Below are positions 1 to 58,550 of a stretch of 58,550 nucleotides of DNA, piece after piece. Source of the stretch: Oscillibacter sp. ER4 (GTDB taxonomy: Bacteria > Bacillota > Clostridia > Oscillospirales > Oscillospiraceae); contig NZ_JPJG01000008.1 of the NCBI RefSeq assembly GCF_000765235.1, forward strand, positions 1 to 58,550, read 5' to 3'. The translations under genes and the position numbers were made by a program. The notes beneath the pieces are model-generated. The model was not told the origin of the DNA. It was given only the letters and a program-made list of their open reading frames with translations, and searched no databases. Position 1 is the stretch's first letter, and every line of letters starts with the position of its first letter.

Positions 1-1007
1 TTGATGGTGGGGGTATTGACACCGTAGGTCAGGTCGGGGAAGGTGGTCTTTTCGGAAGTGGTGTTACCGCCATCCAGATTATACGTCACCGTATACTTGC
101 TTTTCTCCCACTGCGCCGTCAGGGTCACATTTGCGGCGGGCATGGTGAACTTGCCCTCGCTAATTGCAGGAGCATCGACAGCGTCGTTGTTCATGGAAGG
201 TGTCCAGCCGATGAACTTATAGCCTTCGCGCGTAGGCACACTGTTCGTCACAACAACGTCAGCGCCCTGCGGATAGTACAACTTCTCAGGGCCATTACCA
301 TTGTTGGGCCAAGAGGCATTGTCACCAATTGCATATTCAACAGAGTAGCCGTTAACGGTAGCCGTCTTGTGCGACGTCACGACCTTGGTCTCGGTTCCGA
401 TTCCATCTTCCGACTTCACCTCTACCTCTACTCTGGCAGCATGGGTTTCAGGCGTGTCGGCGTTGGTCGGGATGTTCGCACTGGTGTAACCATCGCCGCT
501 GGGCTTCACCTTGATCTCGATGACCAGAGTTTCTTCGGCATCGCCGATGCCCTTATAGTGCGCAGAGAAATCATAATTCGTGACCGTCACGGTCTTGCCG
601 TTGGGGGTAGCCACCGCTTTGACTGCATCCGCGATCTCCTTCTCACGGCCGTTCGCATCGATCGCGTAGATCTTCACGTCGTCCGCAGTACCGGCAAAGG
701 TGAAGTAGTCGGACAGCGTGTCGGTGATCACGGTATCGCCGTTCAGTTTATCATTGTCCGGCTCGGGGACCGTGGTGGAGATATCCTTGAAGATTTTTTT
801 CAGCGACGAAGCGTTAGACGCTGTCAGGTAGTAGTTAGAAGAAGTCCCAGTGAAATTCTCGGTGATCTTATACGTAATTTTGTAGTGGAGAATGCCGAGA
901 CCTCTTGTATCACGATCTAAACCAATCGAATCTGCATTCGGATAATTACTGGAAACCAGATTCAAGAAACGATTACCGGCAGGTCGATCGGTTTCCGAAA
1001 ATCCGTA
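1..1007 (-). pseudogene. Out-of-frame C-terminal part of VWA surface protein (partial at window edge)
   Basis: This stretch is open on the minus strand from about 1007 to the left edge, but has no start codon and lies in a different frame from the VWA gene beside it. It first reads NRFLNLVSSNYPNADS, which is how the end of a Firmicutes VWA domain usually reads. It then encodes a beta-rich stalk region, followed by EGYKFIGWTPS, FTMPAANVTLTAQWE and YTVTYNLDGG, the hallmarks of Listeria-Bacteroides (Flg_new/InlB-type) repeats found in wall-attached proteins. One extra T in the coding-strand T-run (positions 998-1001) would join it to the upstream half. The true C-terminus and any sorting signal are off the window. 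Confidence 0.7.
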
Positions 1008-1843
1008 CCCGGGAACAGACCCCATGTGTCCTTCATCCACTTTGAATCTATCGTACCATCGCTATTTACATCGAAGTCTCTTGCGCCATACATTTCATCC
1101 GGATCTGCACCATTGAAGATACCAACGGTATAAATGGTGACGCCGCTGTCCTTCATGCTCTTCGCCGCCGAAATAGCGGTATTGGCAACATCTGTATCGA
1201 AAAAGTCGGACGTTGTCGGCACACCGTCGGTAAAGACGATCACGGTTTTCAGGCGGCCTGCACCAGCTTCGGAGTTGTTCATCAGCGTCCGTGCCGTCTC
1301 CATACCTTCCCCGACGTTTGTTGCGCCGGAGGGATTTTTCGGCAAATTGCTAATCTTTCTGGTGAGTGCATCTGCACCATCACTGTTCACGGGAGTCCAG
1401 TTTACCAGCGTTTTCGCATTATCGTCAAAGGTCACGATCGCCATGTGGTGGTTAGCATCGTCGCTGTACTTGGCTGCCACCTCGCCGATAAAGCTGTTGA
1501 CCGCTTCCTTCATCGCATACTGGCGGCGAGCTTTATTGTTATTTGTGGAATTGCCATTAAAATCATCTGCCATCGAGCCGGACTGGTCCAGCACCAGCAC
1601 GATATCCATCGGCACGGCCTCGGTCGTGGTCGTCGTTTTGCCCGTTGCCTGCGCGGTCATCCGAATGGTGTAGTTGCCATTCGCATCCGGCCCGTCTGCG
1701 GTCTTGGTAAAGTTCATGCCGGAGCCGCTGTCCGTCGTCGGATCGCCCTCTGCCGCCAGTACGTTCAGCGGCAATAGCGACAGCGTCATCACGAGGACCA
1801 GGACCCAGGTGAGAAGGCGCTTGCCAACTTTCTTCTCAGACAT
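962..1843 (-). CDS. VWA-domain surface protein, N-terminal part, ends at a frameshift
   Basis: The start is the ATG at 1843, because AGGAGG lies 7-8 bases upstream. An earlier in-frame ATG would sit inside the riboswitch leader. The protein opens with a positively charged, hydrophobic signal peptide (GKRLLTWVLVLVMTLSLLP) ending near NVLAA. The VWA domain carries the metal-ion-dependent adhesion motif DQSGSM, plus VFTDGVPTT and VGIFNGADPDEMYGA. The reading frame stops early at 962, whereas the next frame continues the domain without a break. The full gene is probably a large secreted or wall-anchored adhesin. It is either inactivated, phase-variable at a short homopolymer, or affected by a one-base sequence error. 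Confidence 0.8.
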   Translation of the reverse strand: MSEKKVGKRLLTWVLVLVMTLSLLPLNVLAAEGDPTTDSGSGMNFTKTADGPDANGNYTIRMTAQATGKTTTTTEAVPMDIVLVLDQSGSMADDFNGNSTNNNKARRQYAMKEAVNSFIGEVAAKYSDDANHHMAIVTFDDNAKTLVNWTPVNSDGADALTRKISNLPKNPSGATNVGEGMETARTLMNNSEAGAGRLKTVIVFTDGVPTTSDFFDTDVANTAISAAKSMKDSGVTIYTVGIFNGADPDEMYGARDFDVNSDGTIDSKWMKDTWGLFPGTDFRKPIDLPVIVS

Positions 1844-1849
1844 AAAAAA

Positions 1850-1889
1850 TCCTCCTTCTTCTGCCTGTACGGCGCGAAGAAGGGGGAGG
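1850..1889 (-). promoter_or_regulatory. Possible Shine-Dalgarno-masking hairpin
   Basis: On the minus strand a C-rich segment (1876-1889, CCTCCCCCTTCTTC) is complementary to GAAGAAGGAGGA (1850-1861), which contains the ribosome binding site of the VWA gene. The loop is 14 nt. It sits directly 3' of the riboswitch aptamer and could be its expression platform acting on translation. The switching partner is not proven. Confidence 0.45.
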
Positions 1890-1900
1890 TAATCTGCATT

Positions 1901-1978
1901 TGGCAACCGGCTGCCGTGCGGCGCGAGCGCCGTTTAGGTCCGGGGCTTTGCGACACAGGCTTTCGCCTGCTGTGCCTT
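1901..1978 (-). promoter_or_regulatory. Cyclic-di-GMP-I (GEMM-I) riboswitch upstream of VWA gene
   Basis: The minus strand reads a GC stem capped by a GAAA tetraloop (CAGGC-GAAA-GCCTG), then TCGCAAAGCC, then CCGGACCTAAAC, which carries the tetraloop receptor. A second hairpin (GGCGC/GCGCC) and the closing GGCAGCCGGTTGCC follow. Order and wording match the class I c-di-GMP aptamer, as in the Vibrio Vc2 RNA. It lies between the promoter at 2044-2071 and the VWA start codon. Confidence 0.85.
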
Positions 1979-2043
1979 TTTCTGTACAGTTGCTCTTCTG
2001 CGAGCCGCACAGATATTTGTGTTTGCCAATATTTTATGTTCAC

Positions 2044-2071
2044 AGTATACCAGATTTGCCCAAAAATGCAA
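2044..2071 (-). promoter_or_regulatory. SigA-type promoter for riboswitch-VWA transcript
   Basis: TTGCAT, 16 bp, TATACT on the minus strand. Transcription would start near 2037 and run straight into the c-di-GMP aptamer. Confidence 0.65.
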
Positions 2072-2121
2072 GGAAATTCTCAAAAAATACATAAGATATT
2101 AACAGAACTAATACTGCACAG

Positions 2122-2154
2122 AAAAAAACGGCGGCAGGAAATACCTGCCGCCGT
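2122..2154 (-). terminator. Intrinsic terminator after transglutaminase-like gene
   Basis: On the minus strand an 11-bp GC-rich stem (ACGGCGGCAGG/CCTGCCGCCGT) with a five-base loop is followed by a run of T. It lies just after the stop codon at 2176. Confidence 0.9.
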
Positions 2155-2175
2155 ACTTCGACGAATTGTGATATT

Positions 2176-3012
2176 TTACGCCACCGTGGACACGGCGAGC
2201 GTATCGCTCTGCTGGGAGTAGGTCAGGGGGGAGACGCAGCCGGCGAAGGTGGTCTCGTTGATGACGCGCTTGGTGACGGCATAGGTCATGTCGATCTGGT
2301 ACCAGTTGCCGCTGACGCTGACCTTGTTCCAGGCGTGGTAGCTGCTGCCGGCGTAGCCCTTGGTGAGGGTGCAGGGGATGTTCTGGCTGCGGCACATGGC
2401 GGCGAAGAGGGACGCGAGGTCGTAGCAGATGCCCTTGTTGCTGTTCAGGGTGGCGGCGGTGTCGGGGATGTACTTGCTGACCTTGCCGGAGGTGATGTCG
2501 CTCGCGAGCTTGGTGTCGTAGGTGTAGTGACCGGCGATGTAGTTGTAGATCGCGGTGACCTTGTCCATATCGGTCTTGGCGTCCTTGCAGAGCGCGGCGG
2601 CCTTCTTGCACACATCGTCACCGGAGGTGAACTGCACGTCGGTCGTGGCGATGAGGTAAGGGGCGTAGGCGTTTTCAATCTTGGCGTTGACGCGCTTGCT
2701 GGTCACGACGCGGTAGGTCGTGCCGGAGATGTTCTCGCAGAGGGAGATGGTGTAGGTGCCGTCGCCCTGCTCGGGGGAGAAGACGGCGTCCTTGCCGCTC
2801 GGGCAGTTTTTGTAAGACGTCTTTTCGTTACCGTACTGGATGCCGACCTTCAATTTGGCATTGGAGGTGTAGTTGACGGTGACGAAACCATACTTGGCAT
2901 TCGTGGTGTCAATGGTGGTGCCATTGGCAGCGCTGGCGTTCACAACCGTGAACATGGACATGACAATAAGCACTGCGAGCATAGCGCAGGCATGACGAAA
3001 CAGCCGTTTCAT
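2176..3012 (-). CDS. Secreted transglutaminase-like domain protein
   Basis: This 278-residue protein starts at the ATG at 3012, preceded by AAAGGAG. An N-terminal signal peptide (roughly residues 1-29, hydrophobic core MLAVLIVMSMFTVV, end ASAA) directs export. The C-terminal half is a transglutaminase/protease-like core with the catalytic triad in order: Cys in NKGICYDLASL (about residue 196), His in SSYHAWNKV (about 226) and Asp in WYQIDMTYA (about 241). Such domains either crosslink or cleave surface proteins, and the substrate cannot be told here. It lies behind its own c-di-GMP-I riboswitch, parallel to the neighbouring VWA gene, so both are probably set by the same second messenger. Confidence 0.85.
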   Translation of the reverse strand: MKRLFRHACAMLAVLIVMSMFTVVNASAANGTTIDTTNAKYGFVTVNYTSNAKLKVGIQYGNEKTSYKNCPSGKDAVFSPEQGDGTYTISLCENISGTTYRVVTSKRVNAKIENAYAPYLIATTDVQFTSGDDVCKKAAALCKDAKTDMDKVTAIYNYIAGHYTYDTKLASDITSGKVSKYIPDTAATLNSNKGICYDLASLFAAMCRSQNIPCTLTKGYAGSSYHAWNKVSVSGNWYQIDMTYAVTKRVINETTFAGCVSPLTYSQQSDTLAVSTVA

Positions 3013-3027
3013 ACGTCGATCTCCTTT

Positions 3028-3106
3028 CGGTAACTGGCTGCCAGCCCTGTTACTAGGGGTAAGGCCCTATAGCTTTGCGTCGCCGGTTTTCACCGGGTTT
3101 GCTATT
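3028..3106 (-). promoter_or_regulatory. Cyclic-di-GMP-I (GEMM-I) riboswitch upstream of transglutaminase-like gene
   Basis: The minus strand carries AGCAAACC, a stem with GNRA cap (CCGGT-GAAA-ACCGG), then GACGCAAAGC, TATAGGGCCTTACCCC and the closing GGGCTGGCAGCC-AGTTACCGA. These are the conserved blocks of the class I c-di-GMP aptamer in the right order. The 3' strand ends only a few bases before the AAAGGAG ribosome site of the gene at 3012. That suggests direct control of translation initiation. Confidence 0.92.
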
Positions 3107-3158
3107 ATCGTTTGAGATGCGGTCGAAGCGGCTGCACCTACTCTTTTTTACGGCTCAC

Positions 3159-3187
3159 ACTATATACGCGTTCTTAACGTTTGTTAA
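3159..3187 (-). promoter_or_regulatory. SigA-type promoter for riboswitch-transglutaminase transcript
   Basis: TTAACA, 17 bp, TATAGT on the minus strand, about 50 bp before the aptamer. Confidence 0.65.
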
Positions 3188-3221
3188 CAGATAATTTGCG
3201 CTTTTTCGACAAAAAACAGGC

Positions 3222-3247
3222 AAAAAAGAGCGCGAAAATCGCGCTCC
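3222..3247 (-). terminator. Intrinsic terminator of prfC
   Basis: GAGCGCG-ATTTT-CGCGCTC followed by TTTTTT on the minus strand, about 30 bases after the prfC stop codon. Confidence 0.9.
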
Positions 3248-3277
3248 TTTTGATGTTTTTGCAATTTTCGGGCAAAA

Positions 3278-4858
3278 TCACACGCTGAGCCAGTCGTCGA
3301 GGATAAGACCCTCGTTGTGCTTGGTGAGAAAGCCCACGCTCCACTCGCCGCCGAAGGCGATGAGCTTGCGCCCCTTGAAGTCCTCGAGCACGCGGGAGCC
3401 CGAGCAGAGCATCAGGTCCTTCACGTCGCATGGGCACTCGCGGATCAGGCGCAGGTGCTCGTAGGGGAGGCCGCTCATGCGCAGGTCCACGCCGTACTCG
3501 TTTTTCATGCGGTACTCGAACACGTCGAACTGCAGCGTGCCGACCACGCCGACGACCACGTCCTCAAAGCCGCTGTCGGGGATTTTGAAGATCTGGATGG
3601 CGCCCTCCTGCGCGATCTGCTCCACGCCCTTGACGAACTGCTTGCGCTTCATCGTGTCCTTGGGTGAGACGAGCATGAAGTGCTCGGGCTCGAACGTCGG
3701 GATGCCGGAGAAGCGGAACTTTTTGCCGGGCATCGTGATCGTGTCGCCGATCGAGAAGATACCGGGATCAAACACGCCGATGATGTCGCCCGCGTAGGCC
3801 TCGTCGACGATCTCGCGCTCGGCGGCCATCATCGTCTGCGGCTGGGAAAGGCGCATCTTGCGGCCGGACTGGACGTGGAAATACTCGGTGTCACGCTCAA
3901 ACTTGCCCGAGCAGATGCGCATGAAGGCAAGGCGGTCACGGTGGGCCTTGTTCATATTGGCCTGGATCTTGAAGACGAAAGCCGAGAATTCGGGGGAGTA
4001 GACGTCCACCTCGCCCGCGTCGCTCACACGCGGCAGCGGCGGCGTGGTCATCTCTAAAAACGCGTTCAAAAACGGCTCGACGCCGAAGTTCGTCAGCGCG
4101 CTGCCGAAGAACACGGGGGAGAGCTTACCGTGGCGCACGGCGTCGAGGTCAAAGTCACGGCCTGCGCCGAGCAGCTCGACCTCTTCGGCGAGTGTGTCGC
4201 GGCGGGCCTGACCGATCAGGTCGACGAGCGCGGGATCATCGAGCTCGATTTCCGTGATGCCCGCCTTTTTGGCGTGGCCCGCGTCGGTGAAGTGCAGGAT
4301 GCAGCGCTTATCGCGGTCGTACACACCGGCAAACTCCTTGCCGCAGCCAATCGGCCAGTTGACGGGATAGGTGTCGATGCCCAGCTCGCGCTCGACCTCC
4401 TCGCAGAGCTCGAGCGGGTCGCGCGTCTCGCGGTCCATTTTATTGATAAAGGTAAAGATGGGGATATTGCGCAGGGCACAGACCTTGAAGAGCTTGCGCG
4501 TCTGCGGCTCGACGCCCTTTGCGCCGTCAATGACCATGACGGCGCTGTCCGCGGCCATCAGCGTGCGGTACGTGTCCTCAGAGAAGTCCTGATGTCCCGG
4601 CGTGTCGAGAATGTTGATGCAGTAGCCGCCGTGCTGGAACTGCATGACCGACGACGTGACCGAAATGCCGCGCTGCTTTTCGATTTCCATCCAGTCGGAT
4701 TTTGCCGCGCGCTCGCGCTTGCCCTTGACCTCGCCCGCCTGGGCGATTGCTCCGCCGTAGAGCAGAAACTTTTCCGTCAGCGTGGTTTTACCGGCGTCCG
4801 GGTGCGAAATGATCGCAAACGTCCGGCGGCGGGAGATCTCTTCCTGTAAAGTGGCCAT
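3278..4858 (-). CDS. prfC: Peptide chain release factor 3
   Basis: This 526-residue protein has the usual RF3 length. It is a translational GTPase that removes RF1/RF2 from the ribosome after peptide release. The GTPase motifs are intact: G1 SHPDAGKTT, G2 RGISVTSS, G3 DTPGHQDF and G4 NKMD. Downstream it keeps the RF3-type domains II and III (for example GTLQFDVFEYRMKNEYGV). The start at 4858 follows AGGAGG closely. It is a single-gene unit with its own promoter and terminator. Confidence 0.97.
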   Translation of the reverse strand: MATLQEEISRRRTFAIISHPDAGKTTLTEKFLLYGGAIAQAGEVKGKRERAAKSDWMEIEKQRGISVTSSVMQFQHGGYCINILDTPGHQDFSEDTYRTLMAADSAVMVIDGAKGVEPQTRKLFKVCALRNIPIFTFINKMDRETRDPLELCEEVERELGIDTYPVNWPIGCGKEFAGVYDRDKRCILHFTDAGHAKKAGITEIELDDPALVDLIGQARRDTLAEEVELLGAGRDFDLDAVRHGKLSPVFFGSALTNFGVEPFLNAFLEMTTPPLPRVSDAGEVDVYSPEFSAFVFKIQANMNKAHRDRLAFMRICSGKFERDTEYFHVQSGRKMRLSQPQTMMAAEREIVDEAYAGDIIGVFDPGIFSIGDTITMPGKKFRFSGIPTFEPEHFMLVSPKDTMKRKQFVKGVEQIAQEGAIQIFKIPDSGFEDVVVGVVGTLQFDVFEYRMKNEYGVDLRMSGLPYEHLRLIRECPCDVKDLMLCSGSRVLEDFKGRKLIAFGGEWSVGFLTKHNEGLILDDWLSV

Positions 4859-4891
4859 GACTGCCTCCTGAAAAATACGATTTACCGGGCA

Positions 4892-4920
4892 AGTGTATCA
4901 CAGCCCCCCGCATTTTGCAA
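4892..4920 (-). promoter_or_regulatory. Probable prfC promoter
   Basis: TTGCAA, 17 bp, TACACT on the minus strand, about 35 bp before the prfC start codon. Confidence 0.5.
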
Positions 4921-4940
4921 CAGAATCCTAAAATCTATGC

Positions 4941-4969
4941 TTGACAAAGCGAAAAATGTCTGGTATAGT
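4941..4969 (+). promoter_or_regulatory. Promoter of tRNA-Gly
   Basis: TTGACA, 17 bp, TATAGT, 12 bp before the mature tRNA 5' end. The near-consensus boxes suit a stable RNA gene. Confidence 0.8.
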
Positions 4970-4981
4970 AAATCTTGTTCC

Positions 4982-5057
4982 GCGGGCGTAGCTCATCTGG
5001 TAGAGCGCCACCTTGCCAAGGTGGAGGTAGCGAGTTCGAGCCTCGTCGCCCGCTCCA
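4982..5057 (+). tRNA. tRNA-Gly (GCC anticodon)
   Basis: A 76-nt cloverleaf with acceptor stem GCGGGCG/CGCCCGC, D-arm GCTC...GAGC, anticodon stem CCACC/GGTGG around TTGCCAA (anticodon GCC) and T-arm with GTTCGAGCC. The discriminator is T and the CCA end is encoded. A promoter lies upstream and a hairpin terminator directly after. Confidence 0.96.
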
Positions 5058-5062
5058 AAAAA

Positions 5063-5096
5063 TAAAGGCATGATGTAAGTCATGCCTTTATTTTTT
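5063..5096 (+). terminator. Terminator after tRNA-Gly
   Basis: AAAGGCATGA/TCATGCCTTT stem followed by ATTTTTT, starting a few bases after the tRNA CCA end. Confidence 0.85.
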
Positions 5097-5204
5097 GGAA
5101 ATGAAGCGGGCAGAGGGTCGAACAGGGCGCGAGCGAAGCGAGAAAACGCCCCGGTGGGGCGTTTGTCGCCCGCTGTGCGTGTCGCGGCACGGCAGTGCTG
5201 CGAG

Positions 5205-5222
5205 CGAGCCTCGTCGCCCGCT
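5205..5222 (+). repeat. Duplicate of the tRNA-Gly 3' end
   Basis: GAGCCTCGTCGCCCGCTC is identical to tRNA positions 5038-5055, 167 bp downstream of the original. It is again followed within a few bases by a hairpin terminator. A shorter echo (GTCGCCCGCT) lies at 5165-5174. It is a remnant of tRNA duplication or an old integration scar; there is no complete second tRNA. Confidence 0.7.
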
Positions 5223-5225
5223 CTC

Positions 5226-5263
5226 AAAAAAGAGGTCACAACGTAAGTTGTGACCTCTTTTTT
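5226..5263 (+). terminator. Second hairpin terminator behind the tRNA fragment
   Basis: AAAAAAGAGGTCACAAC and GTTGTGACCTCTTTTTT arms around GTAA. The symmetric A/T flanks make it usable on both strands. Confidence 0.75.
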
Positions 5264-5389
5264 GGGATTCCTGTGAGAAATTAAAATGCTCGGGCGAAGT
5301 GAATTCGCCTTCCGCCAAGGTTTTGCTGCGCAAAACGCTTGTACGGCGCAAAAGCGTTGTTTTTTGCTTCGGTAGGCCAAATAGATACG

Positions 5390-5418
5390 GGACATCCGAA
5401 CTGGGTGTCCTGTTTTTT
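5390..5418 (+). terminator. Hairpin with T-run in the 5.26-5.5 kb gap
   Basis: GGACATCC-GAACT-GGGTGTCC then TGTTTTTT. The 5264-5441 stretch otherwise holds no gene I can support. Confidence 0.5.
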
Positions 5419-5441
5419 ATAAGAACGTTCCCTGTCAATGA

Positions 5442-5470
5442 TTGAAAACAGGTTTTTAATTTGCTATGAT
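5442..5470 (+). promoter_or_regulatory. Promoter of S41-like lipoprotein
   Basis: TTGAAA, 17 bp, TATGAT, about 30 bp before the GTG start codon. Confidence 0.65.
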
Positions 5471-5499
5471 ACCTTCACACTTTCCATAGGGGATAATTT

Positions 5500-7023
5500 G
5501 TGAAAAAAAGATTTGCTATATGCAGCACAATAGTTTTGCTGCTGCTTTTGTCAGCCTGCGGCGCACCGCAGGCGTTGGACTTTTCCTACGCTCCGGAAGG
5601 AGAAGAACTTTCTTCTTTGATGGTGGAGACTTCACAAACTCACCGTGCAGAACTGGAGCACGTTCCCTCTGCGGCTGATTTTGCCGATGCGATTTCGGAT
5701 GACCCCGCCTCGGCAGGGCTGCTGAGCGAGAGCGAGGTGGAGAGCCTTTTACGAGGTCATGCCGCGATGGAGACGGTGTCGAAGGAACAGGCGCAGTCTG
5801 ATGTTTCCCTGCTGTTCCGCACGCTGCAAAGCGCTTACGGCGCTTACGAATACTTTGGGCAGGAAAAGTTTGACGCAGCGGAGGACGCTGTGACACAATG
5901 GCTTTCCTCACAGGATGATGAGATTAAAGTTTCTGCGCTGGGAGAAAAACTGCAGGAATCTCTCGCATTCATGCTTGCGCACGACGCGCATGCCATGATT
6001 TATGAACCGGCGACGGAAGAGATCGAAGCGCAGGTGCGATATGAATACTTCTTTGCCGACAACTTCTATTTTTCAAAGGATGTCAACGGCAGCTATTATA
6101 TGATGAATGACGGGGAGAGGTGGACATTGAGTAGCTTCTCCGATGAACATGTCAGCGTGCAGCCGACGCTTCTGCAAGACGGACGCATTGTTTATCAGCC
6201 GACGCTTTTTGCGCTGCGGAAGGACGCCGTGCAGAGCAGTGTCACACTGAAAAATTCTTCTGGAAAAGCGAAAATCTATCGCCTTGACTGGACGGAGAGT
6301 CAGCCGCTTGATGTTGACCTCGGCACGCTGGATTACCGCCTGATACAGGAAGACGGTCTTACCTATGTTTCCCTCCGCAGCTTTGTTTCCAGCACATATG
6401 ATAATATGCTTGCACGCTATGCTCGGGAAGGGGCAAAAGCACGCGGGAGCAAAGCGGTGATCTATGACCTGCGCGGCAATGTTGGCGGCTCGGACAGTTG
6501 GCCGAGAAAGTGGATACAGAGTTTCCTTGGAACGCAGAACAGTATTGAGACCTCCATGCTGTATGCGCAGAAAAACAGCGCCCTTTTTGCTGCGGAAAAC
6601 AGCGAGAGCCTGCTGCCGGAAGATGAGGGAACTTGCTTTGCCCGTGAAGTCCACGGGACCTGGTATGAAAATGATATTCCGATCATCGTGTTGGTTGACG
6701 ATCATTGCGGCTCGTCCGGCGAGGGCGCGGTACAGCTTTTGAAAACGCTTGACAATGTGCTCGTTGTCGGCAGCAACACGGCGGGATACCAGCTCTGCGG
6801 AAATATCAGCACCTTTACATTGCCATATACCGGCATCGGTGTGCGCTTTGGGTCAACGCTTTTCCTCTATGGGGACGGAGAAAATGTCGATCACAGGGGC
6901 TATGCTCCGGATGTCTGGTGTGATCCGCAGGATGCGCTTGCTTCAGTGCTGGCACTGCTGAAAGAACAGGGGGTCGTCAGTGCAGATGCTTGCGAAACCG
7001 TGAGAGAAAAAATAGTGAAATGA
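5500..7023 (+). CDS. S41-family peptidase-like lipoprotein
   Basis: This 507-residue protein starts at GTG 5500 behind AGGGG. It has a lipoprotein signal with lipobox LSAC (Cys near residue 20), so it should be anchored on the outer face of the membrane. The C-terminal third has the tail-specific protease fold: AVIYDLRGNVGG, then VLVDDHCGSSGEGAV with the expected nucleophile Ser, then NTAGYQLCGNIS. No PDZ domain is obvious between the N-terminal region and the protease core, unlike CtpA-type enzymes. It is transcribed alone. Its substrate is unknown. Confidence 0.75.
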   Translation: MKKRFAICSTIVLLLLLSACGAPQALDFSYAPEGEELSSLMVETSQTHRAELEHVPSAADFADAISDDPASAGLLSESEVESLLRGHAAMETVSKEQAQSDVSLLFRTLQSAYGAYEYFGQEKFDAAEDAVTQWLSSQDDEIKVSALGEKLQESLAFMLAHDAHAMIYEPATEEIEAQVRYEYFFADNFYFSKDVNGSYYMMNDGERWTLSSFSDEHVSVQPTLLQDGRIVYQPTLFALRKDAVQSSVTLKNSSGKAKIYRLDWTESQPLDVDLGTLDYRLIQEDGLTYVSLRSFVSSTYDNMLARYAREGAKARGSKAVIYDLRGNVGGSDSWPRKWIQSFLGTQNSIETSMLYAQKNSALFAAENSESLLPEDEGTCFAREVHGTWYENDIPIIVLVDDHCGSSGEGAVQLLKTLDNVLVVGSNTAGYQLCGNISTFTLPYTGIGVRFGSTLFLYGDGENVDHRGYAPDVWCDPQDALASVLALLKEQGVVSADACETVREKIVK

Positions 7024-7198
7024 TGAATTTTTCGCTCATACAGGCAGAGCGGCAGCGGGTAATAGAAGCAACTCAAATCGTATAGCACCCACACTTGGCA
7101 GGTATTCGATTCCGCAGGCTGCGCAGATCTTCAAACTGCAAACTGCCAATGTCGGGGGTCGAGGGGAACTCCCCTCGCGTTCGCTTTGGGGGGTACAA

Positions 7199-7230
7199 GG
7201 GGGCATTCTCTCACGCGAGAGAATGCCCCC
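7199..7230. repeat. Perfect 14-bp hairpin repeat (copy 1 of the GGGGG..TTCTCTC family)
   Basis: GGGGGCATTCTCTC-ACGC-GAGAGAATGCCCCC is a perfect inverted repeat. It is preceded by another GC hairpin (GAGGGGA/TCCCCTC, about 7160-7177). Related hairpins with compensating base changes occur at 23769 and 26234. It lies in the 312-bp gap between the S41-like gene and the M32 gene; the rest of that gap shows no gene. Confidence 0.8.
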
Positions 7231-7335
7231 TCTTCTGCGCGGCCACAGGGGGAGAACCTCAGCGTCCCCCTTGCGCAGCAAGCCCCTTTCATGCTATGAT
7301 ATTTTCACAGAAAAAGAGAAAGTGAGGAGATCATC

Positions 7336-8835
7336 ATGACTCTCGATGAAGCAATCAAGTCCTTGATGGCTTTGCAGGCTAAGCTCGCGGCCTACGGCCA
7401 CGCCATGGGCCTGCTCTTTTACGACGGCGCGACCACCGCGCCCAAGGGCACGGCGGCGAACCGCGGCCAGACCATGAGTATTTTGAGCGAGGAGCACTAC
7501 AAGCTCACGACCGGCGGGGAGACCGTCGCGCTGCTCGAATTCCTCGACGCGCGCAAATCTGAGCTCGACGAAAAGCAGCAGCGCATGGTGTTTTTGCTCA
7601 TCAAGGACATCCGCAATATGCAGAAGATCCCGATGGACGAGTACGTCGCCTACCAGCAGCTGCTTGTCGAGGCGGACGACGTCTGGCACCGCGCGAAGGA
7701 GACGAGCGACTTTGCTCTCTTTGAGCCCGTGCTTGAGAAAATTTTCGAGACCAACATCCGCTTCGCACACTACTGCGCGCCGGAAAAGGATTCCTACGAC
7801 TACTGGCTCAGCGAGTATGAGGACGGGCTGACGATGGCGCAGTGCGACGAATTTTTCGCGACGCTGCGCGAGCACATCGTGCCGCTTCTCAAGAAGATCA
7901 AGGAAAAGCCGCAGGTCGACGACGCGATGCTGCACGGCCATTTTTCCGAGGAGAAGCAGGCGCAGCTTTCCGACTACCTGATGCGCACGATGGGCCTCGA
8001 TTTGGACCATGTCGGCCTGTCCACGACCGAGCATCCGTTTACGACGTCGCTCGGCTCGCACTTTGACGAGCGTATCACGACGCACTATTTGGAGGAGAAT
8101 TTTGCCTCCTCGATGTTCTCCGTTATCCACGAGGGCGGCCACGCGCTCTATGACACCGGCAGCGCGGATGATCTCGCCTATACGGTGCTCGACGGCGGTG
8201 TCTCCATGGGCATCCACGAGAGCCAGAGCCGCTTCTATGAGAACCTGCTCGGCCGCTCCCGCGCCTTTACGGGTTTTGTTTTCCCGAAGCTCTGCGAGCT
8301 CTTCCCCTCGCTCGCGGGCCACACGGCGGAGGAATTCTACCGCGCCATCAATAAGGCGGAGCCGTCCCTCATCCGCACCGAGGCCGACGAGGTCACCTAC
8401 AGCCTGCACGTCATGGTGCGCTACGAGCTCGAAAAGCGCGTGATGCACGGCGAGCTCAAGGTACACGACCTGCCGGGCGAGTGGAACCGCCTTTATAAGG
8501 AATACCTCGGCGTCGACGTGCCGGACGACAAACACGGCGTTTTGCAGGACAGCCATTGGTCGGGCGGCAGCATCGGCTACTTCCCGTCCTACGCGCTCGG
8601 CAGCGCCTACGGCGCACAGCTGCTTCGCAAGATGAAAGAGACGGTCGATGTGGACGAGTGCCTCAAGACCGGCAATTTCGCGCCCATCAACGCGTGGAAC
8701 CGCGAGCACATCTGGCAGTACGGCTGCCTCAAAAAGCCCGGCGCGCTCTTGGAACAGGCGCTTGGCGAAAAGTTCGACCCGACGGTCTACACGCAGTACC
8801 TTGAGGAAAAGTACGGCGAAATTTACGGTTTGTAA
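7336..8835 (+). CDS. M32-family metallocarboxypeptidase
   Basis: This 499-residue protein has the full M32 (carboxypeptidase Taq) length. The zinc-binding motif HEGGH is followed about 30 residues later by HESQSRFYEN, the family's second signature supplying the third ligand. DGGVSMGIHES and the C-terminal IGYFPSYALGSAYGAQ are also typical. It removes C-terminal amino acids from peptides in the cytoplasm. The start follows GTGAGGAG. A TATGAT box at 7295-7300 with a weak TTGCGC upstream may be its promoter. Confidence 0.93.
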   Translation: MTLDEAIKSLMALQAKLAAYGHAMGLLFYDGATTAPKGTAANRGQTMSILSEEHYKLTTGGETVALLEFLDARKSELDEKQQRMVFLLIKDIRNMQKIPMDEYVAYQQLLVEADDVWHRAKETSDFALFEPVLEKIFETNIRFAHYCAPEKDSYDYWLSEYEDGLTMAQCDEFFATLREHIVPLLKKIKEKPQVDDAMLHGHFSEEKQAQLSDYLMRTMGLDLDHVGLSTTEHPFTTSLGSHFDERITTHYLEENFASSMFSVIHEGGHALYDTGSADDLAYTVLDGGVSMGIHESQSRFYENLLGRSRAFTGFVFPKLCELFPSLAGHTAEEFYRAINKAEPSLIRTEADEVTYSLHVMVRYELEKRVMHGELKVHDLPGEWNRLYKEYLGVDVPDDKHGVLQDSHWSGGSIGYFPSYALGSAYGAQLLRKMKETVDVDECLKTGNFAPINAWNREHIWQYGCLKKPGALLEQALGEKFDPTVYTQYLEEKYGEIYGL

Positions 8836-8850
8836 GAGCGGAATAGCATC

Positions 8851-8885
8851 AAAAAGGCGGTATCCGACCGGATATCGCCTTTTTG
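8851..8885 (+). terminator. Terminator of M32 carboxypeptidase
   Basis: AAAAAGGCG.TATCC-GACC-GGATA.CGCCTTTTT, symmetric and 15 bases after the stop codon. Confidence 0.85.
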
Positions 8886-9007
8886 TGCGTGAAACGTGGA
8901 AAGTCCATTGCATTGTAACCGCATTTCCGATACAATGGGCGGAGAGAGAAGCGGGTAACGAGCGGAGGAGAGACCGCACGCCCGCAATGAGAGATGGGAG
9001 AGCAAAA

Positions 9008-10291
9008 ATGAATACTGCGCTGTATGAGACCTACGTTCAGATTTTGCATGAGGAGCTTGTACCCGCGATGGGCTGCACTGAGCCCATCGCCGTCGCCTAC
9101 GCGGGTGCGCTTGCGCGCCAAACGCTCGGGACACTTCCCGAGCGCATCGAGCTGACCGTGAGCGGCAATATCATCAAAAACGTCAAGAGCGTTATCGTGC
9201 CGCACACCGGCGGGCGAAAGGGCCTTCCCGTCGCGGTCGCGGCGGGCGTACGCGTCGGCGATGCCGGCGCGCAGTTAGAGGTGCTGGCGAATGTGACGGA
9301 GGACCAGCTGCCGCTGCTGGACGAGTACCTTTCCGCGGCGGAGATCACGGTGAGCAAATCGCCGCTGCGCTGCCCGTTCGACATTCAGGTGTGCGTGCTT
9401 GCGGGCGGGGACACGGCCTTTGTCCAGATCGTCGGCAGCCACACAAACGTCGTGCGCATCGAGAAAAACGGCGAAGTGCTGCTCAGCAAGCCCTTTTCCG
9501 AGGAGGCGGCCCAGCCGCCCGAGAGCCGCAGGAGCCTGACGGTCAAGGACATCATCGTCTTTGCCGACGAAGTCGACTTAAACGATGTCCGCGTGCCCAT
9601 CGCGCGCCAGATCGAATATAACACGGCCATCGCTGAGGCAGGATTGACAGGGCAGTACGGCGCGGCCATCGGGAAAATCCTGCTTGATTCCTATGGCGAC
9701 AGCGTGCAGAACCGCGCCAAGGCCTGGGCTGCCGCGGGCTCGGACGCGCGCATGAACGGCTGCGAAAAGCCTGTCGTCATCAACTCTGGCAGCGGCAATC
9801 AGGGCATGACGGCTTCGCTGCCCGTCATTGTCTACGCGCGCGAGCTGAAAGCGAGCGAGGAGCAGCTCTACCGCGCGCTCGTCGTGTCGAATCTTGTCAC
9901 CATCCATCTGAAAACGGGCATCGGCAGCCTTTCCGCCTACTGCGGCGCGACCAGCGCGGGCGCAGGAGCCGGGGCCGGCATCTGCTATCTGTACGGCGGG
10001 CGCTATGATGAGATTGCCCACACGATCGTCAACGCGCTCGCCATCAACTCCGGCATGCTCTGCGACGGGGCGAAGGCGAGCTGCGCGGCGAAGATCGCTT
10101 CAGCGGTCGAGGCGGGGCTGCTCGGCATGCAGATGTACCGGCACGACAGCCAGTTCTACGGCGGCGATGGCATCGTCGTCAAGGGTGTGGAGAACACCAT
10201 CCGCGCCGTCAGCAGCATCGCGCGCGACGGCATGCGCGAGACCGACAACGAGATCATCCGCCTGATGATCGGGGAGGAAACTGTCAAATGA
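9008..10291 (+). CDS. cyuA: L-cysteine desulfidase (CyuA/YhaM family)
   Basis: This 427-residue protein starts at ATG 9008 behind GGGAG. The reading frame is open further upstream, but there it only shadows the carboxypeptidase gene. Family members use a [4Fe-4S] cluster to split L-cysteine into pyruvate, ammonia and sulfide. The expected conserved cysteines are present: MGCTEP near the N-terminus, AYCGATSAG, and LCDGAKASC. The N-terminal serine-dehydratase-like half contains SGNIIKNVKSV and PHTGGRKG. It overlaps pcp by four bases (ATGA), so the two are translationally coupled in a peptide and amino-acid breakdown operon. Confidence 0.88.
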   Translation: MNTALYETYVQILHEELVPAMGCTEPIAVAYAGALARQTLGTLPERIELTVSGNIIKNVKSVIVPHTGGRKGLPVAVAAGVRVGDAGAQLEVLANVTEDQLPLLDEYLSAAEITVSKSPLRCPFDIQVCVLAGGDTAFVQIVGSHTNVVRIEKNGEVLLSKPFSEEAAQPPESRRSLTVKDIIVFADEVDLNDVRVPIARQIEYNTAIAEAGLTGQYGAAIGKILLDSYGDSVQNRAKAWAAAGSDARMNGCEKPVVINSGSGNQGMTASLPVIVYARELKASEEQLYRALVVSNLVTIHLKTGIGSLSAYCGATSAGAGAGAGICYLYGGRYDEIAHTIVNALAINSGMLCDGAKASCAAKIASAVEAGLLGMQMYRHDSQFYGGDGIVVKGVENTIRAVSSIARDGMRETDNEIIRLMIGEETVK

Positions 10292-10899
10292 AGATACTTG
10301 TCACAGGCTTCACGCCGTTCGGCGGGGAGCAGATCAACCCCTCGTGGGAGGCGGCACGCCGGCTTCCCAACCGCATCGGGGGAGCAGAGCTCATCAAGCA
10401 TGAAATTCCGACGGAGTTTGACGCCTCCGGTGCTGCGCTGCACAAACTTTTGACGGAGTTGCGTCCCGACGCGGTGCTCTCCGTCGGCCAGTACGGCGGC
10501 GCAAATTGCATACGCGTCGAGCGCGTGGCCATCAACCTGCGCGACGCGCGTATCGCCGACAACGCGGGTAAACAGCCGACGGACGAGCCGGTTGTGGCCG
10601 GAGGTCCGGACGCCTATTTTGCGACGATCCCGACGCGCGAGATCGTCGACGCTCTGCGTGAGCAGAATATCCCTGCCCAGCTCTCGTACTCCGCGGGCAC
10701 ATTCGTGTGCAACAATCTCCTTTACTGCGCCCTGCACGAGAGCGCGCAGAGCTATCCCGCCCTGCGCTGCGGCTTTGTCCACGTCCCCTACCTGCCCGAG
10801 CAGGCAAAGGACGGCAATGCGCCGAGCATGGGTTTGGAAATGATGGTCAAAGCGCTGCATATTGCGGTGGAAGCGATCGCAGAGGAAGAGAAGCAGTGA
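10288..10899 (+). CDS. pcp: Pyroglutamyl-peptidase I
   Basis: This 203-residue protein has the normal length for C15 peptidases, which remove N-terminal pyroglutamate from peptides. The opening KILVTGFTPFGGEQINPSWE is diagnostic. The catalytic residues sit in VERVAINLRDARI (Glu), SAGTFVCNNLLY (Cys) and GFVHVPYLP (His). The start codon overlaps the cyuA stop. A strong terminator follows, closing a two-gene operon. Confidence 0.96.
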   Translation: MKILVTGFTPFGGEQINPSWEAARRLPNRIGGAELIKHEIPTEFDASGAALHKLLTELRPDAVLSVGQYGGANCIRVERVAINLRDARIADNAGKQPTDEPVVAGGPDAYFATIPTREIVDALREQNIPAQLSYSAGTFVCNNLLYCALHESAQSYPALRCGFVHVPYLPEQAKDGNAPSMGLEMMVKALHIAVEAIAEEEKQ

Positions 10900-10911
10900 A
10901 CTGAAAATAAG

Positions 10912-10942
10912 AAAGCCCGCGGCAAATCGCCGCGGGCTTTTG
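10912..10942 (+). terminator. Terminator of cyuA-pcp operon
   Basis: AAAGCCCGCGGC-AAATC-GCCGCGGGCTTTT, 12 bases after the pcp stop codon. Confidence 0.92.
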
Positions 10943-10969
10943 CTATTTATACTGTTGCAGGCTTGGGGA

Positions 10970-10982
10970 AATCATTCCTACT
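10970..10982 (+). repeat. Probable outer attachment-site copy of a guaA island
   Basis: AATCATTCCTACT matches the guaA-terminal sequence AATCATTCCCACT (12027-12039) at 12 of 13 positions, in the same orientation. The two copies frame a 1.06-kb patch that contains a broken integrase. The 10983-11145 stretch between shows no recognisable gene. Confidence 0.55.
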
Positions 10983-11145
10983 TGCTCTCTGAAACCGGGA
11001 CCTAAACGATTTTGTATCCGGCTATCGGGATTACTTAGATTATCCAAGAATTACGGTGTATCATAATTCCTATTGCCATTATATTGTCACGAATGACAGA
11101 TTGGCGCAAAACCAATCTGTATGGATATTATAGGCGCAGTGCTCT

Positions 11146-11490
11146 TTGAATTGCGATACTGCTTTTTCAAAATTCACACGCAGTATTTTTAAAAAGCGTC
11201 CAAAACATCTTGGATGCAAGGGAGCTGAACCACGGGCATATTGGACACTTGACGAGTTTATACAGTTTAGAAATGTGGTTGCAGATAAACCAGAATACTA
11301 TTACGCATTTGAGGTCTTGTATTGGACAGGTATGCGGATGGGTGAAATGCTGGCTTTGCGATTGGGCGATATTGATTTCGATAATCTGACTATCAAAGTG
11401 GACGAAACCTATACCCGTCTTAAAAAGAAACAGGTGGCGCAGTGTTACGGTTGCTTTCAGAGTTTCACCAGAAGAAGCGTACCGCCTTAA
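11146..11490 (+). pseudogene. Truncated tyrosine recombinase (integrase) remnant
   Basis: The product keeps the start of a phage-type integrase catalytic domain: YWTLDEFIQF, AFEVLYWTGMRMGEMLALRLGDIDFD, with the first catalytic Arg in TGMRMGE. It then runs into KVDETYTRLKKKQV and abruptly into unrelated sequence. The His-x-x-Arg and nucleophilic Tyr region is missing, and the N-terminal arm-binding domain is absent or scrambled. It cannot be active. The join with the next gene fragment suggests an internal deletion of the element that once carried both. Confidence 0.8.
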
Positions 11491-11719
11491 CATGGTAGCA
11501 AAAACTTCTGGACTCACGAAGCAGGATTACATTTTGAAGCAACTGTTCAAAGAAGAAGTCATTGTTCGCCCCAACTGCCGCATTCAAAAAATCCTCAGTC
11601 AGTACCTTATAGAGCTGACTGAGGAAATGAAACGAATGCAGCGAATCGAGCAGGATGATGACATTTTAGAGAATATAACTTACCTTGTCGAGTTGATAGC
11701 TCACATGGGAATATCTTGA
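11444..11719 (+). pseudogene. N-truncated mobile-element protein (MobC-like fold possible)
   Basis: The frame is open from the integrase junction and reads VTVAFRVSPEEAYRLN, MVAKTSGLTKQDYILKQL, then a helical tail ending ELIAHMGIS. The N-terminal FRVSPEEA..LN..AK.SGL..QDYI pattern resembles ribbon-helix-helix or MobC-like mobilization proteins. A shortened product could start at ATG 11492 (75 residues), but no good ribosome site precedes it. It probably survives as a deletion fragment of an old conjugative element. Confidence 0.55.
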
Positions 11720-11733
11720 TTGGAGGTCAATAA

Positions 11734-11883
11734 ATGATGTACAGATTTGAAGACGAAAAATATTGTGTGTGGAAGTTACCGCAAGATGAGCGTTACTGCT
11801 ATAACTGCTCTCTTTGCAACTTTGGTTTGGACTGCTGCAACAATCCGATTCATTACTCAGACACCGAGGGTGATGAAGAATAA
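11734..11883 (+). CDS. Small Cys-rich mobile-element protein (49 aa)
   Basis: The ATG at 11734 lies behind TGGAGG with good spacing, and the frame codes for 49 residues. It holds six cysteines, five of them in the core YCYNCSLCNFGLDCCNN, suggesting metal binding. The function is unknown, though such tiny proteins are typical of integrated clostridial elements. It sits 14 bp behind the truncated MobC-like frame and is followed at once by a terminator. It is the only intact gene of the guaA-side remnant. Confidence 0.65.
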   Translation: MMYRFEDEKYCVWKLPQDERYCYNCSLCNFGLDCCNNPIHYSDTEGDEE

Positions 11884-11885
11884 AG

Positions 11886-11922
11886 GAAATGCTCTGACGA
11901 TTGGTTTCGTCAGAGCATTTCT
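11886..11922 (+). terminator. Terminator of guaA-side island remnant
   Basis: AAATGCTCTGACGA and TCGTCAGAGCATTT arms with a short loop, followed by CTTGTTTTC. Confidence 0.85.
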
Positions 11923-11990
11923 TGTTTTCTCTGAAAATAAGTTGCGTCAAATTCGCGTCAAAAGGCGATTTTGATAGCATCGAAATCCGC

Positions 11991-12015
11991 AAAAGCCTTG
12001 TATTTCAAGGCTTTT
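11991..12015 (-). terminator. Probable terminator of guaA
   Basis: AAAAGCCTTG/CAAGGCTTTT stem around a five-base loop, 14 bases past the guaA stop codon. It is usable on both strands. Confidence 0.7.
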
Positions 12016-12026
12016 CTGGCTTCTGC

Positions 12027-12039
12027 AATCATTCCCACT
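12027..12039 (+). repeat. guaA 3'-end attachment core
   Basis: AATCATTCCCACT covers the guaA stop codon. The 3' end of guaA is a known integration hotspot for genomic islands carrying tyrosine integrases. The partner copy is at 10970-10982. Confidence 0.55.
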
Positions 12040-13570
12040 CCACCGTTGCGGGGGGCTTGCTGGTGATGTCGTAGACAATTCTGTTGATGCCCTTGACCTC
12101 GTTGACGATGCGGCCGCTGATCTTGTCGAGCAGCTCGTAGGGGATGCGGGCCCAGTCGGCGGTCATGAAGTCCTCGGTCGTCACAGCGCGCAGCGCAAGC
12201 ACGCGGTCGTAGCTGCGGCCATCGCCCATGACGCCGACGGTGCGCGTGTCGGTCAGGACGGCGAAGTACTGGTTCATCTTCTTGTTTTCGCCGGCCTTTT
12301 CCAGCTCCTCGCGGTAGATCGCGTCGGCAAGGCGCAGCGTGTCGGCCTTTTCCTTCGTGATCTCGCCCATGATGCGGATGGCAAGGCCCGGGCCGGGGAA
12401 CGGCTGGCGGGAGACGAGGTATTCGGGAAGCCCCAGCTCGCGGCCAAGTTGACGCACTTCGTCCTTAAAGAGCAGGCGCAGCGGCTCGATGATCTCCTTG
12501 AAGTCGACATAGTCGGGAAGACCGCCGACGTTGTGGTGGCTCTTGATGACTGCGGCATTGCCAAGGCCGGATTCGATGACGTCGGGGTAGATCGTGCCCT
12601 GAGCGAGAAAGTCGACCGCGCCGATCTTCTTCGACTCTTCCTCGAACACGCGGATGAACTCTTCGCCGATGATCTTGCGCTTGCGCTCGGGATCGGAGAT
12701 GCCAGCGAGCTTCGAGAGGAAGCGGCCCTCGGCGTTCACGCGGACAAAGTTGATGTCCCACTTCTTGAACGCCGCCTCGACCTCGTCGCCCTCGTTGAGG
12801 CGCATGAGGCCGTGGTCGACAAAAACGCAGGTGAGCTGGGGGCCGACGGCCTCGGCCAGCAGCGCCGCCACGACGGACGAGTCCACGCCGCCGGAGAGCG
12901 CCAGCAGCACGCGGCCAGAGCCGACCTTTTCGCGCACGGCGGCGATGGCAGTATTTTTATAGTCGCCCATCGTCCAGTCGCCTGTCGCGCCGCAGACCTC
13001 GTAGAGGAAGTTGCGGATCATCGCGGTGCCGAACTCCGTGTGGTTGACCTCAGGATGGTACTGCACGCCGTAGAACCCGCGCGTTTCGTCGCAGATGGCG
13101 ACGTTCGGGCAGGCGTCGGAGTGCGCGACGAGAGAGAAGCCCTCGGGGACCTTTTCCATGTAGTCGCCGTGACTCATCCACGTCACGCTCTTTTCGGGAA
13201 GACCCTTGAAGAGTTTGCAGTTCGTGTCAAAAAACGTCTCGGTCTTGCCGTATTCGCGCGCGGTGGCGTCGTTTGCGGCGACGACCTTGCCGCCGAGGTG
13301 GTGCGCGATGAGCTGGCAGCCGTAGCAGATGCCGAGCACGGGCACGCCCGCGTCAAAGAGCGCGGGATCGACGTGCGGCGCGTCCTCGAGATACACGCTG
13401 TTCGGGCCGCCGGTGAAGATGAAGCCGATGGGCTTCATTGCGAGAAGGTCCGCAAGCGGCGTCGTGTAGGGCTTGACCTCGCAGTAAACGCCGCATTCGC
13501 GCACGCGGCGCGCGATGAGCTGGTTGTACTGGCCGCCAAAGTCCAGTACGATGATGGTCTGATGGTTCAT
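12029..13570 (-). CDS. guaA: GMP synthase (glutamine-hydrolysing)
   Basis: This 513-residue two-domain enzyme starts at ATG 13570 behind CAGGAGA. Upstream in-frame sequence is the pyrG shadow and was excluded. The N-terminal class I amidotransferase domain has Cys in GICYGCQL and His/Glu in YHPEVNHTE. The C-terminal ATP-pyrophosphatase domain has the P-loop SGGVDSSV, and the dimerization tail ends ATVEWE. It converts XMP to GMP using glutamine nitrogen. It lies next to pyrG and glnN, so three glutamine-linked genes cluster here. Its last codons form the likely attachment core of the neighbouring island remnant. Confidence 0.97.
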
Positions 13571-13651
13571 ATTGAAATTCTCCTGCCGTATCCAATAATA
13601 TGGTAAAAGCATCATATCATAGCTTTTCCCATTTTTCCAGCGGTATTGTAA

Positions 13652-13670
13652 AAATAAAAAGGTCGCGCGG

Positions 13671-13684
<14 letters not shown>
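13652..13684 (-). terminator. Terminator overlapping the pyrG stop codon
   Basis: On the minus strand CGCGCGGTC/GACCGCGCG forms a stem followed by CTTTTTATTTTT. The stem includes the last pyrG codons and its stop. Confidence 0.85.
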
Positions 13685-15269
<1,585 letters not shown>

Positions 15270-15332
15270 AGATTTTCTTCCTCCCCTGTCAAAGAAAAAT
15301 GAAACTGCTGCGATAAAGCAAAACTCCACTTC

Positions 15333-15363
15333 AAAAAGGACGCTCGAAAGAGCGTCCTTTTTG
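15333..15363 (-). terminator. Terminator of glnN
   Basis: GGACGCTC-TTT-CGAGCGTCC with TTTTT on the minus strand, directly after the glnN stop codon. The flanks are symmetric. Confidence 0.88.
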
Positions 15364-15365
15364 AC

Positions 15366-17462
15366 TTACACGGAGAAGAGTAATTCGCAGAACGTCGGAT
15401 ACGGCCAATACTTGGACGCGGTCAGCACTTCCAGCTTGTCGACGGTCTTGCGCACGTCGTTCGTGCGCTTTTCGACCTCGTCGTGGTAGTAGCGCAGGAG
15501 CTTTTCGGGCTCGGCGTCGTCGGAGACGGTCTCAAGCGCTGTCTTGAGGCCGATGGTCTCTTCGAGCAGCTGCTCGTTGAGCGAGCCGATGGCGTTGGCG
15601 AGCGAGGATTCGACGTGGCAGGTCAGCTCCGGCGCGGCGGCGCGCTTGGCGGCGATGGTGTTGCACAGCGCGGCTTCGTATTCGGAAGCGGCGTTGAGAA
15701 TGCCGTGCTGGACCATGTCAACAAGCGTCGCGGCCTCGATGCGGATGACCTTGCAGTACTTCTCGATATGAACTTCGTGGCGGGAGAAAATTTCTTCCTT
15801 GCTGTAAACGCCCTGGCGCGTCAGCAGCTCAATGTTCTTGGGCAGGATGTAGGTCGGCAGCGCCTCGGCGGTGTTGTGCAGGTTGGCAAGGCCGCGCTTT
15901 TCGGCTTCCTTGATCCAGGCCTCTTCATAGCCGTTGCCGTTGAAGATGATGCGGCGGTGGGCGGAGAACGTGTCGCGGATCAGCTTGTGGAGCGCGGCGG
16001 TGAAGTCCGGCGCGTCCTTGAGCTGCGCGTAGAATTCGTCGAGCTCTTCGGCCATGATGGTGTTGAGAATCGTGACCGGGCCCGCGATGGACTGCGAGGA
16101 GCCGGGCATGCGGAACTCAAACTTATTGCCGGTGAAGGCGACGGGCGAGGTTCGGTTGCGGTCGGTCGTATCCTGCGGGATGGCGGGGAGCACGTCCACG
16201 CCGATGCGCAGGGACTTGTGCTCGGGCGCGGTGTAGTCGTTTTCGTCGACGATGGCATCGATGATGCCCTCAAGCTCGGTGCCGAGGAAGACGGAGATGA
16301 CAGCCGGGGGCGCTTCCTGCGCGCCGAGACGGTGATCGTTGCCCGCGAAGGCAACGGAGCAGCGCAGAAGCTCCTGATACTCATCCACGCCCTTGATGAA
16401 CGCGGCGAGCACCAGCAGGAACACGGCGTTCTGGCTCGGCGTCTTGCCGGGGGAGAAGAGGTTTTTGCCAGTGTCGGTCGAGAGCGACCAGTTAACGTGT
16501 TTGCCCGAGCCGTTGACGCCCGCGAAGGGCTTTTCGTGCAGCAGGCACACAAGGTTGTGGCGCTCGGCAACCTTTTTCATCGTCTCCATGACGAGCTGGT
16601 TCTGGTCGCTCGCGGTGTTGGCGTCGGTGTAGATGGGGGCCATCTCGTGCTGGCCGGGGGCGACCTCGTTGTGCTTGGTCTTGGAGAGCACGCCGAGCTT
16701 CCACAGCTCTTCATCGAGCTCTTTCATGTAGGCGGCCACGCGGGGACGGAACGCGCCGAAGTAGTGGTCGTCCAACTCCTGACCTTTCGGGGGCTTTGCG
16801 CCGAACAGGGCGCGGCCGCACAGGCGCAGGTCCATGCGCTTTAAGTACAGCTCGCGGTCGATGAGGAAATACTCCTGCTCCGCGCCGATCTGCGGCGTGA
16901 CCTTTTCCGCGTCGTCGCCAAATAACTTGAGCACGCGCACCGCCGCGCGGTCGACCGCGGCCATGGAGCGCAGCAGCGGCGTCTTCTTGTCGAGCGCGTC
17001 GCCGCTGTAGGAGCAGAACACCGTCGGGATGCAAAGGCTGCCATCTTTGATGAAGGCAAACGCCGTGGGGTCCCAAGCGCTGTAGCCGCGGGCTTCAAAC
17101 GTGGCGCGCAGGCCGCCGTTGGGGAAGGAGGACGCGTCGGGCTCGCCACGCACCAGCTCCTTGCCGGAAAAGTCCATCATCACGCGGCCGCCGCCGGCGT
17201 TGTTGATAAAGCTGTCGTGCTTTTCCGCCGTCACGCCGCTCAAGGGCTGGAACCAGTGCGTGAAATGCGTTGCGCCATGCTCCAGCGCCCAGGTCTTCAT
17301 CGCGTCGGCAATCTCATTTGCCGCGGAAAGGGGAAGAGGCTGCCCGCTCTTTAAGCAGCCGCGCCAAACGTCCATGGCGCTCTGCGGCACATACTGCTCC
17401 ATTGTGCGTTCATTGAACACCAGAGAGCCAAAAAGCTCGGGAATGCGAGTCGCTTCACTCAT
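15366..17462 (-). CDS. glnN: Glutamine synthetase type III
   Basis: This protein of 698 residues has the large GSIII size, much longer than GlnA type I (about 450). The start is ATG 17462 behind GGAGGTC; more upstream codons are open but lie before the ribosome site and promoter. GSIII hallmarks include THWFQPLSG, IGAEQEYFLID, KTKHNEVAPGQHEMAPIY, GVNGSGKHVNWS and PGSSQSIAGP. It assimilates ammonium into glutamine. It has its own promoter and terminator, so it is probably monocistronic. Confidence 0.96.
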   Translation of the reverse strand: MSEATRIPELFGSLVFNERTMEQYVPQSAMDVWRGCLKSGQPLPLSAANEIADAMKTWALEHGATHFTHWFQPLSGVTAEKHDSFINNAGGGRVMMDFSGKELVRGEPDASSFPNGGLRATFEARGYSAWDPTAFAFIKDGSLCIPTVFCSYSGDALDKKTPLLRSMAAVDRAAVRVLKLFGDDAEKVTPQIGAEQEYFLIDRELYLKRMDLRLCGRALFGAKPPKGQELDDHYFGAFRPRVAAYMKELDEELWKLGVLSKTKHNEVAPGQHEMAPIYTDANTASDQNQLVMETMKKVAERHNLVCLLHEKPFAGVNGSGKHVNWSLSTDTGKNLFSPGKTPSQNAVFLLVLAAFIKGVDEYQELLRCSVAFAGNDHRLGAQEAPPAVISVFLGTELEGIIDAIVDENDYTAPEHKSLRIGVDVLPAIPQDTTDRNRTSPVAFTGNKFEFRMPGSSQSIAGPVTILNTIMAEELDEFYAQLKDAPDFTAALHKLIRDTFSAHRRIIFNGNGYEEAWIKEAEKRGLANLHNTAEALPTYILPKNIELLTRQGVYSKEEIFSRHEVHIEKYCKVIRIEAATLVDMVQHGILNAASEYEAALCNTIAAKRAAAPELTCHVESSLANAIGSLNEQLLEETIGLKTALETVSDDAEPEKLLRYYHDEVEKRTNDVRKTVDKLEVLTASKYWPYPTFCELLFSV

Positions 17463-17503
17463 GATCCAGACCTCCTGTTTCGAAATAAAAAATTTGATAA
17501 GTA

Positions 17504-17533
17504 ATGATACTTCATCGGGGCAAGCAGCGTCAA
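17504..17533 (-). promoter_or_regulatory. glnN promoter
   Basis: TTGACG, 18 bp, TATCAT on the minus strand. A near-palindrome CTCACTTTAGTGAG (17558-17571) sits just upstream of the -35 box and could bind a regulator, but this is only a pattern. Confidence 0.6.
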
Positions 17534-17618
17534 TACTTTGTTTTTCCAACTTTCCCCTCACTTTAGTGAGACGGGATGTGCGGTGTGAACGAAATTATGA
17601 AAGTGCGGCAACTTTTTC

Positions 17619-17700
17619 TTGCATGAAGAAAACGGCTGTGCTATATTTAGCCTGAACCCTCCCTTGCCGGAAACGGCAGGGGAGGGCGTTTTGTTTTTCT
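17619..17700 (+). ncRNA. Promoter-terminator pair giving a short RNA of about 45 nt
   Basis: TTGCAT (17619-17624), 17 bp, TATATT (17642-17647) is followed about 10 bases later by a 13-bp stem (17657-17669/17674-17686, GAAA loop) and a T-run to 17697. No open frame is enclosed. The unit lies in the otherwise gene-free 17463-17781 interval and points away from glnN, toward the 3' end of the DHHW gene. Whether it is transcribed is unknown. Confidence 0.45.
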
Positions 17701-17734
17701 GATCTGCTGTGAAAAAATTTTGCGGACAAAAAAG

Positions 17735-17778
17735 AAAACGGGACGTGAACGCCGGTCACGGCGTTTGCGTCCCGTTTT
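17735..17778 (-). terminator. Terminator of the ECF-sigma/MBOAT operon
   Basis: ACGGGACG/CGTCCCGT arms with an inner ACGCCG/CGGCGT stem. On the minus strand it ends in TTTTCTTTTTTG, four bases after the last gene of the operon. Confidence 0.88.
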
Positions 17779-17781
17779 GCA

Positions 17782-18882
17782 TCACTTGATCGTGGCGCTG
17801 TCGTTCAGCACGCTCGTGCTGTAAAGAAACAGCACGTCCTGCGCGGTAAAGTCGATGAATTTTCCGAGCATTGAGGGGGAGAGGTAGCGGATGTCGGCAA
17901 GCGTAATCTCGCTGTACCCCTCCGCAAGCAGCGGAAGCAAACTCGCGGCAAACGAATCGCGGAAGACAAGGAGCTTTCGCTCCGCCTGCGCGTTCGGGTT
18001 CTCAATGCGCAGCAGCGACTTGGGTCCCGAGAGGAAAATTTCATACGGGTCGCTGCCGTCTGCCTTTTCGAGCGTGTAGACAGGGAGATAGGCACCGCTT
18101 TCATAGTCGTACACGCGGCAGCTACCAATGATATCGTTTGTGAGGTAGGCGAGCCTGTCGGGCTCCATCGGCAGTGCCGACTGCCCGCGGTACACACCGT
18201 AAAACGGCGTATCGAGCGTGACCTCGGTAAAGTCCACGGTGAGTGAGACGCCCATCGCATCTGCCAGCGCCTTGGCCGTGGGGGCAAGCATTTCCTGCCG
18301 CCAGTGGAGGTCGGTGCGGTAATAGGATGAGAGCGACAGCGTGCCCGTCAGGTCGATATAGTCCGCAAAATCGACCTTTTCCCGCATGAGCGCCAAGAAC
18401 TTCTCGTAATCCATCGCGGGATAGCCGTTTTCGGCGGCCAAAAAGTAATTCTTGTCGGGGATGACGGAGAGGTAGACGTTTACGCCCGTATCTTTGAGAT
18501 ACGTTTCGTACACGTAGCGGAAGCGGTCGGCCGCGTGGTCGAGCGAATCCTCGTGGATCGTGTCGTCGAGCTTCGCGGCGTAGCCGTCCTCAACGTAGAT
18601 GCCGTTGTTGTCCTTCTCGCCAAATAAATCGCGGACGGACAGCGCCTTGAGCGTGCGGAGCTCGTCGCGCAGCGGGAACTGGTCGAGCGTGTAGCTCTCA
18701 AAGTTCGACTGGAAGCGCCCGGAGAGCACTTCTTTCACGCTGAGCGTCGGGAACTGCTTGAGCGGGCGGCGCTCGCTTTCCGACACGGCGTCGTCGCTCT
18801 TGCAAATGCTCCACAGCGTGAACATAAGCACGAACGCTGCCGCGATGCCGAGGGTGAGGGTGTCTTTGATTTTTCGATTCAT
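17782..18882 (-). CDS. DHHW-family protein (AlgJ-like partner of an MBOAT O-acyltransferase)
   Basis: This 366-residue protein has one N-terminal membrane segment (LGIAAAFVLMFTLWSI) and a long extracytoplasmic domain. The family motif is seen as YRTDLHWR, with LLVFRDSFAASLLP supplying the SGNH-like Ser block. DHHW and AlgJ-type proteins work with MBOAT transferases in O-acylating cell-surface polymers. The MBOAT gene lies only 12 bp upstream, which supports that pairing. It is the last gene of the ECF-sigma operon. The acceptor polymer is not identifiable. Confidence 0.85.
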   Translation of the reverse strand: MNRKIKDTLTLGIAAAFVLMFTLWSICKSDDAVSESERRPLKQFPTLSVKEVLSGRFQSNFESYTLDQFPLRDELRTLKALSVRDLFGEKDNNGIYVEDGYAAKLDDTIHEDSLDHAADRFRYVYETYLKDTGVNVYLSVIPDKNYFLAAENGYPAMDYEKFLALMREKVDFADYIDLTGTLSLSSYYRTDLHWRQEMLAPTAKALADAMGVSLTVDFTEVTLDTPFYGVYRGQSALPMEPDRLAYLTNDIIGSCRVYDYESGAYLPVYTLEKADGSDPYEIFLSGPKSLLRIENPNAQAERKLLVFRDSFAASLLPLLAEGYSEITLADIRYLSPSMLGKFIDFTAQDVLFLYSTSVLNDSATIK

Positions 18883-18894
18883 GCGATGCCCTCC

Positions 18895-20295
18895 TTAAAA
18901 GCGGAAGTAGAGGAACGGGTTGAACGACCCATCCACTAAAAATGCCGTGCCGAGCAGCAGAGGAATCAGTACAAACAGCGGTTCGAGCACATCGAGCGCC
19001 GTCGCTGCGCCTTTGGATTTGCGCAGCTTTGCGACGATCATCTTCGGCAGCGGTGTTGCGCAGAGGATACCGAGCACGAGCAGCGGGCCATAGCTTTTAA
19101 GATAGTAGACCGCCTGTGCGCTCGATAGCGGCAGACCGCCTGCACCAAACATCGCGCCGATGCGCGAGACTGCCTGCGCGGCGCTGTCTGCGTCGAAAAG
19201 CACGAAGCCGAGCGTGACGAAAAAGAGCGTGTACACATGGCCGAGCACGCGGTGCTTCTGCAGGACCGGTAGCAGAAGGAGCTTCTCAAGAAGCAACAAA
19301 ATTGCGAACCACAGTCCCCAGAGAACAAATGTCCACGCGGCGCCATGCCACAGGCCCGTTGCAAGCCAGACAATCAGAATGTTCAACAGCTGACGCGCCT
19401 TGCCCTTCCGGCTGCCGCCGAGAGGGATATAGAGGTAGTCGCGGAACCACGAGCCAAGCGACATGTGCCACCTGCGCCAGAACTCCGTGATGCTCGCTGA
19501 AATATAGGGGTAGTTGAAGTTTTCAGGGAATTGGAAGCCCAGCATCCGCCCGAGGCCGATGGCCATGTCACTGTAACCCGAAAAGTCGAAGTACACCTGG
19601 AGCAGAAACGCGAGCGCGTAGAGCCAGACGAAGAGGACGCTCGCGTCCTGCGTCGACTTGTAGGCGCTCGCGAGCGCGCCGAACTGGTTGGCGAGCAGAA
19701 TTTTCTTGGCAAAGCCGACCGTGAAGCGGCGCACGCCCTCCGCCGCGGCGGAGACACTGTGCGTGCGGCTTTTGAGCTCCGCGGCGACGTCGGAATAGCG
19801 CACGATCGGCCCCGCGATGAGCTGGGGGAAGAGCGAAACATAAGTGGCCAGGTCGATAAAATTTCGCTGCGCCGCCGTCTCGCTGCGGTAGACGTCGATG
19901 ACGTAGCTCAATACCTGAAAGGTGTAGAAGCTGATGCCGATGGGCAGGCTCAGCTTCAAAAGCGGCAGGGAGAGCCCTGTGACGGCGTTGACGCTGGAGA
20001 GAAAAAAGTCCGCGTACTTAAAATAGCCGAGAAGCCCAAGGCTCACAAGGATCGAGAGCGTCAGAAAGACCTTCGACGCCTTTTGCCCGCGGTGCTTTTC
20101 AATCAGCAGGCCGAAACCATAGCCCTGCACGATGGAGACGAGCATAAGCAGCATATATTTCGGCTCGCCCCAGGCATAGAAAAAGAGGCTTGCGAGCAGC
20201 AGCACCGCGTTTTTCAGCTGCCGCGGCGCTGCAAAGTAGATCAGCAGCGCCGCAGGCAGAAAGTAAAAGAGAAAGGGAACGCTGGAAAAGAGCAT
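18895..20295 (-). CDS. MBOAT-family O-acyltransferase (AlgI/DltB type)
   Basis: This 466-residue polytopic membrane protein has many hydrophobic helices and MBOAT signatures: ITEFWRRWHMSLGSWFRDYL, YIPLGGSRKG, and the catalytic-His region GLWHGAAWTF. These enzymes move acyl groups across the membrane for transfer to surface polymers such as polysaccharide, peptidoglycan or teichoic acid. It is preceded by a lipoprotein gene (28-bp gap) and followed by a DHHW partner. Its place behind an ECF sigma/anti-sigma pair suggests envelope-stress-induced acylation. Confidence 0.93.
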   Translation of the reverse strand: MLFSSVPFLFYFLPAALLIYFAAPRQLKNAVLLLASLFFYAWGEPKYMLLMLVSIVQGYGFGLLIEKHRGQKASKVFLTLSILVSLGLLGYFKYADFFLSSVNAVTGLSLPLLKLSLPIGISFYTFQVLSYVIDVYRSETAAQRNFIDLATYVSLFPQLIAGPIVRYSDVAAELKSRTHSVSAAAEGVRRFTVGFAKKILLANQFGALASAYKSTQDASVLFVWLYALAFLLQVYFDFSGYSDMAIGLGRMLGFQFPENFNYPYISASITEFWRRWHMSLGSWFRDYLYIPLGGSRKGKARQLLNILIVWLATGLWHGAAWTFVLWGLWFAILLLLEKLLLLPVLQKHRVLGHVYTLFFVTLGFVLFDADSAAQAVSRIGAMFGAGGLPLSSAQAVYYLKSYGPLLVLGILCATPLPKMIVAKLRKSKGAATALDVLEPLFVLIPLLLGTAFLVDGSFNPFLYFRF

Positions 20296-20323
20296 AAACT
20301 TCTCCGCCTTTCAGAAGATCAAA

Positions 20324-20896
20324 TCAGGCGATGGCCTCGTCGCAGGCGACGGCAGCATCGGCAAAGGCCTCGGTGACCTTTTCGCTGAACTGGTCGACAA
20401 GGTCCTCCGCGCCGTAGCAGGAGATGACATAGTCGCCGAGCGTCAGGATGACGAGTTTGTCGGGGAAGCCGCACATCCACTGGCGGGACATGACGTTGTC
20501 CTTGAGGTCGGAGACGACACTGTCAACGTCGGAAGAGCTCGCAACATGGAACGCGCCCGCGGTGAAGGTGTTGGCGTTCATCATGTGAGTGAGGGACGCG
20601 GCGTCGGAGAGCTTGCCTGCGTCCGCGGCGGGGAAGGAGAGAGAGTAGTCAAGTGCGTCGCCGTCTTCGACGGAGAAGTTGCCGGGCGCGTCCTCGGTCA
20701 TATTCGCCTCATCATAGTCGCCGCCGGCAGCAGGGAACTTGTCGTCGTCGCTGTAGTTGGCCCATACGGCGTTCAGCAGCTCGAGAGCGCTCGCGGGCTG
20801 GCTGTTATTGCCACTATTGTCGTCCGTCTTGCTGCCGCAGGCGGCGAGGGAGAGAGTCATCGCTGCGGCCAGCAGCAGGGTGAGAAACTTTTTCAT
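20324..20896 (-). CDS. Lipoprotein of unknown function in ECF/MBOAT operon
   Basis: This 190-residue protein has a clean lipoprotein signal (LLLAAAMTLSLAAC, Cys at about residue 20). An Asp/Ser-rich linker leads to a soluble domain containing MNANTFTAGAFHV and LVILTLGDYVISCYG. Its size and the 'YVISCYG' C-terminal strand recall DUF4358-type lipoproteins often found beside MBOAT genes, but that match is from memory. GGAGGT precedes the start. It may sense or present the acylation substrate; this is a guess. Confidence 0.7.
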   Translation of the reverse strand: MKKFLTLLLAAAMTLSLAACGSKTDDNSGNNSQPASALELLNAVWANYSDDDKFPAAGGDYDEANMTEDAPGNFSVEDGDALDYSLSFPAADAGKLSDAASLTHMMNANTFTAGAFHVASSSDVDSVVSDLKDNVMSRQWMCGFPDKLVILTLGDYVISCYGAEDLVDQFSEKVTEAFADAAVACDEAIA

Positions 20897-20951
20897 GGGA
20901 ATTTACCTCCAAAATGTTGTGTGTTGTCAATAGTAATGTGGAATGGGATGC

Positions 20952-21485
20952 TTACGCCCGCGCGGCGGCCCAATAGCCGTTGGCCTCGTCGTAGCGCAGC
21001 GTGACGGCGGGCGCGCCGTCGAGAGAGAGCGTGTAAACCATACCCGTGTCCGGCTCTTCGATGGTCCAGCAAAGCTGCACCTTGCCGGAGACGGTGTAGG
21101 AGGTGAACTCCTCCTGCAGCGAGTAAAGAGGCTGGGTCAGCACGCCATCCGACACCGTAACGGTCACGGCCTCGCCCGATTTGCTCTCGATGGTGAGCAT
21201 CGGACTGAGCGGGCCGCTCAGACTGCCGCGCGCGTCGAGCGCCATCGCTGCGGGCTGACTGATGGGAATGGGGATTGAGGAGAGCGCTGCGCCTTCGACC
21301 TTGATCTCAGCCGGTAAGGTGTCGCGCGTCATCGCCAGGGCGGCGGCCAGCACGAGCGCAAGGCACGCCGCAGCGGCAAGAAAACGCGGGAGGGCGTACC
21401 GTTTGCGCGGCTTGTAGGCGTAGGCGTCCGCGATGAGCTCATCGTCGAGCTCGCCTATGGCGCGGGTCAGAACTTCATGCTTCAC
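20952..21485 (-). CDS. Probable anti-sigma factor, single-pass membrane protein
   Basis: This 177-residue protein has a cytoplasmic N-terminal segment with LTRAIGELDDELIADAY, then Arg/Lys-rich sequence and one transmembrane helix (LAAAACLALVLAAALAM), then an outside beta-rich domain. This is the layout of anti-sigma factors paired with ECF sigma factors. It overlaps the sigma gene by 11 bases, showing tight translational coupling. No HxxxCxxC zinc motif is seen, so it is not a ZAS-type anti-sigma. The outside domain would receive the envelope signal. Confidence 0.75.
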   Translation of the reverse strand: MKHEVLTRAIGELDDELIADAYAYKPRKRYALPRFLAAAACLALVLAAALAMTRDTLPAEIKVEGAALSSIPIPISQPAAMALDARGSLSGPLSPMLTIESKSGEAVTVTVSDGVLTQPLYSLQEEFTSYTVSGKVQLCWTIEEPDTGMVYTLSLDGAPAVTLRYDEANGYWAAARA

Positions 21486-22038
21486 AGTATCCCTCCTTGA
21501 TGAGATGCTCCTTGAGCTTTCTGCGCGTGCGCAGGAGCGTGGTTTTGATGCGGCTCTCGCCGCAGTGAAAGCGCGCGGCCAGCGCTTCGACCGGTTCGCA
21601 GTAGAAATAGCGCAGGATGAACATGCTGCGCACCTCTTCGCTCTGCGTGCGCAGAAACGCGCTGATGCTGCGGCCGAGCTCTGCTGCCATGGCCCCGTCG
21701 TCGGGCGAGGACAGGGCGGGTGCGCAGTCGTCCAGCTCGTCGAGCGAGAGCGCGAAGACGTCGCCCTGCCGCTTCTGCGCCGACCTCGCCTTATAGCGGT
21801 TCAGCGCCAGATTGCGCGCGATCTTGCCGAGAAAGGCAGACAGGATCGCAGGCCTTTGCGGCGGCATGGCCTGCCAGGCGTGTAAGTACGTGTCGTTGAC
21901 GTTTTCTTCACTGTCGGCGCGGTCGGATAAAATGTTTTGCGAAATTTTCATGCAATAGCTTTCGTATTTGGCGGCGGTGGCTTCGATGGCGTGCTCGTCC
22001 CGCTGCCAGTAGAGGTCGACGATCTCATGGTCGTCCAT
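21475..22038 (-). CDS. ECF-type RNA polymerase sigma factor
   Basis: This 187-residue protein has sigma region 2 (DSEENVNDTYLHAWQAMPP, then FLGKIARNLALNRYKA) and region 4 (VRSMFILRYFYCEPVEALAARFHCGESRIKTTLLRTRRKL). It lacks regions 1 and 3, as ECF factors do. It starts at 22038 behind AAAGGAG. It heads an operon with an anti-sigma, a lipoprotein, an MBOAT transferase and a DHHW protein. Two upstream motifs, one SigA-like and one ECF-like, suggest basal plus self-activated transcription. Confidence 0.93.
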   Translation of the reverse strand: MDDHEIVDLYWQRDEHAIEATAAKYESYCMKISQNILSDRADSEENVNDTYLHAWQAMPPQRPAILSAFLGKIARNLALNRYKARSAQKRQGDVFALSLDELDDCAPALSSPDDGAMAAELGRSISAFLRTQSEEVRSMFILRYFYCEPVEALAARFHCGESRIKTTLLRTRRKLKEHLIKEGYCEA

Positions 22039-22076
22039 AGGCTCGCTCCTTTCTGTTGTCTGCCATCATGGGGAAA

Positions 22077-22104
22077 AGACAACTTTTTTGCCGTTTGCGT
22101 TACA
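22077..22104 (-). promoter_or_regulatory. Candidate ECF-type autoregulatory promoter
   Basis: TGTAAC (-35) and TTGTCT (-10) on the minus strand, with 18 bases between AAC and GTC, about 40 bp before the sigma start codon. It resembles the AAC...GTC motif in front of the divergent serpin gene. Confidence 0.5.
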
Positions 22105-22126
22105 CAAAAGAGAAAATATTTTTGAA

Positions 22127-22154
22127 AGTATACCACATTCGCCCGTTTCGTAAA
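22127..22154 (-). promoter_or_regulatory. Possible SigA promoter of the ECF operon
   Basis: TTTACG, 16 bp, TATACT on the minus strand, upstream of the ECF-type motif. It could supply basal sigma factor. Confidence 0.4.
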
Positions 22155-22181
22155 AGGGCGGCATGCTATTTTTGACAAAAC

Positions 22182-22209
22182 GGGAACTTTTTTCCATCCG
22201 CGCCGTCTA
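22182..22209 (+). promoter_or_regulatory. ECF-type promoter of serpin gene
   Basis: GGGAAC (-35), 16 bp, CGTC (-10), with the start codon about 35 bp downstream. The AAC/CGTC layout is typical of Gram-positive ECF factors, and no good SigA promoter is present at a workable distance. Confidence 0.6.
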
Positions 22210-22243
22210 ATATAACAAATCCCGAAACGGAGGTACATCCGAC

Positions 22244-23716
22244 ATGAAACGATTCTTAACGCTGCTGCTCGCCGCGGCGATGGTCCTGTCCTTCGCCGCC
22301 TGCGGAGACAACGGAACGACGATCCGAAATGAAAAAGAGGAGGACAATGTGAAAAAAGACCCCATTGCCGCGCAGTATTTGCAGGACCTCGCCGTGAAGA
22401 CGGCGGACTATCCCGTGCTGCCCGCCATGCCGAACGAGAGTGAGCTTGACGAGGCATTCAGCACCATCGACTATGACAAGATGGGCGCGGACGCCTATGA
22501 AAAGGCGCAGGAGAAGATCTGGGAGGACTGGGACGCGCGCAGCAATGCCTATTACGATGCGCTCAAGGCGCTGCGCAGCAAGGGCACGAGCTACCCCGCG
22601 GCATTCCTGCACTTCACACAGGAGACGGGCACGCTGCTTTCGGCGGAGGAGAACACCGTTCTCTCGTCCGCAAACCTGTATCTCGCCTTTGCGATGCTCA
22701 GCGAGACGACGGACGGCGACAGCCGCGCGCAGCTTTTATCGCTCTTAGGCCTTGAAAATACCGACGCGTCGCGCGCTGCGGGCAACTATGTCTGGCGCAA
22801 TCTCTACGGCGAGACCTCGACGGGAAAGACGCTGCTCGGCAGCTCCGTGTGGCTGAATGAGAACGTCCCTTATAATGAAGAGACGCTGCAGGTGCTCGCC
22901 GAGCAGTACCTTGCTTCGACGTTCTCCGCCCCGATGGGAGATGAGAAGACGGACAAGGCCATCGGCGAATGGATCAATGAGAACACGGGCAATCTCTTGC
23001 AGGACGCGGCGGGTGAGATCCAGACGAAGCCCGAGACCGTGATGCTCCTTTTGACGACGCTCTATTTTAAGGACCAGTGGCGCGACGAATTCTGGAAGGA
23101 TGCGACGAAGAAGGACACGTTCACCGCGGCAGGCGGCGAAAAGCAGAACGCCCAGTTCATGCATCGCACGGACGACCGCGCCGCGTACTATCGCGGCGAG
23201 AACTACACCGTGGCGGAGCTCGGCTTCCGCGGCGGGCAGTCGATGCGCTTTTTGCTGCCGGATGAGGGGACGACGCTCGAGAGCCTGCTTGCCAATGGTG
23301 AGGTCGTGGGCGGACTGATGGCCTACGACATGGACGCTGCGCTGCCGAGTGCGGAGATCCACTGGAGCGTGCCGAAGTTCGACGTGGATTCCAACCTGGA
23401 GCTGACCGACGCGCTCAAGGCGATGGGCGTCACGGATGTGTTCGACTTCAACAAGGCGGACTTCTCGCCCCTCGTCGACAAAGAGAAGTTTGACGAGAGC
23501 GTCGCTGTGACGCAGGTGCAGCACGCCGCGCGCGTCAAGGTGGACGAAAAGGGCTGCGAGGCCGCGGCGTTCACGACTATCACGGCGGACGCCGCATCTG
23601 CCATGCCCGAGGAACTTCCGGTGGTGGAGATGAATTTGAACCGGCCGTTTGCTTTCATGATCACCGGCGTGGACGGTCTGCCGCTCTTCCTCGGCACGGT
23701 GAATACATTGAAGTGA
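22244..23716 (+). CDS. Serpin-family protease inhibitor, lipoprotein
   Basis: This 490-residue protein has a lipoprotein signal (LLLAAAMVLSFAAC). After a charged linker of about 100 residues comes a full serpin domain: SSANLYLAFAMLSE, SSVWLNENVPYNEE, LLLTTLYFKDQW, PKFDVDSNLELTDALKAMG and the C-terminal NRPFAFMI. The hinge reads EKGCEAAAFTT, close to the inhibitory consensus with small residues at P12-P10. Counting from P17 places P1-P1' at Ala-Ser, which would suit an elastase-like target. It is therefore probably a surface-anchored suicide inhibitor. Its ECF-type promoter links it to the divergent sigma factor. Confidence 0.92.
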   Translation: MKRFLTLLLAAAMVLSFAACGDNGTTIRNEKEEDNVKKDPIAAQYLQDLAVKTADYPVLPAMPNESELDEAFSTIDYDKMGADAYEKAQEKIWEDWDARSNAYYDALKALRSKGTSYPAAFLHFTQETGTLLSAEENTVLSSANLYLAFAMLSETTDGDSRAQLLSLLGLENTDASRAAGNYVWRNLYGETSTGKTLLGSSVWLNENVPYNEETLQVLAEQYLASTFSAPMGDEKTDKAIGEWINENTGNLLQDAAGEIQTKPETVMLLLTTLYFKDQWRDEFWKDATKKDTFTAAGGEKQNAQFMHRTDDRAAYYRGENYTVAELGFRGGQSMRFLLPDEGTTLESLLANGEVVGGLMAYDMDAALPSAEIHWSVPKFDVDSNLELTDALKAMGVTDVFDFNKADFSPLVDKEKFDESVAVTQVQHAARVKVDEKGCEAAAFTTITADAASAMPEELPVVEMNLNRPFAFMITGVDGLPLFLGTVNTLK

Positions 23717-23768
23717 TTTCCCACGCCGCGGGGAAATGTCCCATTGTCATGGGACTGCGCGGGGCAAA

Positions 23769-23899
23769 GGGGGCCTTCTCTCACGTGAGAGAAGGCCCCC
23801 TTTTGATCCCCCAAGAGAACGGCAGGGGCGTTTCGATCTCGCCCCTGCACCCCTAACGACCAAAAAGGAGGGGCAAGGCCCCTCCTTTTTGGATTATCC
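23769..23899 (-). repeat. Three-hairpin repeat, copy 2
   Basis: From left: a perfect stem GGGGGCCTTCTCTC/GAGAGAAGGCCCCC (23769-23800), then GCAGGGGCG/CGCCCCTGC, then CCAAAAAGGAGGGGC/GCCCCTCC...TTTTTGG, ending at GGATTATCC. Copy 3 at 26134-26267 is the same element in opposite orientation. The first hairpin with its TTTT tail could also end the serpin transcript. Confidence 0.85.
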
Positions 23900-24000
23900 A
23901 CCCTATGGCACTTCTGGTAAGCATTGCGCCTACTTCGGATGATTCTGTTTCGATGGTGCCTGCCGAGGCGGCATTGCTGCGCTCGCCGCATTTCTAATAG

Positions 24001-24029
24001 GAAAAAAACGACCGCATCAGCGGTCGTTT
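24001..24029 (-). terminator. Terminator of XRE regulator gene
   Basis: AACGACCGC-TGAT-GCGGTCGTT then TTTTT on the minus strand. The loop holds the gene's stop codon. 23900-24000 shows no gene. Confidence 0.85.
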
Positions 24030-24250
24030 TCGTTCTTTTTATCAGTTCGTTCCAGAAGATAGTCGACGCTGACGCCATAAAAATCAGCGAGCGCGCACAA
24101 AACGTGCGGCGGCAGCATTCTTTCGCCACTCTCGTAATATGCGTATGTGCGCTGCGGAACATTGATTGCTTCGCCGACCTGACGCTGTGTCAAATCGGCG
24201 TCTTCCCGCAAATCGCGGATGCGCCGGTATCTTTTCACGTTTATCACCAA
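24017..24250 (-). CDS. XRE-family HTH regulator (77 aa)
   Basis: This small protein is almost entirely a Cro/C1-type helix-turn-helix: LREDADLTQRQVGEAINVPQ, then RTYAYYESGERMLPPHVLCALADFY and GVSVDYLLERTDK. The start is GTG 24250 or GTG 24238; the ribosome site is weak for both. It is preceded by a perfect 7-bp palindrome over its own promoter region, so self-repression is likely. It lies between inverted three-hairpin repeats next to an insertion sequence. Its regulon is unknown. Confidence 0.85.
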   Translation of the reverse strand: MVINVKRYRRIRDLREDADLTQRQVGEAINVPQRTYAYYESGERMLPPHVLCALADFYGVSVDYLLERTDKKNENDR

Positions 24251-24254
24251 ATAC

Positions 24255-24279
24255 AGTATATGTAGAACAAAGTGTTCTA
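24255..24279 (-). promoter_or_regulatory. Operator/promoter of the XRE gene
   Basis: TAGAACA-CTT-TGTTCTA is a perfect palindrome (24263-24279) immediately upstream of a TATACT -10 box (24255-24260, minus strand). A further AGAACA half-site lies about 20 bp upstream. Confidence 0.55.
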
Positions 24280-24444
24280 TTACATTTTTGAATATTCTGT
24301 TCTAAATGAGAGATGAGCAAAACGGACGGAAAAAACTGCCCGCAAACAAGGCAACTGGGAATCAAAAGAGCTTGGGGCATCTCAAGGGCGCAAAAACCAT
24401 AGCGCAGTAACTCCCGCGCCTAAAAAAGGTATGGAAAAGACAGA

Positions 24445-25404
24445 TCAGGCGGAACGCCGAAGCTGTTTGGCAGAACGGTAGGAGTGAGAGCCGTGCAGAA
24501 CGGCGGCCAGCGCAACCGCTAAAGCGGAGATATGAGCCAGCGTATTGAGGTTTGCCACATTGTTTCCGTTACGCACCCATAATCGTTCCTGCCCAGACGC
24601 CTTAAAGCGGGAGTTGTATCTTTCACACTCTGTACGCAAGGCATAGATACGCTTAAAACGCAGGCATTCCCTGTCAATGGAAAGTCTGTAGTCTGTTGGA
24701 ATGGTCTTATACTTGGTACAACCCTGGTTTTTCTTCCCATTGTTCCAGTTTTTGTGGTTGCAGGGGCAAACGCTGGTTTTGGACTGGCGGAAGGGGCAGC
24801 AGTATTTCTGCCGAATCCCCCCTCTGCCATCGGTGGTCTTGCCATCTTTGTGCATGGCCAGTCCGGCCTCGCAGATTGGATTACCGGCAGAAATTGCTTC
24901 AGAGGTTTTCGTACTGCGTGGATTGAGGGGGATAAAAGTTTCCCCATCATAGACCGTTTTCACGGTGTTGTAGATGCTTTTCACATCGTAGCCCTTGTCG
25001 GCAAGGAAGGTGTATTCTTTCAAAGAAACCGTCTGATTCGCAGCTGCGAGGATATCAGCGGCGACGGAGGAATCGGCGACATTGCCCGGTGTGGTCAGCT
25101 CGTAGAGCGGCAGGCCGGAGATGCAGTCCACCAGCACATGACTTTTGTAGCCCCAGTAGAACTCATACCGGCGCTCATTGTGCTGGTTGGAGGCCGAGTG
25201 GACGCCGAGGGCGCAGTCCGGATCGCTTTTCGGGTGGTTTTCCTTGGAGAACTTGTTCTTTGCAAAGGATTTTGGATTGTTCTGCTTCGTGTTTGCCATG
25301 ACGGGCGTGGAATCCAGGCCAATAAATGAGGCGTCCACGATCCCCATCTCATAGAGTTTCTTCACCTGTGCCGCCATGATTTCTTTCAATGCAGCGTTAT
25401 CCAT
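24445..25404 (-). CDS. DDE transposase, catalytic part (second frame)
   Basis: This 319-residue part starts at ATG 25404 inside the frame overlap. It carries the likely catalytic acidic residues in FIGLDSTPVMANT, TFLADKGYDVKS and LRTECERYNSRFKASG, plus a Cys-rich insert (SVCPCNHKNW). It lacks the N-terminal DNA-binding region, which is encoded by the preceding frame. Full enzyme would need a -1 shift at the CTCAAAAAATGG overlap. Without it only a truncated protein is made. Confidence 0.85.
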   Translation of the reverse strand: MDNAALKEIMAAQVKKLYEMGIVDASFIGLDSTPVMANTKQNNPKSFAKNKFSKENHPKSDPDCALGVHSASNQHNERRYEFYWGYKSHVLVDCISGLPLYELTTPGNVADSSVAADILAAANQTVSLKEYTFLADKGYDVKSIYNTVKTVYDGETFIPLNPRSTKTSEAISAGNPICEAGLAMHKDGKTTDGRGGIRQKYCCPFRQSKTSVCPCNHKNWNNGKKNQGCTKYKTIPTDYRLSIDRECLRFKRIYALRTECERYNSRFKASGQERLWVRNGNNVANLNTLAHISALAVALAAVLHGSHSYRSAKQLRRSA

Positions 25405-25676
25405 TTTTTGAGGAAACGGTCATACGTCCAGTAGGACGGCAGCGGCTCCATGATATTGAACCCGCAGTAGTGGGCAATGAGCCGGTTGTTGTCTAGATAA
25501 TCCGCCAAATCTGTGATTTGTGAGAAGCCCTCGCATTTCATAACGATAAAAGCACAGACCATGGCTTCTTTGGGGAAGCCCCGCCGCCCGGTTGCCGCCC
25601 TGGGCAGCGTGAAGTAAAGACTGCTGAAAAGCTTGTCGTAGAACGCAGCGGCGCTTTGGGATGTAAACAATGTCAC
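25386..25676 (-). CDS. Transposase N-terminal part (first frame)
   Basis: Ninety-six residues from a GTG at 25676; the frame is open further upstream (IYRQEIIQDV), so the true start may be earlier at a non-ATG codon. It reads FPKEAMVCAFIVMKCEGFSQ and ends in PSYWTYDRFLKKWITLH at a stop just past the A6 run. This matches the DNA-binding N-terminus of IS transposases, whose frame continues in the overlapping gene. It is either the first half of a frameshifted product or a broken gene. Confidence 0.75.
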   Translation of the reverse strand: MTLFTSQSAAAFYDKLFSSLYFTLPRAATGRRGFPKEAMVCAFIVMKCEGFSQITDLADYLDNNRLIAHYCGFNIMEPLPSYWTYDRFLKKWITLH

Positions 25677-25880
25677 ATCCTGAATGATTTCCTGTCGGTA
25701 GATAGCGGCCAGCCCCTTTCTGGTTGGTTTTCTCTCAAGTCAATTTTACCAAAAAGGGGCTCCGCTTTCTATACCATTTGAGTGATTTTCGGCTTCAGCC
25801 ATGGCCGGGAAGCATTGCAATTACTGCGTTTCTTGCGTTTTGCTCATGGCTGGTTCTAAATTGTAAACGAGGTGATGAAA

Positions 25881-26075
25881 ATGACGACGTATAAGGCTCT
25901 ATATCATTTGATGGTCCAAAATATGAGTGAGGCCATCGACCTTTACGATGCGGGCAAAGGTATCCTTGCCCGTGAAGTCCTAAAAAAAGCCCTGTTAGAT
26001 GCAGAAGAGCAAGTCATTTCGCAAGACATCATCCCCGATGAGCCTATTGGCAGTACCGATCCAGCAGAAAGCTAA
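25881..26075 (+). CDS. Small acidic protein of unknown function (64 aa)
   Basis: The start is taken at ATG 25881 because GAGG (25869-25872) is 8 bases upstream; earlier GTG/ATG codons are too close to that site. The product is helical and acidic: TYKALYHLMVQNMSEAIDLY, then REVLKKALLDAEEQVI and a Pro/Asp tail. No domain is recognised. It lies between the insertion sequence and the inverted three-hairpin repeat. Confidence 0.55.
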   Translation: MTTYKALYHLMVQNMSEAIDLYDAGKGILAREVLKKALLDAEEQVISQDIIPDEPIGSTDPAES

Positions 26076-26133
26076 AAAAGCAGCACCCCAAAGCGGCGAG
26101 CGAAGCAATGCCACACCGTCAGAAGCACGGGGT

Positions 26134-26267
26134 GGATAATCCAAAAAGGAGGGGCTACGCCCCTCCCTTTTGGTCGTTAGGGGGTGCAGGGGGCGAAATC
26201 GAAACGCCCCCTGCTTTTCTCTTGGGGGTCCAAGGGGGATATTCTCTCACGCGAGAGAATATCCCCC
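26134..26267 (+). repeat. Three-hairpin repeat, copy 3 (inverted relative to copy 2)
   Basis: GGATAATCC, then hairpin A (CCAAAAAGGAGGGGC...GCCCCTCC.TTTTGG), the spacer GGTCGTTAGGGG, hairpin B (GCAGGGGGCG/CGCCCCCTGC) and hairpin C (GGGGGATATTCTCTC/GAGAGAATATCCCCC, 26234-26267). Stem differences from copies 1 and 2 are compensated on the opposite strand. 26268-26358 shows no gene. Confidence 0.85.
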
Positions 26268-26358
26268 TTATTTCGTAGCAGCGCCATCGGCGCTGCCACC
26301 CCTCCCGCGCAGAGCACGGGATATTTTTCCTCAATTTTTCTAAAAAAGTGAAAGAAAA

Positions 26359-26409
26359 CAAAAAATGACTGACCCTTGATCGCGATTACTGAACTACGAT
26401 CAAGGGTCA
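26359..26409 (-). terminator. Terminator of small minus-strand ORF
   Basis: TGACCCTTGATCG/CGATCAAGGGTCA, a 13-bp stem around a 15-base loop, followed by a T-rich tail (CATTTTTTG) on the minus strand. The stem includes the stop codon of the 26407-26619 frame. Confidence 0.7.
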
Positions 26410-26619
26410 GCCATGATGAATATTTGGATCTCTCATATTCTGTTTTCTTTCCTTCCTTTCTTCAATGATCTGGTGCCGAATATCGCTTACTCCGGTTTCC
26501 ACTCCTGCTATCTCAAACACCGCGGTTGCGGCGGTTTTACCTGAATGACGGTACACATCAGAGAGTGCTGCGCGATGGATATGATCGGAACCATTTGGAA
26601 TCGGGTTTGTGAAGATCAC
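26407..26619 (-). CDS. Possible small protein (70 aa), unknown
   Basis: The frame begins at GTG 26619, about 14 bases after AAAGGGTGAG, and ends inside a convincing terminator stem. That terminator is the main reason to list it. The product reads GSDHIHRAALSDVYRHSGKT, then EIAGVETGVSDIRHQIIEE and a Lys/Arg tail. No family is recognised and base use is less GC-rich than in the core genes. It could be a gene fragment. Confidence 0.35.
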   Translation of the reverse strand: MIFTNPIPNGSDHIHRAALSDVYRHSGKTAATAVFEIAGVETGVSDIRHQIIEERKERKQNMRDPNIHHG

Positions 26620-26753
26620 TTATACATTGGTCTCACCCTTTCTGTGTTTAAAGAATAGCAAGAATGAGCACAAAAATCAAGCGGCGGAATGGATAAAGAT
26701 GCGATCGATATTTTGTGCGCAGGGCTGATTATTCGAAAATCGGCAGAAAATGC

Positions 26754-26818
26754 TTGCGGTTTATCCTGCGCTTTAGTATAATAAAGCTGTTAGGCCGCCT
26801 GAAAAGGGCGGCTTTTTT
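26754..26818 (+). ncRNA. Promoter-terminator pair, short RNA of about 30 nt
   Basis: TTGCGG (26754-26759), 17 bp, TATAAT (26777-26782), then after about 10 bases the stem GCCGCC-TGAAAAG-GGCGGC and TTTTTT (to 26817). Transcription would run toward the 3' end of trmN6 and stop exactly at its stop codon. No frame is enclosed. Confidence 0.4.
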
Positions 26819-27519
26819 CATTTTCGGAAGTACACGGCGTCCCACTCCTCGCCGTTGGGGACGAGCGGCGGCTCGATGACAAGGCCGCTTTTGCCGCCGC
26901 GCTTTCCCTCGACGAAGAGGAGCGAGGGCGCGGCGTCCGGCGATTTTGCGAGAAAGCGCAGACGCTTGGGCTCGATGCCGTGACTCCGCATGGCGCAGAG
27001 CACGTCGGCGAGGCGCTTGGCGCGGTGAACGAGGGTGAAGCGCCCGCCATAGCGCAGCACACGCTGCGCCGCGGCGCAGACGTCGTCCAGCGAGCAGGAG
27101 GTTTCCTCGCGCGCGATTTGGCGCGCTTCGCCTTTGGCGCTCTCGCCGCTGCCGGCGGGAAAGTACGGCGGGTTCGAGATCACATAGTCGACGCTGCCGG
27201 CCTTTGGCAGGACGGAGACATCGCGAAGGTCGCCTTCGTGGAAAGCGGCTCTGTCCGCCCAGGCGTTTTCGGCGAACGTCTTTCGCGCAAGCGCTGCCGC
27301 GGGCGCGGAGAGCTCAACATTTTCGATAAAAAGCGATTCCTGGCGCGCGAGCAGGAGCGTTCCGAGAAGACCAATCCCGCTGCCGAGGTCGCAGACCGTG
27401 TCGCCGCGGGACGGGCGGGCAAAGTAGGCGAGGCAAAAGCTGTCCGTCCCCGGCGGGAAGAGGGCGGTGTCGTAATAAAAGCAGGGGCCGTGCGGCCAGA
27501 GCTCGTCGCGTTTTTCCAT
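26818..27519 (-). CDS. trmN6: tRNA1(Val) (adenine-N6)-methyltransferase family protein
   Basis: This 233-residue protein is an AdoMet-dependent N6-adenine methyltransferase. It has motif I as VCDLGSGIGLLGTLLLA and the catalytic NPPY in DYVISNPPYFPAGSGES. ALFPPGTDSFCLAYF near the N-terminus is typical of the TrmN6/YfiC group that modifies A37 of tRNA-Val. The substrate assignment is by family only. It stands alone between two hairpins. Confidence 0.85.
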   Translation of the reverse strand: MEKRDELWPHGPCFYYDTALFPPGTDSFCLAYFARPSRGDTVCDLGSGIGLLGTLLLARQESLFIENVELSAPAAALARKTFAENAWADRAAFHEGDLRDVSVLPKAGSVDYVISNPPYFPAGSGESAKGEARQIAREETSCSLDDVCAAAQRVLRYGGRFTLVHRAKRLADVLCAMRSHGIEPKRLRFLAKSPDAAPSLLFVEGKRGGKSGLVIEPPLVPNGEEWDAVYFRK

Positions 27520-27540
27520 GTGATGACCCTTTCTGATGAT

Positions 27541-27577
27541 AAAAATAAGGACGCGCTTTTGCGCGTCCTTATTTTTT
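27541..27577. terminator. Bidirectional terminator near ferredoxin gene
   Basis: AAAAATAAGGACGCGC-TTTT-GCGCGTCCTTATTTTTT. It is fully symmetric and ends the ferredoxin transcript on the minus strand. Confidence 0.9.
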
Positions 27578-27592
27578 AAGTACCCTTAGACC

Positions 27593-27763
27593 TTAGGCCT
27601 GGGAGATGGCGCCGTTGGGGCAGGTATCAGCGCAGGAGCCGCAATCCAAGCAGGCATTTGCGTCGATCTGATACTGGGAATCGCCCTGGGAAATAGCACC
27701 GACGGGGCAGGCGTCTGCGCAAGCACCGCAGCTGACGCAGGCAGAGCTAATCTGATAAGCCAT
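27593..27763 (-). CDS. 2[4Fe-4S] ferredoxin
   Basis: This 56-residue protein is a clostridial-type electron carrier. Two cluster motifs are intact: CVSCGACADACPVGAI and CLDCGSCADTCPNGAI. The start is ATG 27763. An in-frame ATG at 27778 is rejected because it overlaps the GGAGGT ribosome site used by the later one. It has its own promoter, and no partner oxidoreductase is adjacent. Confidence 0.96.
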   Translation of the reverse strand: MAYQISSACVSCGACADACPVGAISQGDSQYQIDANACLDCGSCADTCPNGAISQA

Positions 27764-27792
27764 AATTAGTACCTCCATAAGTTGATGTCGCT

Positions 27793-27820
27793 ATTATAGC
27801 ATGTCAAAGCGAAAATGCAA
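27793..27820 (-). promoter_or_regulatory. Ferredoxin promoter
   Basis: TTGCAT, 16 bp, TATAAT on the minus strand, about 30 bp before the start codon. Confidence 0.75.
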
Positions 27821-27927
27821 GAGTCAGAATGCAGGAAAATATTGAATTTTCTGTGTCATTTACGGTGTTTATTTTTGAATAAACCGGTCAAAAATGAAAG
27901 GACGAAAAGGAAGCGGAGGGTAGAGCG

Positions 27928-30423
<2,496 letters not shown>

Positions 30424-30443
30424 AAAAAGGGACGCATCAGACA

Positions 30444-30482
30444 GAAGACCCGACCGATGGATGCTCATCGGTCGGGTCTTCA
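30444..30482 (+). terminator. Terminator of clpC
   Basis: GAAGACCCGACCGATG/CATCGGTCGGGTCTTC stem with a tiny loop, 20 bases past the stop codon. The T-run after it is weak. Confidence 0.65.
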
Positions 30483-30566
30483 TGCTTGTGTACGGATTTT
30501 TTGCGGTCCGAATGATGCAGGGGAACTTCGTTCTTGAAGGGATGAAACCGGTTCGGCAAACCACAA

Positions 30567-31061
30567 TTAGTTGCTGCTGTCCCCTGCGATTAGAGTTGTT
30601 TCTAATTGCACTTGATAAGTATTTTCTTCTCCGCTTAGATTGGTCGTTTTTAATTCAAACCACAGATTATCAGCCAGCTTATCGGCATCGCCGTCTCTCA
30701 AAACATCACCGGAAATTTTCTCGATATTACCGGAAACGTCTATTGTCCCGCCTGTTTGATCGGCAACTGCATGGGAAAGTAAAATGGAGTCTTCCTCGCC
30801 ATCAACATAAATGGTGGTGGAATATGCGGTAATATCAGCAAAATCATCTGACATTACTTTCAAATTGCCGCCATAGCAGATTTCATCTTTCCCCGATAGA
30901 ACAATTACGCCATTTGATACCGAAATCGACTCGCTATTTCCGCTGAATGAATAGACCTTCAAGGACTGCACCTGACTGCTTTTAGAAGAATTTCCGCATC
31001 CGGTAAATAACATCGTACAGACCAGCAGCGACAGGATGATGGTTGCAATTTTTTTCATCAT
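30567..31061 (-). CDS. Lipoprotein of unknown function (164 aa)
   Basis: The lipoprotein signal is IATIILSLLVCTMLFTGC with the lipidated Cys near residue 22. The rest is a Ser/Gly-rich beta domain (SLKVYSFSGNSESISVSNG; GTIDVSGNIEKISGDVL). No domain is recognised. It lies about 70 bp behind the ABM gene and could be read from the same transcript. Base use is lower in GC than in neighbouring core genes, hinting at later acquisition. Confidence 0.65.
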   Translation of the reverse strand: MMKKIATIILSLLVCTMLFTGCGNSSKSSQVQSLKVYSFSGNSESISVSNGVIVLSGKDEICYGGNLKVMSDDFADITAYSTTIYVDGEEDSILLSHAVADQTGGTIDVSGNIEKISGDVLRDGDADKLADNLWFELKTTNLSGEENTYQVQLETTLIAGDSSN

Positions 31062-31130
31062 CTTTTACCTTTTTGCTTTATCTGCGCGTTGCGGCGTTCC
31101 AAACGCCTGCCCGAGGGGATGCGCTTCTCC

Positions 31131-31412
31131 TCATTCAAAGCGCTCAACGGTCGTTGCGAGGTCGTAGCTTGCCTTGAGCGCCTTGAGCTTTGCCATCGGC
31201 TCGCCCGCGGAGTGCTTGTCGAGCGCGGCGCGGTCGCGCCAGTGCTCCACGAGCAGCACGCAGTTTTCCTCGGCAAGAGGCCGGTAGTAGTCGTACTGCA
31301 TGCAGCCCTCTTCCGCGAGGACGGCGGCGCGCAGGCCACTTCGCTCCATCTCTGATGCAAAGTCATTAGCCTTTTCGCCGCGATAGAGAACGTGAAGTAA
31401 AATGCCTTCCAT
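31131..31412 (-). CDS. ABM-domain (antibiotic biosynthesis monooxygenase-like) protein
   Basis: This 93-residue protein is a single ferredoxin-like ABM domain. It has the pattern MQYDYYRPLAEENCVLLVEH, WRDRAALDKHSAGEPM, as in YgiN/Dabb-type proteins. Such proteins act as small monooxygenases, quinone-handling enzymes or simple dimeric binding proteins; the substrate cannot be told. It starts behind AAAGGAG and sits 30 bp after the gyrB/parE-like gene. Confidence 0.85.
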   Translation of the reverse strand: MEGILLHVLYRGEKANDFASEMERSGLRAAVLAEEGCMQYDYYRPLAEENCVLLVEHWRDRAALDKHSAGEPMAKLKALKASYDLATTVERFE

Positions 31413-31442
31413 AAAGTAAGGCTCCTTTCCTGCTTGTTCGTA

Positions 31443-33446
<2,004 letters not shown>

Positions 33447-33506
33447 TGGGGTTTCTCCATTTCGCCGAAATTTACGATTCTGATCTTCAAACACAAAACT
33501 TGGTAC

Positions 33507-33535
33507 ATTATACGATTTTTTGACCACAATGGCAA
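33507..33535 (-). promoter_or_regulatory. Promoter of the GyrB/ParE-like gene
   Basis: TTGCCA, 17 bp, TATAAT on the minus strand, about 60 bp before the ATG. Confidence 0.75.
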
Positions 33536-33664
33536 GTGGCCGCGGCAGATTTTTCCTTTTGTGGGAGAAATGCACGCAGGCGCGGGAATTCCACCGCTGA
33601 TTTTGCCGAAACGCGTCGAGCATAACCAATTGTCAACCGGCGGGAACGCACTGGAACAACAAAG

Positions 33665-33694
33665 TTATTCACAGTTTCCACAGAGTTTTCCACA
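33665..33694 (+). promoter_or_regulatory. Cluster of three DnaA-box-like motifs
   Basis: TTATTCACA (33665), GTTTCCACA (33674) and TTTTCCACA (33686) lie in the same orientation within 30 bp, each one or two bases from TTATCCACA. The cluster lies 130 bp upstream of the topoisomerase promoter. A perfect inverted repeat ATTTCGTCAA/TTGACGAAAT (33780-33808) follows. Otherwise 33540-33880 holds no gene. Confidence 0.5.
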
Positions 33695-33879
33695 TCGTTA
33701 TGTCAACAGAATAACCGCGGATAAACCATGAATGGACACGCTTCCGCCTCCTCCGCGCGGTGAAAGAGGGAGAAAGCAAATTTCGTCAATTTGCCCCCTT
33801 GACGAAATGGCGCGGACGTGTGCGAAAAAAGAGAGCGCCGCGGGTAGCAGCGCATAAGACAGGTTTATAAGGTTTAGAG

Positions 33880-33916
33880 AGAACAGCGTGGCGGAAGTCA
33901 CGCTGTTCTGCTTTTT
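33880..33916 (-). terminator. Terminator of truncated recombinase gene
   Basis: AGAACAGCGTG/CACGCTGTTCT stem spanning the stop codon. The plus strand ends CTTTTT and the minus strand TCTCTC, so it may mainly stop plus-strand transcripts. Confidence 0.55.
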
Positions 33917-35367
33917 GATGCGTGAGTGAGTATTTCGGCAATGATGCTCTCCGGCAGGAAACCAATGCAGGCAAGGCTGATATGCACATCCTGCACTCGC
34001 TGCCCGCTGCTCTTATCCGGCGCGGAAACATAGACCATGTTCACAAGATCATGCAGCACAGCGGGCGTCAGTTTCTGCAAGTTGGGATATTTCTTCGCCC
34101 TGAGGATGAACTGCTCAATGCTGTCGGCTTCTTCCTCCTGCTGGGCAATCTCCTGTTCCAAAAGCTGCATTTTCTCCGTCAGCTCTGTTTGCTCATTTTC
34201 ATAGTCGGCGGACAGCTTTTCAAATCGGCTATCATTGATTTTGCCGGAGATATTGTCCTCATAGAGCCGTTTGAACAGACGGTCAAGCTCTTCCATCCTG
34301 CGCTGTGCCTGCGTGAGCTGTCTGCGCTTTGCGGCGAGTTCTTTCTTGAAGTCCTCCTTGCGTTTTGCTCCCAGCTTATCACGGAACAGGTCTTCACAAT
34401 CGGAGATATACCAAAGCAGGATTTGCAGAAATCTTAGCACGCCCTTTTCCAGAACAACCGCACGGATGAAGTGCGTTCCGCACACGTCTTTTCCCTTCTT
34501 GCGAGAGGTAGAGCAGACGAAATGATCCTGTCGTTCTTCAAAGTTCCGCGAGGTGCAGTAGTACATTTTTTCTCCGCAATCGGCGCAGTAGGCAACGCCG
34601 GAAAAGAGGTTGCTCTTGCCCGTTCTTGCCGGTCTGCGTTTGTTGCGGCGCAGCTCCTGTACCCGCTGAAAGGTGTCCTCATCCACAATGGCTTCGTGGG
34701 TGTTGCGGAATATCTTCCATTGCTCCGGTGGATTCTCGATAGTCTTCTTGATTTTGTAGGACTGCCGGTGCGTTTTGAAGTTCACGGTATGCCCGCAATA
34801 CTCCATCCGTTCCAGAATTGCGGCAACGGTGCTGCCGTTCCAGTTGTAAGGATTGTCAGGCAAAGCGCAGCGGACTTTTCGTTTTTGCCTGTCCTGATAA
34901 ACGGTGGGCGTCAACACATGATCCTCTTTCAGCATCCGGGCAATCTGCGTCGGACCGTTCCCGTCCATGCAAAGGGAAAAGATGCGCTTGACCACCTGTG
35001 CCGCTTCCGGATCGACGAGCCAATGCTCTGAATTATCCGGGTCTTTGACATAGCCATACGGCGGAATTGTCGTCAGGTGTTCGCCGGATTCTCCCTTGAT
35101 CCGGAGTGAGGTACGCACTTTCTTGCTGCCGTCCCGAACGTAGTATTCGTTGATAATATTGACGAACGGGACGAACTCATTGTCTTGCTGGTTAGCGCTG
35201 TCCACACCGCTGTTGACGGCAATGAACCGCACGTTATTCTGTGGGAATGTGATCTCGGTATACATCCCAACTTCCAGATAATTTCGACCGATGCGGCTCA
35301 TGTCTTCTTGTGTCAAGTAGGGACTAAAAAAATTTTGAGAATTTACAAGCCGTTCATAGGTGGACAA
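33898..35367 (-). pseudogene. Large serine recombinase lacking its catalytic N-terminus
   Basis: From DMSRIGRNYLEVG onward (about 35310) the product is a normal large serine recombinase: MYTEITFP, the recombinase domain (PPYGYVKDPDNSEHWLVD), a zinc ribbon (YCADCGEKMYYC) and a long coiled coil. The first 90 or so residues with the nucleophilic Ser (R-L-S-x-D) are missing. They are replaced by unrelated sequence reading YERLVNSQNFFSPYLTQE. It cannot cut DNA. The break coincides with the end of the downstream recombinase operon's terminator, as expected if the mobile element inserted into this gene. Confidence 0.8.
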
Positions 35368-35385
35368 CCACCCGTGAACGGCTTG
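35346..35385 (-). terminator. Terminator of the serine-recombinase operon
   Basis: CAAGCCGTTCA and TGAACGGCTTG arms plus inner GGGTGG/CCACC, a near-perfect 17-bp stem, 8 bases after the last gene. The T-run is short. It marks the likely left edge of the mobile element. Confidence 0.7.
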
Positions 35386-35393
35386 CGTTTTCT

Positions 35394-35789
35394 CTATGCT
35401 CTTGTGCCGTTCTTTGTGCGACGCTTCTTATACGCCGCCGCAAATGCCTCCATCATCGGAGTGACCGGAAGCTCGTTGTCAGGCTTGGACAGATACTCGA
35501 ACCGGATGCCGTTCTCCTTGAATTTTCGCTCAAACCTCATGAAAGAGGAAGCGTCCCGGCTGATCCGCGAAGCGTCACGGGTAAGGATTGTACCGATGCC
35601 CTGACGCTTGGTTTCGTTCATCAAGAAGTTCATGATGCCTTCCGTATGGACGCCGGAGATGCCGTCTGCGGCAACCGCAGCAGCTACCTCATAGCCCTTG
35701 TCCTTCGCATAGCGTTCCAGCTCTTCCCGCTGATTTGCCGCCGCAAGCTGATCCGCACAGGCAACACGGATATAAAGAAATACTTTCAT
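35394..35789 (-). CDS. Resolvase-like protein without the catalytic serine
   Basis: This 131-residue protein consists only of a serine-recombinase N-terminal domain. The nucleophile position, normally R-V-S-T, reads VFLYIRVACADQ, so Ser is replaced by Ala. The later arginine block DASRISRDASSFMRFE is kept. No DNA-binding tail follows. It overlaps the preceding recombinase by four bases (ATGA) and belongs to the same operon. A role as an accessory or regulatory partner of the active recombinases is plausible but unproven. Confidence 0.8.
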   Translation of the reverse strand: MKVFLYIRVACADQLAAANQREELERYAKDKGYEVAAAVAADGISGVHTEGIMNFLMNETKRQGIGTILTRDASRISRDASSFMRFERKFKENGIRFEYLSKPDNELPVTPMMEAFAAAYKKRRTKNGTRA

Positions 35790-37393
35790 TTGGCTTCTCC
35801 TTCTGATGTATTGAGGAAGTCCTTGAACTTCCAGACGATTTCTATGTTGTCAAGATCGTAAATGTAGACCGCAGAAATGAATGCGTGGGTCAGCTCATAG
35901 GTCAGAGCTTTGCAGTCGGCGTACTGTTCGCAGACCGCATCCAGCTTTTCATCTGAACAGGCGGTCTCGGAGTCAAGCTCCTTCATCCGCTCGTGACTGC
36001 GCTGGATTACTCCATCGTTTTCAGCAATCTTCACATCCGCTGCCGCCTTCTGCTGAATGTACGCCTCCTTCGTGATGCTCCCGGCTGCATACTTCTCGTA
36101 GAGCCTCAGCTTGGACGCCTTGTGCTGCTCGTTCTGCTTTTGCAGAGTGCGGATTTTATCAGCACATTCCTTGATGGCAGATTTCCGCAGATCACCGACT
36201 TCGCGGTTCTGTATTGCTTCCTTCTGTGCCAAAGCAAGAAACTGAGTAAGGGCATGGAAGACAACCTTCTCAATATCCATTTCCGGAAAGCTCCTGCCAA
36301 CCGGACAGTCTGTGTTTCCGTTGTTGACCGAGTGAATGCACTGGAAGTATCGAATGCCAGCCTTGTTCTTTCTGCGTGTCATAGCACGTTTACAGTTACC
36401 GCAGCGGACGAGTCCCTTGAGCGGATAGTCATGCTGCTTGCGCGTGGGATTCCGTCCTCCGCCTCGAATGACCTTCTGAGCAAGCTCAAAGTCTTCCTTG
36501 CTGATAATAGCTTCATGCGTTCCTTCTACGATAATCGGCTCATTGACAACACGCTTTTTTGAGCCGACACCGCAGGACTTCATTTTGCGGCTGACCAGTG
36601 TTCCGGTGTAAACAAGGTTTTTGAGGATGTTATAGACCATCACGGTTTCCCAACTGATTTTCTCGCTCATGTTACTGAACTTCTTCTTGTCGGGATGCTT
36701 GCTCTTGAAGTATTGCCCCGGCGTCGGGATACCGTCATCATTCAGGCTGCGGGCGATCTGAGAGGTGTTGCTGCCTTCCAGCGCCTCGCGGAAAATACGA
36801 CGGATCACATCAGCCGCCTCCGGGTCTACGGCAAGTTTGTTCCGAATGGTGGGATGCAGGACGTAGCCGTATGGGGCGTAGCCACCGACATACTTGCCCT
36901 GCTTCATCATCTGGATTTTTGCCGATGTGGTCTTTACGGAAAGGTCTTTGCTGTATGCGGCGTAGATGATGCTGCGCATAACCACTTCCAGACCGCCCGT
37001 TGTGCCTTTGTAATCGTCACTGTCATAGCCGTCGTTGATAGAAATGAATCGGATGCCCATGAACGGAAAGGTGCATTCCAGATAGTTTCCCGTTTCGATG
37101 TAGTCACGAGAAAAGCGGGAAAAGTCCTTGACGCAGATCAGATTGATTTCGCCGCGCTTGACCTTCTCCATCATCTGCGTGAACTGAGGACGGTGAAAGT
37201 TCGTGCCGGTATAACCGTCATCCGCAAACTCAGACCGCTGACAGTGAGACAGCTCCGGATGATTGTCAAGAAAGCGGTTGATGAGCATACGCTGGTTGCC
37301 GATGCTGTCACTTTCCGCCTTGCTGCCATAGCCGGTATCTTCATCAGCCATTGAGAGGCGGATGTAGATGCCGATGTTGTATTCCTTGCTCAT
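35786..37393 (-). CDS. Large serine recombinase (third of the operon)
   Basis: This 535-residue protein has the catalytic domain GIYIRLSMADED with nucleophile Ser, and DFSRFSRDYIETGNYLE. The recombinase domain includes KYVGGYAPYGYVLHP, the zinc ribbon VRCGNCKRAMTRR, and then a long coiled coil (about residues 400-490). It should cut and rejoin DNA at attachment sites. It starts immediately after the stop of the preceding recombinase and overlaps the next gene, so all are co-translated. Confidence 0.93.
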   Translation of the reverse strand: MSKEYNIGIYIRLSMADEDTGYGSKAESDSIGNQRMLINRFLDNHPELSHCQRSEFADDGYTGTNFHRPQFTQMMEKVKRGEINLICVKDFSRFSRDYIETGNYLECTFPFMGIRFISINDGYDSDDYKGTTGGLEVVMRSIIYAAYSKDLSVKTTSAKIQMMKQGKYVGGYAPYGYVLHPTIRNKLAVDPEAADVIRRIFREALEGSNTSQIARSLNDDGIPTPGQYFKSKHPDKKKFSNMSEKISWETVMVYNILKNLVYTGTLVSRKMKSCGVGSKKRVVNEPIIVEGTHEAIISKEDFELAQKVIRGGGRNPTRKQHDYPLKGLVRCGNCKRAMTRRKNKAGIRYFQCIHSVNNGNTDCPVGRSFPEMDIEKVVFHALTQFLALAQKEAIQNREVGDLRKSAIKECADKIRTLQKQNEQHKASKLRLYEKYAAGSITKEAYIQQKAAADVKIAENDGVIQRSHERMKELDSETACSDEKLDAVCEQYADCKALTYELTHAFISAVYIYDLDNIEIVWKFKDFLNTSEGEAK

Positions 37394-39100
37394 TTACATC
37401 GCCTCCTGTACATCCTTGATACTCTGAACGGTCAGAGCGTAAATATCGCCGTATTTCATGACCAGCTCGATTGAGCCGTCCTTATGGACTTTTACAAGCT
37501 CTACGGACTCGTCAATCAACTCCTGAGAGAGTTTTGCTGCGCCGCTGACAGATTTCATCAGCGTGAGCCACTTATTGTCCTCGGACATTGCCTCGGCAAA
37601 CTTTACCTTCCGCTGAACCGCTTCATCCAACCGCCGTGAAAGATCGACATACTGCTCATCGTAGGCTTTCTTGGCAAAGGCGTATTCCTCTTCATCGAGA
37701 ACGCCTTCCGTGAAGTCCTCATAGAGACGGGTACGCTTCTTGGAAATACCGCTGAGTTTCAGATTCAGGCTTGTAATGAGCGCATTCTGCTGATCTCGGA
37801 TGCTGCGTTCACCTTCGCTGTTTCTCAGTTTGGCAAGCAGCTTGTCGTAATTGAGAGCCGCCTTGACTTGAAGCTGAATCGCCGCAAGCACATCGGCTTC
37901 GAGTTTGTCCTGCCGCGTATAGTGCGGCGTACAGAGATTGCCGCGCTTGACGGATGAGCTGCACTCATAGAAGGCGTACCATGCGCCGTCCTTACGCTTG
38001 TCAACGCGCTTTCGATGGAAATAGAGTTTCCTGCCGCAATCTGCACAGATGATTTTGTCTTCAAAGAGATTGATCAGCGTAGCGCGGATTTTCTCCGTGC
38101 GCTCCATCTTCTCAACTCTTGTCCTTGCAGCGGCGTTCCGCATTTCTCGTACCTTCTGGAAGTCCTCACGGGAGATAATCGCCTCGTGAGTATTGGGAAA
38201 AACAATCCATTCCTCGCGGTCGATATGCTGATTTTTGACGCCCTTGTAGATAGCGTTCAGCGTCCGTCCAAGAACGGTATCTCCGACGTAATGGGGATTA
38301 TCCAGAATGGTAGTGAGTGAAGACTTGTTCCAAATTTTCTTTGCCGTAGCATTGCCTGTGCGGACGCCGACCTGATACTTTTGAAACTCCGGATTGGGCG
38401 CATTCATTGCATCAAGCCGGTCTGCAATCGCCGGAAGAGACAGCCCCTCAATCTTCCACTGGAAAATCTTCCGGACAATCGGTGCGGTTTCTTCATCAAA
38501 GACCATATTGCTGCGTTCCTCATCCCAGCGATAACCATACGGGAGATTGCGCTTCTTGAACTCTCCACTTTCCATCTGTGCCTTGAGCGCGGTAGAAACC
38601 TTGCGGGAGATGTCCTTTGAGTAGAGTGTGTTGATCATGTTTTGCAGAGGGATAATGAGGCTTTCGCCGGAGCCGTCCGTATCAAAGTTGTCGTAGTTCT
38701 CTTTGATGGCGATAAACCTAAGCCCGATCTGCGGAAAGACCCGTTCCAGATAGGTTCCTGCCTCGATGTAGTCACGCCCGAACCGGCTGAGATCACGAAC
38801 CACAAGGCACTTGATCCTGCCGGTGCGGATGTCGTTCATCAGACGGTTGAACTCCGGTCTGTCAAAAACCGTACCCGTTCGTCCGTTGTCCACATAGGTA
38901 TCTATCAGATTCAGGTAGGGACGCTCTGCAATGTACGACTTGCAAATCTCAATCTGATTTGCGATGACATCCACCTTTTCGGACTTGCCGCTGTTTTCAA
39001 CGGAAAGACGGGCATAGATGGCTGTTGAGAAGACCTCGGAAGAGACAGATTCAATAACCGGCTCTTCGACTGCAACTTGCTTTCTGCTTTTTCTTGCCAT
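37394..39100 (-). CDS. Large serine recombinase (second of the operon)
   Basis: This 568-residue protein has a 25-residue charged N-terminal extension (MARKSRKQVAVEEP) before the catalytic AIYARLSVENSG. DLSRFGRDYIEAGTYLE, LPYGYRWDEERSN and the zinc ribbon IICADCGRKLYFHRK follow, then a coiled-coil tail. All catalytic residues expected of the family are visible. It differs strongly in sequence from its two neighbours, so the three arose long ago and not by recent duplication. Confidence 0.93.
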   Translation of the reverse strand: MARKSRKQVAVEEPVIESVSSEVFSTAIYARLSVENSGKSEKVDVIANQIEICKSYIAERPYLNLIDTYVDNGRTGTVFDRPEFNRLMNDIRTGRIKCLVVRDLSRFGRDYIEAGTYLERVFPQIGLRFIAIKENYDNFDTDGSGESLIIPLQNMINTLYSKDISRKVSTALKAQMESGEFKKRNLPYGYRWDEERSNMVFDEETAPIVRKIFQWKIEGLSLPAIADRLDAMNAPNPEFQKYQVGVRTGNATAKKIWNKSSLTTILDNPHYVGDTVLGRTLNAIYKGVKNQHIDREEWIVFPNTHEAIISREDFQKVREMRNAAARTRVEKMERTEKIRATLINLFEDKIICADCGRKLYFHRKRVDKRKDGAWYAFYECSSSVKRGNLCTPHYTRQDKLEADVLAAIQLQVKAALNYDKLLAKLRNSEGERSIRDQQNALITSLNLKLSGISKKRTRLYEDFTEGVLDEEEYAFAKKAYDEQYVDLSRRLDEAVQRKVKFAEAMSEDNKWLTLMKSVSGAAKLSQELIDESVELVKVHKDGSIELVMKYGDIYALTVQSIKDVQEAM

Positions 39101-39115
39101 TTGCTCATCCCTCCT

Positions 39116-40750
39116 TTATACGGCAATATCCAGTTCATCGGCATAGCCGAGAACGTATTCAAGCGTCTGCTGGTATTCGTCCCTGTATTTGAAGACGATT
39201 TCGATTGCATGGTTTTCGTGAATCAGAATGCGGTCAACAAGGGACATCAGCACACGGCGGTTCAGCTCTTCGACGTTTTCATACTGCTTGAAAAGCGTTA
39301 CCCAGTTCCGTTCGGTCGTGCCGGTTGTCACCGTCTGCTTCATTTCTTTTTTGATCCGCAGAAGTGCCTCCTGTTTGTCCTCAATGATTTTGGTGTAGCT
39401 GCTGCGGAACTCGAAGTATTCCGATTTATCAATGACGCCGCCGATGAAGTTCTCGTAAAGCCCCAGCTTGAGCTTTTGGTACCGTTCAATCTCTTCCTCG
39501 ATTTTGGCGATCTGAGCTTCGTAATTGAAAGCCTTACGGCTCTGAGACGGAAGCCGTTCTATCATCGCAAGCGCGTGTTCCAGATTGATGACAAGCTCGA
39601 TCTGGTCATGAATGGCACGGAAGACCTTCTCTTCAACCTCTTTTGCGGCGATGCTGTGCGGGCTGCACGTCCGGGTGTGCTTATTGGTGGAGCAGACGTA
39701 GTAGATATACTTTTTCGTCTTCGACGGGACGGTCTTGCGGATCATTGGCTGCTGACAGTCTCCGCAGAACAGGAAACCGGAAAACAGGTGTGCTTCATCC
39801 TGATCGGGTGAACAGCGCATATCCCGCTGCATCATGACCTTGACTGCCATGAAGTCCTCGTAGGACACAAGAGCTTCATGCGCGTTTTCAACCTTGACCC
39901 ACTCGGATTCATCCTTGCTCTTCACAACGCGGACTTTGTAGTTGGGAGTGCCGCGTTTGCCCTGAGCCAGAACGCCGATATAAACTTCGTTGGTGAGAAT
40001 GCGCTGGACGGCTTTGTATGTCCATTTTGCGGTATCGCCGGTCTTGAAGACGGTATCGAACTTCACACCGGCGGAATGCTTGTATTCCATTGGGGACAGG
40101 ACGCCCATCTGGTTCAGACGCTTTGCAATACGTCCGATGGAGAAGCCGTCCTTGTACATGGAAAAGATCATCTGCACATATTCGCTGACCGCTTCATCCA
40201 CGATGAGCTGGTTTTTGTTCTCCGGCGATTTCATGTAGCCGTAAGGCGCGAACGAACCGACGAACTCACCGCTCTTCTGCTTGACTTCCAGACTGCTTCG
40301 GATTTTCATGGAGATGTCCTTGCAGTAAGAATCGTTAATCAGGTTTTTGAACGGGATAACAAAGGAGTCGGACTGCGGATCACCGGTCAGACTGTCATAC
40401 GCATCATTGATTGCGATGAAGCGTATGCCGAGCTGCGGGAATATCTTCTCAATGTAACGTCCGCCGTCGATGTAGTTTCTTGAGAAGCGGCTGAGATCCT
40501 TGACTACAATGCAGTCAAGCGCACCCTTGCGGATTGCCTCTTCCAGCTTTTTGAACTGAGGACGATTGAAGGAAACGCCGCTGTAACCGTCATCCACAAA
40601 CGGCTCACAGACAAGCTCCAAATCATCGTGCCTTGCGATATAGTCCTCGCAGATGGCTCTCTGGCTGGCGATGGAGTTGCTTTCTACTTTGTCTCCATCC
40701 TCACGGGACAGACGGCAGTAGATCGCCGTGCGGTAAACCTTGTCTGGCAT
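39116..40750 (-). CDS. Large serine recombinase (first of the operon)
   Basis: This 544-residue protein opens with TAIYCRLSREDGDK (nucleophile Ser). It contains DLSRFSRNYIDGGRYIEKI, FAPYGYMKSPENKN, the zinc ribbon LFCGDCQQPMIRK and a coiled coil near residues 410-470. A SigA promoter lies 150 bp upstream, and AGGTTATTTTT precedes the ATG. It leads the three-recombinase operon. Which of the three performs integration and which excision is not visible from sequence. Confidence 0.93.
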   Translation of the reverse strand: MPDKVYRTAIYCRLSREDGDKVESNSIASQRAICEDYIARHDDLELVCEPFVDDGYSGVSFNRPQFKKLEEAIRKGALDCIVVKDLSRFSRNYIDGGRYIEKIFPQLGIRFIAINDAYDSLTGDPQSDSFVIPFKNLINDSYCKDISMKIRSSLEVKQKSGEFVGSFAPYGYMKSPENKNQLIVDEAVSEYVQMIFSMYKDGFSIGRIAKRLNQMGVLSPMEYKHSAGVKFDTVFKTGDTAKWTYKAVQRILTNEVYIGVLAQGKRGTPNYKVRVVKSKDESEWVKVENAHEALVSYEDFMAVKVMMQRDMRCSPDQDEAHLFSGFLFCGDCQQPMIRKTVPSKTKKYIYYVCSTNKHTRTCSPHSIAAKEVEEKVFRAIHDQIELVINLEHALAMIERLPSQSRKAFNYEAQIAKIEEEIERYQKLKLGLYENFIGGVIDKSEYFEFRSSYTKIIEDKQEALLRIKKEMKQTVTTGTTERNWVTLFKQYENVEELNRRVLMSLVDRILIHENHAIEIVFKYRDEYQQTLEYVLGYADELDIAV

Positions 40751-40900
40751 AAAAATAACCTCCGTTTTTCTGTTTGGTGTGGTACATCAAATCAGAAAGA
40801 CGAAGGCTTGCTTCAACTCTTATGAAGAGGAACACGAAAACGCCACATGACCATCAAGGCAAGCGGCTTAATCCGTATTCTTCTTTTTTTGACCGATTAA

Positions 40901-40929
40901 ATTATACCACAGGCTCAATCGCTTGTCCA
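40901..40929 (-). promoter_or_regulatory. Promoter of the recombinase operon
   Basis: TGGACA, 17 bp, TATAAT on the minus strand. The 150-base leader before the first recombinase holds no gene. Confidence 0.7.
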
Positions 40930-40964
40930 TAGAACCGGGCGAAAAGATTCAGACTGTTCATAAA

Positions 40965-41207
40965 TCAAAGACCTCTCAGATAGTGTTCCAGACAATCTTC
41001 CATTGTCGTATCCGTCTCGGTGAAGCTGATCTTCACCACAGTTTTTCCGTCCAGATAACAATAGGGATTTCTGATCTGCTTAATGAACTCCCTCAGCCTG
41101 TCCTCTCGCGGTGCCGCAGGATCAAGCCGGATGCTGCTTCTCTGAACGAGTGTGCTTCGGTCAACCGTTTTCGGGCTGACATTTTTCATTGTTTCAATGC
41201 CCATCAT
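40965..41207 (-). CDS. Small mobile-element protein (80 aa, DUF6870-like)
   Basis: Eighty residues from ATG 41207 behind GGAGGTGC. The C-terminal half reads EFIKQIRNPYCYLDGKTVV, KISFTETDTTMEDCLEHYL, a pattern I recall from small proteins of clostridial conjugative elements grouped as DUF6870. The function is unknown. It lies just before the recombinase promoter and behind a long leader, so it may be the first gene read from the 41.5-kb promoter. Confidence 0.75.
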   Translation of the reverse strand: MMGIETMKNVSPKTVDRSTLVQRSSIRLDPAAPREDRLREFIKQIRNPYCYLDGKTVVKISFTETDTTMEDCLEHYLRGL

Positions 41208-41480
41208 ATTCTAAGCACCTCCTGTTTCGTGAAAATATTCAGGACAAAAGGATATGGCAGAGCATCTTGTGAAGATACCCTGCCACATAGTTTTCATCCT
41301 GAAACTATATAGTAAGTTTCTTTTGGGTTTGTTTCATTGTCCGGCATATTTGCAGCTCGCGCCCCTGCCAGAAGAACTATGCAGTTCCGGGAATGCTGCG
41401 GACTACCAATGGTCAATCGGTATCATGGGACTCTCACCCCTCCGAGGATCGCTCCGAGCCGCCCATTCAAAGAAAAGACG
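41208..41480 (-). other. Long structured 5' leader of the DUF6870-like gene
   Basis: About 270 bases without a supported gene separate the promoter at 41489-41516 from the start codon. It holds several paired segments, for example TGGCAG.G.ATCTT/AAGAT..C.TGCCA (about 41252-41286) and a GC-rich block with CTCGGAG/GATCCTCGGAGG. It could be a regulatory leader or part of a transfer or attachment region. Confidence 0.4.
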
Positions 41481-41488
41481 GAAGTATC

Positions 41489-41516
41489 ATTATACCCGGC
41501 ATCTGCATCGTCGCAA
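41489..41516 (-). promoter_or_regulatory. Promoter reading toward the DUF6870-like gene and recombinases
   Basis: TTGCGA, 16 bp, TATAAT on the minus strand. Confidence 0.6.
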
Positions 41517-41674
41517 GCAGCCGCACCACACGACTGTTATAGCTCTCCGGAGGTCGCTCACTCCCTTTCGGGAGGTCTTGGCGTCGGAAGCTGTGTTGCT
41601 TCGCAGAAGCGGAAAGATCCGCAGCACTGAACTATTCAGTTTTCAAGGAGCAGTGAAGTGGTCTGATTGACCCT

Positions 41675-41716
41675 TTCACTTTACAACGGACATCTTTTTG
41701 CCGTTTGTTGAGTACC
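41675..41716 (-). repeat. 42-nt inverted repeat, left copy
   Basis: On the minus strand GGTACTCAACAAACG, a 10-base centre, GTCCGTTGTAAAGTGAA. The outer 32 bases are identical to 54148-54189, in opposite orientation, while the 10-base centres differ completely. The copy lies just after the stop codon of the sigma-like gene. Confidence 0.85.
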
Positions 41717-41718
41717 GC

Positions 41719-42201
41719 TCAAAAAATTCTTTGAAATTTTTTCTGCACCGCTGCTTTGAGGTCAAATGCAGCTCTGATGCCGATGCCTTTCCTTCGGGCA
41801 AACTCTCGAAGAGTCAGTCCTTCACGGGTCATCGCAAGATACAATTCGCGCTGCTTCTCGGTCAGAATGGAAAGAAGCTCCTTCTCTTTGAGGGCGGTAA
41901 TCAGTTCCTCCATGCAGTCGCGGGAGTCTGCCAGCCATGCAGCGGACTTCACATCGTCCTCCGGCATAGCGTCAAGGGACAGCACGGTATCAGAAATTTT
42001 CTCTGCGCCGTCCTCATCCTCAGAGGTGTTGTCAGAGCCATACGAGCGTCTGATCCGCTTTTCCTCTGCGCGAAGGATTCTCATAACCTTGCGGTCAACC
42101 TCGGAAACTTCGCCGGTTCGTTTCACGCGCACCATGCACTTGCCGTCCTCCGTAGTCCAGAGGTCGTAATCGAACGCGATAGGGGTCTTAGGGATTTTCA
42201 T
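41719..42201 (-). CDS. Sigma-70-like (region 4) regulator of mobile element
   Basis: This 160-residue protein opens with IPKTPIAFDYDLWTTEDG and ends with a sigma region-4-like helix-turn-helix: ILTEKQRELYLAMTREGLTL, REFARRKGIGIRAAFDLKAAVQKKF. There is no clear region 2, so it is more likely a DNA-binding regulator than a full sigma factor. Such genes are common next to recombinases in clostridial elements. It is preceded by a leader with a strong internal terminator, suggesting attenuation. Confidence 0.7.
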   Translation of the reverse strand: MKIPKTPIAFDYDLWTTEDGKCMVRVKRTGEVSEVDRKVMRILRAEEKRIRRSYGSDNTSEDEDGAEKISDTVLSLDAMPEDDVKSAAWLADSRDCMEELITALKEKELLSILTEKQRELYLAMTREGLTLREFARRKGIGIRAAFDLKAAVQKKFQRIF

Positions 42202-42246
42202 TGTTCATCCTTTCCGCTGCGCGGGAGCAGCGGGAAGGGTGAAGAC

Positions 42247-42323
42247 AGAAAAAGAGCCGCATGACGGTGAGGTTTGAATCCCATGCCGATAAAACAGAGC
42301 AATTAAACTCTGTCTCATGCGGC
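42247..42323 (-). terminator. Terminator/attenuator in leader of sigma-like gene
   Basis: GCCGCATGA (42315-42323) pairs with TCATGCGGC (42255-42263), with an inner ACAGAG/CTCTGT stem, and is followed by TCTTTTTC on the minus strand. It stands between the zinc-ribbon gene and the sigma-like gene. It could end the upstream operon or gate readthrough. The flanking 42202-42409 holds no gene. Confidence 0.6.
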
Positions 42324-42409
42324 ATTAGGATGACTTCACCTATCAGGCGGCTCCACAGCTCAGCTATGACATATATTTTATTTTAGAACAGAGGCTTGTC
42401 CTCCGGTTT

Positions 42410-42652
42410 TTACTTGGTACGCGGTCGCAGTCTTCTCATATTCAGCACATCAAAGACTGTGATCCGCCCGCATTTCTTGCACTTGGATTCTACATGACCT
42501 CTCGTGTCCTCGTAGACAGCAATGGCATTATGCTGACAATAGGGACATTTCAGGTATCGGGGCTTTTGCTGGGAAATGGCAACTCTTGCCCTGCGGATTT
42601 TTTCGATCAGCTCCGGCGTCGGTTCCTGAACCCGAATGGATGCTCTCTTCAT
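42410..42652 (-). CDS. Small zinc-ribbon protein (80 aa)
   Basis: The start is ATG 42652, 9 bases after GGAGG; the GTG two codons earlier is too close. It overlaps the preceding stop as TAATG. Two CxxC pairs, LKCPYCQHNAIAVYE and ESKCKKCGRITVFDV, form a zinc ribbon. An Arg-rich N-terminus (MKRASIRVQEP) could bind nucleic acid. Function unknown. Confidence 0.75.
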   Translation of the reverse strand: MKRASIRVQEPTPELIEKIRRARVAISQQKPRYLKCPYCQHNAIAVYEDTRGHVESKCKKCGRITVFDVLNMRRLRPRTK

Positions 42653-43380
42653 TACCACACCTCCAATGGGTCAACATACTCACTGAATGGACGATCTACC
42701 ATGTAGCCGAGCTGACGAAGGCGGATAGACGCCGTTGTTTTGGAGACACCGAACAACCGGCAGAAAAGGCGCAGCGTTAAGTGATCACCATACGAATACC
42801 TCCCCTCGTAATTGATCAGCGGCGTTTCTGCAAACCGACGCATTGCCAGGTCAACCTCTTTTTGAGGAAGCAGGATCGCCGCGCCCAAGACATTTGCTTG
42901 CCACTCGTTCCAGTCCTCGCGGGTTTTCAGCTCTCGCGGCGTATAGGCTGTCCGTGCGGAATATTTCATTTCGCAGGAAGCCTTTACCTCTTCCGATTCC
43001 AGTTGGAAGAGAATCTGATGGGCGCACTCGTGGGCAAGGGTAAATCTGCGCTTGGCGCAGAGCCGCTGCACGTTGCCGGATCGAATGAAGCTCTCGTCCA
43101 AGATGACCTGATTACGCTTCAAAGCCAGTGTGCGCGTAATACCAAGTTCCGTGATCTTGTACTCAGTGTCGGCATAGGCAGTGACACCGCAGATGCTTCC
43201 ATCCGGCGAGAGACGGGCGAATGATACGCGAAGACCGAGATAATTCTTTGCAAACTGATCAATGGGTGTTGGCAAAGCTGATCGGTCGGGCTTGTCCGCC
43301 TCATCCCCGAAAAAGAACCGATTGAAGTCCTTTGTTGTTGAGGCTGCAATTTCTTCAAGTTGGCGCTGGGATAAAATCAT
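42652..43380 (-). CDS. ImmA/IrrE-family metallopeptidase
   Basis: This 242-residue protein starts at ATG 43380 behind GGAGG and overlaps the preceding stop (ATGA). The zinc motif is HECAHQ in FTLAHECAHQILFQ, with EWQANVLGAAILLP downstream supplying the third-ligand region. The C-terminus looks like a short helix-turn-helix (RLFCRLFGVSKTTASIRLRQ). ImmA-type proteases cleave element repressors to trigger excision. It is one of three HExxH proteins around the same control region. Confidence 0.88.
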   Translation of the reverse strand: MILSQRQLEEIAASTTKDFNRFFFGDEADKPDRSALPTPIDQFAKNYLGLRVSFARLSPDGSICGVTAYADTEYKITELGITRTLALKRNQVILDESFIRSGNVQRLCAKRRFTLAHECAHQILFQLESEEVKASCEMKYSARTAYTPRELKTREDWNEWQANVLGAAILLPQKEVDLAMRRFAETPLINYEGRYSYGDHLTLRLFCRLFGVSKTTASIRLRQLGYMVDRPFSEYVDPLEVW

Positions 43381-43637
43381 GAGCAGTTGTCCTCCTTTGC
43401 TTCGACAAACCACTTGTCTCCTTCGTGAAAAAGAAATGACTCCTTTCCGCGAATCTGAACTGTGTAACGGATGCCTCCGCCCCCAACCTTCTTGGATGTG
43501 GCGCGGCATTTGTAAAGAATCTGGTCGATTTGAAAGATTACACCGTTGTCCCACCAGATAAGGCGAGGGAGGATTGCCCCCTCCTTGTCCACATCCAGCG
43601 TAACCGAGACGTATGCTTTTCTGTACTGTGTAGCCAT
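43377..43637 (-). CDS. Small mobile-element protein (86 aa)
   Basis: The start at ATG 43637 (MATQYRKAYVSVTLDV) is chosen from the protein pattern. GGAG lies a little far upstream and a GTG five codons earlier is possible. The product is beta-rich: RLIWWDNGVIFQIDQ, YKCRATSKKVGGGGIRY, FLFHEGDKWFVEAK. It resembles conserved small proteins of clostridial integrative elements. It is the first gene of the minus-strand operon driven by the consensus promoter at 43823-43851. Confidence 0.75.
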   Translation of the reverse strand: MATQYRKAYVSVTLDVDKEGAILPRLIWWDNGVIFQIDQILYKCRATSKKVGGGGIRYTVQIRGKESFLFHEGDKWFVEAKEDNCS

Positions 43638-43753
43638 TTCTGTTTTTCTCACTCCTGTTCCCTCATACCGGTGTATGCCGGTACGGATGATCTTCGGCAG
43701 CATAAATGCCTGTCCATTTGAACTGCTCAAAAGATGTAACTTTTTCGTGTACA

Positions 43754-43851
43754 ACTACTCATGCCCCTTGACAGGATGAGCAATTCAGGATATACTATGA
43801 GTAGTTGGATTGCTCAGTCATTATTATACGCACTTCAAGTGCCTTTGTCAA
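43754..43851. promoter_or_regulatory. Two-promoter switch with four operator half-sites
   Basis: The plus-strand promoter is TTGACA (43768-43773), 17 bp, TATACT (43791-43796), serving the XRE gene. The minus-strand promoter is TTGACA, 17 bp, TATAAT (43823-43851), a perfect consensus, serving the zinc-ribbon/ImmA operon. The two transcripts run toward each other and overlap. Half-sites of ATGAG(C/T)A(A/G)T lie at 43754-43762 (reverse), 43776-43784, 43797-43805 and 43809-43816 (reverse). They overlap the plus-strand promoter and the start region of both transcripts. Confidence 0.7.
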
Positions 43852-43906
43852 TAGACTTGCGCAATTTGATGTCGCAAACTTTTTGTGAACAGGAGTGATT
43901 ACCAAA

Positions 43907-44335
43907 ATGACGTTTGGAGAGAAATTCAAGGCTGAACGGGAGAAGCGGAAGCTGACCCAGCAGGAAGTAGCCGATGCACTAGGGATCAACAGGCGTATGA
44001 TTACCCGGTACGAGAACGGCATTTCCTTTCCCCGTACCAAGGACGCTTACAGAAAAATCGCGGAATACTTCAAGGTGGATGTGAACTATCTGCTGACCGA
44101 GGACGAAGAGTTTGTGGTTCAGGCATCCGAGCAGTACGGCTCCCGTGGCATGAAACAGGCAAAGGACCTGATTGAAGGGATGTCCGGTTTGTTTGCGGGC
44201 GGTACGCTGTCCGAGCAGGACAAGGATGCGGTGATGAAGGCGTTGCAGGATATATATTGGGAATCCAAAGCCCGGAATGTTGAGAAATACACGCCGAAGA
44301 AATACAAGAAGACCGGTACGGACGCAGAGGAATAA
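43907..44335 (+). CDS. XRE-family element repressor
   Basis: This 142-residue protein starts at ATG 43907 behind AGGAG; the GTG at 43895 lies inside that ribosome site. The N-terminal Cro/C1 domain reads KFKAEREKRKLTQQEVADA, LGINRRMITRYENGISFPRT, then an acidic linker and a helical C-terminal part. It probably binds the half-sites upstream and holds the element quiescent. The ImmA-like gene next to it supports the ImmR/ImmA model known from ICEBs1. Confidence 0.9.
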   Translation: MTFGEKFKAEREKRKLTQQEVADALGINRRMITRYENGISFPRTKDAYRKIAEYFKVDVNYLLTEDEEFVVQASEQYGSRGMKQAKDLIEGMSGLFAGGTLSEQDKDAVMKALQDIYWESKARNVEKYTPKKYKKTGTDAEE

Positions 44336-44403
44336 CTGTCTACGTCTCGGTTTCTTGACGGATTTACTTTGACTGTTTTCAACATGAAAGGGGTGAAGGT
44401 CCC

Positions 44404-44940
44404 GTGATAATTCGCTCCGAGGAAATATACAAAAAGGCGAACAGCATTGTCAAAAGCTGTGGAACAAGAGATACCTTGAAGATTGCCCGTGAGCTGGGCA
44501 TTCATCTCCATTTTCTTGACAATCTGAACGATCTGCTCGGAATGTACACCTACCGCCATAAAGAGCGGCATATTCTTCTGAACTCCAACATGGAGTATCT
44601 GATCATGCAAATGGTTTGCGGTCACGAGATCGGGCATGATACCTTTCACCGTGATCTTGCCAAAGGAAACGAACCGCTCCCGGAGTTCGTGCTGTTCGAT
44701 ATGCGCACAAAACACGAATATGAGGCGAATGCGTTTGCCTCACACCTGATCATTGACGATGATGAGCTGATTGACCTGATGAAGCAGGACTACGATGTGG
44801 TGCAGCTCTCGGCTGCAATGGGAACAAACATCAACCTGATGCTGATCAAGCTCAACGAACTGAACCGCATGGGCTGGCAGCTCAACTTGCCTTATGTACC
44901 GCACTCTGACTTCCTGAAAAATGTCAGACCGGAGGGCTGA
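44404..44940 (+). CDS. ImmA/IrrE-family metallopeptidase
   Basis: This 178-residue protein is a single zinc-protease domain. It has VCGHEIGHDTFHRDLA (HExxH) and EYEANAFASHLIIDDDEL, the typical ImmA third-ligand block. It starts at GTG 44404 behind AAGGGGTGAAGG. It lies directly behind the XRE repressor in the order immR-immA, so that repressor is the likely substrate during induction. Confidence 0.9.
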   Translation: MIIRSEEIYKKANSIVKSCGTRDTLKIARELGIHLHFLDNLNDLLGMYTYRHKERHILLNSNMEYLIMQMVCGHEIGHDTFHRDLAKGNEPLPEFVLFDMRTKHEYEANAFASHLIIDDDELIDLMKQDYDVVQLSAAMGTNINLMLIKLNELNRMGWQLNLPYVPHSDFLKNVRPEG

Positions 44941-44964
44941 ATGAGGATGAAGGATAGCAATTAG

Positions 44965-45789
44965 ATGAACAACAACGACTATAAAGAAGCCCTTTTCTAT
45001 GCCGCTTCCATCTTTAACGAACGCTTGGGAACGGAGTTCGGAGTGGACAATCTTGTGCTGCGCTGCTTTCAGACGGAAAACCAGCAGGAAGTCTTTGAGC
45101 AGTTCTGCAAGCAGTATTTCCCGGATCGCCTGACAGATCAATATAAAGAGGACGGCTATTTTGACTTTCACGCTTCCGCTTTCGTTGGCAAAGAAGATGG
45201 CGTGGACGGGATCCTGCTGCGGACAGACATAGCGCGTCATCCGGCAGAGTTGAAGCACATTCTTCTGCATGAGCTGGCGCATATCTTCTGCACCCGCAAC
45301 GAGCTTGGCGGAGACAACTTCTATGAACGATATTGCATGGACGATACCATCAGCCGCGAAGAGGACGGAACCATTAACGCCGGATATGCGGTCTGGCGGG
45401 AACTCGCGGCGGAGCTGATTGCATTTGAGCTGGATGACAACTGCGACGTAGTTCCGCTCCGACGCAAGAAAGACCTTCTCAGCTATTACGAAGGAGAACT
45501 CCTGACCGGCAACGGGAAAATGGGCGTCAGCATGATTCTCTGCGAGGCGATGACCAGTGCTGAGGGCGAGGCGTCTATGACATGGGACGCTGCCAAAAGC
45601 AAGTTTACGCGGTTCAAGCCCTTTGATGATCCACTGTACAAGGACTTGCTGGAACTGGTTTTTACACACGTTAGAGAATACTTTATCGTGATCGACCGCG
45701 ACTTTATCTATGAAATTGGAGTTTTGTATCTAAGCATTGCCGCACAAGCGATGATTGCGTCCCTAAAGAACAGATTTCAGGAAGAATAG
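44965..45789 (+). CDS. HExxH protein of mobile element (274 aa)
   Basis: The central motif HILLHELAHIFCTRNE is a zinc-metallopeptidase signature. The downstream AVWRELAAELIAFELDD could give a third ligand. The protein is longer than ImmA and has extra helical sequence at both ends. It is only 25 bp behind the second ImmA-type gene. Whether it cleaves a repressor or another protein is unknown. Confidence 0.7.
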   Translation: MNNNDYKEALFYAASIFNERLGTEFGVDNLVLRCFQTENQQEVFEQFCKQYFPDRLTDQYKEDGYFDFHASAFVGKEDGVDGILLRTDIARHPAELKHILLHELAHIFCTRNELGGDNFYERYCMDDTISREEDGTINAGYAVWRELAAELIAFELDDNCDVVPLRRKKDLLSYYEGELLTGNGKMGVSMILCEAMTSAEGEASMTWDAAKSKFTRFKPFDDPLYKDLLELVFTHVREYFIVIDRDFIYEIGVLYLSIAAQAMIASLKNRFQEE

Positions 45790-45822
45790 ACAGAACGATA
45801 GAAAGAAAGGACGGGCAATGAT

Positions 45823-46131
45823 ATGAAATATAAGCTGTTTCGCTCCCCCGGTGATCTGGACAAGGCGGTCCGGAAGCACGAACTGGTTGCCGTGGAGACC
45901 GGCAAAAGCATTGATGATGTGGCAGATGCGCTTATCCGTGCCGTTCGGGATGATCTTGCGGAAATGCCGGAGTATGCGCACTGCGAGACTGCCGCCTATG
46001 TACCGGAACCGGTTAAGTCGTTTCGCAGGGTGAGGCGTTACCGGTATGAGATGATGGGTATTGTCTACCCGAAGTACGCCGAAGAGAACGTCCTGATTGA
46101 CTACGGAATTATCGAGGAAGAAGAGGTATGA
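45823..46131 (+). CDS. Conserved-looking mobile-element protein, unknown (102 aa)
   Basis: Starts behind GAAAGGACGGG. It contains SPGDLDKAVRKHELVAVETG, a helical middle, and VKSFRRVRRYRYEMMGIVYP. No domain is recognised. It is part of the same rightward gene chain; the stop overlaps or abuts a broken tiny gene. Confidence 0.65.
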   Translation: MKYKLFRSPGDLDKAVRKHELVAVETGKSIDDVADALIRAVRDDLAEMPEYAHCETAAYVPEPVKSFRRVRRYRYEMMGIVYPKYAEENVLIDYGIIEEEEV

Positions 46132-46134
46132 GCA

Positions 46135-46247
46135 ATGAGTAATATCATTGAGACCCGCAGGAATCTAAAGAACGTATCCTAAAACATCTGCAATCACGTC
46201 TGCCTAACGCGACCAAAATGCAGCTTGAGAAAATCATAAAGGGGTAA
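46135..46247 (+). pseudogene. Frameshifted miniprotein gene
   Basis: From ATG 46135 the frame reads MSNIIETRRNLKNVS and stops. Another frame continues cleanly as ESKERILKHLQSRLP, NATKMQLEKIIKG to the stop at 46247. Together they would give a single helical protein of about 37 residues, broken by one base near 46160. The assignment depends on the joined reading being real. Confidence 0.4.
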
Positions 46248-46251
46248 CGCA

Positions 46252-46983
46252 ATGGACGATATTATCTTTGAGAAGGATTACCGGGAAACCGAGTCTGCCG
46301 AATACGATAAATGGTGCGATGAGGTGTTTGACCGCGCAGTTAATTGTGGTATGCTGAAAGCGTACTCCGAAGCAATGGACAAGATACCAAAGATCATTGT
46401 ACCGGAGGACAAGAAGAACTACGAGTATCTTCTGGAACGCTGTGATGCGTTTGTCAAGCAACACCGCGGGTATATCAAGGGAATCGTGGACTATCATCGT
46501 TGGCACGCGGAAATCAATATGTTTCTTCCGTTTGCGGAGTTCGATGACTCAGAAGACCTTGCATTTTTGAAAGAAATTGCAGAAAAATCGCAAACCGTCT
46601 GCTTCTCCCCGGACGAAGAAGGTGGCATTCGCGTTCATATTTTTATCAACTACTTTGAAGAATTGATGTCAGCCGAACACAAGTCATACATCGAATACGA
46701 TGCTATTATGCAGGACAAGAAACTATCTGAGTTACTTGGCATACCGGAGCTTTCTGACGAGGAAAAAGAACTCGCCCTGAAAATGAAGGGCATACTTGAC
46801 CGCATTGATGAGGAAACAAGGATTGACCGTACCACGGCTTTTCGAGCCGTGCTTGATAAGATGACAAAAGAGCCGGAAGAAAACTGGTCGCTTCATTATA
46901 TGGCAACATTGCTGGAAGCTCTGCTATACTTCATGCTGAATGAAGGAAATGAAAAGATTGATGAGGAAGAACACAATGAGTAA
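46252..46983 (+). CDS. Helical acidic protein, unknown (243 aa)
   Basis: Starts at ATG 46252 behind AAAGGGG. It is rich in Glu, Asp and Lys and predicted helical, with FDRAVNCGMLKAYSEAMDKI, VDYHRWHAEINMFLP and LHYMATLLEALLYFML. No family is recognised. It overlaps the flavodoxin gene by eight bases, so the two are co-translated. Confidence 0.65.
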   Translation: MDDIIFEKDYRETESAEYDKWCDEVFDRAVNCGMLKAYSEAMDKIPKIIVPEDKKNYEYLLERCDAFVKQHRGYIKGIVDYHRWHAEINMFLPFAEFDDSEDLAFLKEIAEKSQTVCFSPDEEGGIRVHIFINYFEELMSAEHKSYIEYDAIMQDKKLSELLGIPELSDEEKELALKMKGILDRIDEETRIDRTTAFRAVLDKMTKEPEENWSLHYMATLLEALLYFMLNEGNEKIDEEEHNE

Positions 46984-47455
46984 TAAACTTGTAGCATATT
47001 TTTCTGCGTCCGGCGTGACTGCAAAGGTAGCCGAGACGCTGGCTGAGGCAATCGGCGCGGACATCTTTGAGATTGAGCCGAAGGTGCCTTACACGGAAGC
47101 TGATCTGAACTGGATGCAAAAGAACGCCCGCAGCACGATTGAAATGAACGATCCCGCTTCACGACCGGAAATTGCCGTGAAGAGGGACAACATGAAGGAC
47201 TACGATACAATCTTTGTGGGCTTCCCAATCTGGTGGTACGTTGCGCCGACGATTATCAATACGTTCCTTGAGAGTTATGACCTGAGCGGCAAAACGATCA
47301 TCCCGTTTGCAACCTCCGGCGGAAGCGGCATTGGCAAGACGAACGAACGCCTTGCGCCGAGCTGCAAAGGCGCAAAGCTGATGGACGGCAAAGTTTTCAA
47401 GGGCAACGTCGGGCATCAGGAGCTTGCGGCGTGGGTTGAAGGACTTGGACTTTAA
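46976..47455 (+). CDS. Flavodoxin-family protein
   Basis: This 159-residue protein starts at ATG 46976 within the tail of the preceding gene. The FMN phosphate-binding loop reads VAYFSASGVTAKVAE, with FVGFPIWWYVAPTIINTFLE and IPFATSGGSGIGKTNE around the flavin, as in the long-chain flavodoxin_4 group. It carries electrons or reduces small molecules in the cytoplasm. Such genes are frequent cargo on integrative elements. Confidence 0.9.
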   Translation: MSNKLVAYFSASGVTAKVAETLAEAIGADIFEIEPKVPYTEADLNWMQKNARSTIEMNDPASRPEIAVKRDNMKDYDTIFVGFPIWWYVAPTIINTFLESYDLSGKTIIPFATSGGSGIGKTNERLAPSCKGAKLMDGKVFKGNVGHQELAAWVEGLGL

Positions 47456-47489
47456 GGGGCAGACAAATCGGAAGTTGTGGAGGTGCTTT

Positions 47490-47909
47490 ATGAACGAGAG
47501 AGAAAAAATTATCCGATTATGGTTTGATATGTGGATTAAGAAAGCAGATTTAGGAATTGACAATATTTTTACAGATGATGTTGTATATACTGAGAGTTGG
47601 AGTCCTAAATATGAAAACCGCAAAACGGTAAAGCACTGGTTTGACGAATGGAATACACGCGGAAGTGTTCTTGTCTGGGAGATTAAGCAATTTTTTCATC
47701 AAGGCAATCAAACAATCGTGGAGTGGTATTTTAAAAACAAAATGAATAATGGAAATGTTGAAGAATTTGACGGAATATCTTTAATTGTATGGACACAGGA
47801 TAACAAAATAAAATCATTAAAAGAGTTTGGTTGCAATCTTCATAATTACAATCCATATCGAGATAGTGATATTCCCGTATTTCGAGAAGAAAAAGCAAGT
47901 TGGTTTTGA
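47490..47909 (+). CDS. SnoaL-like/NTF2-fold protein
   Basis: This 139-residue protein starts at ATG 47490 behind GTGGAGG. The fold pattern is KIIRLWFDMWIKKADLGIDN, IFTDDVVYTES, then a beta sheet with QTIVEWYFKNK and GISLIVWTQDNKIKSLKEF. SnoaL-like domains act as small enzymes or ligand-binding proteins. The gene is clearly AT-richer than its neighbours, a sign of separate origin. Confidence 0.8.
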   Translation: MNEREKIIRLWFDMWIKKADLGIDNIFTDDVVYTESWSPKYENRKTVKHWFDEWNTRGSVLVWEIKQFFHQGNQTIVEWYFKNKMNNGNVEEFDGISLIVWTQDNKIKSLKEFGCNLHNYNPYRDSDIPVFREEKASWF

Positions 47910-47953
47910 GAGGACTATAAATTCCAGTTTAACGAACAGGAGATGATGATCGC

Positions 47954-48163
47954 ATGAAAATCCTACATGAACTTTCTTGGCTATGGGAAACGCTGGGCAT
48001 TGCGCTTGTTGCTGCGGCTGTCTGCATGGCTTGCGCTGCGCTGATTGGCAAGGCAGCGAAGAAGAAGCTCGACAAAAAGGTGTTGGCGGTCGTAGGAGCA
48101 GCGGCATTTGTGGGCGCGATTCTGGCGGTCATTCTGATCGCCCGGACACCGATGCCGCTTTGA
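47954..48163 (+). CDS. Small two-helix membrane protein (69 aa)
   Basis: Two hydrophobic segments, [18 protein letters not shown] and [20 protein letters not shown], are separated by a Lys-rich turn ([11 protein letters not shown]). GGAG lies upstream. No family is recognised. It sits just before the macro-domain gene. Confidence 0.6.
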
Positions 48164-48182
48164 TAGGACGGAGGATAGAATC

Positions 48183-49220
48183 ATGCCGCTTCAAATCGTC
48201 AGAAATGACATCACGAAAATGAAAGTGGACGCCATCGTCAACGCTGCCAACGAGTCGCTGCTGGGTGGCGGCGGTGTGGACGGCTGCATTCATCGTGCTG
48301 CAGGACCGGAGCTGCTGACGGAATGTGAAACGCTCCACGGCTGCAAAACCGGGAGCGCAAAAATCACGAAGGGCTACAAGCTGCCCTGCAAATATGTCAT
48401 TCATGCTGTCGGTCCGCGCTGGTATGACGGACGGCATGGTGAGCGCGAACTACTGACATCCTGTTATCGGACATCGCTCATGCTGGCGAAGGAATACGGC
48501 TGCGAATCGGCTGCGTTCCCTCTGATTTCCTCCGGCATTTTCGGCTATCCGAAGGATCAGGCTCTCAAAGTGGCGATTGACACTATCAGCAGTTTCCTTC
48601 TTGAAAACGAAATGACGGTGTACATCGTTATTTTCGACCGCAAAGCCTATCAGATCAGCGGCAAGCTGTTTGCCGACATTGCTTCATACATAGATGACCG
48701 CTATGTGGACGAACATACCGATAATCGTTCCGAGCGGCTGCGCAGAATGAGTGCCTTCCGAATGGAAGAGCCGATGCCTTGCGAGTCACCCGTCTGCGAT
48801 GAAGCTATTGAAAAGCTCACAGCTCCTATGGCAGTCAGCTCCGAAAAAGCAGCTACTCTTGACGATGCGCTGGGACAGATTGACGAGAGTTTTTCCGAGA
48901 TGCTTCTGCGAAAGATTGATGAGCGCGGCATGACGGACGCGCAGTGCTATAAGAAGGCGAATATTGACCGGAAGCTCTTCTCGAAGATCCGCTCGGACAA
49001 GTCCTATAAGCCTTCTAAGCCCACGGTCATTGCATTTGCCATCGCCCTTGAGCTGCCGCTTGTGGAAATGAAGGATATGCTCATGAAGGCTGGCTTTGCG
49101 CTCTCCCATTCCAATAAGTTTGACATCATCGTGGAGTATTTCGTGGAGCGCGGGAACTATAACGTCTTTGAGATCAACGAGGCTCTGTTTGCATTTGACC
49201 AGAGTTTAATAGGAGCATAA
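48183..49220 (+). CDS. Macro-domain protein fused to C-terminal HTH-like domain
   Basis: This protein has 345 residues. Residues 1-150 form a MacroD-type ADP-ribose-binding domain: [37 protein letters not shown] and [13 protein letters not shown]. Such domains remove O-acetyl or ADP-ribose marks. The C-terminal half ([51 protein letters not shown]) looks like an XRE-related helical domain. It may couple ADP-ribose signalling to regulation. Targets are unknown. Confidence 0.85.
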
Positions 49221-49225
49221 GGTCT

Positions 49226-50758
49226 ATGGATAAAGTATTTCAGAAATTTTTGCGAAGTGGTATTGAACTCTCTGTCGTAGGAGTGGAGTGTCGTGAAGAT
49301 AACAACCCTTACTTTTGCACGCCCAAAGGTGCATCTATTTTTGGCTGGGCTGGCGTGGATGGCATTCACTTCTGCTTTGTTCGAGGCTTCGGCAGTATGG
49401 TATTTTCCGTCAGCCCCATGAACTCGGCTCCGGATTTCGTTCATCCGCTGGCAAACAATTTTGCAGACTTTCTGAGGCTGCTCCTTGCTTGCGGTGATTC
49501 GGCAGCGTTGGAACAGGCGTGGATGTGGGATAAAGCCCAATTTGAAGCCTTTTTGCGGGACAACCCTCCGACGCATGAACAGAAAAAAGCGCTATCAGAG
49601 CTTGCCGAGAAAATGAAATTGACGCCTATGGAACAGCCGTGGGTATACATCAAAAAGCTGCAAGCATCCTTTGATTATAGCAAGATCAAGTACACCGAGG
49701 ACTATTATGATGTTGATATGAACCCGGAAGCAGAACCGACCATACCTGAATGGAAGGTCTACTTTGATGGAGACTTCTGGGGACATTCAGGAAAAGACCG
49801 TTCCGGAACGGAACTCCGGTTGAATAAGCAATTTGACTGGGCAGGACATCATTGGGTTATTCCTGCGGCGTATTCTTGCAGCAAGGGACTCGTCATGGAC
49901 TTTTGTATGCGCACCCCAGAGGATGACATCCGCAAGTTCATGACGAAATGGGATTTGCACCCCGAAAACGACTCCTGCGAATACTTCACGCAGGAGCAGC
50001 AAATGCAAATTGATTTAGACAATCCGCTTTGCCTTGACTTTATTCCTCGTTTGGAATTGAACGGGAAAACAATGCGAATCTCCCACGGCTGCTCGGTGGT
50101 TTATAATCCGTGTTTGCCGGATGGGATGATCAATGAATTGGAAGCAAAGTGGGCGTTGGAACACTATGACTTGGATATATCCTATGGATGGATGATTTTT
50201 CGGGCAGCTTTTCCGTGGGCAAGCAAACGCCGTACTGAAATAAAATCTCTCTCCTTTACGATGGAGCAGCGGTCATGCCGTGTCCCAGGACCACATTTCA
50301 AGACACACGCTCCCGGCGATTCGTTTTCTTTCACCCATCCGGTCAGCGGCACAAAATACACATTAACCGTACAGGAATTGGAGCGGCAGACAATTTCCGA
50401 AAAGCGTTTCGGCTCTGACCGCTGGTTTTATCCGACGCATTTTACCGCCATGAGCTATACGCTTTCTCCTGAACCGGACAGCGATATTTCGATCTGTGAT
50501 TGTGCTGAGGGGGACAAGCCTTTGGAAATTGCGCCATGCTCTGACCGCTATGCACCGGAGGCACGAAACGATATGGCTTGTATCGGCATTATCGGCGGCG
50601 CGGACGGTCCAACCGCAATCGTATGTGGAGGCAGCTCGAAAGAAAAACTCCATGCAGCTTGTTCCGCTCTACACTTTGAGCCGGTGGAGGGTGATATTGA
50701 ATGGCGTATCGTATTCAACATCAAAAACTCCAATGAAATGTCATTAGAGCTAATCTGA
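49226..50758 (+). CDS. Large soluble protein of unknown function with a GGADGPTAI motif
   Basis: This 510-residue protein lies five bases after the macro-domain gene. The N-terminal part has GWAGVDGIHFCFVRGFGSMV and a SMI1-like feel (DFADFLRLLLACGDSAALEQ), but this is not firm. Near the C-terminus it carries CIGIIGGADGPTAIVCGG. That is the Na+-binding signature of sodium-pumping decarboxylase beta subunits, here without any membrane helices. The middle has many Trp/Tyr/His residues. Its function is unknown; co-localisation with the macro protein suggests linkage. Confidence 0.6.
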   Translation: MDKVFQKFLRSGIELSVVGVECREDNNPYFCTPKGASIFGWAGVDGIHFCFVRGFGSMVFSVSPMNSAPDFVHPLANNFADFLRLLLACGDSAALEQAWMWDKAQFEAFLRDNPPTHEQKKALSELAEKMKLTPMEQPWVYIKKLQASFDYSKIKYTEDYYDVDMNPEAEPTIPEWKVYFDGDFWGHSGKDRSGTELRLNKQFDWAGHHWVIPAAYSCSKGLVMDFCMRTPEDDIRKFMTKWDLHPENDSCEYFTQEQQMQIDLDNPLCLDFIPRLELNGKTMRISHGCSVVYNPCLPDGMINELEAKWALEHYDLDISYGWMIFRAAFPWASKRRTEIKSLSFTMEQRSCRVPGPHFKTHAPGDSFSFTHPVSGTKYTLTVQELERQTISEKRFGSDRWFYPTHFTAMSYTLSPEPDSDISICDCAEGDKPLEIAPCSDRYAPEARNDMACIGIIGGADGPTAIVCGGSSKEKLHAACSALHFEPVEGDIEWRIVFNIKNSNEMSLELI

Positions 50759-50780
50759 GAAGAAATCGGAGGCGCAGAAG

Positions 50781-52289
50781 ATGAAGCAGCGCATATACAT
50801 TGCAATCGACCTGAAATCTTTCTATGCCTCCGTGGAATGCCGGGAGCGTGGCTTAGATCCTCTGGACACAAACCTCGTTGTCGCAGACGAAAGCCGGACG
50901 GATAAGACCATCTGCCTTGCCGTCACGCCCTCCCTCAAGAACTATGGCATCTCCGGGCGTGGACGGCTGTTTGAAGTCAAGCAGCGTGTGAAGGAAGCGA
51001 ATGCCGGACGGCAGCACGACGCGCCGGGACACAGATTAGATGGCTCATCGCACTTCTTCTCGGAGCTGCAAGCAGACCCTTCTCTGGCGATTGACTTCAT
51101 CATTGCGCCGCCTCGAATGGCGTACTACATGGAGTACAGCACCCGCATCTATCAGATTTATCTCAAGTATATTGCCCCGGAAGATATTGTAGTCTACTCC
51201 ATCGACGAAGTGTTCATGGATGTGACGGACTACCTGAATACTTACAAGCTCTCGGCACATGACCTCGCCATGAAGATCATCCTCGATGTGCTTGAAACAA
51301 CCGGCATCACAGCAACCGCAGGAATCGGCACGAATCTTTTCCTCTGCAAAGTGGCAATGGACATTGTGGCGAAGCACATCCCCGCCGACAAGAACGGCGT
51401 CCGAATAGCCGAACTGGATGAAATGAAATTCCGGCGTGAGCTTTGGGTGCATCAACCCCTCACGGACTTCTGGCGCGTGGGTCGGGGCATTGCGAAGAAA
51501 CTTGAGCAGAATGGGATGTTCACAATGGGCGATGTCGCCCTCTGTTCAGAGCGGAACGAGGACTTGCTTTACAAGCTGTTCGGCAAGAATGCGGAACTAC
51601 TCATCGACCATGCGTGGGGTTGGGAACCTACGACCATTGAAGCGATCAAGGCGTACCGTCCCAGCTCCAACAGCATCAGTTCCGGTCAGGTATTGCACTG
51701 CCCATACGAGACGGATAAAGCAAAGCTGGTTGTCCGGGAAATGACGGACTTGCTTGTGCTGGACTTGGTGGACAAGGGGCTTGTCACCGACCAGATGGTT
51801 CTCACAGTTGGCTACGACATCGAGAACCTAACCGATCCGGCACGACGGGCAAAGTATCACGGCGCGGTTGAGACAGATCATTATGGAAGGCAGATTCCGA
51901 AACAGGCGCACGGCTCTATCAACCTCGACGGTCACACATCATCTACGCGCAAAATAATGTGTGCTGTGTCAGAACTCTTCGACCGGATCGTGGACAAGAA
52001 TCTGCTTGTCCGCCGTATGTATGTTGTGGCAAATCATGTCCTGCCGGAAGCGGACGCGCCGAAGAAAAATAACGGTGCTGTCCAGCTTGACCTCTTCACC
52101 GACTATGCCGCAGAAGAGGAAAAACAGAAAGCCGAAGACGCCGCTTTGGAGCGTGAGCGGAAGATACAAGCCGCCACGCTTGCCATCAAGAAGAAGTATG
52201 GAAAGAACGCCATCCTCAAGGCAATGAATCTTGAAGAAGGTGCAACCGCGAAAGACCGCAATGCGCAGATTGGAGGGCATAAGGCGTGA
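50781..52289 (+). CDS. Y-family DNA polymerase (UmuC/DinB type)
   Basis: This 502-residue translesion polymerase has the catalytic metal site YIAIDLKSFYASVECRE and VYSIDEVFMDVT. The fingers/palm hallmark is TATAGIGTNLFLCKVAMDI, and the thumb is FWRVGRGIAKKLEQNGM. A beta-clamp-binding motif QLDLF lies near the C-terminus (GAVQLDLFTD). It copies damaged DNA at the cost of mutation. It overlaps the YolD-like gene by four bases, the usual pairing in Firmicutes. Confidence 0.93.
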   Translation: MKQRIYIAIDLKSFYASVECRERGLDPLDTNLVVADESRTDKTICLAVTPSLKNYGISGRGRLFEVKQRVKEANAGRQHDAPGHRLDGSSHFFSELQADPSLAIDFIIAPPRMAYYMEYSTRIYQIYLKYIAPEDIVVYSIDEVFMDVTDYLNTYKLSAHDLAMKIILDVLETTGITATAGIGTNLFLCKVAMDIVAKHIPADKNGVRIAELDEMKFRRELWVHQPLTDFWRVGRGIAKKLEQNGMFTMGDVALCSERNEDLLYKLFGKNAELLIDHAWGWEPTTIEAIKAYRPSSNSISSGQVLHCPYETDKAKLVVREMTDLLVLDLVDKGLVTDQMVLTVGYDIENLTDPARRAKYHGAVETDHYGRQIPKQAHGSINLDGHTSSTRKIMCAVSELFDRIVDKNLLVRRMYVVANHVLPEADAPKKNNGAVQLDLFTDYAAEEEKQKAEDAALERERKIQAATLAIKKKYGKNAILKAMNLEEGATAKDRNAQIGGHKA

Positions 52290-52708
52290 ACGGAAAATAC
52301 GACGAGATCATGGGACTTCCTCACCACGTCTCCAAGACCCGACCGCAGATGCCAATGTCAGATCGTGCAGCGCAGTTTGCTCCCTTCGCTGCCCTCACCG
52401 GCTACGATGCTGCAATCAAAGAAACCGGACGTCTGACTGACGAAAGGATTGAGCTTGATGAGGGAGCCTTGACCGCTTTGAACATGAGGTATCAGCTTCT
52501 CATGGATGCCCTTGATGAAGAGCCGGAGGTTGAAATAACCTACTTCAAACCTGATGAGCGCAAAGCTGGCGGTGCGTATGTAACTGCAACCGGCGCAGTC
52601 ATAAAGGTTGATGACTTTGAGCGCCTAATTACCATGCAGGACGGCACGAAGATTCCGATGGATGACATCCTAAGCATTGACGGAGAGCTGTTCTTGTCCT
52701 TAGAATAA
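52286..52708 (+). CDS. YolD-like protein
   Basis: This 140-residue protein overlaps the polymerase stop (GTGAACGG). The diagnostic opening KYDEIMGLPHHVSKTRPQMP, SDRAAQFAPFAAL is typical of YolD-like proteins, the usual partner of Y-family polymerases on mobile elements. The start codon is GTG 52286. Its biochemical role is not established. Confidence 0.88.
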   Translation: MNGKYDEIMGLPHHVSKTRPQMPMSDRAAQFAPFAALTGYDAAIKETGRLTDERIELDEGALTALNMRYQLLMDALDEEPEVEITYFKPDERKAGGAYVTATGAVIKVDDFERLITMQDGTKIPMDDILSIDGELFLSLE

Positions 52709-52809
52709 TGTCGCTTGCCATGCGACCAAATGAAGTGAATACCGAAGTACAATATGACTGTAAGGTGAGACGCCAAGCAGTCATATTTTTATATGCGGAG
52801 GTACTGAAC

Positions 52810-53466
52810 ATGAGAAAGAACTTGACGGAGATCGTATTCATCCTTGATCGCAGCGGCTCTATGAGCGGACTGGAAACAGACACCATCGGAGGATTCAACT
52901 CCATGATTGAAAAGCAGAAAAAAGAGAATGGCGAGGCATTGATCTCTACCGTTCTCTTTGACAACGTGAGCGAGGTTATCCATGACCGTGTGCCGGTTCA
53001 GAAGGTGGAGCCGATGACCGACGGGGACTATTCCGTTCGCGGATGTACTGCCCTTCTGGATGCTATCGGCGGAGCAATTCATCACATTGGGAATGTCCAC
53101 AAGTACGCAAGAAATGAGGATGTCCCTGAACATACGCTGTTCGTCATCACAACGGACGGCATGGAGAATGCAAGCCGCCGTTATGACAGCGAGACAGTTA
53201 AGAAAATGATCGAGCGGCAGAAGGAAAAGTACGGCTGGGAGTTTCTATTCCTCGGCGCAAATATTGACGCAGTTGAAACGGCAAAGCACTTCGGTATTGG
53301 AGCAGACCGAGCGGTCAATTACCACTCTGACCGCGAGGGAACGCAACTCAACTACGAAGTTCTGAGCGAAGCGGTTTCCGCTGTCCGATGCAGCGTACCG
53401 CTGGGTACGAATTGGAAAAAACGTATTGATGAGGACTTCAATTCCAGAAAGGACGGGAGAAAGTAA
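52810..53466 (+). CDS. Cytoplasmic VWA-domain protein
   Basis: This 218-residue protein starts at ATG 52810 behind GGAGG; upstream in-frame sequence has no ribosome site. The metal site is intact: VFILDRSGSMSGLETD, the Thr in SVRGCTALLDAI, and VITTDGMENASRR. There is no signal peptide, so it works inside the cell as a protein-protein adaptor. It shares the final base of its stop with the start of the SIMPL gene. Confidence 0.88.
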   Translation: MRKNLTEIVFILDRSGSMSGLETDTIGGFNSMIEKQKKENGEALISTVLFDNVSEVIHDRVPVQKVEPMTDGDYSVRGCTALLDAIGGAIHHIGNVHKYARNEDVPEHTLFVITTDGMENASRRYDSETVKKMIERQKEKYGWEFLFLGANIDAVETAKHFGIGADRAVNYHSDREGTQLNYEVLSEAVSAVRCSVPLGTNWKKRIDEDFNSRKDGRK

Positions 53467-54125
53467 TGAGAACAATCACCGTAAAAGGGACAGGCAATGT
53501 CTCCGCAAGACCGGATTACATCATCCTATCCCTGAACATTGAAGTCTTATCTGAAACCTATGACCGCGCAATGTCGGAAGCTGCCGAGAGAATCGAAAGA
53601 CTGCAAGGTGCCGCAGTCCGCGTTGGGTATCGCAAGGAAGACCTGAAGACCACGAGCTTTGATGTCCAGACAAGGTACGAGAATGTCAAGGATCGGCAAG
53701 GAAATTACAAGCGAGAGTTTGCCGGATATGCTTGCAGCTATCGCTTGAAACTTGCCTTTGACTTTGACAGCAAGCAGCTTGCAAAGGTCATTTCTGCGAT
53801 TGCGGATTGTGGGGCGCAACCAGAACTCAGCATTGCGTTCACCGTGAAAAACCCGGCAAGAGTCAGCGAAGAGCTGCTGATCAATGCGACGGAGAACGCC
53901 AGGGCAAAGGCGGAGATTCTTTGCAAAGCATCAGGCAGTACGCTTGGGCAGCTACTCAATATCGACTACAACTGGGGCGAACTCAATGTGTATTCCAGAA
54001 CAAGCTATGAGGTCGAAGACTGCATTCAGCCTCTTATGGCGATGAGTAAATGCGCTGCGCCAGAGATCGAGCCGGACGATATTGACGTGTCGGACACCGT
54101 GGCTTTCACATGGGAAATCCAATGA
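53466..54125 (+). CDS. SIMPL-domain (DUF541) protein
   Basis: This 219-residue protein shows the SIMPL pattern from the start: ITVKGTGNVSARPDYIILSL and TTSFDVQTRYENVKD. AYCSYRLKLAFDFDSKQ-like strands and RVSEELLINATENARAKAEI follow. Most SIMPL proteins carry a signal peptide, but none is seen here. Function is poorly known. It is the last gene of the cargo chain before the oriT-like region. Confidence 0.85.
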   Translation: MRTITVKGTGNVSARPDYIILSLNIEVLSETYDRAMSEAAERIERLQGAAVRVGYRKEDLKTTSFDVQTRYENVKDRQGNYKREFAGYACSYRLKLAFDFDSKQLAKVISAIADCGAQPELSIAFTVKNPARVSEELLINATENARAKAEILCKASGSTLGQLLNIDYNWGELNVYSRTSYEVEDCIQPLMAMSKCAAPEIEPDDIDVSDTVAFTWEIQ

Positions 54126-54147
54126 TTTTTTGACTTTTTTGAAATCC

Positions 54148-54189
54148 GGTACTCAACAAACGCTCTTATTGTGTCCGTTGTAAAGTGAA
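54148..54189 (+). repeat. 42-nt inverted repeat, right copy
   Basis: GGTACTCAACAAACG, a 10-base centre (CTCTTATTGT), GTCCGTTGTAAAGTGAA, following the SIMPL stop codon. It pairs with 41675-41716 on the other strand. Confidence 0.85.
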
Positions 54190-54199
54190 GGGACATTTC

Positions 54200-54345
54200 A
54201 CGGAGGAATCTTCGGGGAATACGATTTTGGGAGATTAGCAAGCAAATCCGGTGAGTACCCACCGGAGAAAAATCAGTTAAGGGGACCCTGCCCTTAACAT
54301 TAGATTTTTGCTTGTTGGGATAGTCCCAAACCCTTCTAATCTTTA
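54200..54345 (+). other. Probable origin of transfer (oriT)
   Basis: A cluster of inverted repeats directly before mobC and the relaxase: CCGGTG/CACCGG (54248-54265), GTTAAGGG/CCCTTAAC (54276-54298) around GACCCTGC, and TTGGGA/TCCCAA (54315-54329). MOBP relaxases nick near CCTG-type sequences beside such repeats, so GACCCTGC (about 54284-54291) is a possible nick region. This is inferred from position and structure. Confidence 0.5.
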
Positions 54346-54361
54346 CGACGGAGGGCGCAGC

Positions 54362-54691
54362 ATGGTACGAAGAACACGAGACATTCAGAAGAAGATTTGG
54401 CTGACACCACAGGAAGAACGAACGATTGCAAAGAAGATGGAAATGATCGGCACGGAGAACTTCGGTGCGTATGCAAGGAAGATGCTGATCGACGGCTACA
54501 TCATCGTCGTGGACTACACGGAGCAGAAAAAGCTCGCCGCCGAAATCAACAAGATCGGCGTGAACATCAATACCGTCTGCCGCAGGATCAACTCGACGGG
54601 ACGATTCTATCAGGACGATATTGACGAGCTGAAAGAAAAGATGGACGCGGTATGGCAGTTACTAAAATCAAAGCAATCCGAGGAACTTTGA
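54362..54691 (+). CDS. mobC: MobC-like relaxosome protein
   Basis: This 109-residue protein starts at ATG 54362 behind GGAGGG. It has the MobC pattern IWLTPQEERTIAKKMEMIGT, FGAYARKMLIDGYIIVVDY, then EINKIGVNINTVCRRINST. MobC proteins bind oriT and help the relaxase nick. The gene overlaps the relaxase start by 40 bases in another frame, the standard arrangement. Confidence 0.85.
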   Translation: MVRRTRDIQKKIWLTPQEERTIAKKMEMIGTENFGAYARKMLIDGYIIVVDYTEQKKLAAEINKIGVNINTVCRRINSTGRFYQDDIDELKEKMDAVWQLLKSKQSEEL

Positions 54692-56016
54692 GCAAGGCAA
54701 TCGCGTACATTCTGAATCCCGAAAAGACAGACGAGAAGCTGCTGGTCTCGTCCTACGGCTGTGCCAGCGAGACCGCAGCGCGGGAATTTGAATGGACGCG
54801 GAAATTAGCCGAGCAAAAAGGGATGAATCCGGTCAGGATCATAGCCCGTCATGTGATCCAGTCCTTTGAAATCGGAGAGGTCACACCGGAGCTTGCCCAC
54901 GAGATTGGCAAGCAGTTTGCAGATGAAATCCTCGGAGGAAAATATGAGTATGTGCTGACCACTCACATTGACAAAGACCATGTTCACAACCATTTGATTT
55001 TCAATGCGGTTGACTTTGTGAACTACCACGCATACAAGAGCTACAAGCGGATTTACTATGATATGCGTGAGGTCAGCGACCGGCTCTGTAAGGAAAACGG
55101 TCTCTCTGTTATCCCGCCCTCTCAGAACAAAGGCATGGGCTACAAGGAGTACACCGAAGCCAAGCGCGGCACGAGCTGGAAGCAAAAGCTCAAGCAGACC
55201 ATTGACCGACTCGTCATCACAGCGAAGGATTACGATGATTTTCTGCGGCTCATGCAGGAAGCCGGTTATGAAATCAAGACCGGCAAATATATCTCCTTTC
55301 GCGCTGAAGCTCAGGAGCGGTTTACTCGTTCTAAGACCATCGGAGAGAACTACACCGAGGAACGCATCAAGGAGCGGATTGCCGGACGGACGCCGCGCAG
55401 AAACCGGAGGCAGACCGTGCCGAAGGGCATCTCTCTCATCGGAGATATTCAGGAGCGGATCAGACTTATCGACAGCAAGGGCTATGAGTATAAAGCCAAG
55501 CTCACGATCCTCAAGGAAGCGGCGCGGACACTCAACTATCTCACGGAAAACAACTTGCTCCAATACGCCGATCTTGAAAAGAAGGTCGAGGACGTTCACA
55601 GCTCCTATGACCGCACCGGCAAGGAACTGAAAGGCGTCGAAGCGCGACTGCGGGAAGTCCAACCGCTTATCAAAAACATCTCCAACTACCAGCGGCTCAA
55701 GCCCGTATATGACGCATTCCAGAAGGCAAAAGATAAGCCGGGTTTCAAAGCAAAGCACGAAGCCGAGCTTGTGATCTTTGAGGCGGCGCGGAGTACGCTG
55801 CTTGCCATGCAGGGCGATGAAAAACTGCCGAGCTTGAAGACACTGCAAGCGGAACAGCAGCGACTTCTTGATGAGCAACAGCGGCTCTATGATGAACGTG
55901 CGAAGCTCAAAAAAGAAGTAAGGCAAATAGAGACGATCAAGTCTAATGTTGATACGTTTCTCGCTCCTTCTGCTGACCATGACCGTGATCATTTGCGCAG
56001 CACACAGCGCGAATAG
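54652..56016 (+). CDS. MOBP-type relaxase (MobA/VirD2 family)
   Basis: This 454-residue protein begins ATKIKAIRGTLSKAIAYI-like as VTKIKAIRGTLSKAIAYI with the putative Tyr in AIAYILNP. The metal-binding three-histidine motif is HIDKDHVHNHLIFNAVDF. The C-terminal half is a charged coiled coil (RTLQAEQQRLLDEQQRL-type repeats). It nicks oriT and pilots the strand during transfer. No coupling protein or mating-pore gene is in the window. Confidence 0.93.
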   Translation: MAVTKIKAIRGTLSKAIAYILNPEKTDEKLLVSSYGCASETAAREFEWTRKLAEQKGMNPVRIIARHVIQSFEIGEVTPELAHEIGKQFADEILGGKYEYVLTTHIDKDHVHNHLIFNAVDFVNYHAYKSYKRIYYDMREVSDRLCKENGLSVIPPSQNKGMGYKEYTEAKRGTSWKQKLKQTIDRLVITAKDYDDFLRLMQEAGYEIKTGKYISFRAEAQERFTRSKTIGENYTEERIKERIAGRTPRRNRRQTVPKGISLIGDIQERIRLIDSKGYEYKAKLTILKEAARTLNYLTENNLLQYADLEKKVEDVHSSYDRTGKELKGVEARLREVQPLIKNISNYQRLKPVYDAFQKAKDKPGFKAKHEAELVIFEAARSTLLAMQGDEKLPSLKTLQAEQQRLLDEQQRLYDERAKLKKEVRQIETIKSNVDTFLAPSADHDRDHLRSTQRE

Positions 56017-56027
56017 TCCTTTCAAAA

Positions 56028-56061
56028 GCAGGGCATCTCCTGTTGACCGGAGATGCCCTGC
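56028..56061 (+). terminator. Hairpin after the relaxase gene
   Basis: GCAGGGCATCTCC/GGAGATGCCCTGC, a perfect 13-bp stem with an 8-base loop, 11 bases after the stop codon. No strong T-run. Confidence 0.65.
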
Positions 56062-56119
56062 ATCCTTGAGAGAAGGTTCGAGAAGTTGAAACTTTTTCTT
56101 TAATTTCTGCATCAACGGA

Positions 56120-56148
56120 TTGCTTTTGAGAATGAAATCCGGTATAAT
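56120..56148 (+). promoter_or_regulatory. Promoter of small XRE gene
   Basis: TTGCTT, 17 bp, TATAAT, about 45 bp before the start codon. Confidence 0.7.
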
Positions 56149-56192
56149 ATTATAAGCGATGTTGAATGCAAGCAAGCGAAAGGATGGTTGCC

Positions 56193-56405
56193 GTGCGCAT
56201 AAGCTATAAGAAACTATGGATGCTTCTTCTGGAACGCGACATAAAGAAGGCTTCTCTACGACATGAAGTAGGGCTGTCTGCCGGAACATGGACAAAACTG
56301 AATAAGGGGGAAGAAGTGTCCCTCTCTATTTTGCTGCGCATTTGTGATTACTTGAACTGTGACATCGGAGATATATGTGAGGCTGTGCGAACGGACAAGA
56401 ACTGA
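56193..56405 (+). CDS. Small XRE-type regulator (Cro/C1, 70 aa)
   Basis: Start taken as GTG 56193, 7-8 bases after AAAGGATGG; an ATG at 56184 in the same frame overlaps that site. The product reads YKKLWMLLLERDIKKASLRH, VGLSAGTWTKLNKGEEVSLS, ILLRICDYLNCDIGDICE, typical of the compact HTH regulators that precede restriction genes or sit on conjugative elements. It may control the type I restriction operon 65 bp downstream. Confidence 0.85.
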   Translation: MRISYKKLWMLLLERDIKKASLRHEVGLSAGTWTKLNKGEEVSLSILLRICDYLNCDIGDICEAVRTDKN

Positions 56406-56470
56406 GTCCGGTTTTTCGTACAGCACTTTTTGTAAAATAGGTTAGATAAATACACAGGGAGGATTTTGAT

Positions 56471-58045
56471 ATGGCACGAGCCGCATCGGCACCGAAGAAA
56501 GAGGTTTCAATGGAGGAAGCTCTGTGGAAGTCCGCAGATAAACTTCGTGGTTCAGTTGAGCCAGCAGAATACAAACACGTCGTTCTCAGTCTCTTCTTCT
56601 TGAAGTTTGCCAGCGATAAGTTTGAGGCGCAAAGAAAAGCCATTGCTGAGAAATACGGCGAAAAGTTTGTTGACAATGTTGCCTTCTACACGAAGGACAA
56701 TGTGTTCTTCCTGCCAGAGATCAGCCGTTGGTCTTTCATCATGGAGAATGCGAAGCAGGATGATATTGCACTGAAAATTGACACCGCTCTCTACACGATT
56801 GAGAAAGCGAACCCAGCGTTGAAAGGCGCACTTCCTGATAACTACTATTCACGGCTTCACATCGACACGGCAAAGCTCGCATCGCTGCTGGATGAGATTG
56901 ATAAGATCAACACCGGCGATAAAGAGAATGACATTATCGGACGGGTCTACGAATACTTCCTGAGCAAGTTTGCACTTGCGGAAGGCAAAGGCAAGGGCGA
57001 GTTCTATACGCCGAAGTGCATTGTCAATTTGATTGCGGAAATGATCGAGCCGTATGACGGTATTCTCTATGACCCTTGCTGCGGCTCTGGCGGTATGTTC
57101 GTGCAGTCAATGAAGTTTGTAGAGGCACATCACGGCAACAAGAAGAAGGTCTCTATCTATGGTCAGGAATATACAAACACGACGTACAAGCTGTGCAAAA
57201 TGAATCTGGCTATTCGCGGCATCTCTGCAAACCTCGGAGAAATGGCAGCGAACACATTCACCAATGACCAGCACAAGGACCTCAAGGCAGATTACATTAT
57301 GGCAAACCCGCCTTTTAATCAGAAAGAATGGCGTGGTGATAATGAGCTGATTGATGATCCGCGCTGGGACGGCTATGAAGTTCCGCCCACGAGTAACGCG
57401 AACTATGGCTGGATTCTGAATATTGTTTCAAAGCTATCCCAGAACGGCGTTGCCGGTTTCCTGCTTGCAAACGGCGCACTATCTGACGACGGTACAGAGT
57501 TAAAAATCCGCCGTCAGCTCATCGAGAACAATCTCGTCGAAGCAATCATCATCCTTCCCCGCAACCTCTTCTACACCACCGACATCAGCGTCACGCTTTG
57601 GATTCTGAATAAGAATAAAAAGGCTCGTGTGGTTGAAGAAAACGGTGAGGTAAAACGCTTCCGTAACCGTGAGCGTGAGATCCTTTTCATGGACTTGCGG
57701 CAAATGGGAAGCCCCTATGAAAAGAAGTACATTGAACTGACAGAAGAAGACCGTGCGAAGGTCACGAGCGTCTACCACGCATGGCAGCAGGAAGGCTATG
57801 AAGAAACTTATCAGAATGTGCCTGAGTTTTGTTACAGCGCATCCTTCGATGAGGTTGCTGAAAAGGGCTTTACCCTTGTTCCGAGCCGTTACATTGAGTT
57901 TGTAAACCGCGATGAGAACATCGACTTTGATACGAAAATGAAGACGCTGCAAAGTGAGCTTCGTGAGCTGCTTGTTGCAGAAGAGAAGTCGAAGGCTGAC
58001 CTGTTGACTGTGTTTAAGGAGTTGGGCTATGAAATCGAATTATGA
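56471..58045 (+). CDS. hsdM: Type I restriction-modification methyltransferase subunit
   Basis: This 524-residue protein carries an N-terminal HsdM helical domain (ADKLRGSVEPAEYKHVVLSL), motif I YDPCCGSGGMFVQS and catalytic ADYIMANPPFNQKEW (NPPF). The C-terminus is a coiled segment. It methylates adenine within the HsdS-recognised sequence. GGAGG precedes the start. It overlaps hsdS by 17 bases. An HsdR gene would be expected beyond the window. Confidence 0.95.
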   Translation: MARAASAPKKEVSMEEALWKSADKLRGSVEPAEYKHVVLSLFFLKFASDKFEAQRKAIAEKYGEKFVDNVAFYTKDNVFFLPEISRWSFIMENAKQDDIALKIDTALYTIEKANPALKGALPDNYYSRLHIDTAKLASLLDEIDKINTGDKENDIIGRVYEYFLSKFALAEGKGKGEFYTPKCIVNLIAEMIEPYDGILYDPCCGSGGMFVQSMKFVEAHHGNKKKVSIYGQEYTNTTYKLCKMNLAIRGISANLGEMAANTFTNDQHKDLKADYIMANPPFNQKEWRGDNELIDDPRWDGYEVPPTSNANYGWILNIVSKLSQNGVAGFLLANGALSDDGTELKIRRQLIENNLVEAIIILPRNLFYTTDISVTLWILNKNKKARVVEENGEVKRFRNREREILFMDLRQMGSPYEKKYIELTEEDRAKVTSVYHAWQQEGYEETYQNVPEFCYSASFDEVAEKGFTLVPSRYIEFVNRDENIDFDTKMKTLQSELRELLVAEEKSKADLLTVFKELGYEIEL

Positions 58046-58550
58046 ACCTCTTGGTAAACACATTCGGCTTGTTGATTATCGAAACTCCGAGGAAGTCACC
58101 AGCACTGTTCTTGGCATAAGCATCGACAAAGAGTTCATGCCTTCCGTCGCAAATGTAATTGGCACAGATTTGAGTCGGTATAAACTGATCAGCAAGGGGC
58201 TATTTGCCTGTAACCCAATGCACGTTGGACGCGATGAACGTCTTCCGATTGCGCTCTATGAGAAAGACAACGCCGCAATAGTTTCTCCGGCGTATTTCAT
58301 GTTTGAGATTATTGACCGCGATGTCTTAAATGAAGAGTATTTGATGATGTGGTTTCGTAGACCGGAGTTTGACCGTGAATGCTGGTTCATGACGGATGGC
58401 AGTGTTCGAGGCGGAATTACATGGGATGATCTTTGCCGCATAAAGCTCCCTGTCCCCTCCTATGCGAGACAATGTGAGATCGTCGAGTCCTACCGTGCAA
58501 TTACCAATCGCATTGCTTTGAAGAGAGCGGAAAATGATAATTTAGCGGCT
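58029..58550 (+). CDS. hsdS: Type I restriction specificity subunit (partial, runs off the window)
   Basis: The frame opens at ATG 58029 inside the hsdM tail and stays open to the edge, giving 174 residues. It reads YEPLGKHIRLVDYRNSEEV, MWFRRPEFDRECWFM, and SVRGGITWDDLCRIKLPVPS, which is the usual end of a first target-recognition domain. A coiled-coil spacer starts as YRAITNRIALKRAEND. It decides the DNA sequence seen by the RM complex. The second recognition domain is outside. Confidence 0.92.
   Translation, partial: MKSNYEPLGKHIRLVDYRNSEEVTSTVLGISIDKEFMPSVANVIGTDLSRYKLISKGLFACNPMHVGRDERLPIALYEKDNAAIVSPAYFMFEIIDRDVLNEEYLMMWFRRPEFDRECWFMTDGSVRGGITWDDLCRIKLPVPSYARQCEIVESYRAITNRIALKRAENDNLAA

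Follow-up and report, generated by a model that had tools for sequence, protein, structure and literature searches.

A serpin lipoprotein and an ECF sigma/O-acylation operon of Oscillibacter sp. ER4: neighbours probably under separate control

The window is a stretch of 58,550 nt from Oscillibacter sp. ER4. Between positions 17,782 and 23,716, an operon encoding an ECF sigma factor, an anti-sigma-like protein, a lipoprotein, an MBOAT and a DHHW protein diverges from the gene of a serpin lipoprotein. The genes and the promoter-like sites between them are as follows.

17782–18882, (−) strand: DHHW protein (Pfam PF14286, 44.4 bits, cut-off 25)
18895–20295, (−) strand: MBOAT O-acyltransferase, 466 aa (Pfam PF03062, 106 bits; W-H-G motif)
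20324–20896, (−) strand: lipoprotein of no named family; gene order kept with MBOAT and DHHW in congeners G154 and G209
20952–21485, (−) strand: anti-sigma-like membrane protein, with a short N-terminus, a membrane helix at about residue 35 and a small outer part
21475–22038, (−) strand: ECF sigma factor, from a group whose genes are preceded by G[CT]AAC-type sites
22103–22077, (−) strand: candidate own promoter of the ECF operon, GTAAC-N18-GTCT (pattern, and sites in relatives)
22154–22127, (−) strand: sigma-70-like site TTTACG-16-TATACT, its −10 preceded by TG, ahead of the ECF gene (consensus match only)
22183–22208, (+) strand: serpin promoter of the GGAAC-N16-CGTCT class, GGAAC-N16-CGTCTAA (pattern match, conserved)
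22244–23716, (+) strand: serpin lipoprotein, 490 aa (Pfam PF00079, 219 bits), divergent from the ECF operon

This gene set agrees with a preliminary description of the locus, and all six frames are open at these positions. The ECF protein passes the ECF superfamily model (TIGR02937, 58.8 bits against a cut-off of 42.9) and carries sigma region 2 (PF04542, Sigma70_r2, 28.7 bits against 24), while PF08281 is marginally under its cut-off (25.4 against 25.7 bits). Its closest relatives are about 53% identical and belong to other genera. The anti-sigma-like protein matches no Pfam family at E 0.1 and has no RsiV-type domain; its first 70 aa are 38% identical to the ECF partner in L038. The lipoprotein has no Pfam family above cut-off, and a congener copy none even at E 1; it is 53–54% identical to the copies in G154 and G209. 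The MBOAT protein falls below the DltB equivalog cut-off (TIGR04091, 160.7 against 375 bits). A D-L-H-W motif was read in the translation of the DHHW protein, probably an extracytoplasmic SGNH-like partner of the MBOAT.

The hinge of the serpin (EKGCEAAAFT) aligns as that of an inhibitory type. Positions P15–P9 satisfy the small-residue pattern, with Gly at P15 and Ala at P12–P10; Cys at P14 and Phe at P9 are less usual hinge residues. The predicted P1–P1′ pair, in alpha-1-antitrypsin numbering, is Ala-Ser, which would fit proteases of the elastase type as targets. The nearest solved structures are those of the serpins tengpin and conserpin. An IS1182-like transposase lies on the opposite flank of the serpin gene.

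The preliminary description had pointed to like promoter motifs (AAC...GTC) on both sides of the intergenic region. AAC and GTC are indeed common to both; the rest of the −35 element differs, and by its sequence the ECF gene's own GTAAC-N18-GTCT site is of another −35 class than that of the serpin. As both classes hold AAC and GTC, cross-reading would be possible. By itself, the sigma-gene motif is weak: GTAACN{17,18}GTCT has four matches genome-wide, including the one upstream of the sigma gene, against 49 for the reversed control pattern. Sites of the form G[CT]AAC-N15-19-GTC are present upstream of 16 of 63 relatives of the window ECF, and of 13 of the 30 relatives with at least 48% identity. 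Neither GGAAC-N16/17-CGTC nor GGAAC-N15-19-GTC was found in any of the 63 upstream regions.

As a sequence pattern, the serpin promoter is not peculiar to the window locus. It stands before seven of the eight serpins encoded by six genus genomes, the exception being the third serpin of G253, which is S-layer-type by eye. Across the family, the scan took in serpins that have a lipobox, an upstream stretch of 100 bases or more and a start codon in range (89 of the 90 with the label LIPO, among the matches listed), and found this promoter class before 60 of the 89, against a shuffle mean of 0.07 and a maximum of 1. A second, partly overlapping sample had the motif before 15 of 26 serpins. The background among non-serpin ORFs, chosen by length, was 2 of 462, and in other families of the order the motif occurs at just 2 of 20 lipoprotein serpins. 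Counts were obtained by profile searches; maps of longest ORFs hid several serpins behind antisense frames. Over the whole of the six genomes the GGAAC-CGTC pattern was matched 31 times against 12 for the control (4 against 4 in G154), and at least three of the nine matches in G000 fall within long ORFs. The pattern also lies upstream of VanW, LCP, SH3, NAGPA and DUF4349 genes, each in at least one of the six genomes.

Comparison of gene order showed the serpin–ECF neighbourhood to be unique to this strain among the six genus genomes, an outcome that the preliminary description had named as telling against its proposal. The reading of this neighbourhood as conserved was set aside: four of the five congeners have a serpin near a methyltransferase gene and clpC, with no ECF gene. 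The six congener serpin loci fetched contain no relative of the window ECF, and, among the matches listed, no sigma-70 region 2 match lies within 15 kb of these six serpins or of the two congener cassettes. A census of family serpins combined the matches listed with neighbours that turned up at those loci; duplicates were dropped, as were pieces in which fewer than 150 residues followed the start of the domain, and 152 were kept. Among these matches, one of the 152 has a divergent ECF of the window's group within 1.5 kb, namely the window serpin itself.

Orthologous lipoprotein-MBOAT-DHHW cassettes are found in G154 and G209 (MBOAT 63–64%, DHHW 59–60%). Cassette and serpin are unlinked in these genomes, and a GGAAC-CGTC promoter precedes each. 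The presence of the same promoter class before the cassette in two congeners supports joint control of O-acylation and serpin, probably via a different, unlinked sigma factor, and in the window genome the cassette seems to have been captured by a second ECF. Of the shared control proposed in the preliminary description, what stands is one ECF-type promoter class for cassette and serpin in G154 and G209, but not the route through the neighbouring sigma.

The likely reader of the GGAAC/CGTC promoters is a SigW-like ECF whose gene is linked to dusB. It is found in all six genus genomes (the Dus domain was checked in G000) and in 233 of 300 family genomes. For the copy at L260:2762-3373, the SigW model NF007223 is the best of the list at 154.4 bits, but under its cut-off of 209. 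A zinc-finger anti-sigma gene follows directly downstream with a 4-base overlap (zf-HC2, PF13490, 37.5 bits against 22.2 in G000). In every one of the best 30 of the 233 loci, which include all six of the genus, GGAAC-N16/17-CGTC occurs in the 3′ end of the ECF gene, ahead of the gene for the anti-sigma; the spacer varies, the site is also protein-coding sequence, and in one of the 30 it lies in another reading frame. Among the matches listed, 29 of the 89 lipoprotein serpins are without the motif, and 21 of these are in genomes with the dusB-linked ECF, against 59 of the 60 motif-bearing serpins (Fisher p 4e-4, kinship ignored). G166 has a motif-bearing serpin, yet the dusB-linked ECF was not found there at E 1e-30. 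From this co-conservation we infer the assignment of sigma factor to promoter.

On these sequence comparisons, we consider it fairly probable that two separately controlled units lie back to back, the serpin served by the dusB-linked ECF and the cassette by the window ECF. The SigW-like factor, held by its zinc-finger anti-sigma, would read the serpin's GGAAC-N16-CGTCTAA promoter; upon envelope stress it would raise the serpin lipoprotein, which would trap serine proteases at the cell surface. The ECF at 21475–22038, held by its membrane partner, would read its own GTAAC-N18-GTCT promoter and so transcribe the lipoprotein-MBOAT-DHHW cassette, which may O-acylate a surface polymer. Since the cassette stands behind a GGAAC-CGTC promoter in two congeners, both outputs may belong to one envelope-defence programme, the cassette having perhaps moved under the control of a second sigma in the window genome.

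A chance adjacency, in which an ECF–anti-sigma pair moved in before the cassette beside the serpin and the units are functionally unlinked, appears rather doubtful. It would fit the lack of any ECF beside serpin or cassette in the congener loci examined, among the matches listed, and the IS1182-like transposase on the serpin's other side; the promoter class common to both units in two congeners, though they are unlinked there, argues against it. It is distinctly improbable that, as the preliminary description held, both flanks of the intergenic region are transcribed through the neighbouring ECF, which would induce the serpin along with its own O-acylation operon: adjacency, the divergent layout and the common elements (AAC and GTC in both sites, 17 and 18 bases apart, with GTCT in both −10 elements) would suit this, but congeners without that ECF keep an identical class of serpin promoter, GGAAC-N15-19-GTC is absent from all 63 upstream regions of its relatives while 16 have G[CT]AAC sites, the dusB-linked ECF of all six genus genomes has GGAAC-CGTC before its own anti-sigma gene, and the arrangement occurs at that single one of the 152 serpins, among the matches listed.

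Serpins also occur in another setting in relatives. Among the matches listed, 30 of the 152 family serpins follow immediately on an ECF gene and have an anti-sigma-like N-terminus as well as a membrane helix. One example is encoded at L355:4812-6281. These serpin-bearing membrane proteins are candidate protease-trap anti-sigma factors, of which no description was found in the literature searched. A profile of the N-terminus, made from 36 serpin-less ECF partners, matches all 30 and none of 90 lipoprotein serpins, and with the helix left out it matches 27 of the 30 and again none of the 90; position after an ECF gene, partner N-terminus and membrane helix are combined in 30 of 30 (all among the matches listed). 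Two ECF/N-terminus types bear a serpin, and they may be distantly related, because three proteins of the second type are also recognised by the first type's N-terminal profile. Use of GGAAC-CGTC by the ECFs of these loci was considered and rejected: 30 of the 63 upstream regions devoid of the pattern are from serpin-bearing loci. TGTAAGA-/TGTCACA-like and CGTCTAT-like strings were seen there by eye and left uncounted.

The hinge alignment and tree comprise 145 rows, rows with two serpin domain matches or fewer than 300 residues having been dropped. The wider starred set around the window serpin (55 rows) contains 26 fused proteins of type 1, 6 of type 2, 21 lipoprotein serpins and 2 others. 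Direct descent of the window serpin from a broken serpin-bearing anti-sigma was set aside, its five nearest rows being congener lipoproteins.

We lean slightly towards the view that, in many Oscillospiraceae, an inhibitory-type serpin acts as the outer sensory domain of an anti-sigma factor, and that attack on the reactive loop frees the ECF. A protease attacking the loop would be trapped, and the large refolding of the serpin would mark the protein to be cleaved, with release of the ECF. In this way the attack itself would reveal proteases to the cell. Elsewhere, as in the window, the same serpin lineage would be an ECF-controlled effector. That the 30 proteins are no more than membrane-anchored protease inhibitors sharing a transcript with an ECF, with an N-terminus that does not bind sigma, is unlikely: the N-terminal module is short, some 30 residues ahead of the helix, and no Pfam family recurs in it, as such a reading would allow, but the ECF-partner profile separates these proteins from the lipoprotein serpins, with or without the helix.

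In Bacillus subtilis, sigV-rsiV-oatA is a lysozyme response with ECF, membrane anti-sigma and O-acylation gene in one autoregulated operon, and RsiV is anti-sigma, receptor and inhibitor of the sensed enzyme at once (PMC5014341, in the sections available). The analogy to such lysozyme-defence systems drawn in the preliminary description holds for the layout, the window operon likewise joining an ECF, a membrane anti-sigma-like protein and surface O-acylation genes, but not for the protein families. Compared with those sections, the acylation genes are MBOAT (PF03062) and DHHW (PF14286) and not of the OatA type, the partner is without a Pfam family, and the protease inhibitor is a serpin, separately encoded in the window. 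The proposed sense-and-inhibit logic of the serpin-bearing anti-sigmas would resemble that of RsiV as described there.

The dusB-linked ECF resembles SigW/RsiW in its best model, its zf-HC2 partner and its presumed envelope-gene targets. It differs in scoring below the SigW cut-off, in its presumed GGAAC −35 element, in presumed targets that include serpins, and in a sigma gene that contains a promoter-like site for the anti-sigma gene. The sigma family of SigI/RsgI differs from ECF. In cellulolytic clostridia, SigI/RsgI systems have anti-sigmas with exchangeable outer sensory domains (PMC3413522, PMC12484212 and PMC3990059, in the sections available). The serpin-bearing anti-sigmas would be comparable to these biosensors as proteins with exchangeable outer domains, although the sensory domains named in those sections sense carbohydrates.

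Siropins of Eubacterium siraeum are gut Firmicute serpins that were assayed against human elastase and proteinase 3, and in the searchable text of that paper (PMC5127057) neither control by a sigma factor nor fusion to an anti-sigma was found; nor was a regulator of serpins in gut Firmicutes found in the literature searched. The promoter class described here would offer a testable answer on serpin regulation for much of a gut-bacterial family, and the serpin-bearing anti-sigmas are a candidate bacterial protease sensor by suicide trapping, a possible parallel to RsiV as both senser and inhibitor of lysozyme.

The six genes named in the preliminary description are all open reading frames and were correctly placed, and four of them score above curated family cut-offs in a family-model search. 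The genes and their surroundings are as follows.

15366-17561, minus strand: gene for a type III glutamine synthetase, 3′ of the DHHW gene
17657-17686, plus strand: terminator-like hairpin between the glutamine synthetase and DHHW genes
17782-18882, minus strand: DHHW gene
18895-20295, minus strand: MBOAT gene
20324-20896, minus strand: lipoprotein gene
20952-21485, minus strand: anti-sigma-like gene
21475-22038, minus strand: ECF sigma gene
22244-23716, plus strand: serpin lipoprotein gene
24445-25404, with a further piece at 25386-25676, minus strand: IS1182-like transposase (73.6 bits, short of the 270-bit cut-off)

Since the ECF and anti-sigma-like genes overlap, the subsequent gaps are only 55, 28 and 12 bases, and a single strand is used throughout from ECF to DHHW, these five genes are likely to form one transcript. 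The serpin is the sole one found in this genome. Its signal peptide (22244-22306) is nearly identical to that of the lipoprotein at 20324-20896 (86% over 21 residues). The IS1182-like transposase adjoins the serpin on its far side, and is a possible cause of rearrangement at the locus.

The serpin is preceded by GGAAC-N16-CGTCTAA and the ECF gene by GTAAC-N18-GTCT. The six genomes of the genus carry eight serpins in total, and GGAAC-N16/17-CGTC lies shortly upstream of the start codon in seven; the sole exception is the third serpin of genome G253, which has an S-layer-like N-terminus. Across the family Oscillospiraceae, 60 of 89 lipoprotein serpins carry the motif, whereas 100 shuffles in which dinucleotide frequencies were preserved on average gave a mean of 0.07 and never more than 1; it precedes only 2 of 462 other ORFs chosen by length from the same loci. 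These counts, set against near-zero controls, indicate from sequence that the promoter is a feature of the family and not peculiar to this locus. In a second sample, of named genomes and partly overlapping the first in records, 15 of 26 serpins have the motif, as do 2 of 20 serpins from other families of the order. The same pattern occurs upstream of VanW, LytR-CpsA-Psr, SH3, phosphodiester glycosidase and DUF4349 genes, each in at least one of the six genomes, where it totals 31 matches versus 12 for a reversed control. In genome G154 pattern and control tie at 4 each, and of the nine matches in the genus genome G000, three or more fall within long ORFs.

The neighbouring ECF had been proposed to read the serpin promoter. 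This is probably wrong, as none of 63 upstream regions of its relatives contains GGAAC-N16/17-CGTC. Of those regions, 10 contain AAC-N16-CGTC, for which shuffling gives a mean of 0.68, and 16 contain G[CT]AAC-N15-19-GTC; 13 of these 16 come from the 30 relatives with an identity of 48% or more.

A candidate reader is an unlinked ECF of about 203 residues, found by sigma region 2 search in all six genus genomes and present in 233 of 300 family genomes. It follows a reading frame common to the genus, assigned by Pfam to the Dus family in G000, and its top NCBIfam match is SigW, under the cut-off. A membrane-protein gene lies downstream, with a 4-base overlap in five of six genus genomes, and in G000 its product has a zf-HC2 domain. 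In all six, GGAAC-N16/17-CGTC occurs in the final codons of the sigma gene, just 5′ of the anti-sigma gene, and it recurs there in all of the best 30 of 233 family loci, the genus six among these.

L260:3306 (locus of this dusB-linked ECF) and loci L275-L303: promoter-like GGAAC-CGTC within the 3′-terminal part of the dusB-linked ECF gene, positioned to drive that ECF's own anti-sigma gene

The sequence between the two elements varies freely, and one locus has the motif in a different frame and with a spacer of 17 bases; these points argue for constraint at the DNA level, but the stretch is also protein-coding. Among serpins in genomes with this ECF are 59 of the 60 that bear the motif, against 21 of the 29 that lack it. 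Sigma-E of E. coli recognises GGAACTT, and its region 4 is presumably closer to the GTVKSRISRGR of the dusB-linked ECF than to the ESRIKTTLLRTR of the neighbouring one.

Among congeners, the MBOAT genes most similar to that of the window are those of genomes G209 (64%) and G154 (63%), accompanied by DHHW (60% and 59%) and the lipoprotein (54% and 53%). In both, GGAACCTTTTT-...-CGTCTAT stands immediately 5′ of the lipoprotein gene, and no sigma gene is listed by the region 2 search within 15 kb of either cassette. In the window, no such site occurs within 1.5 kb upstream of MBOAT, even with one mismatch allowed, and the ECF pair lies there instead; the cassette therefore seems, on this comparison, to have switched from one sigma factor to another. 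The suggested coupling of surface O-acylation with the serpin is thus partly supported, at the level of a regulon, its main support being the promoter class common to both in the two congeners, while the regulator proposed for it is probably the wrong one.

Examination of the relatives of the neighbouring ECF brought up a different association, outside the preliminary description. Thirty of 152 unique family serpins sit directly behind an ECF of this group (27 genomes and 18 genera by hand count); in 16 cases the two genes overlap by exactly 4 bases. The encoded serpin proteins begin with some 30 residues, followed by a membrane helix and then the serpin (type 1). Another eight serpins are encoded up to 1.6 kb behind such an ECF, in six cases with a separate partner intervening, and only the window serpin is divergent from one. 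A profile built from the N-terminal segments of 36 serpin-free ECF partners matches all 30, none of the 90 lipoprotein serpins and, among the other 31 serpins, 5 (two tandem copies and three proteins of a second type); without the helix it matches 27, none and one, respectively. Reversed sequences gave one match among all. Tandem serpins follow a single ECF in loci L068, L156 and L178, and in L068 and L156 the second of them likewise has an anti-sigma-like N-terminus.

In the hinge of aligned type 1 serpins, Glu P17 and Gly P15 are kept in 32 of 32 and Ala at P11 and at P10 in 31 of 32, a pattern that suggests inhibitory serpins; Val or Cys predominates at P14. Nine changes are needed to place type 1 on the serpin tree, at least six of them on well-supported branches, from which serpins seem to have moved repeatedly between anti-sigma and lipoprotein roles. 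In type 2 (five loci, L141, L128, L168, L170 and L178), another ECF is followed by a membrane protein that combines a YK[RK]AN N-terminus with a serpin. Named genomes, a sample closest to the query and hence biased, have 40 of 87 serpins of either type (30 and 10), and two such serpins occur in the loci sampled from the order's other families. Serpin domains are also joined to S-layer homology repeats, by Pfam SLH at L086:3433-7236 (two serpin domains) and L025:199-2562, and as recognised by eye alone in L127, L123, L124, L130 and L415.

Searches of an open-licence paper library yielded nothing on ECF sigma factors in Oscillospiraceae. They turned up neither ECF control of a serpin nor a serpin anti-sigma; the text covered includes portions of PMC10059941, PMC7994856, PMC8233489, PMC5127057, PMC3413522, PMC12484212, PMC3990059 and PMC7406223. 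The closest precedent (PMC5014341) is RsiV, encoded in sigV-rsiV-oatA, which is both an anti-sigma factor and an inhibitor that binds lysozyme.

The part worth following is the wider pattern, in which serpins of this family probably belong regularly to an ECF regulon and a fifth of those counted would form the outer domains of probable anti-sigma factors.
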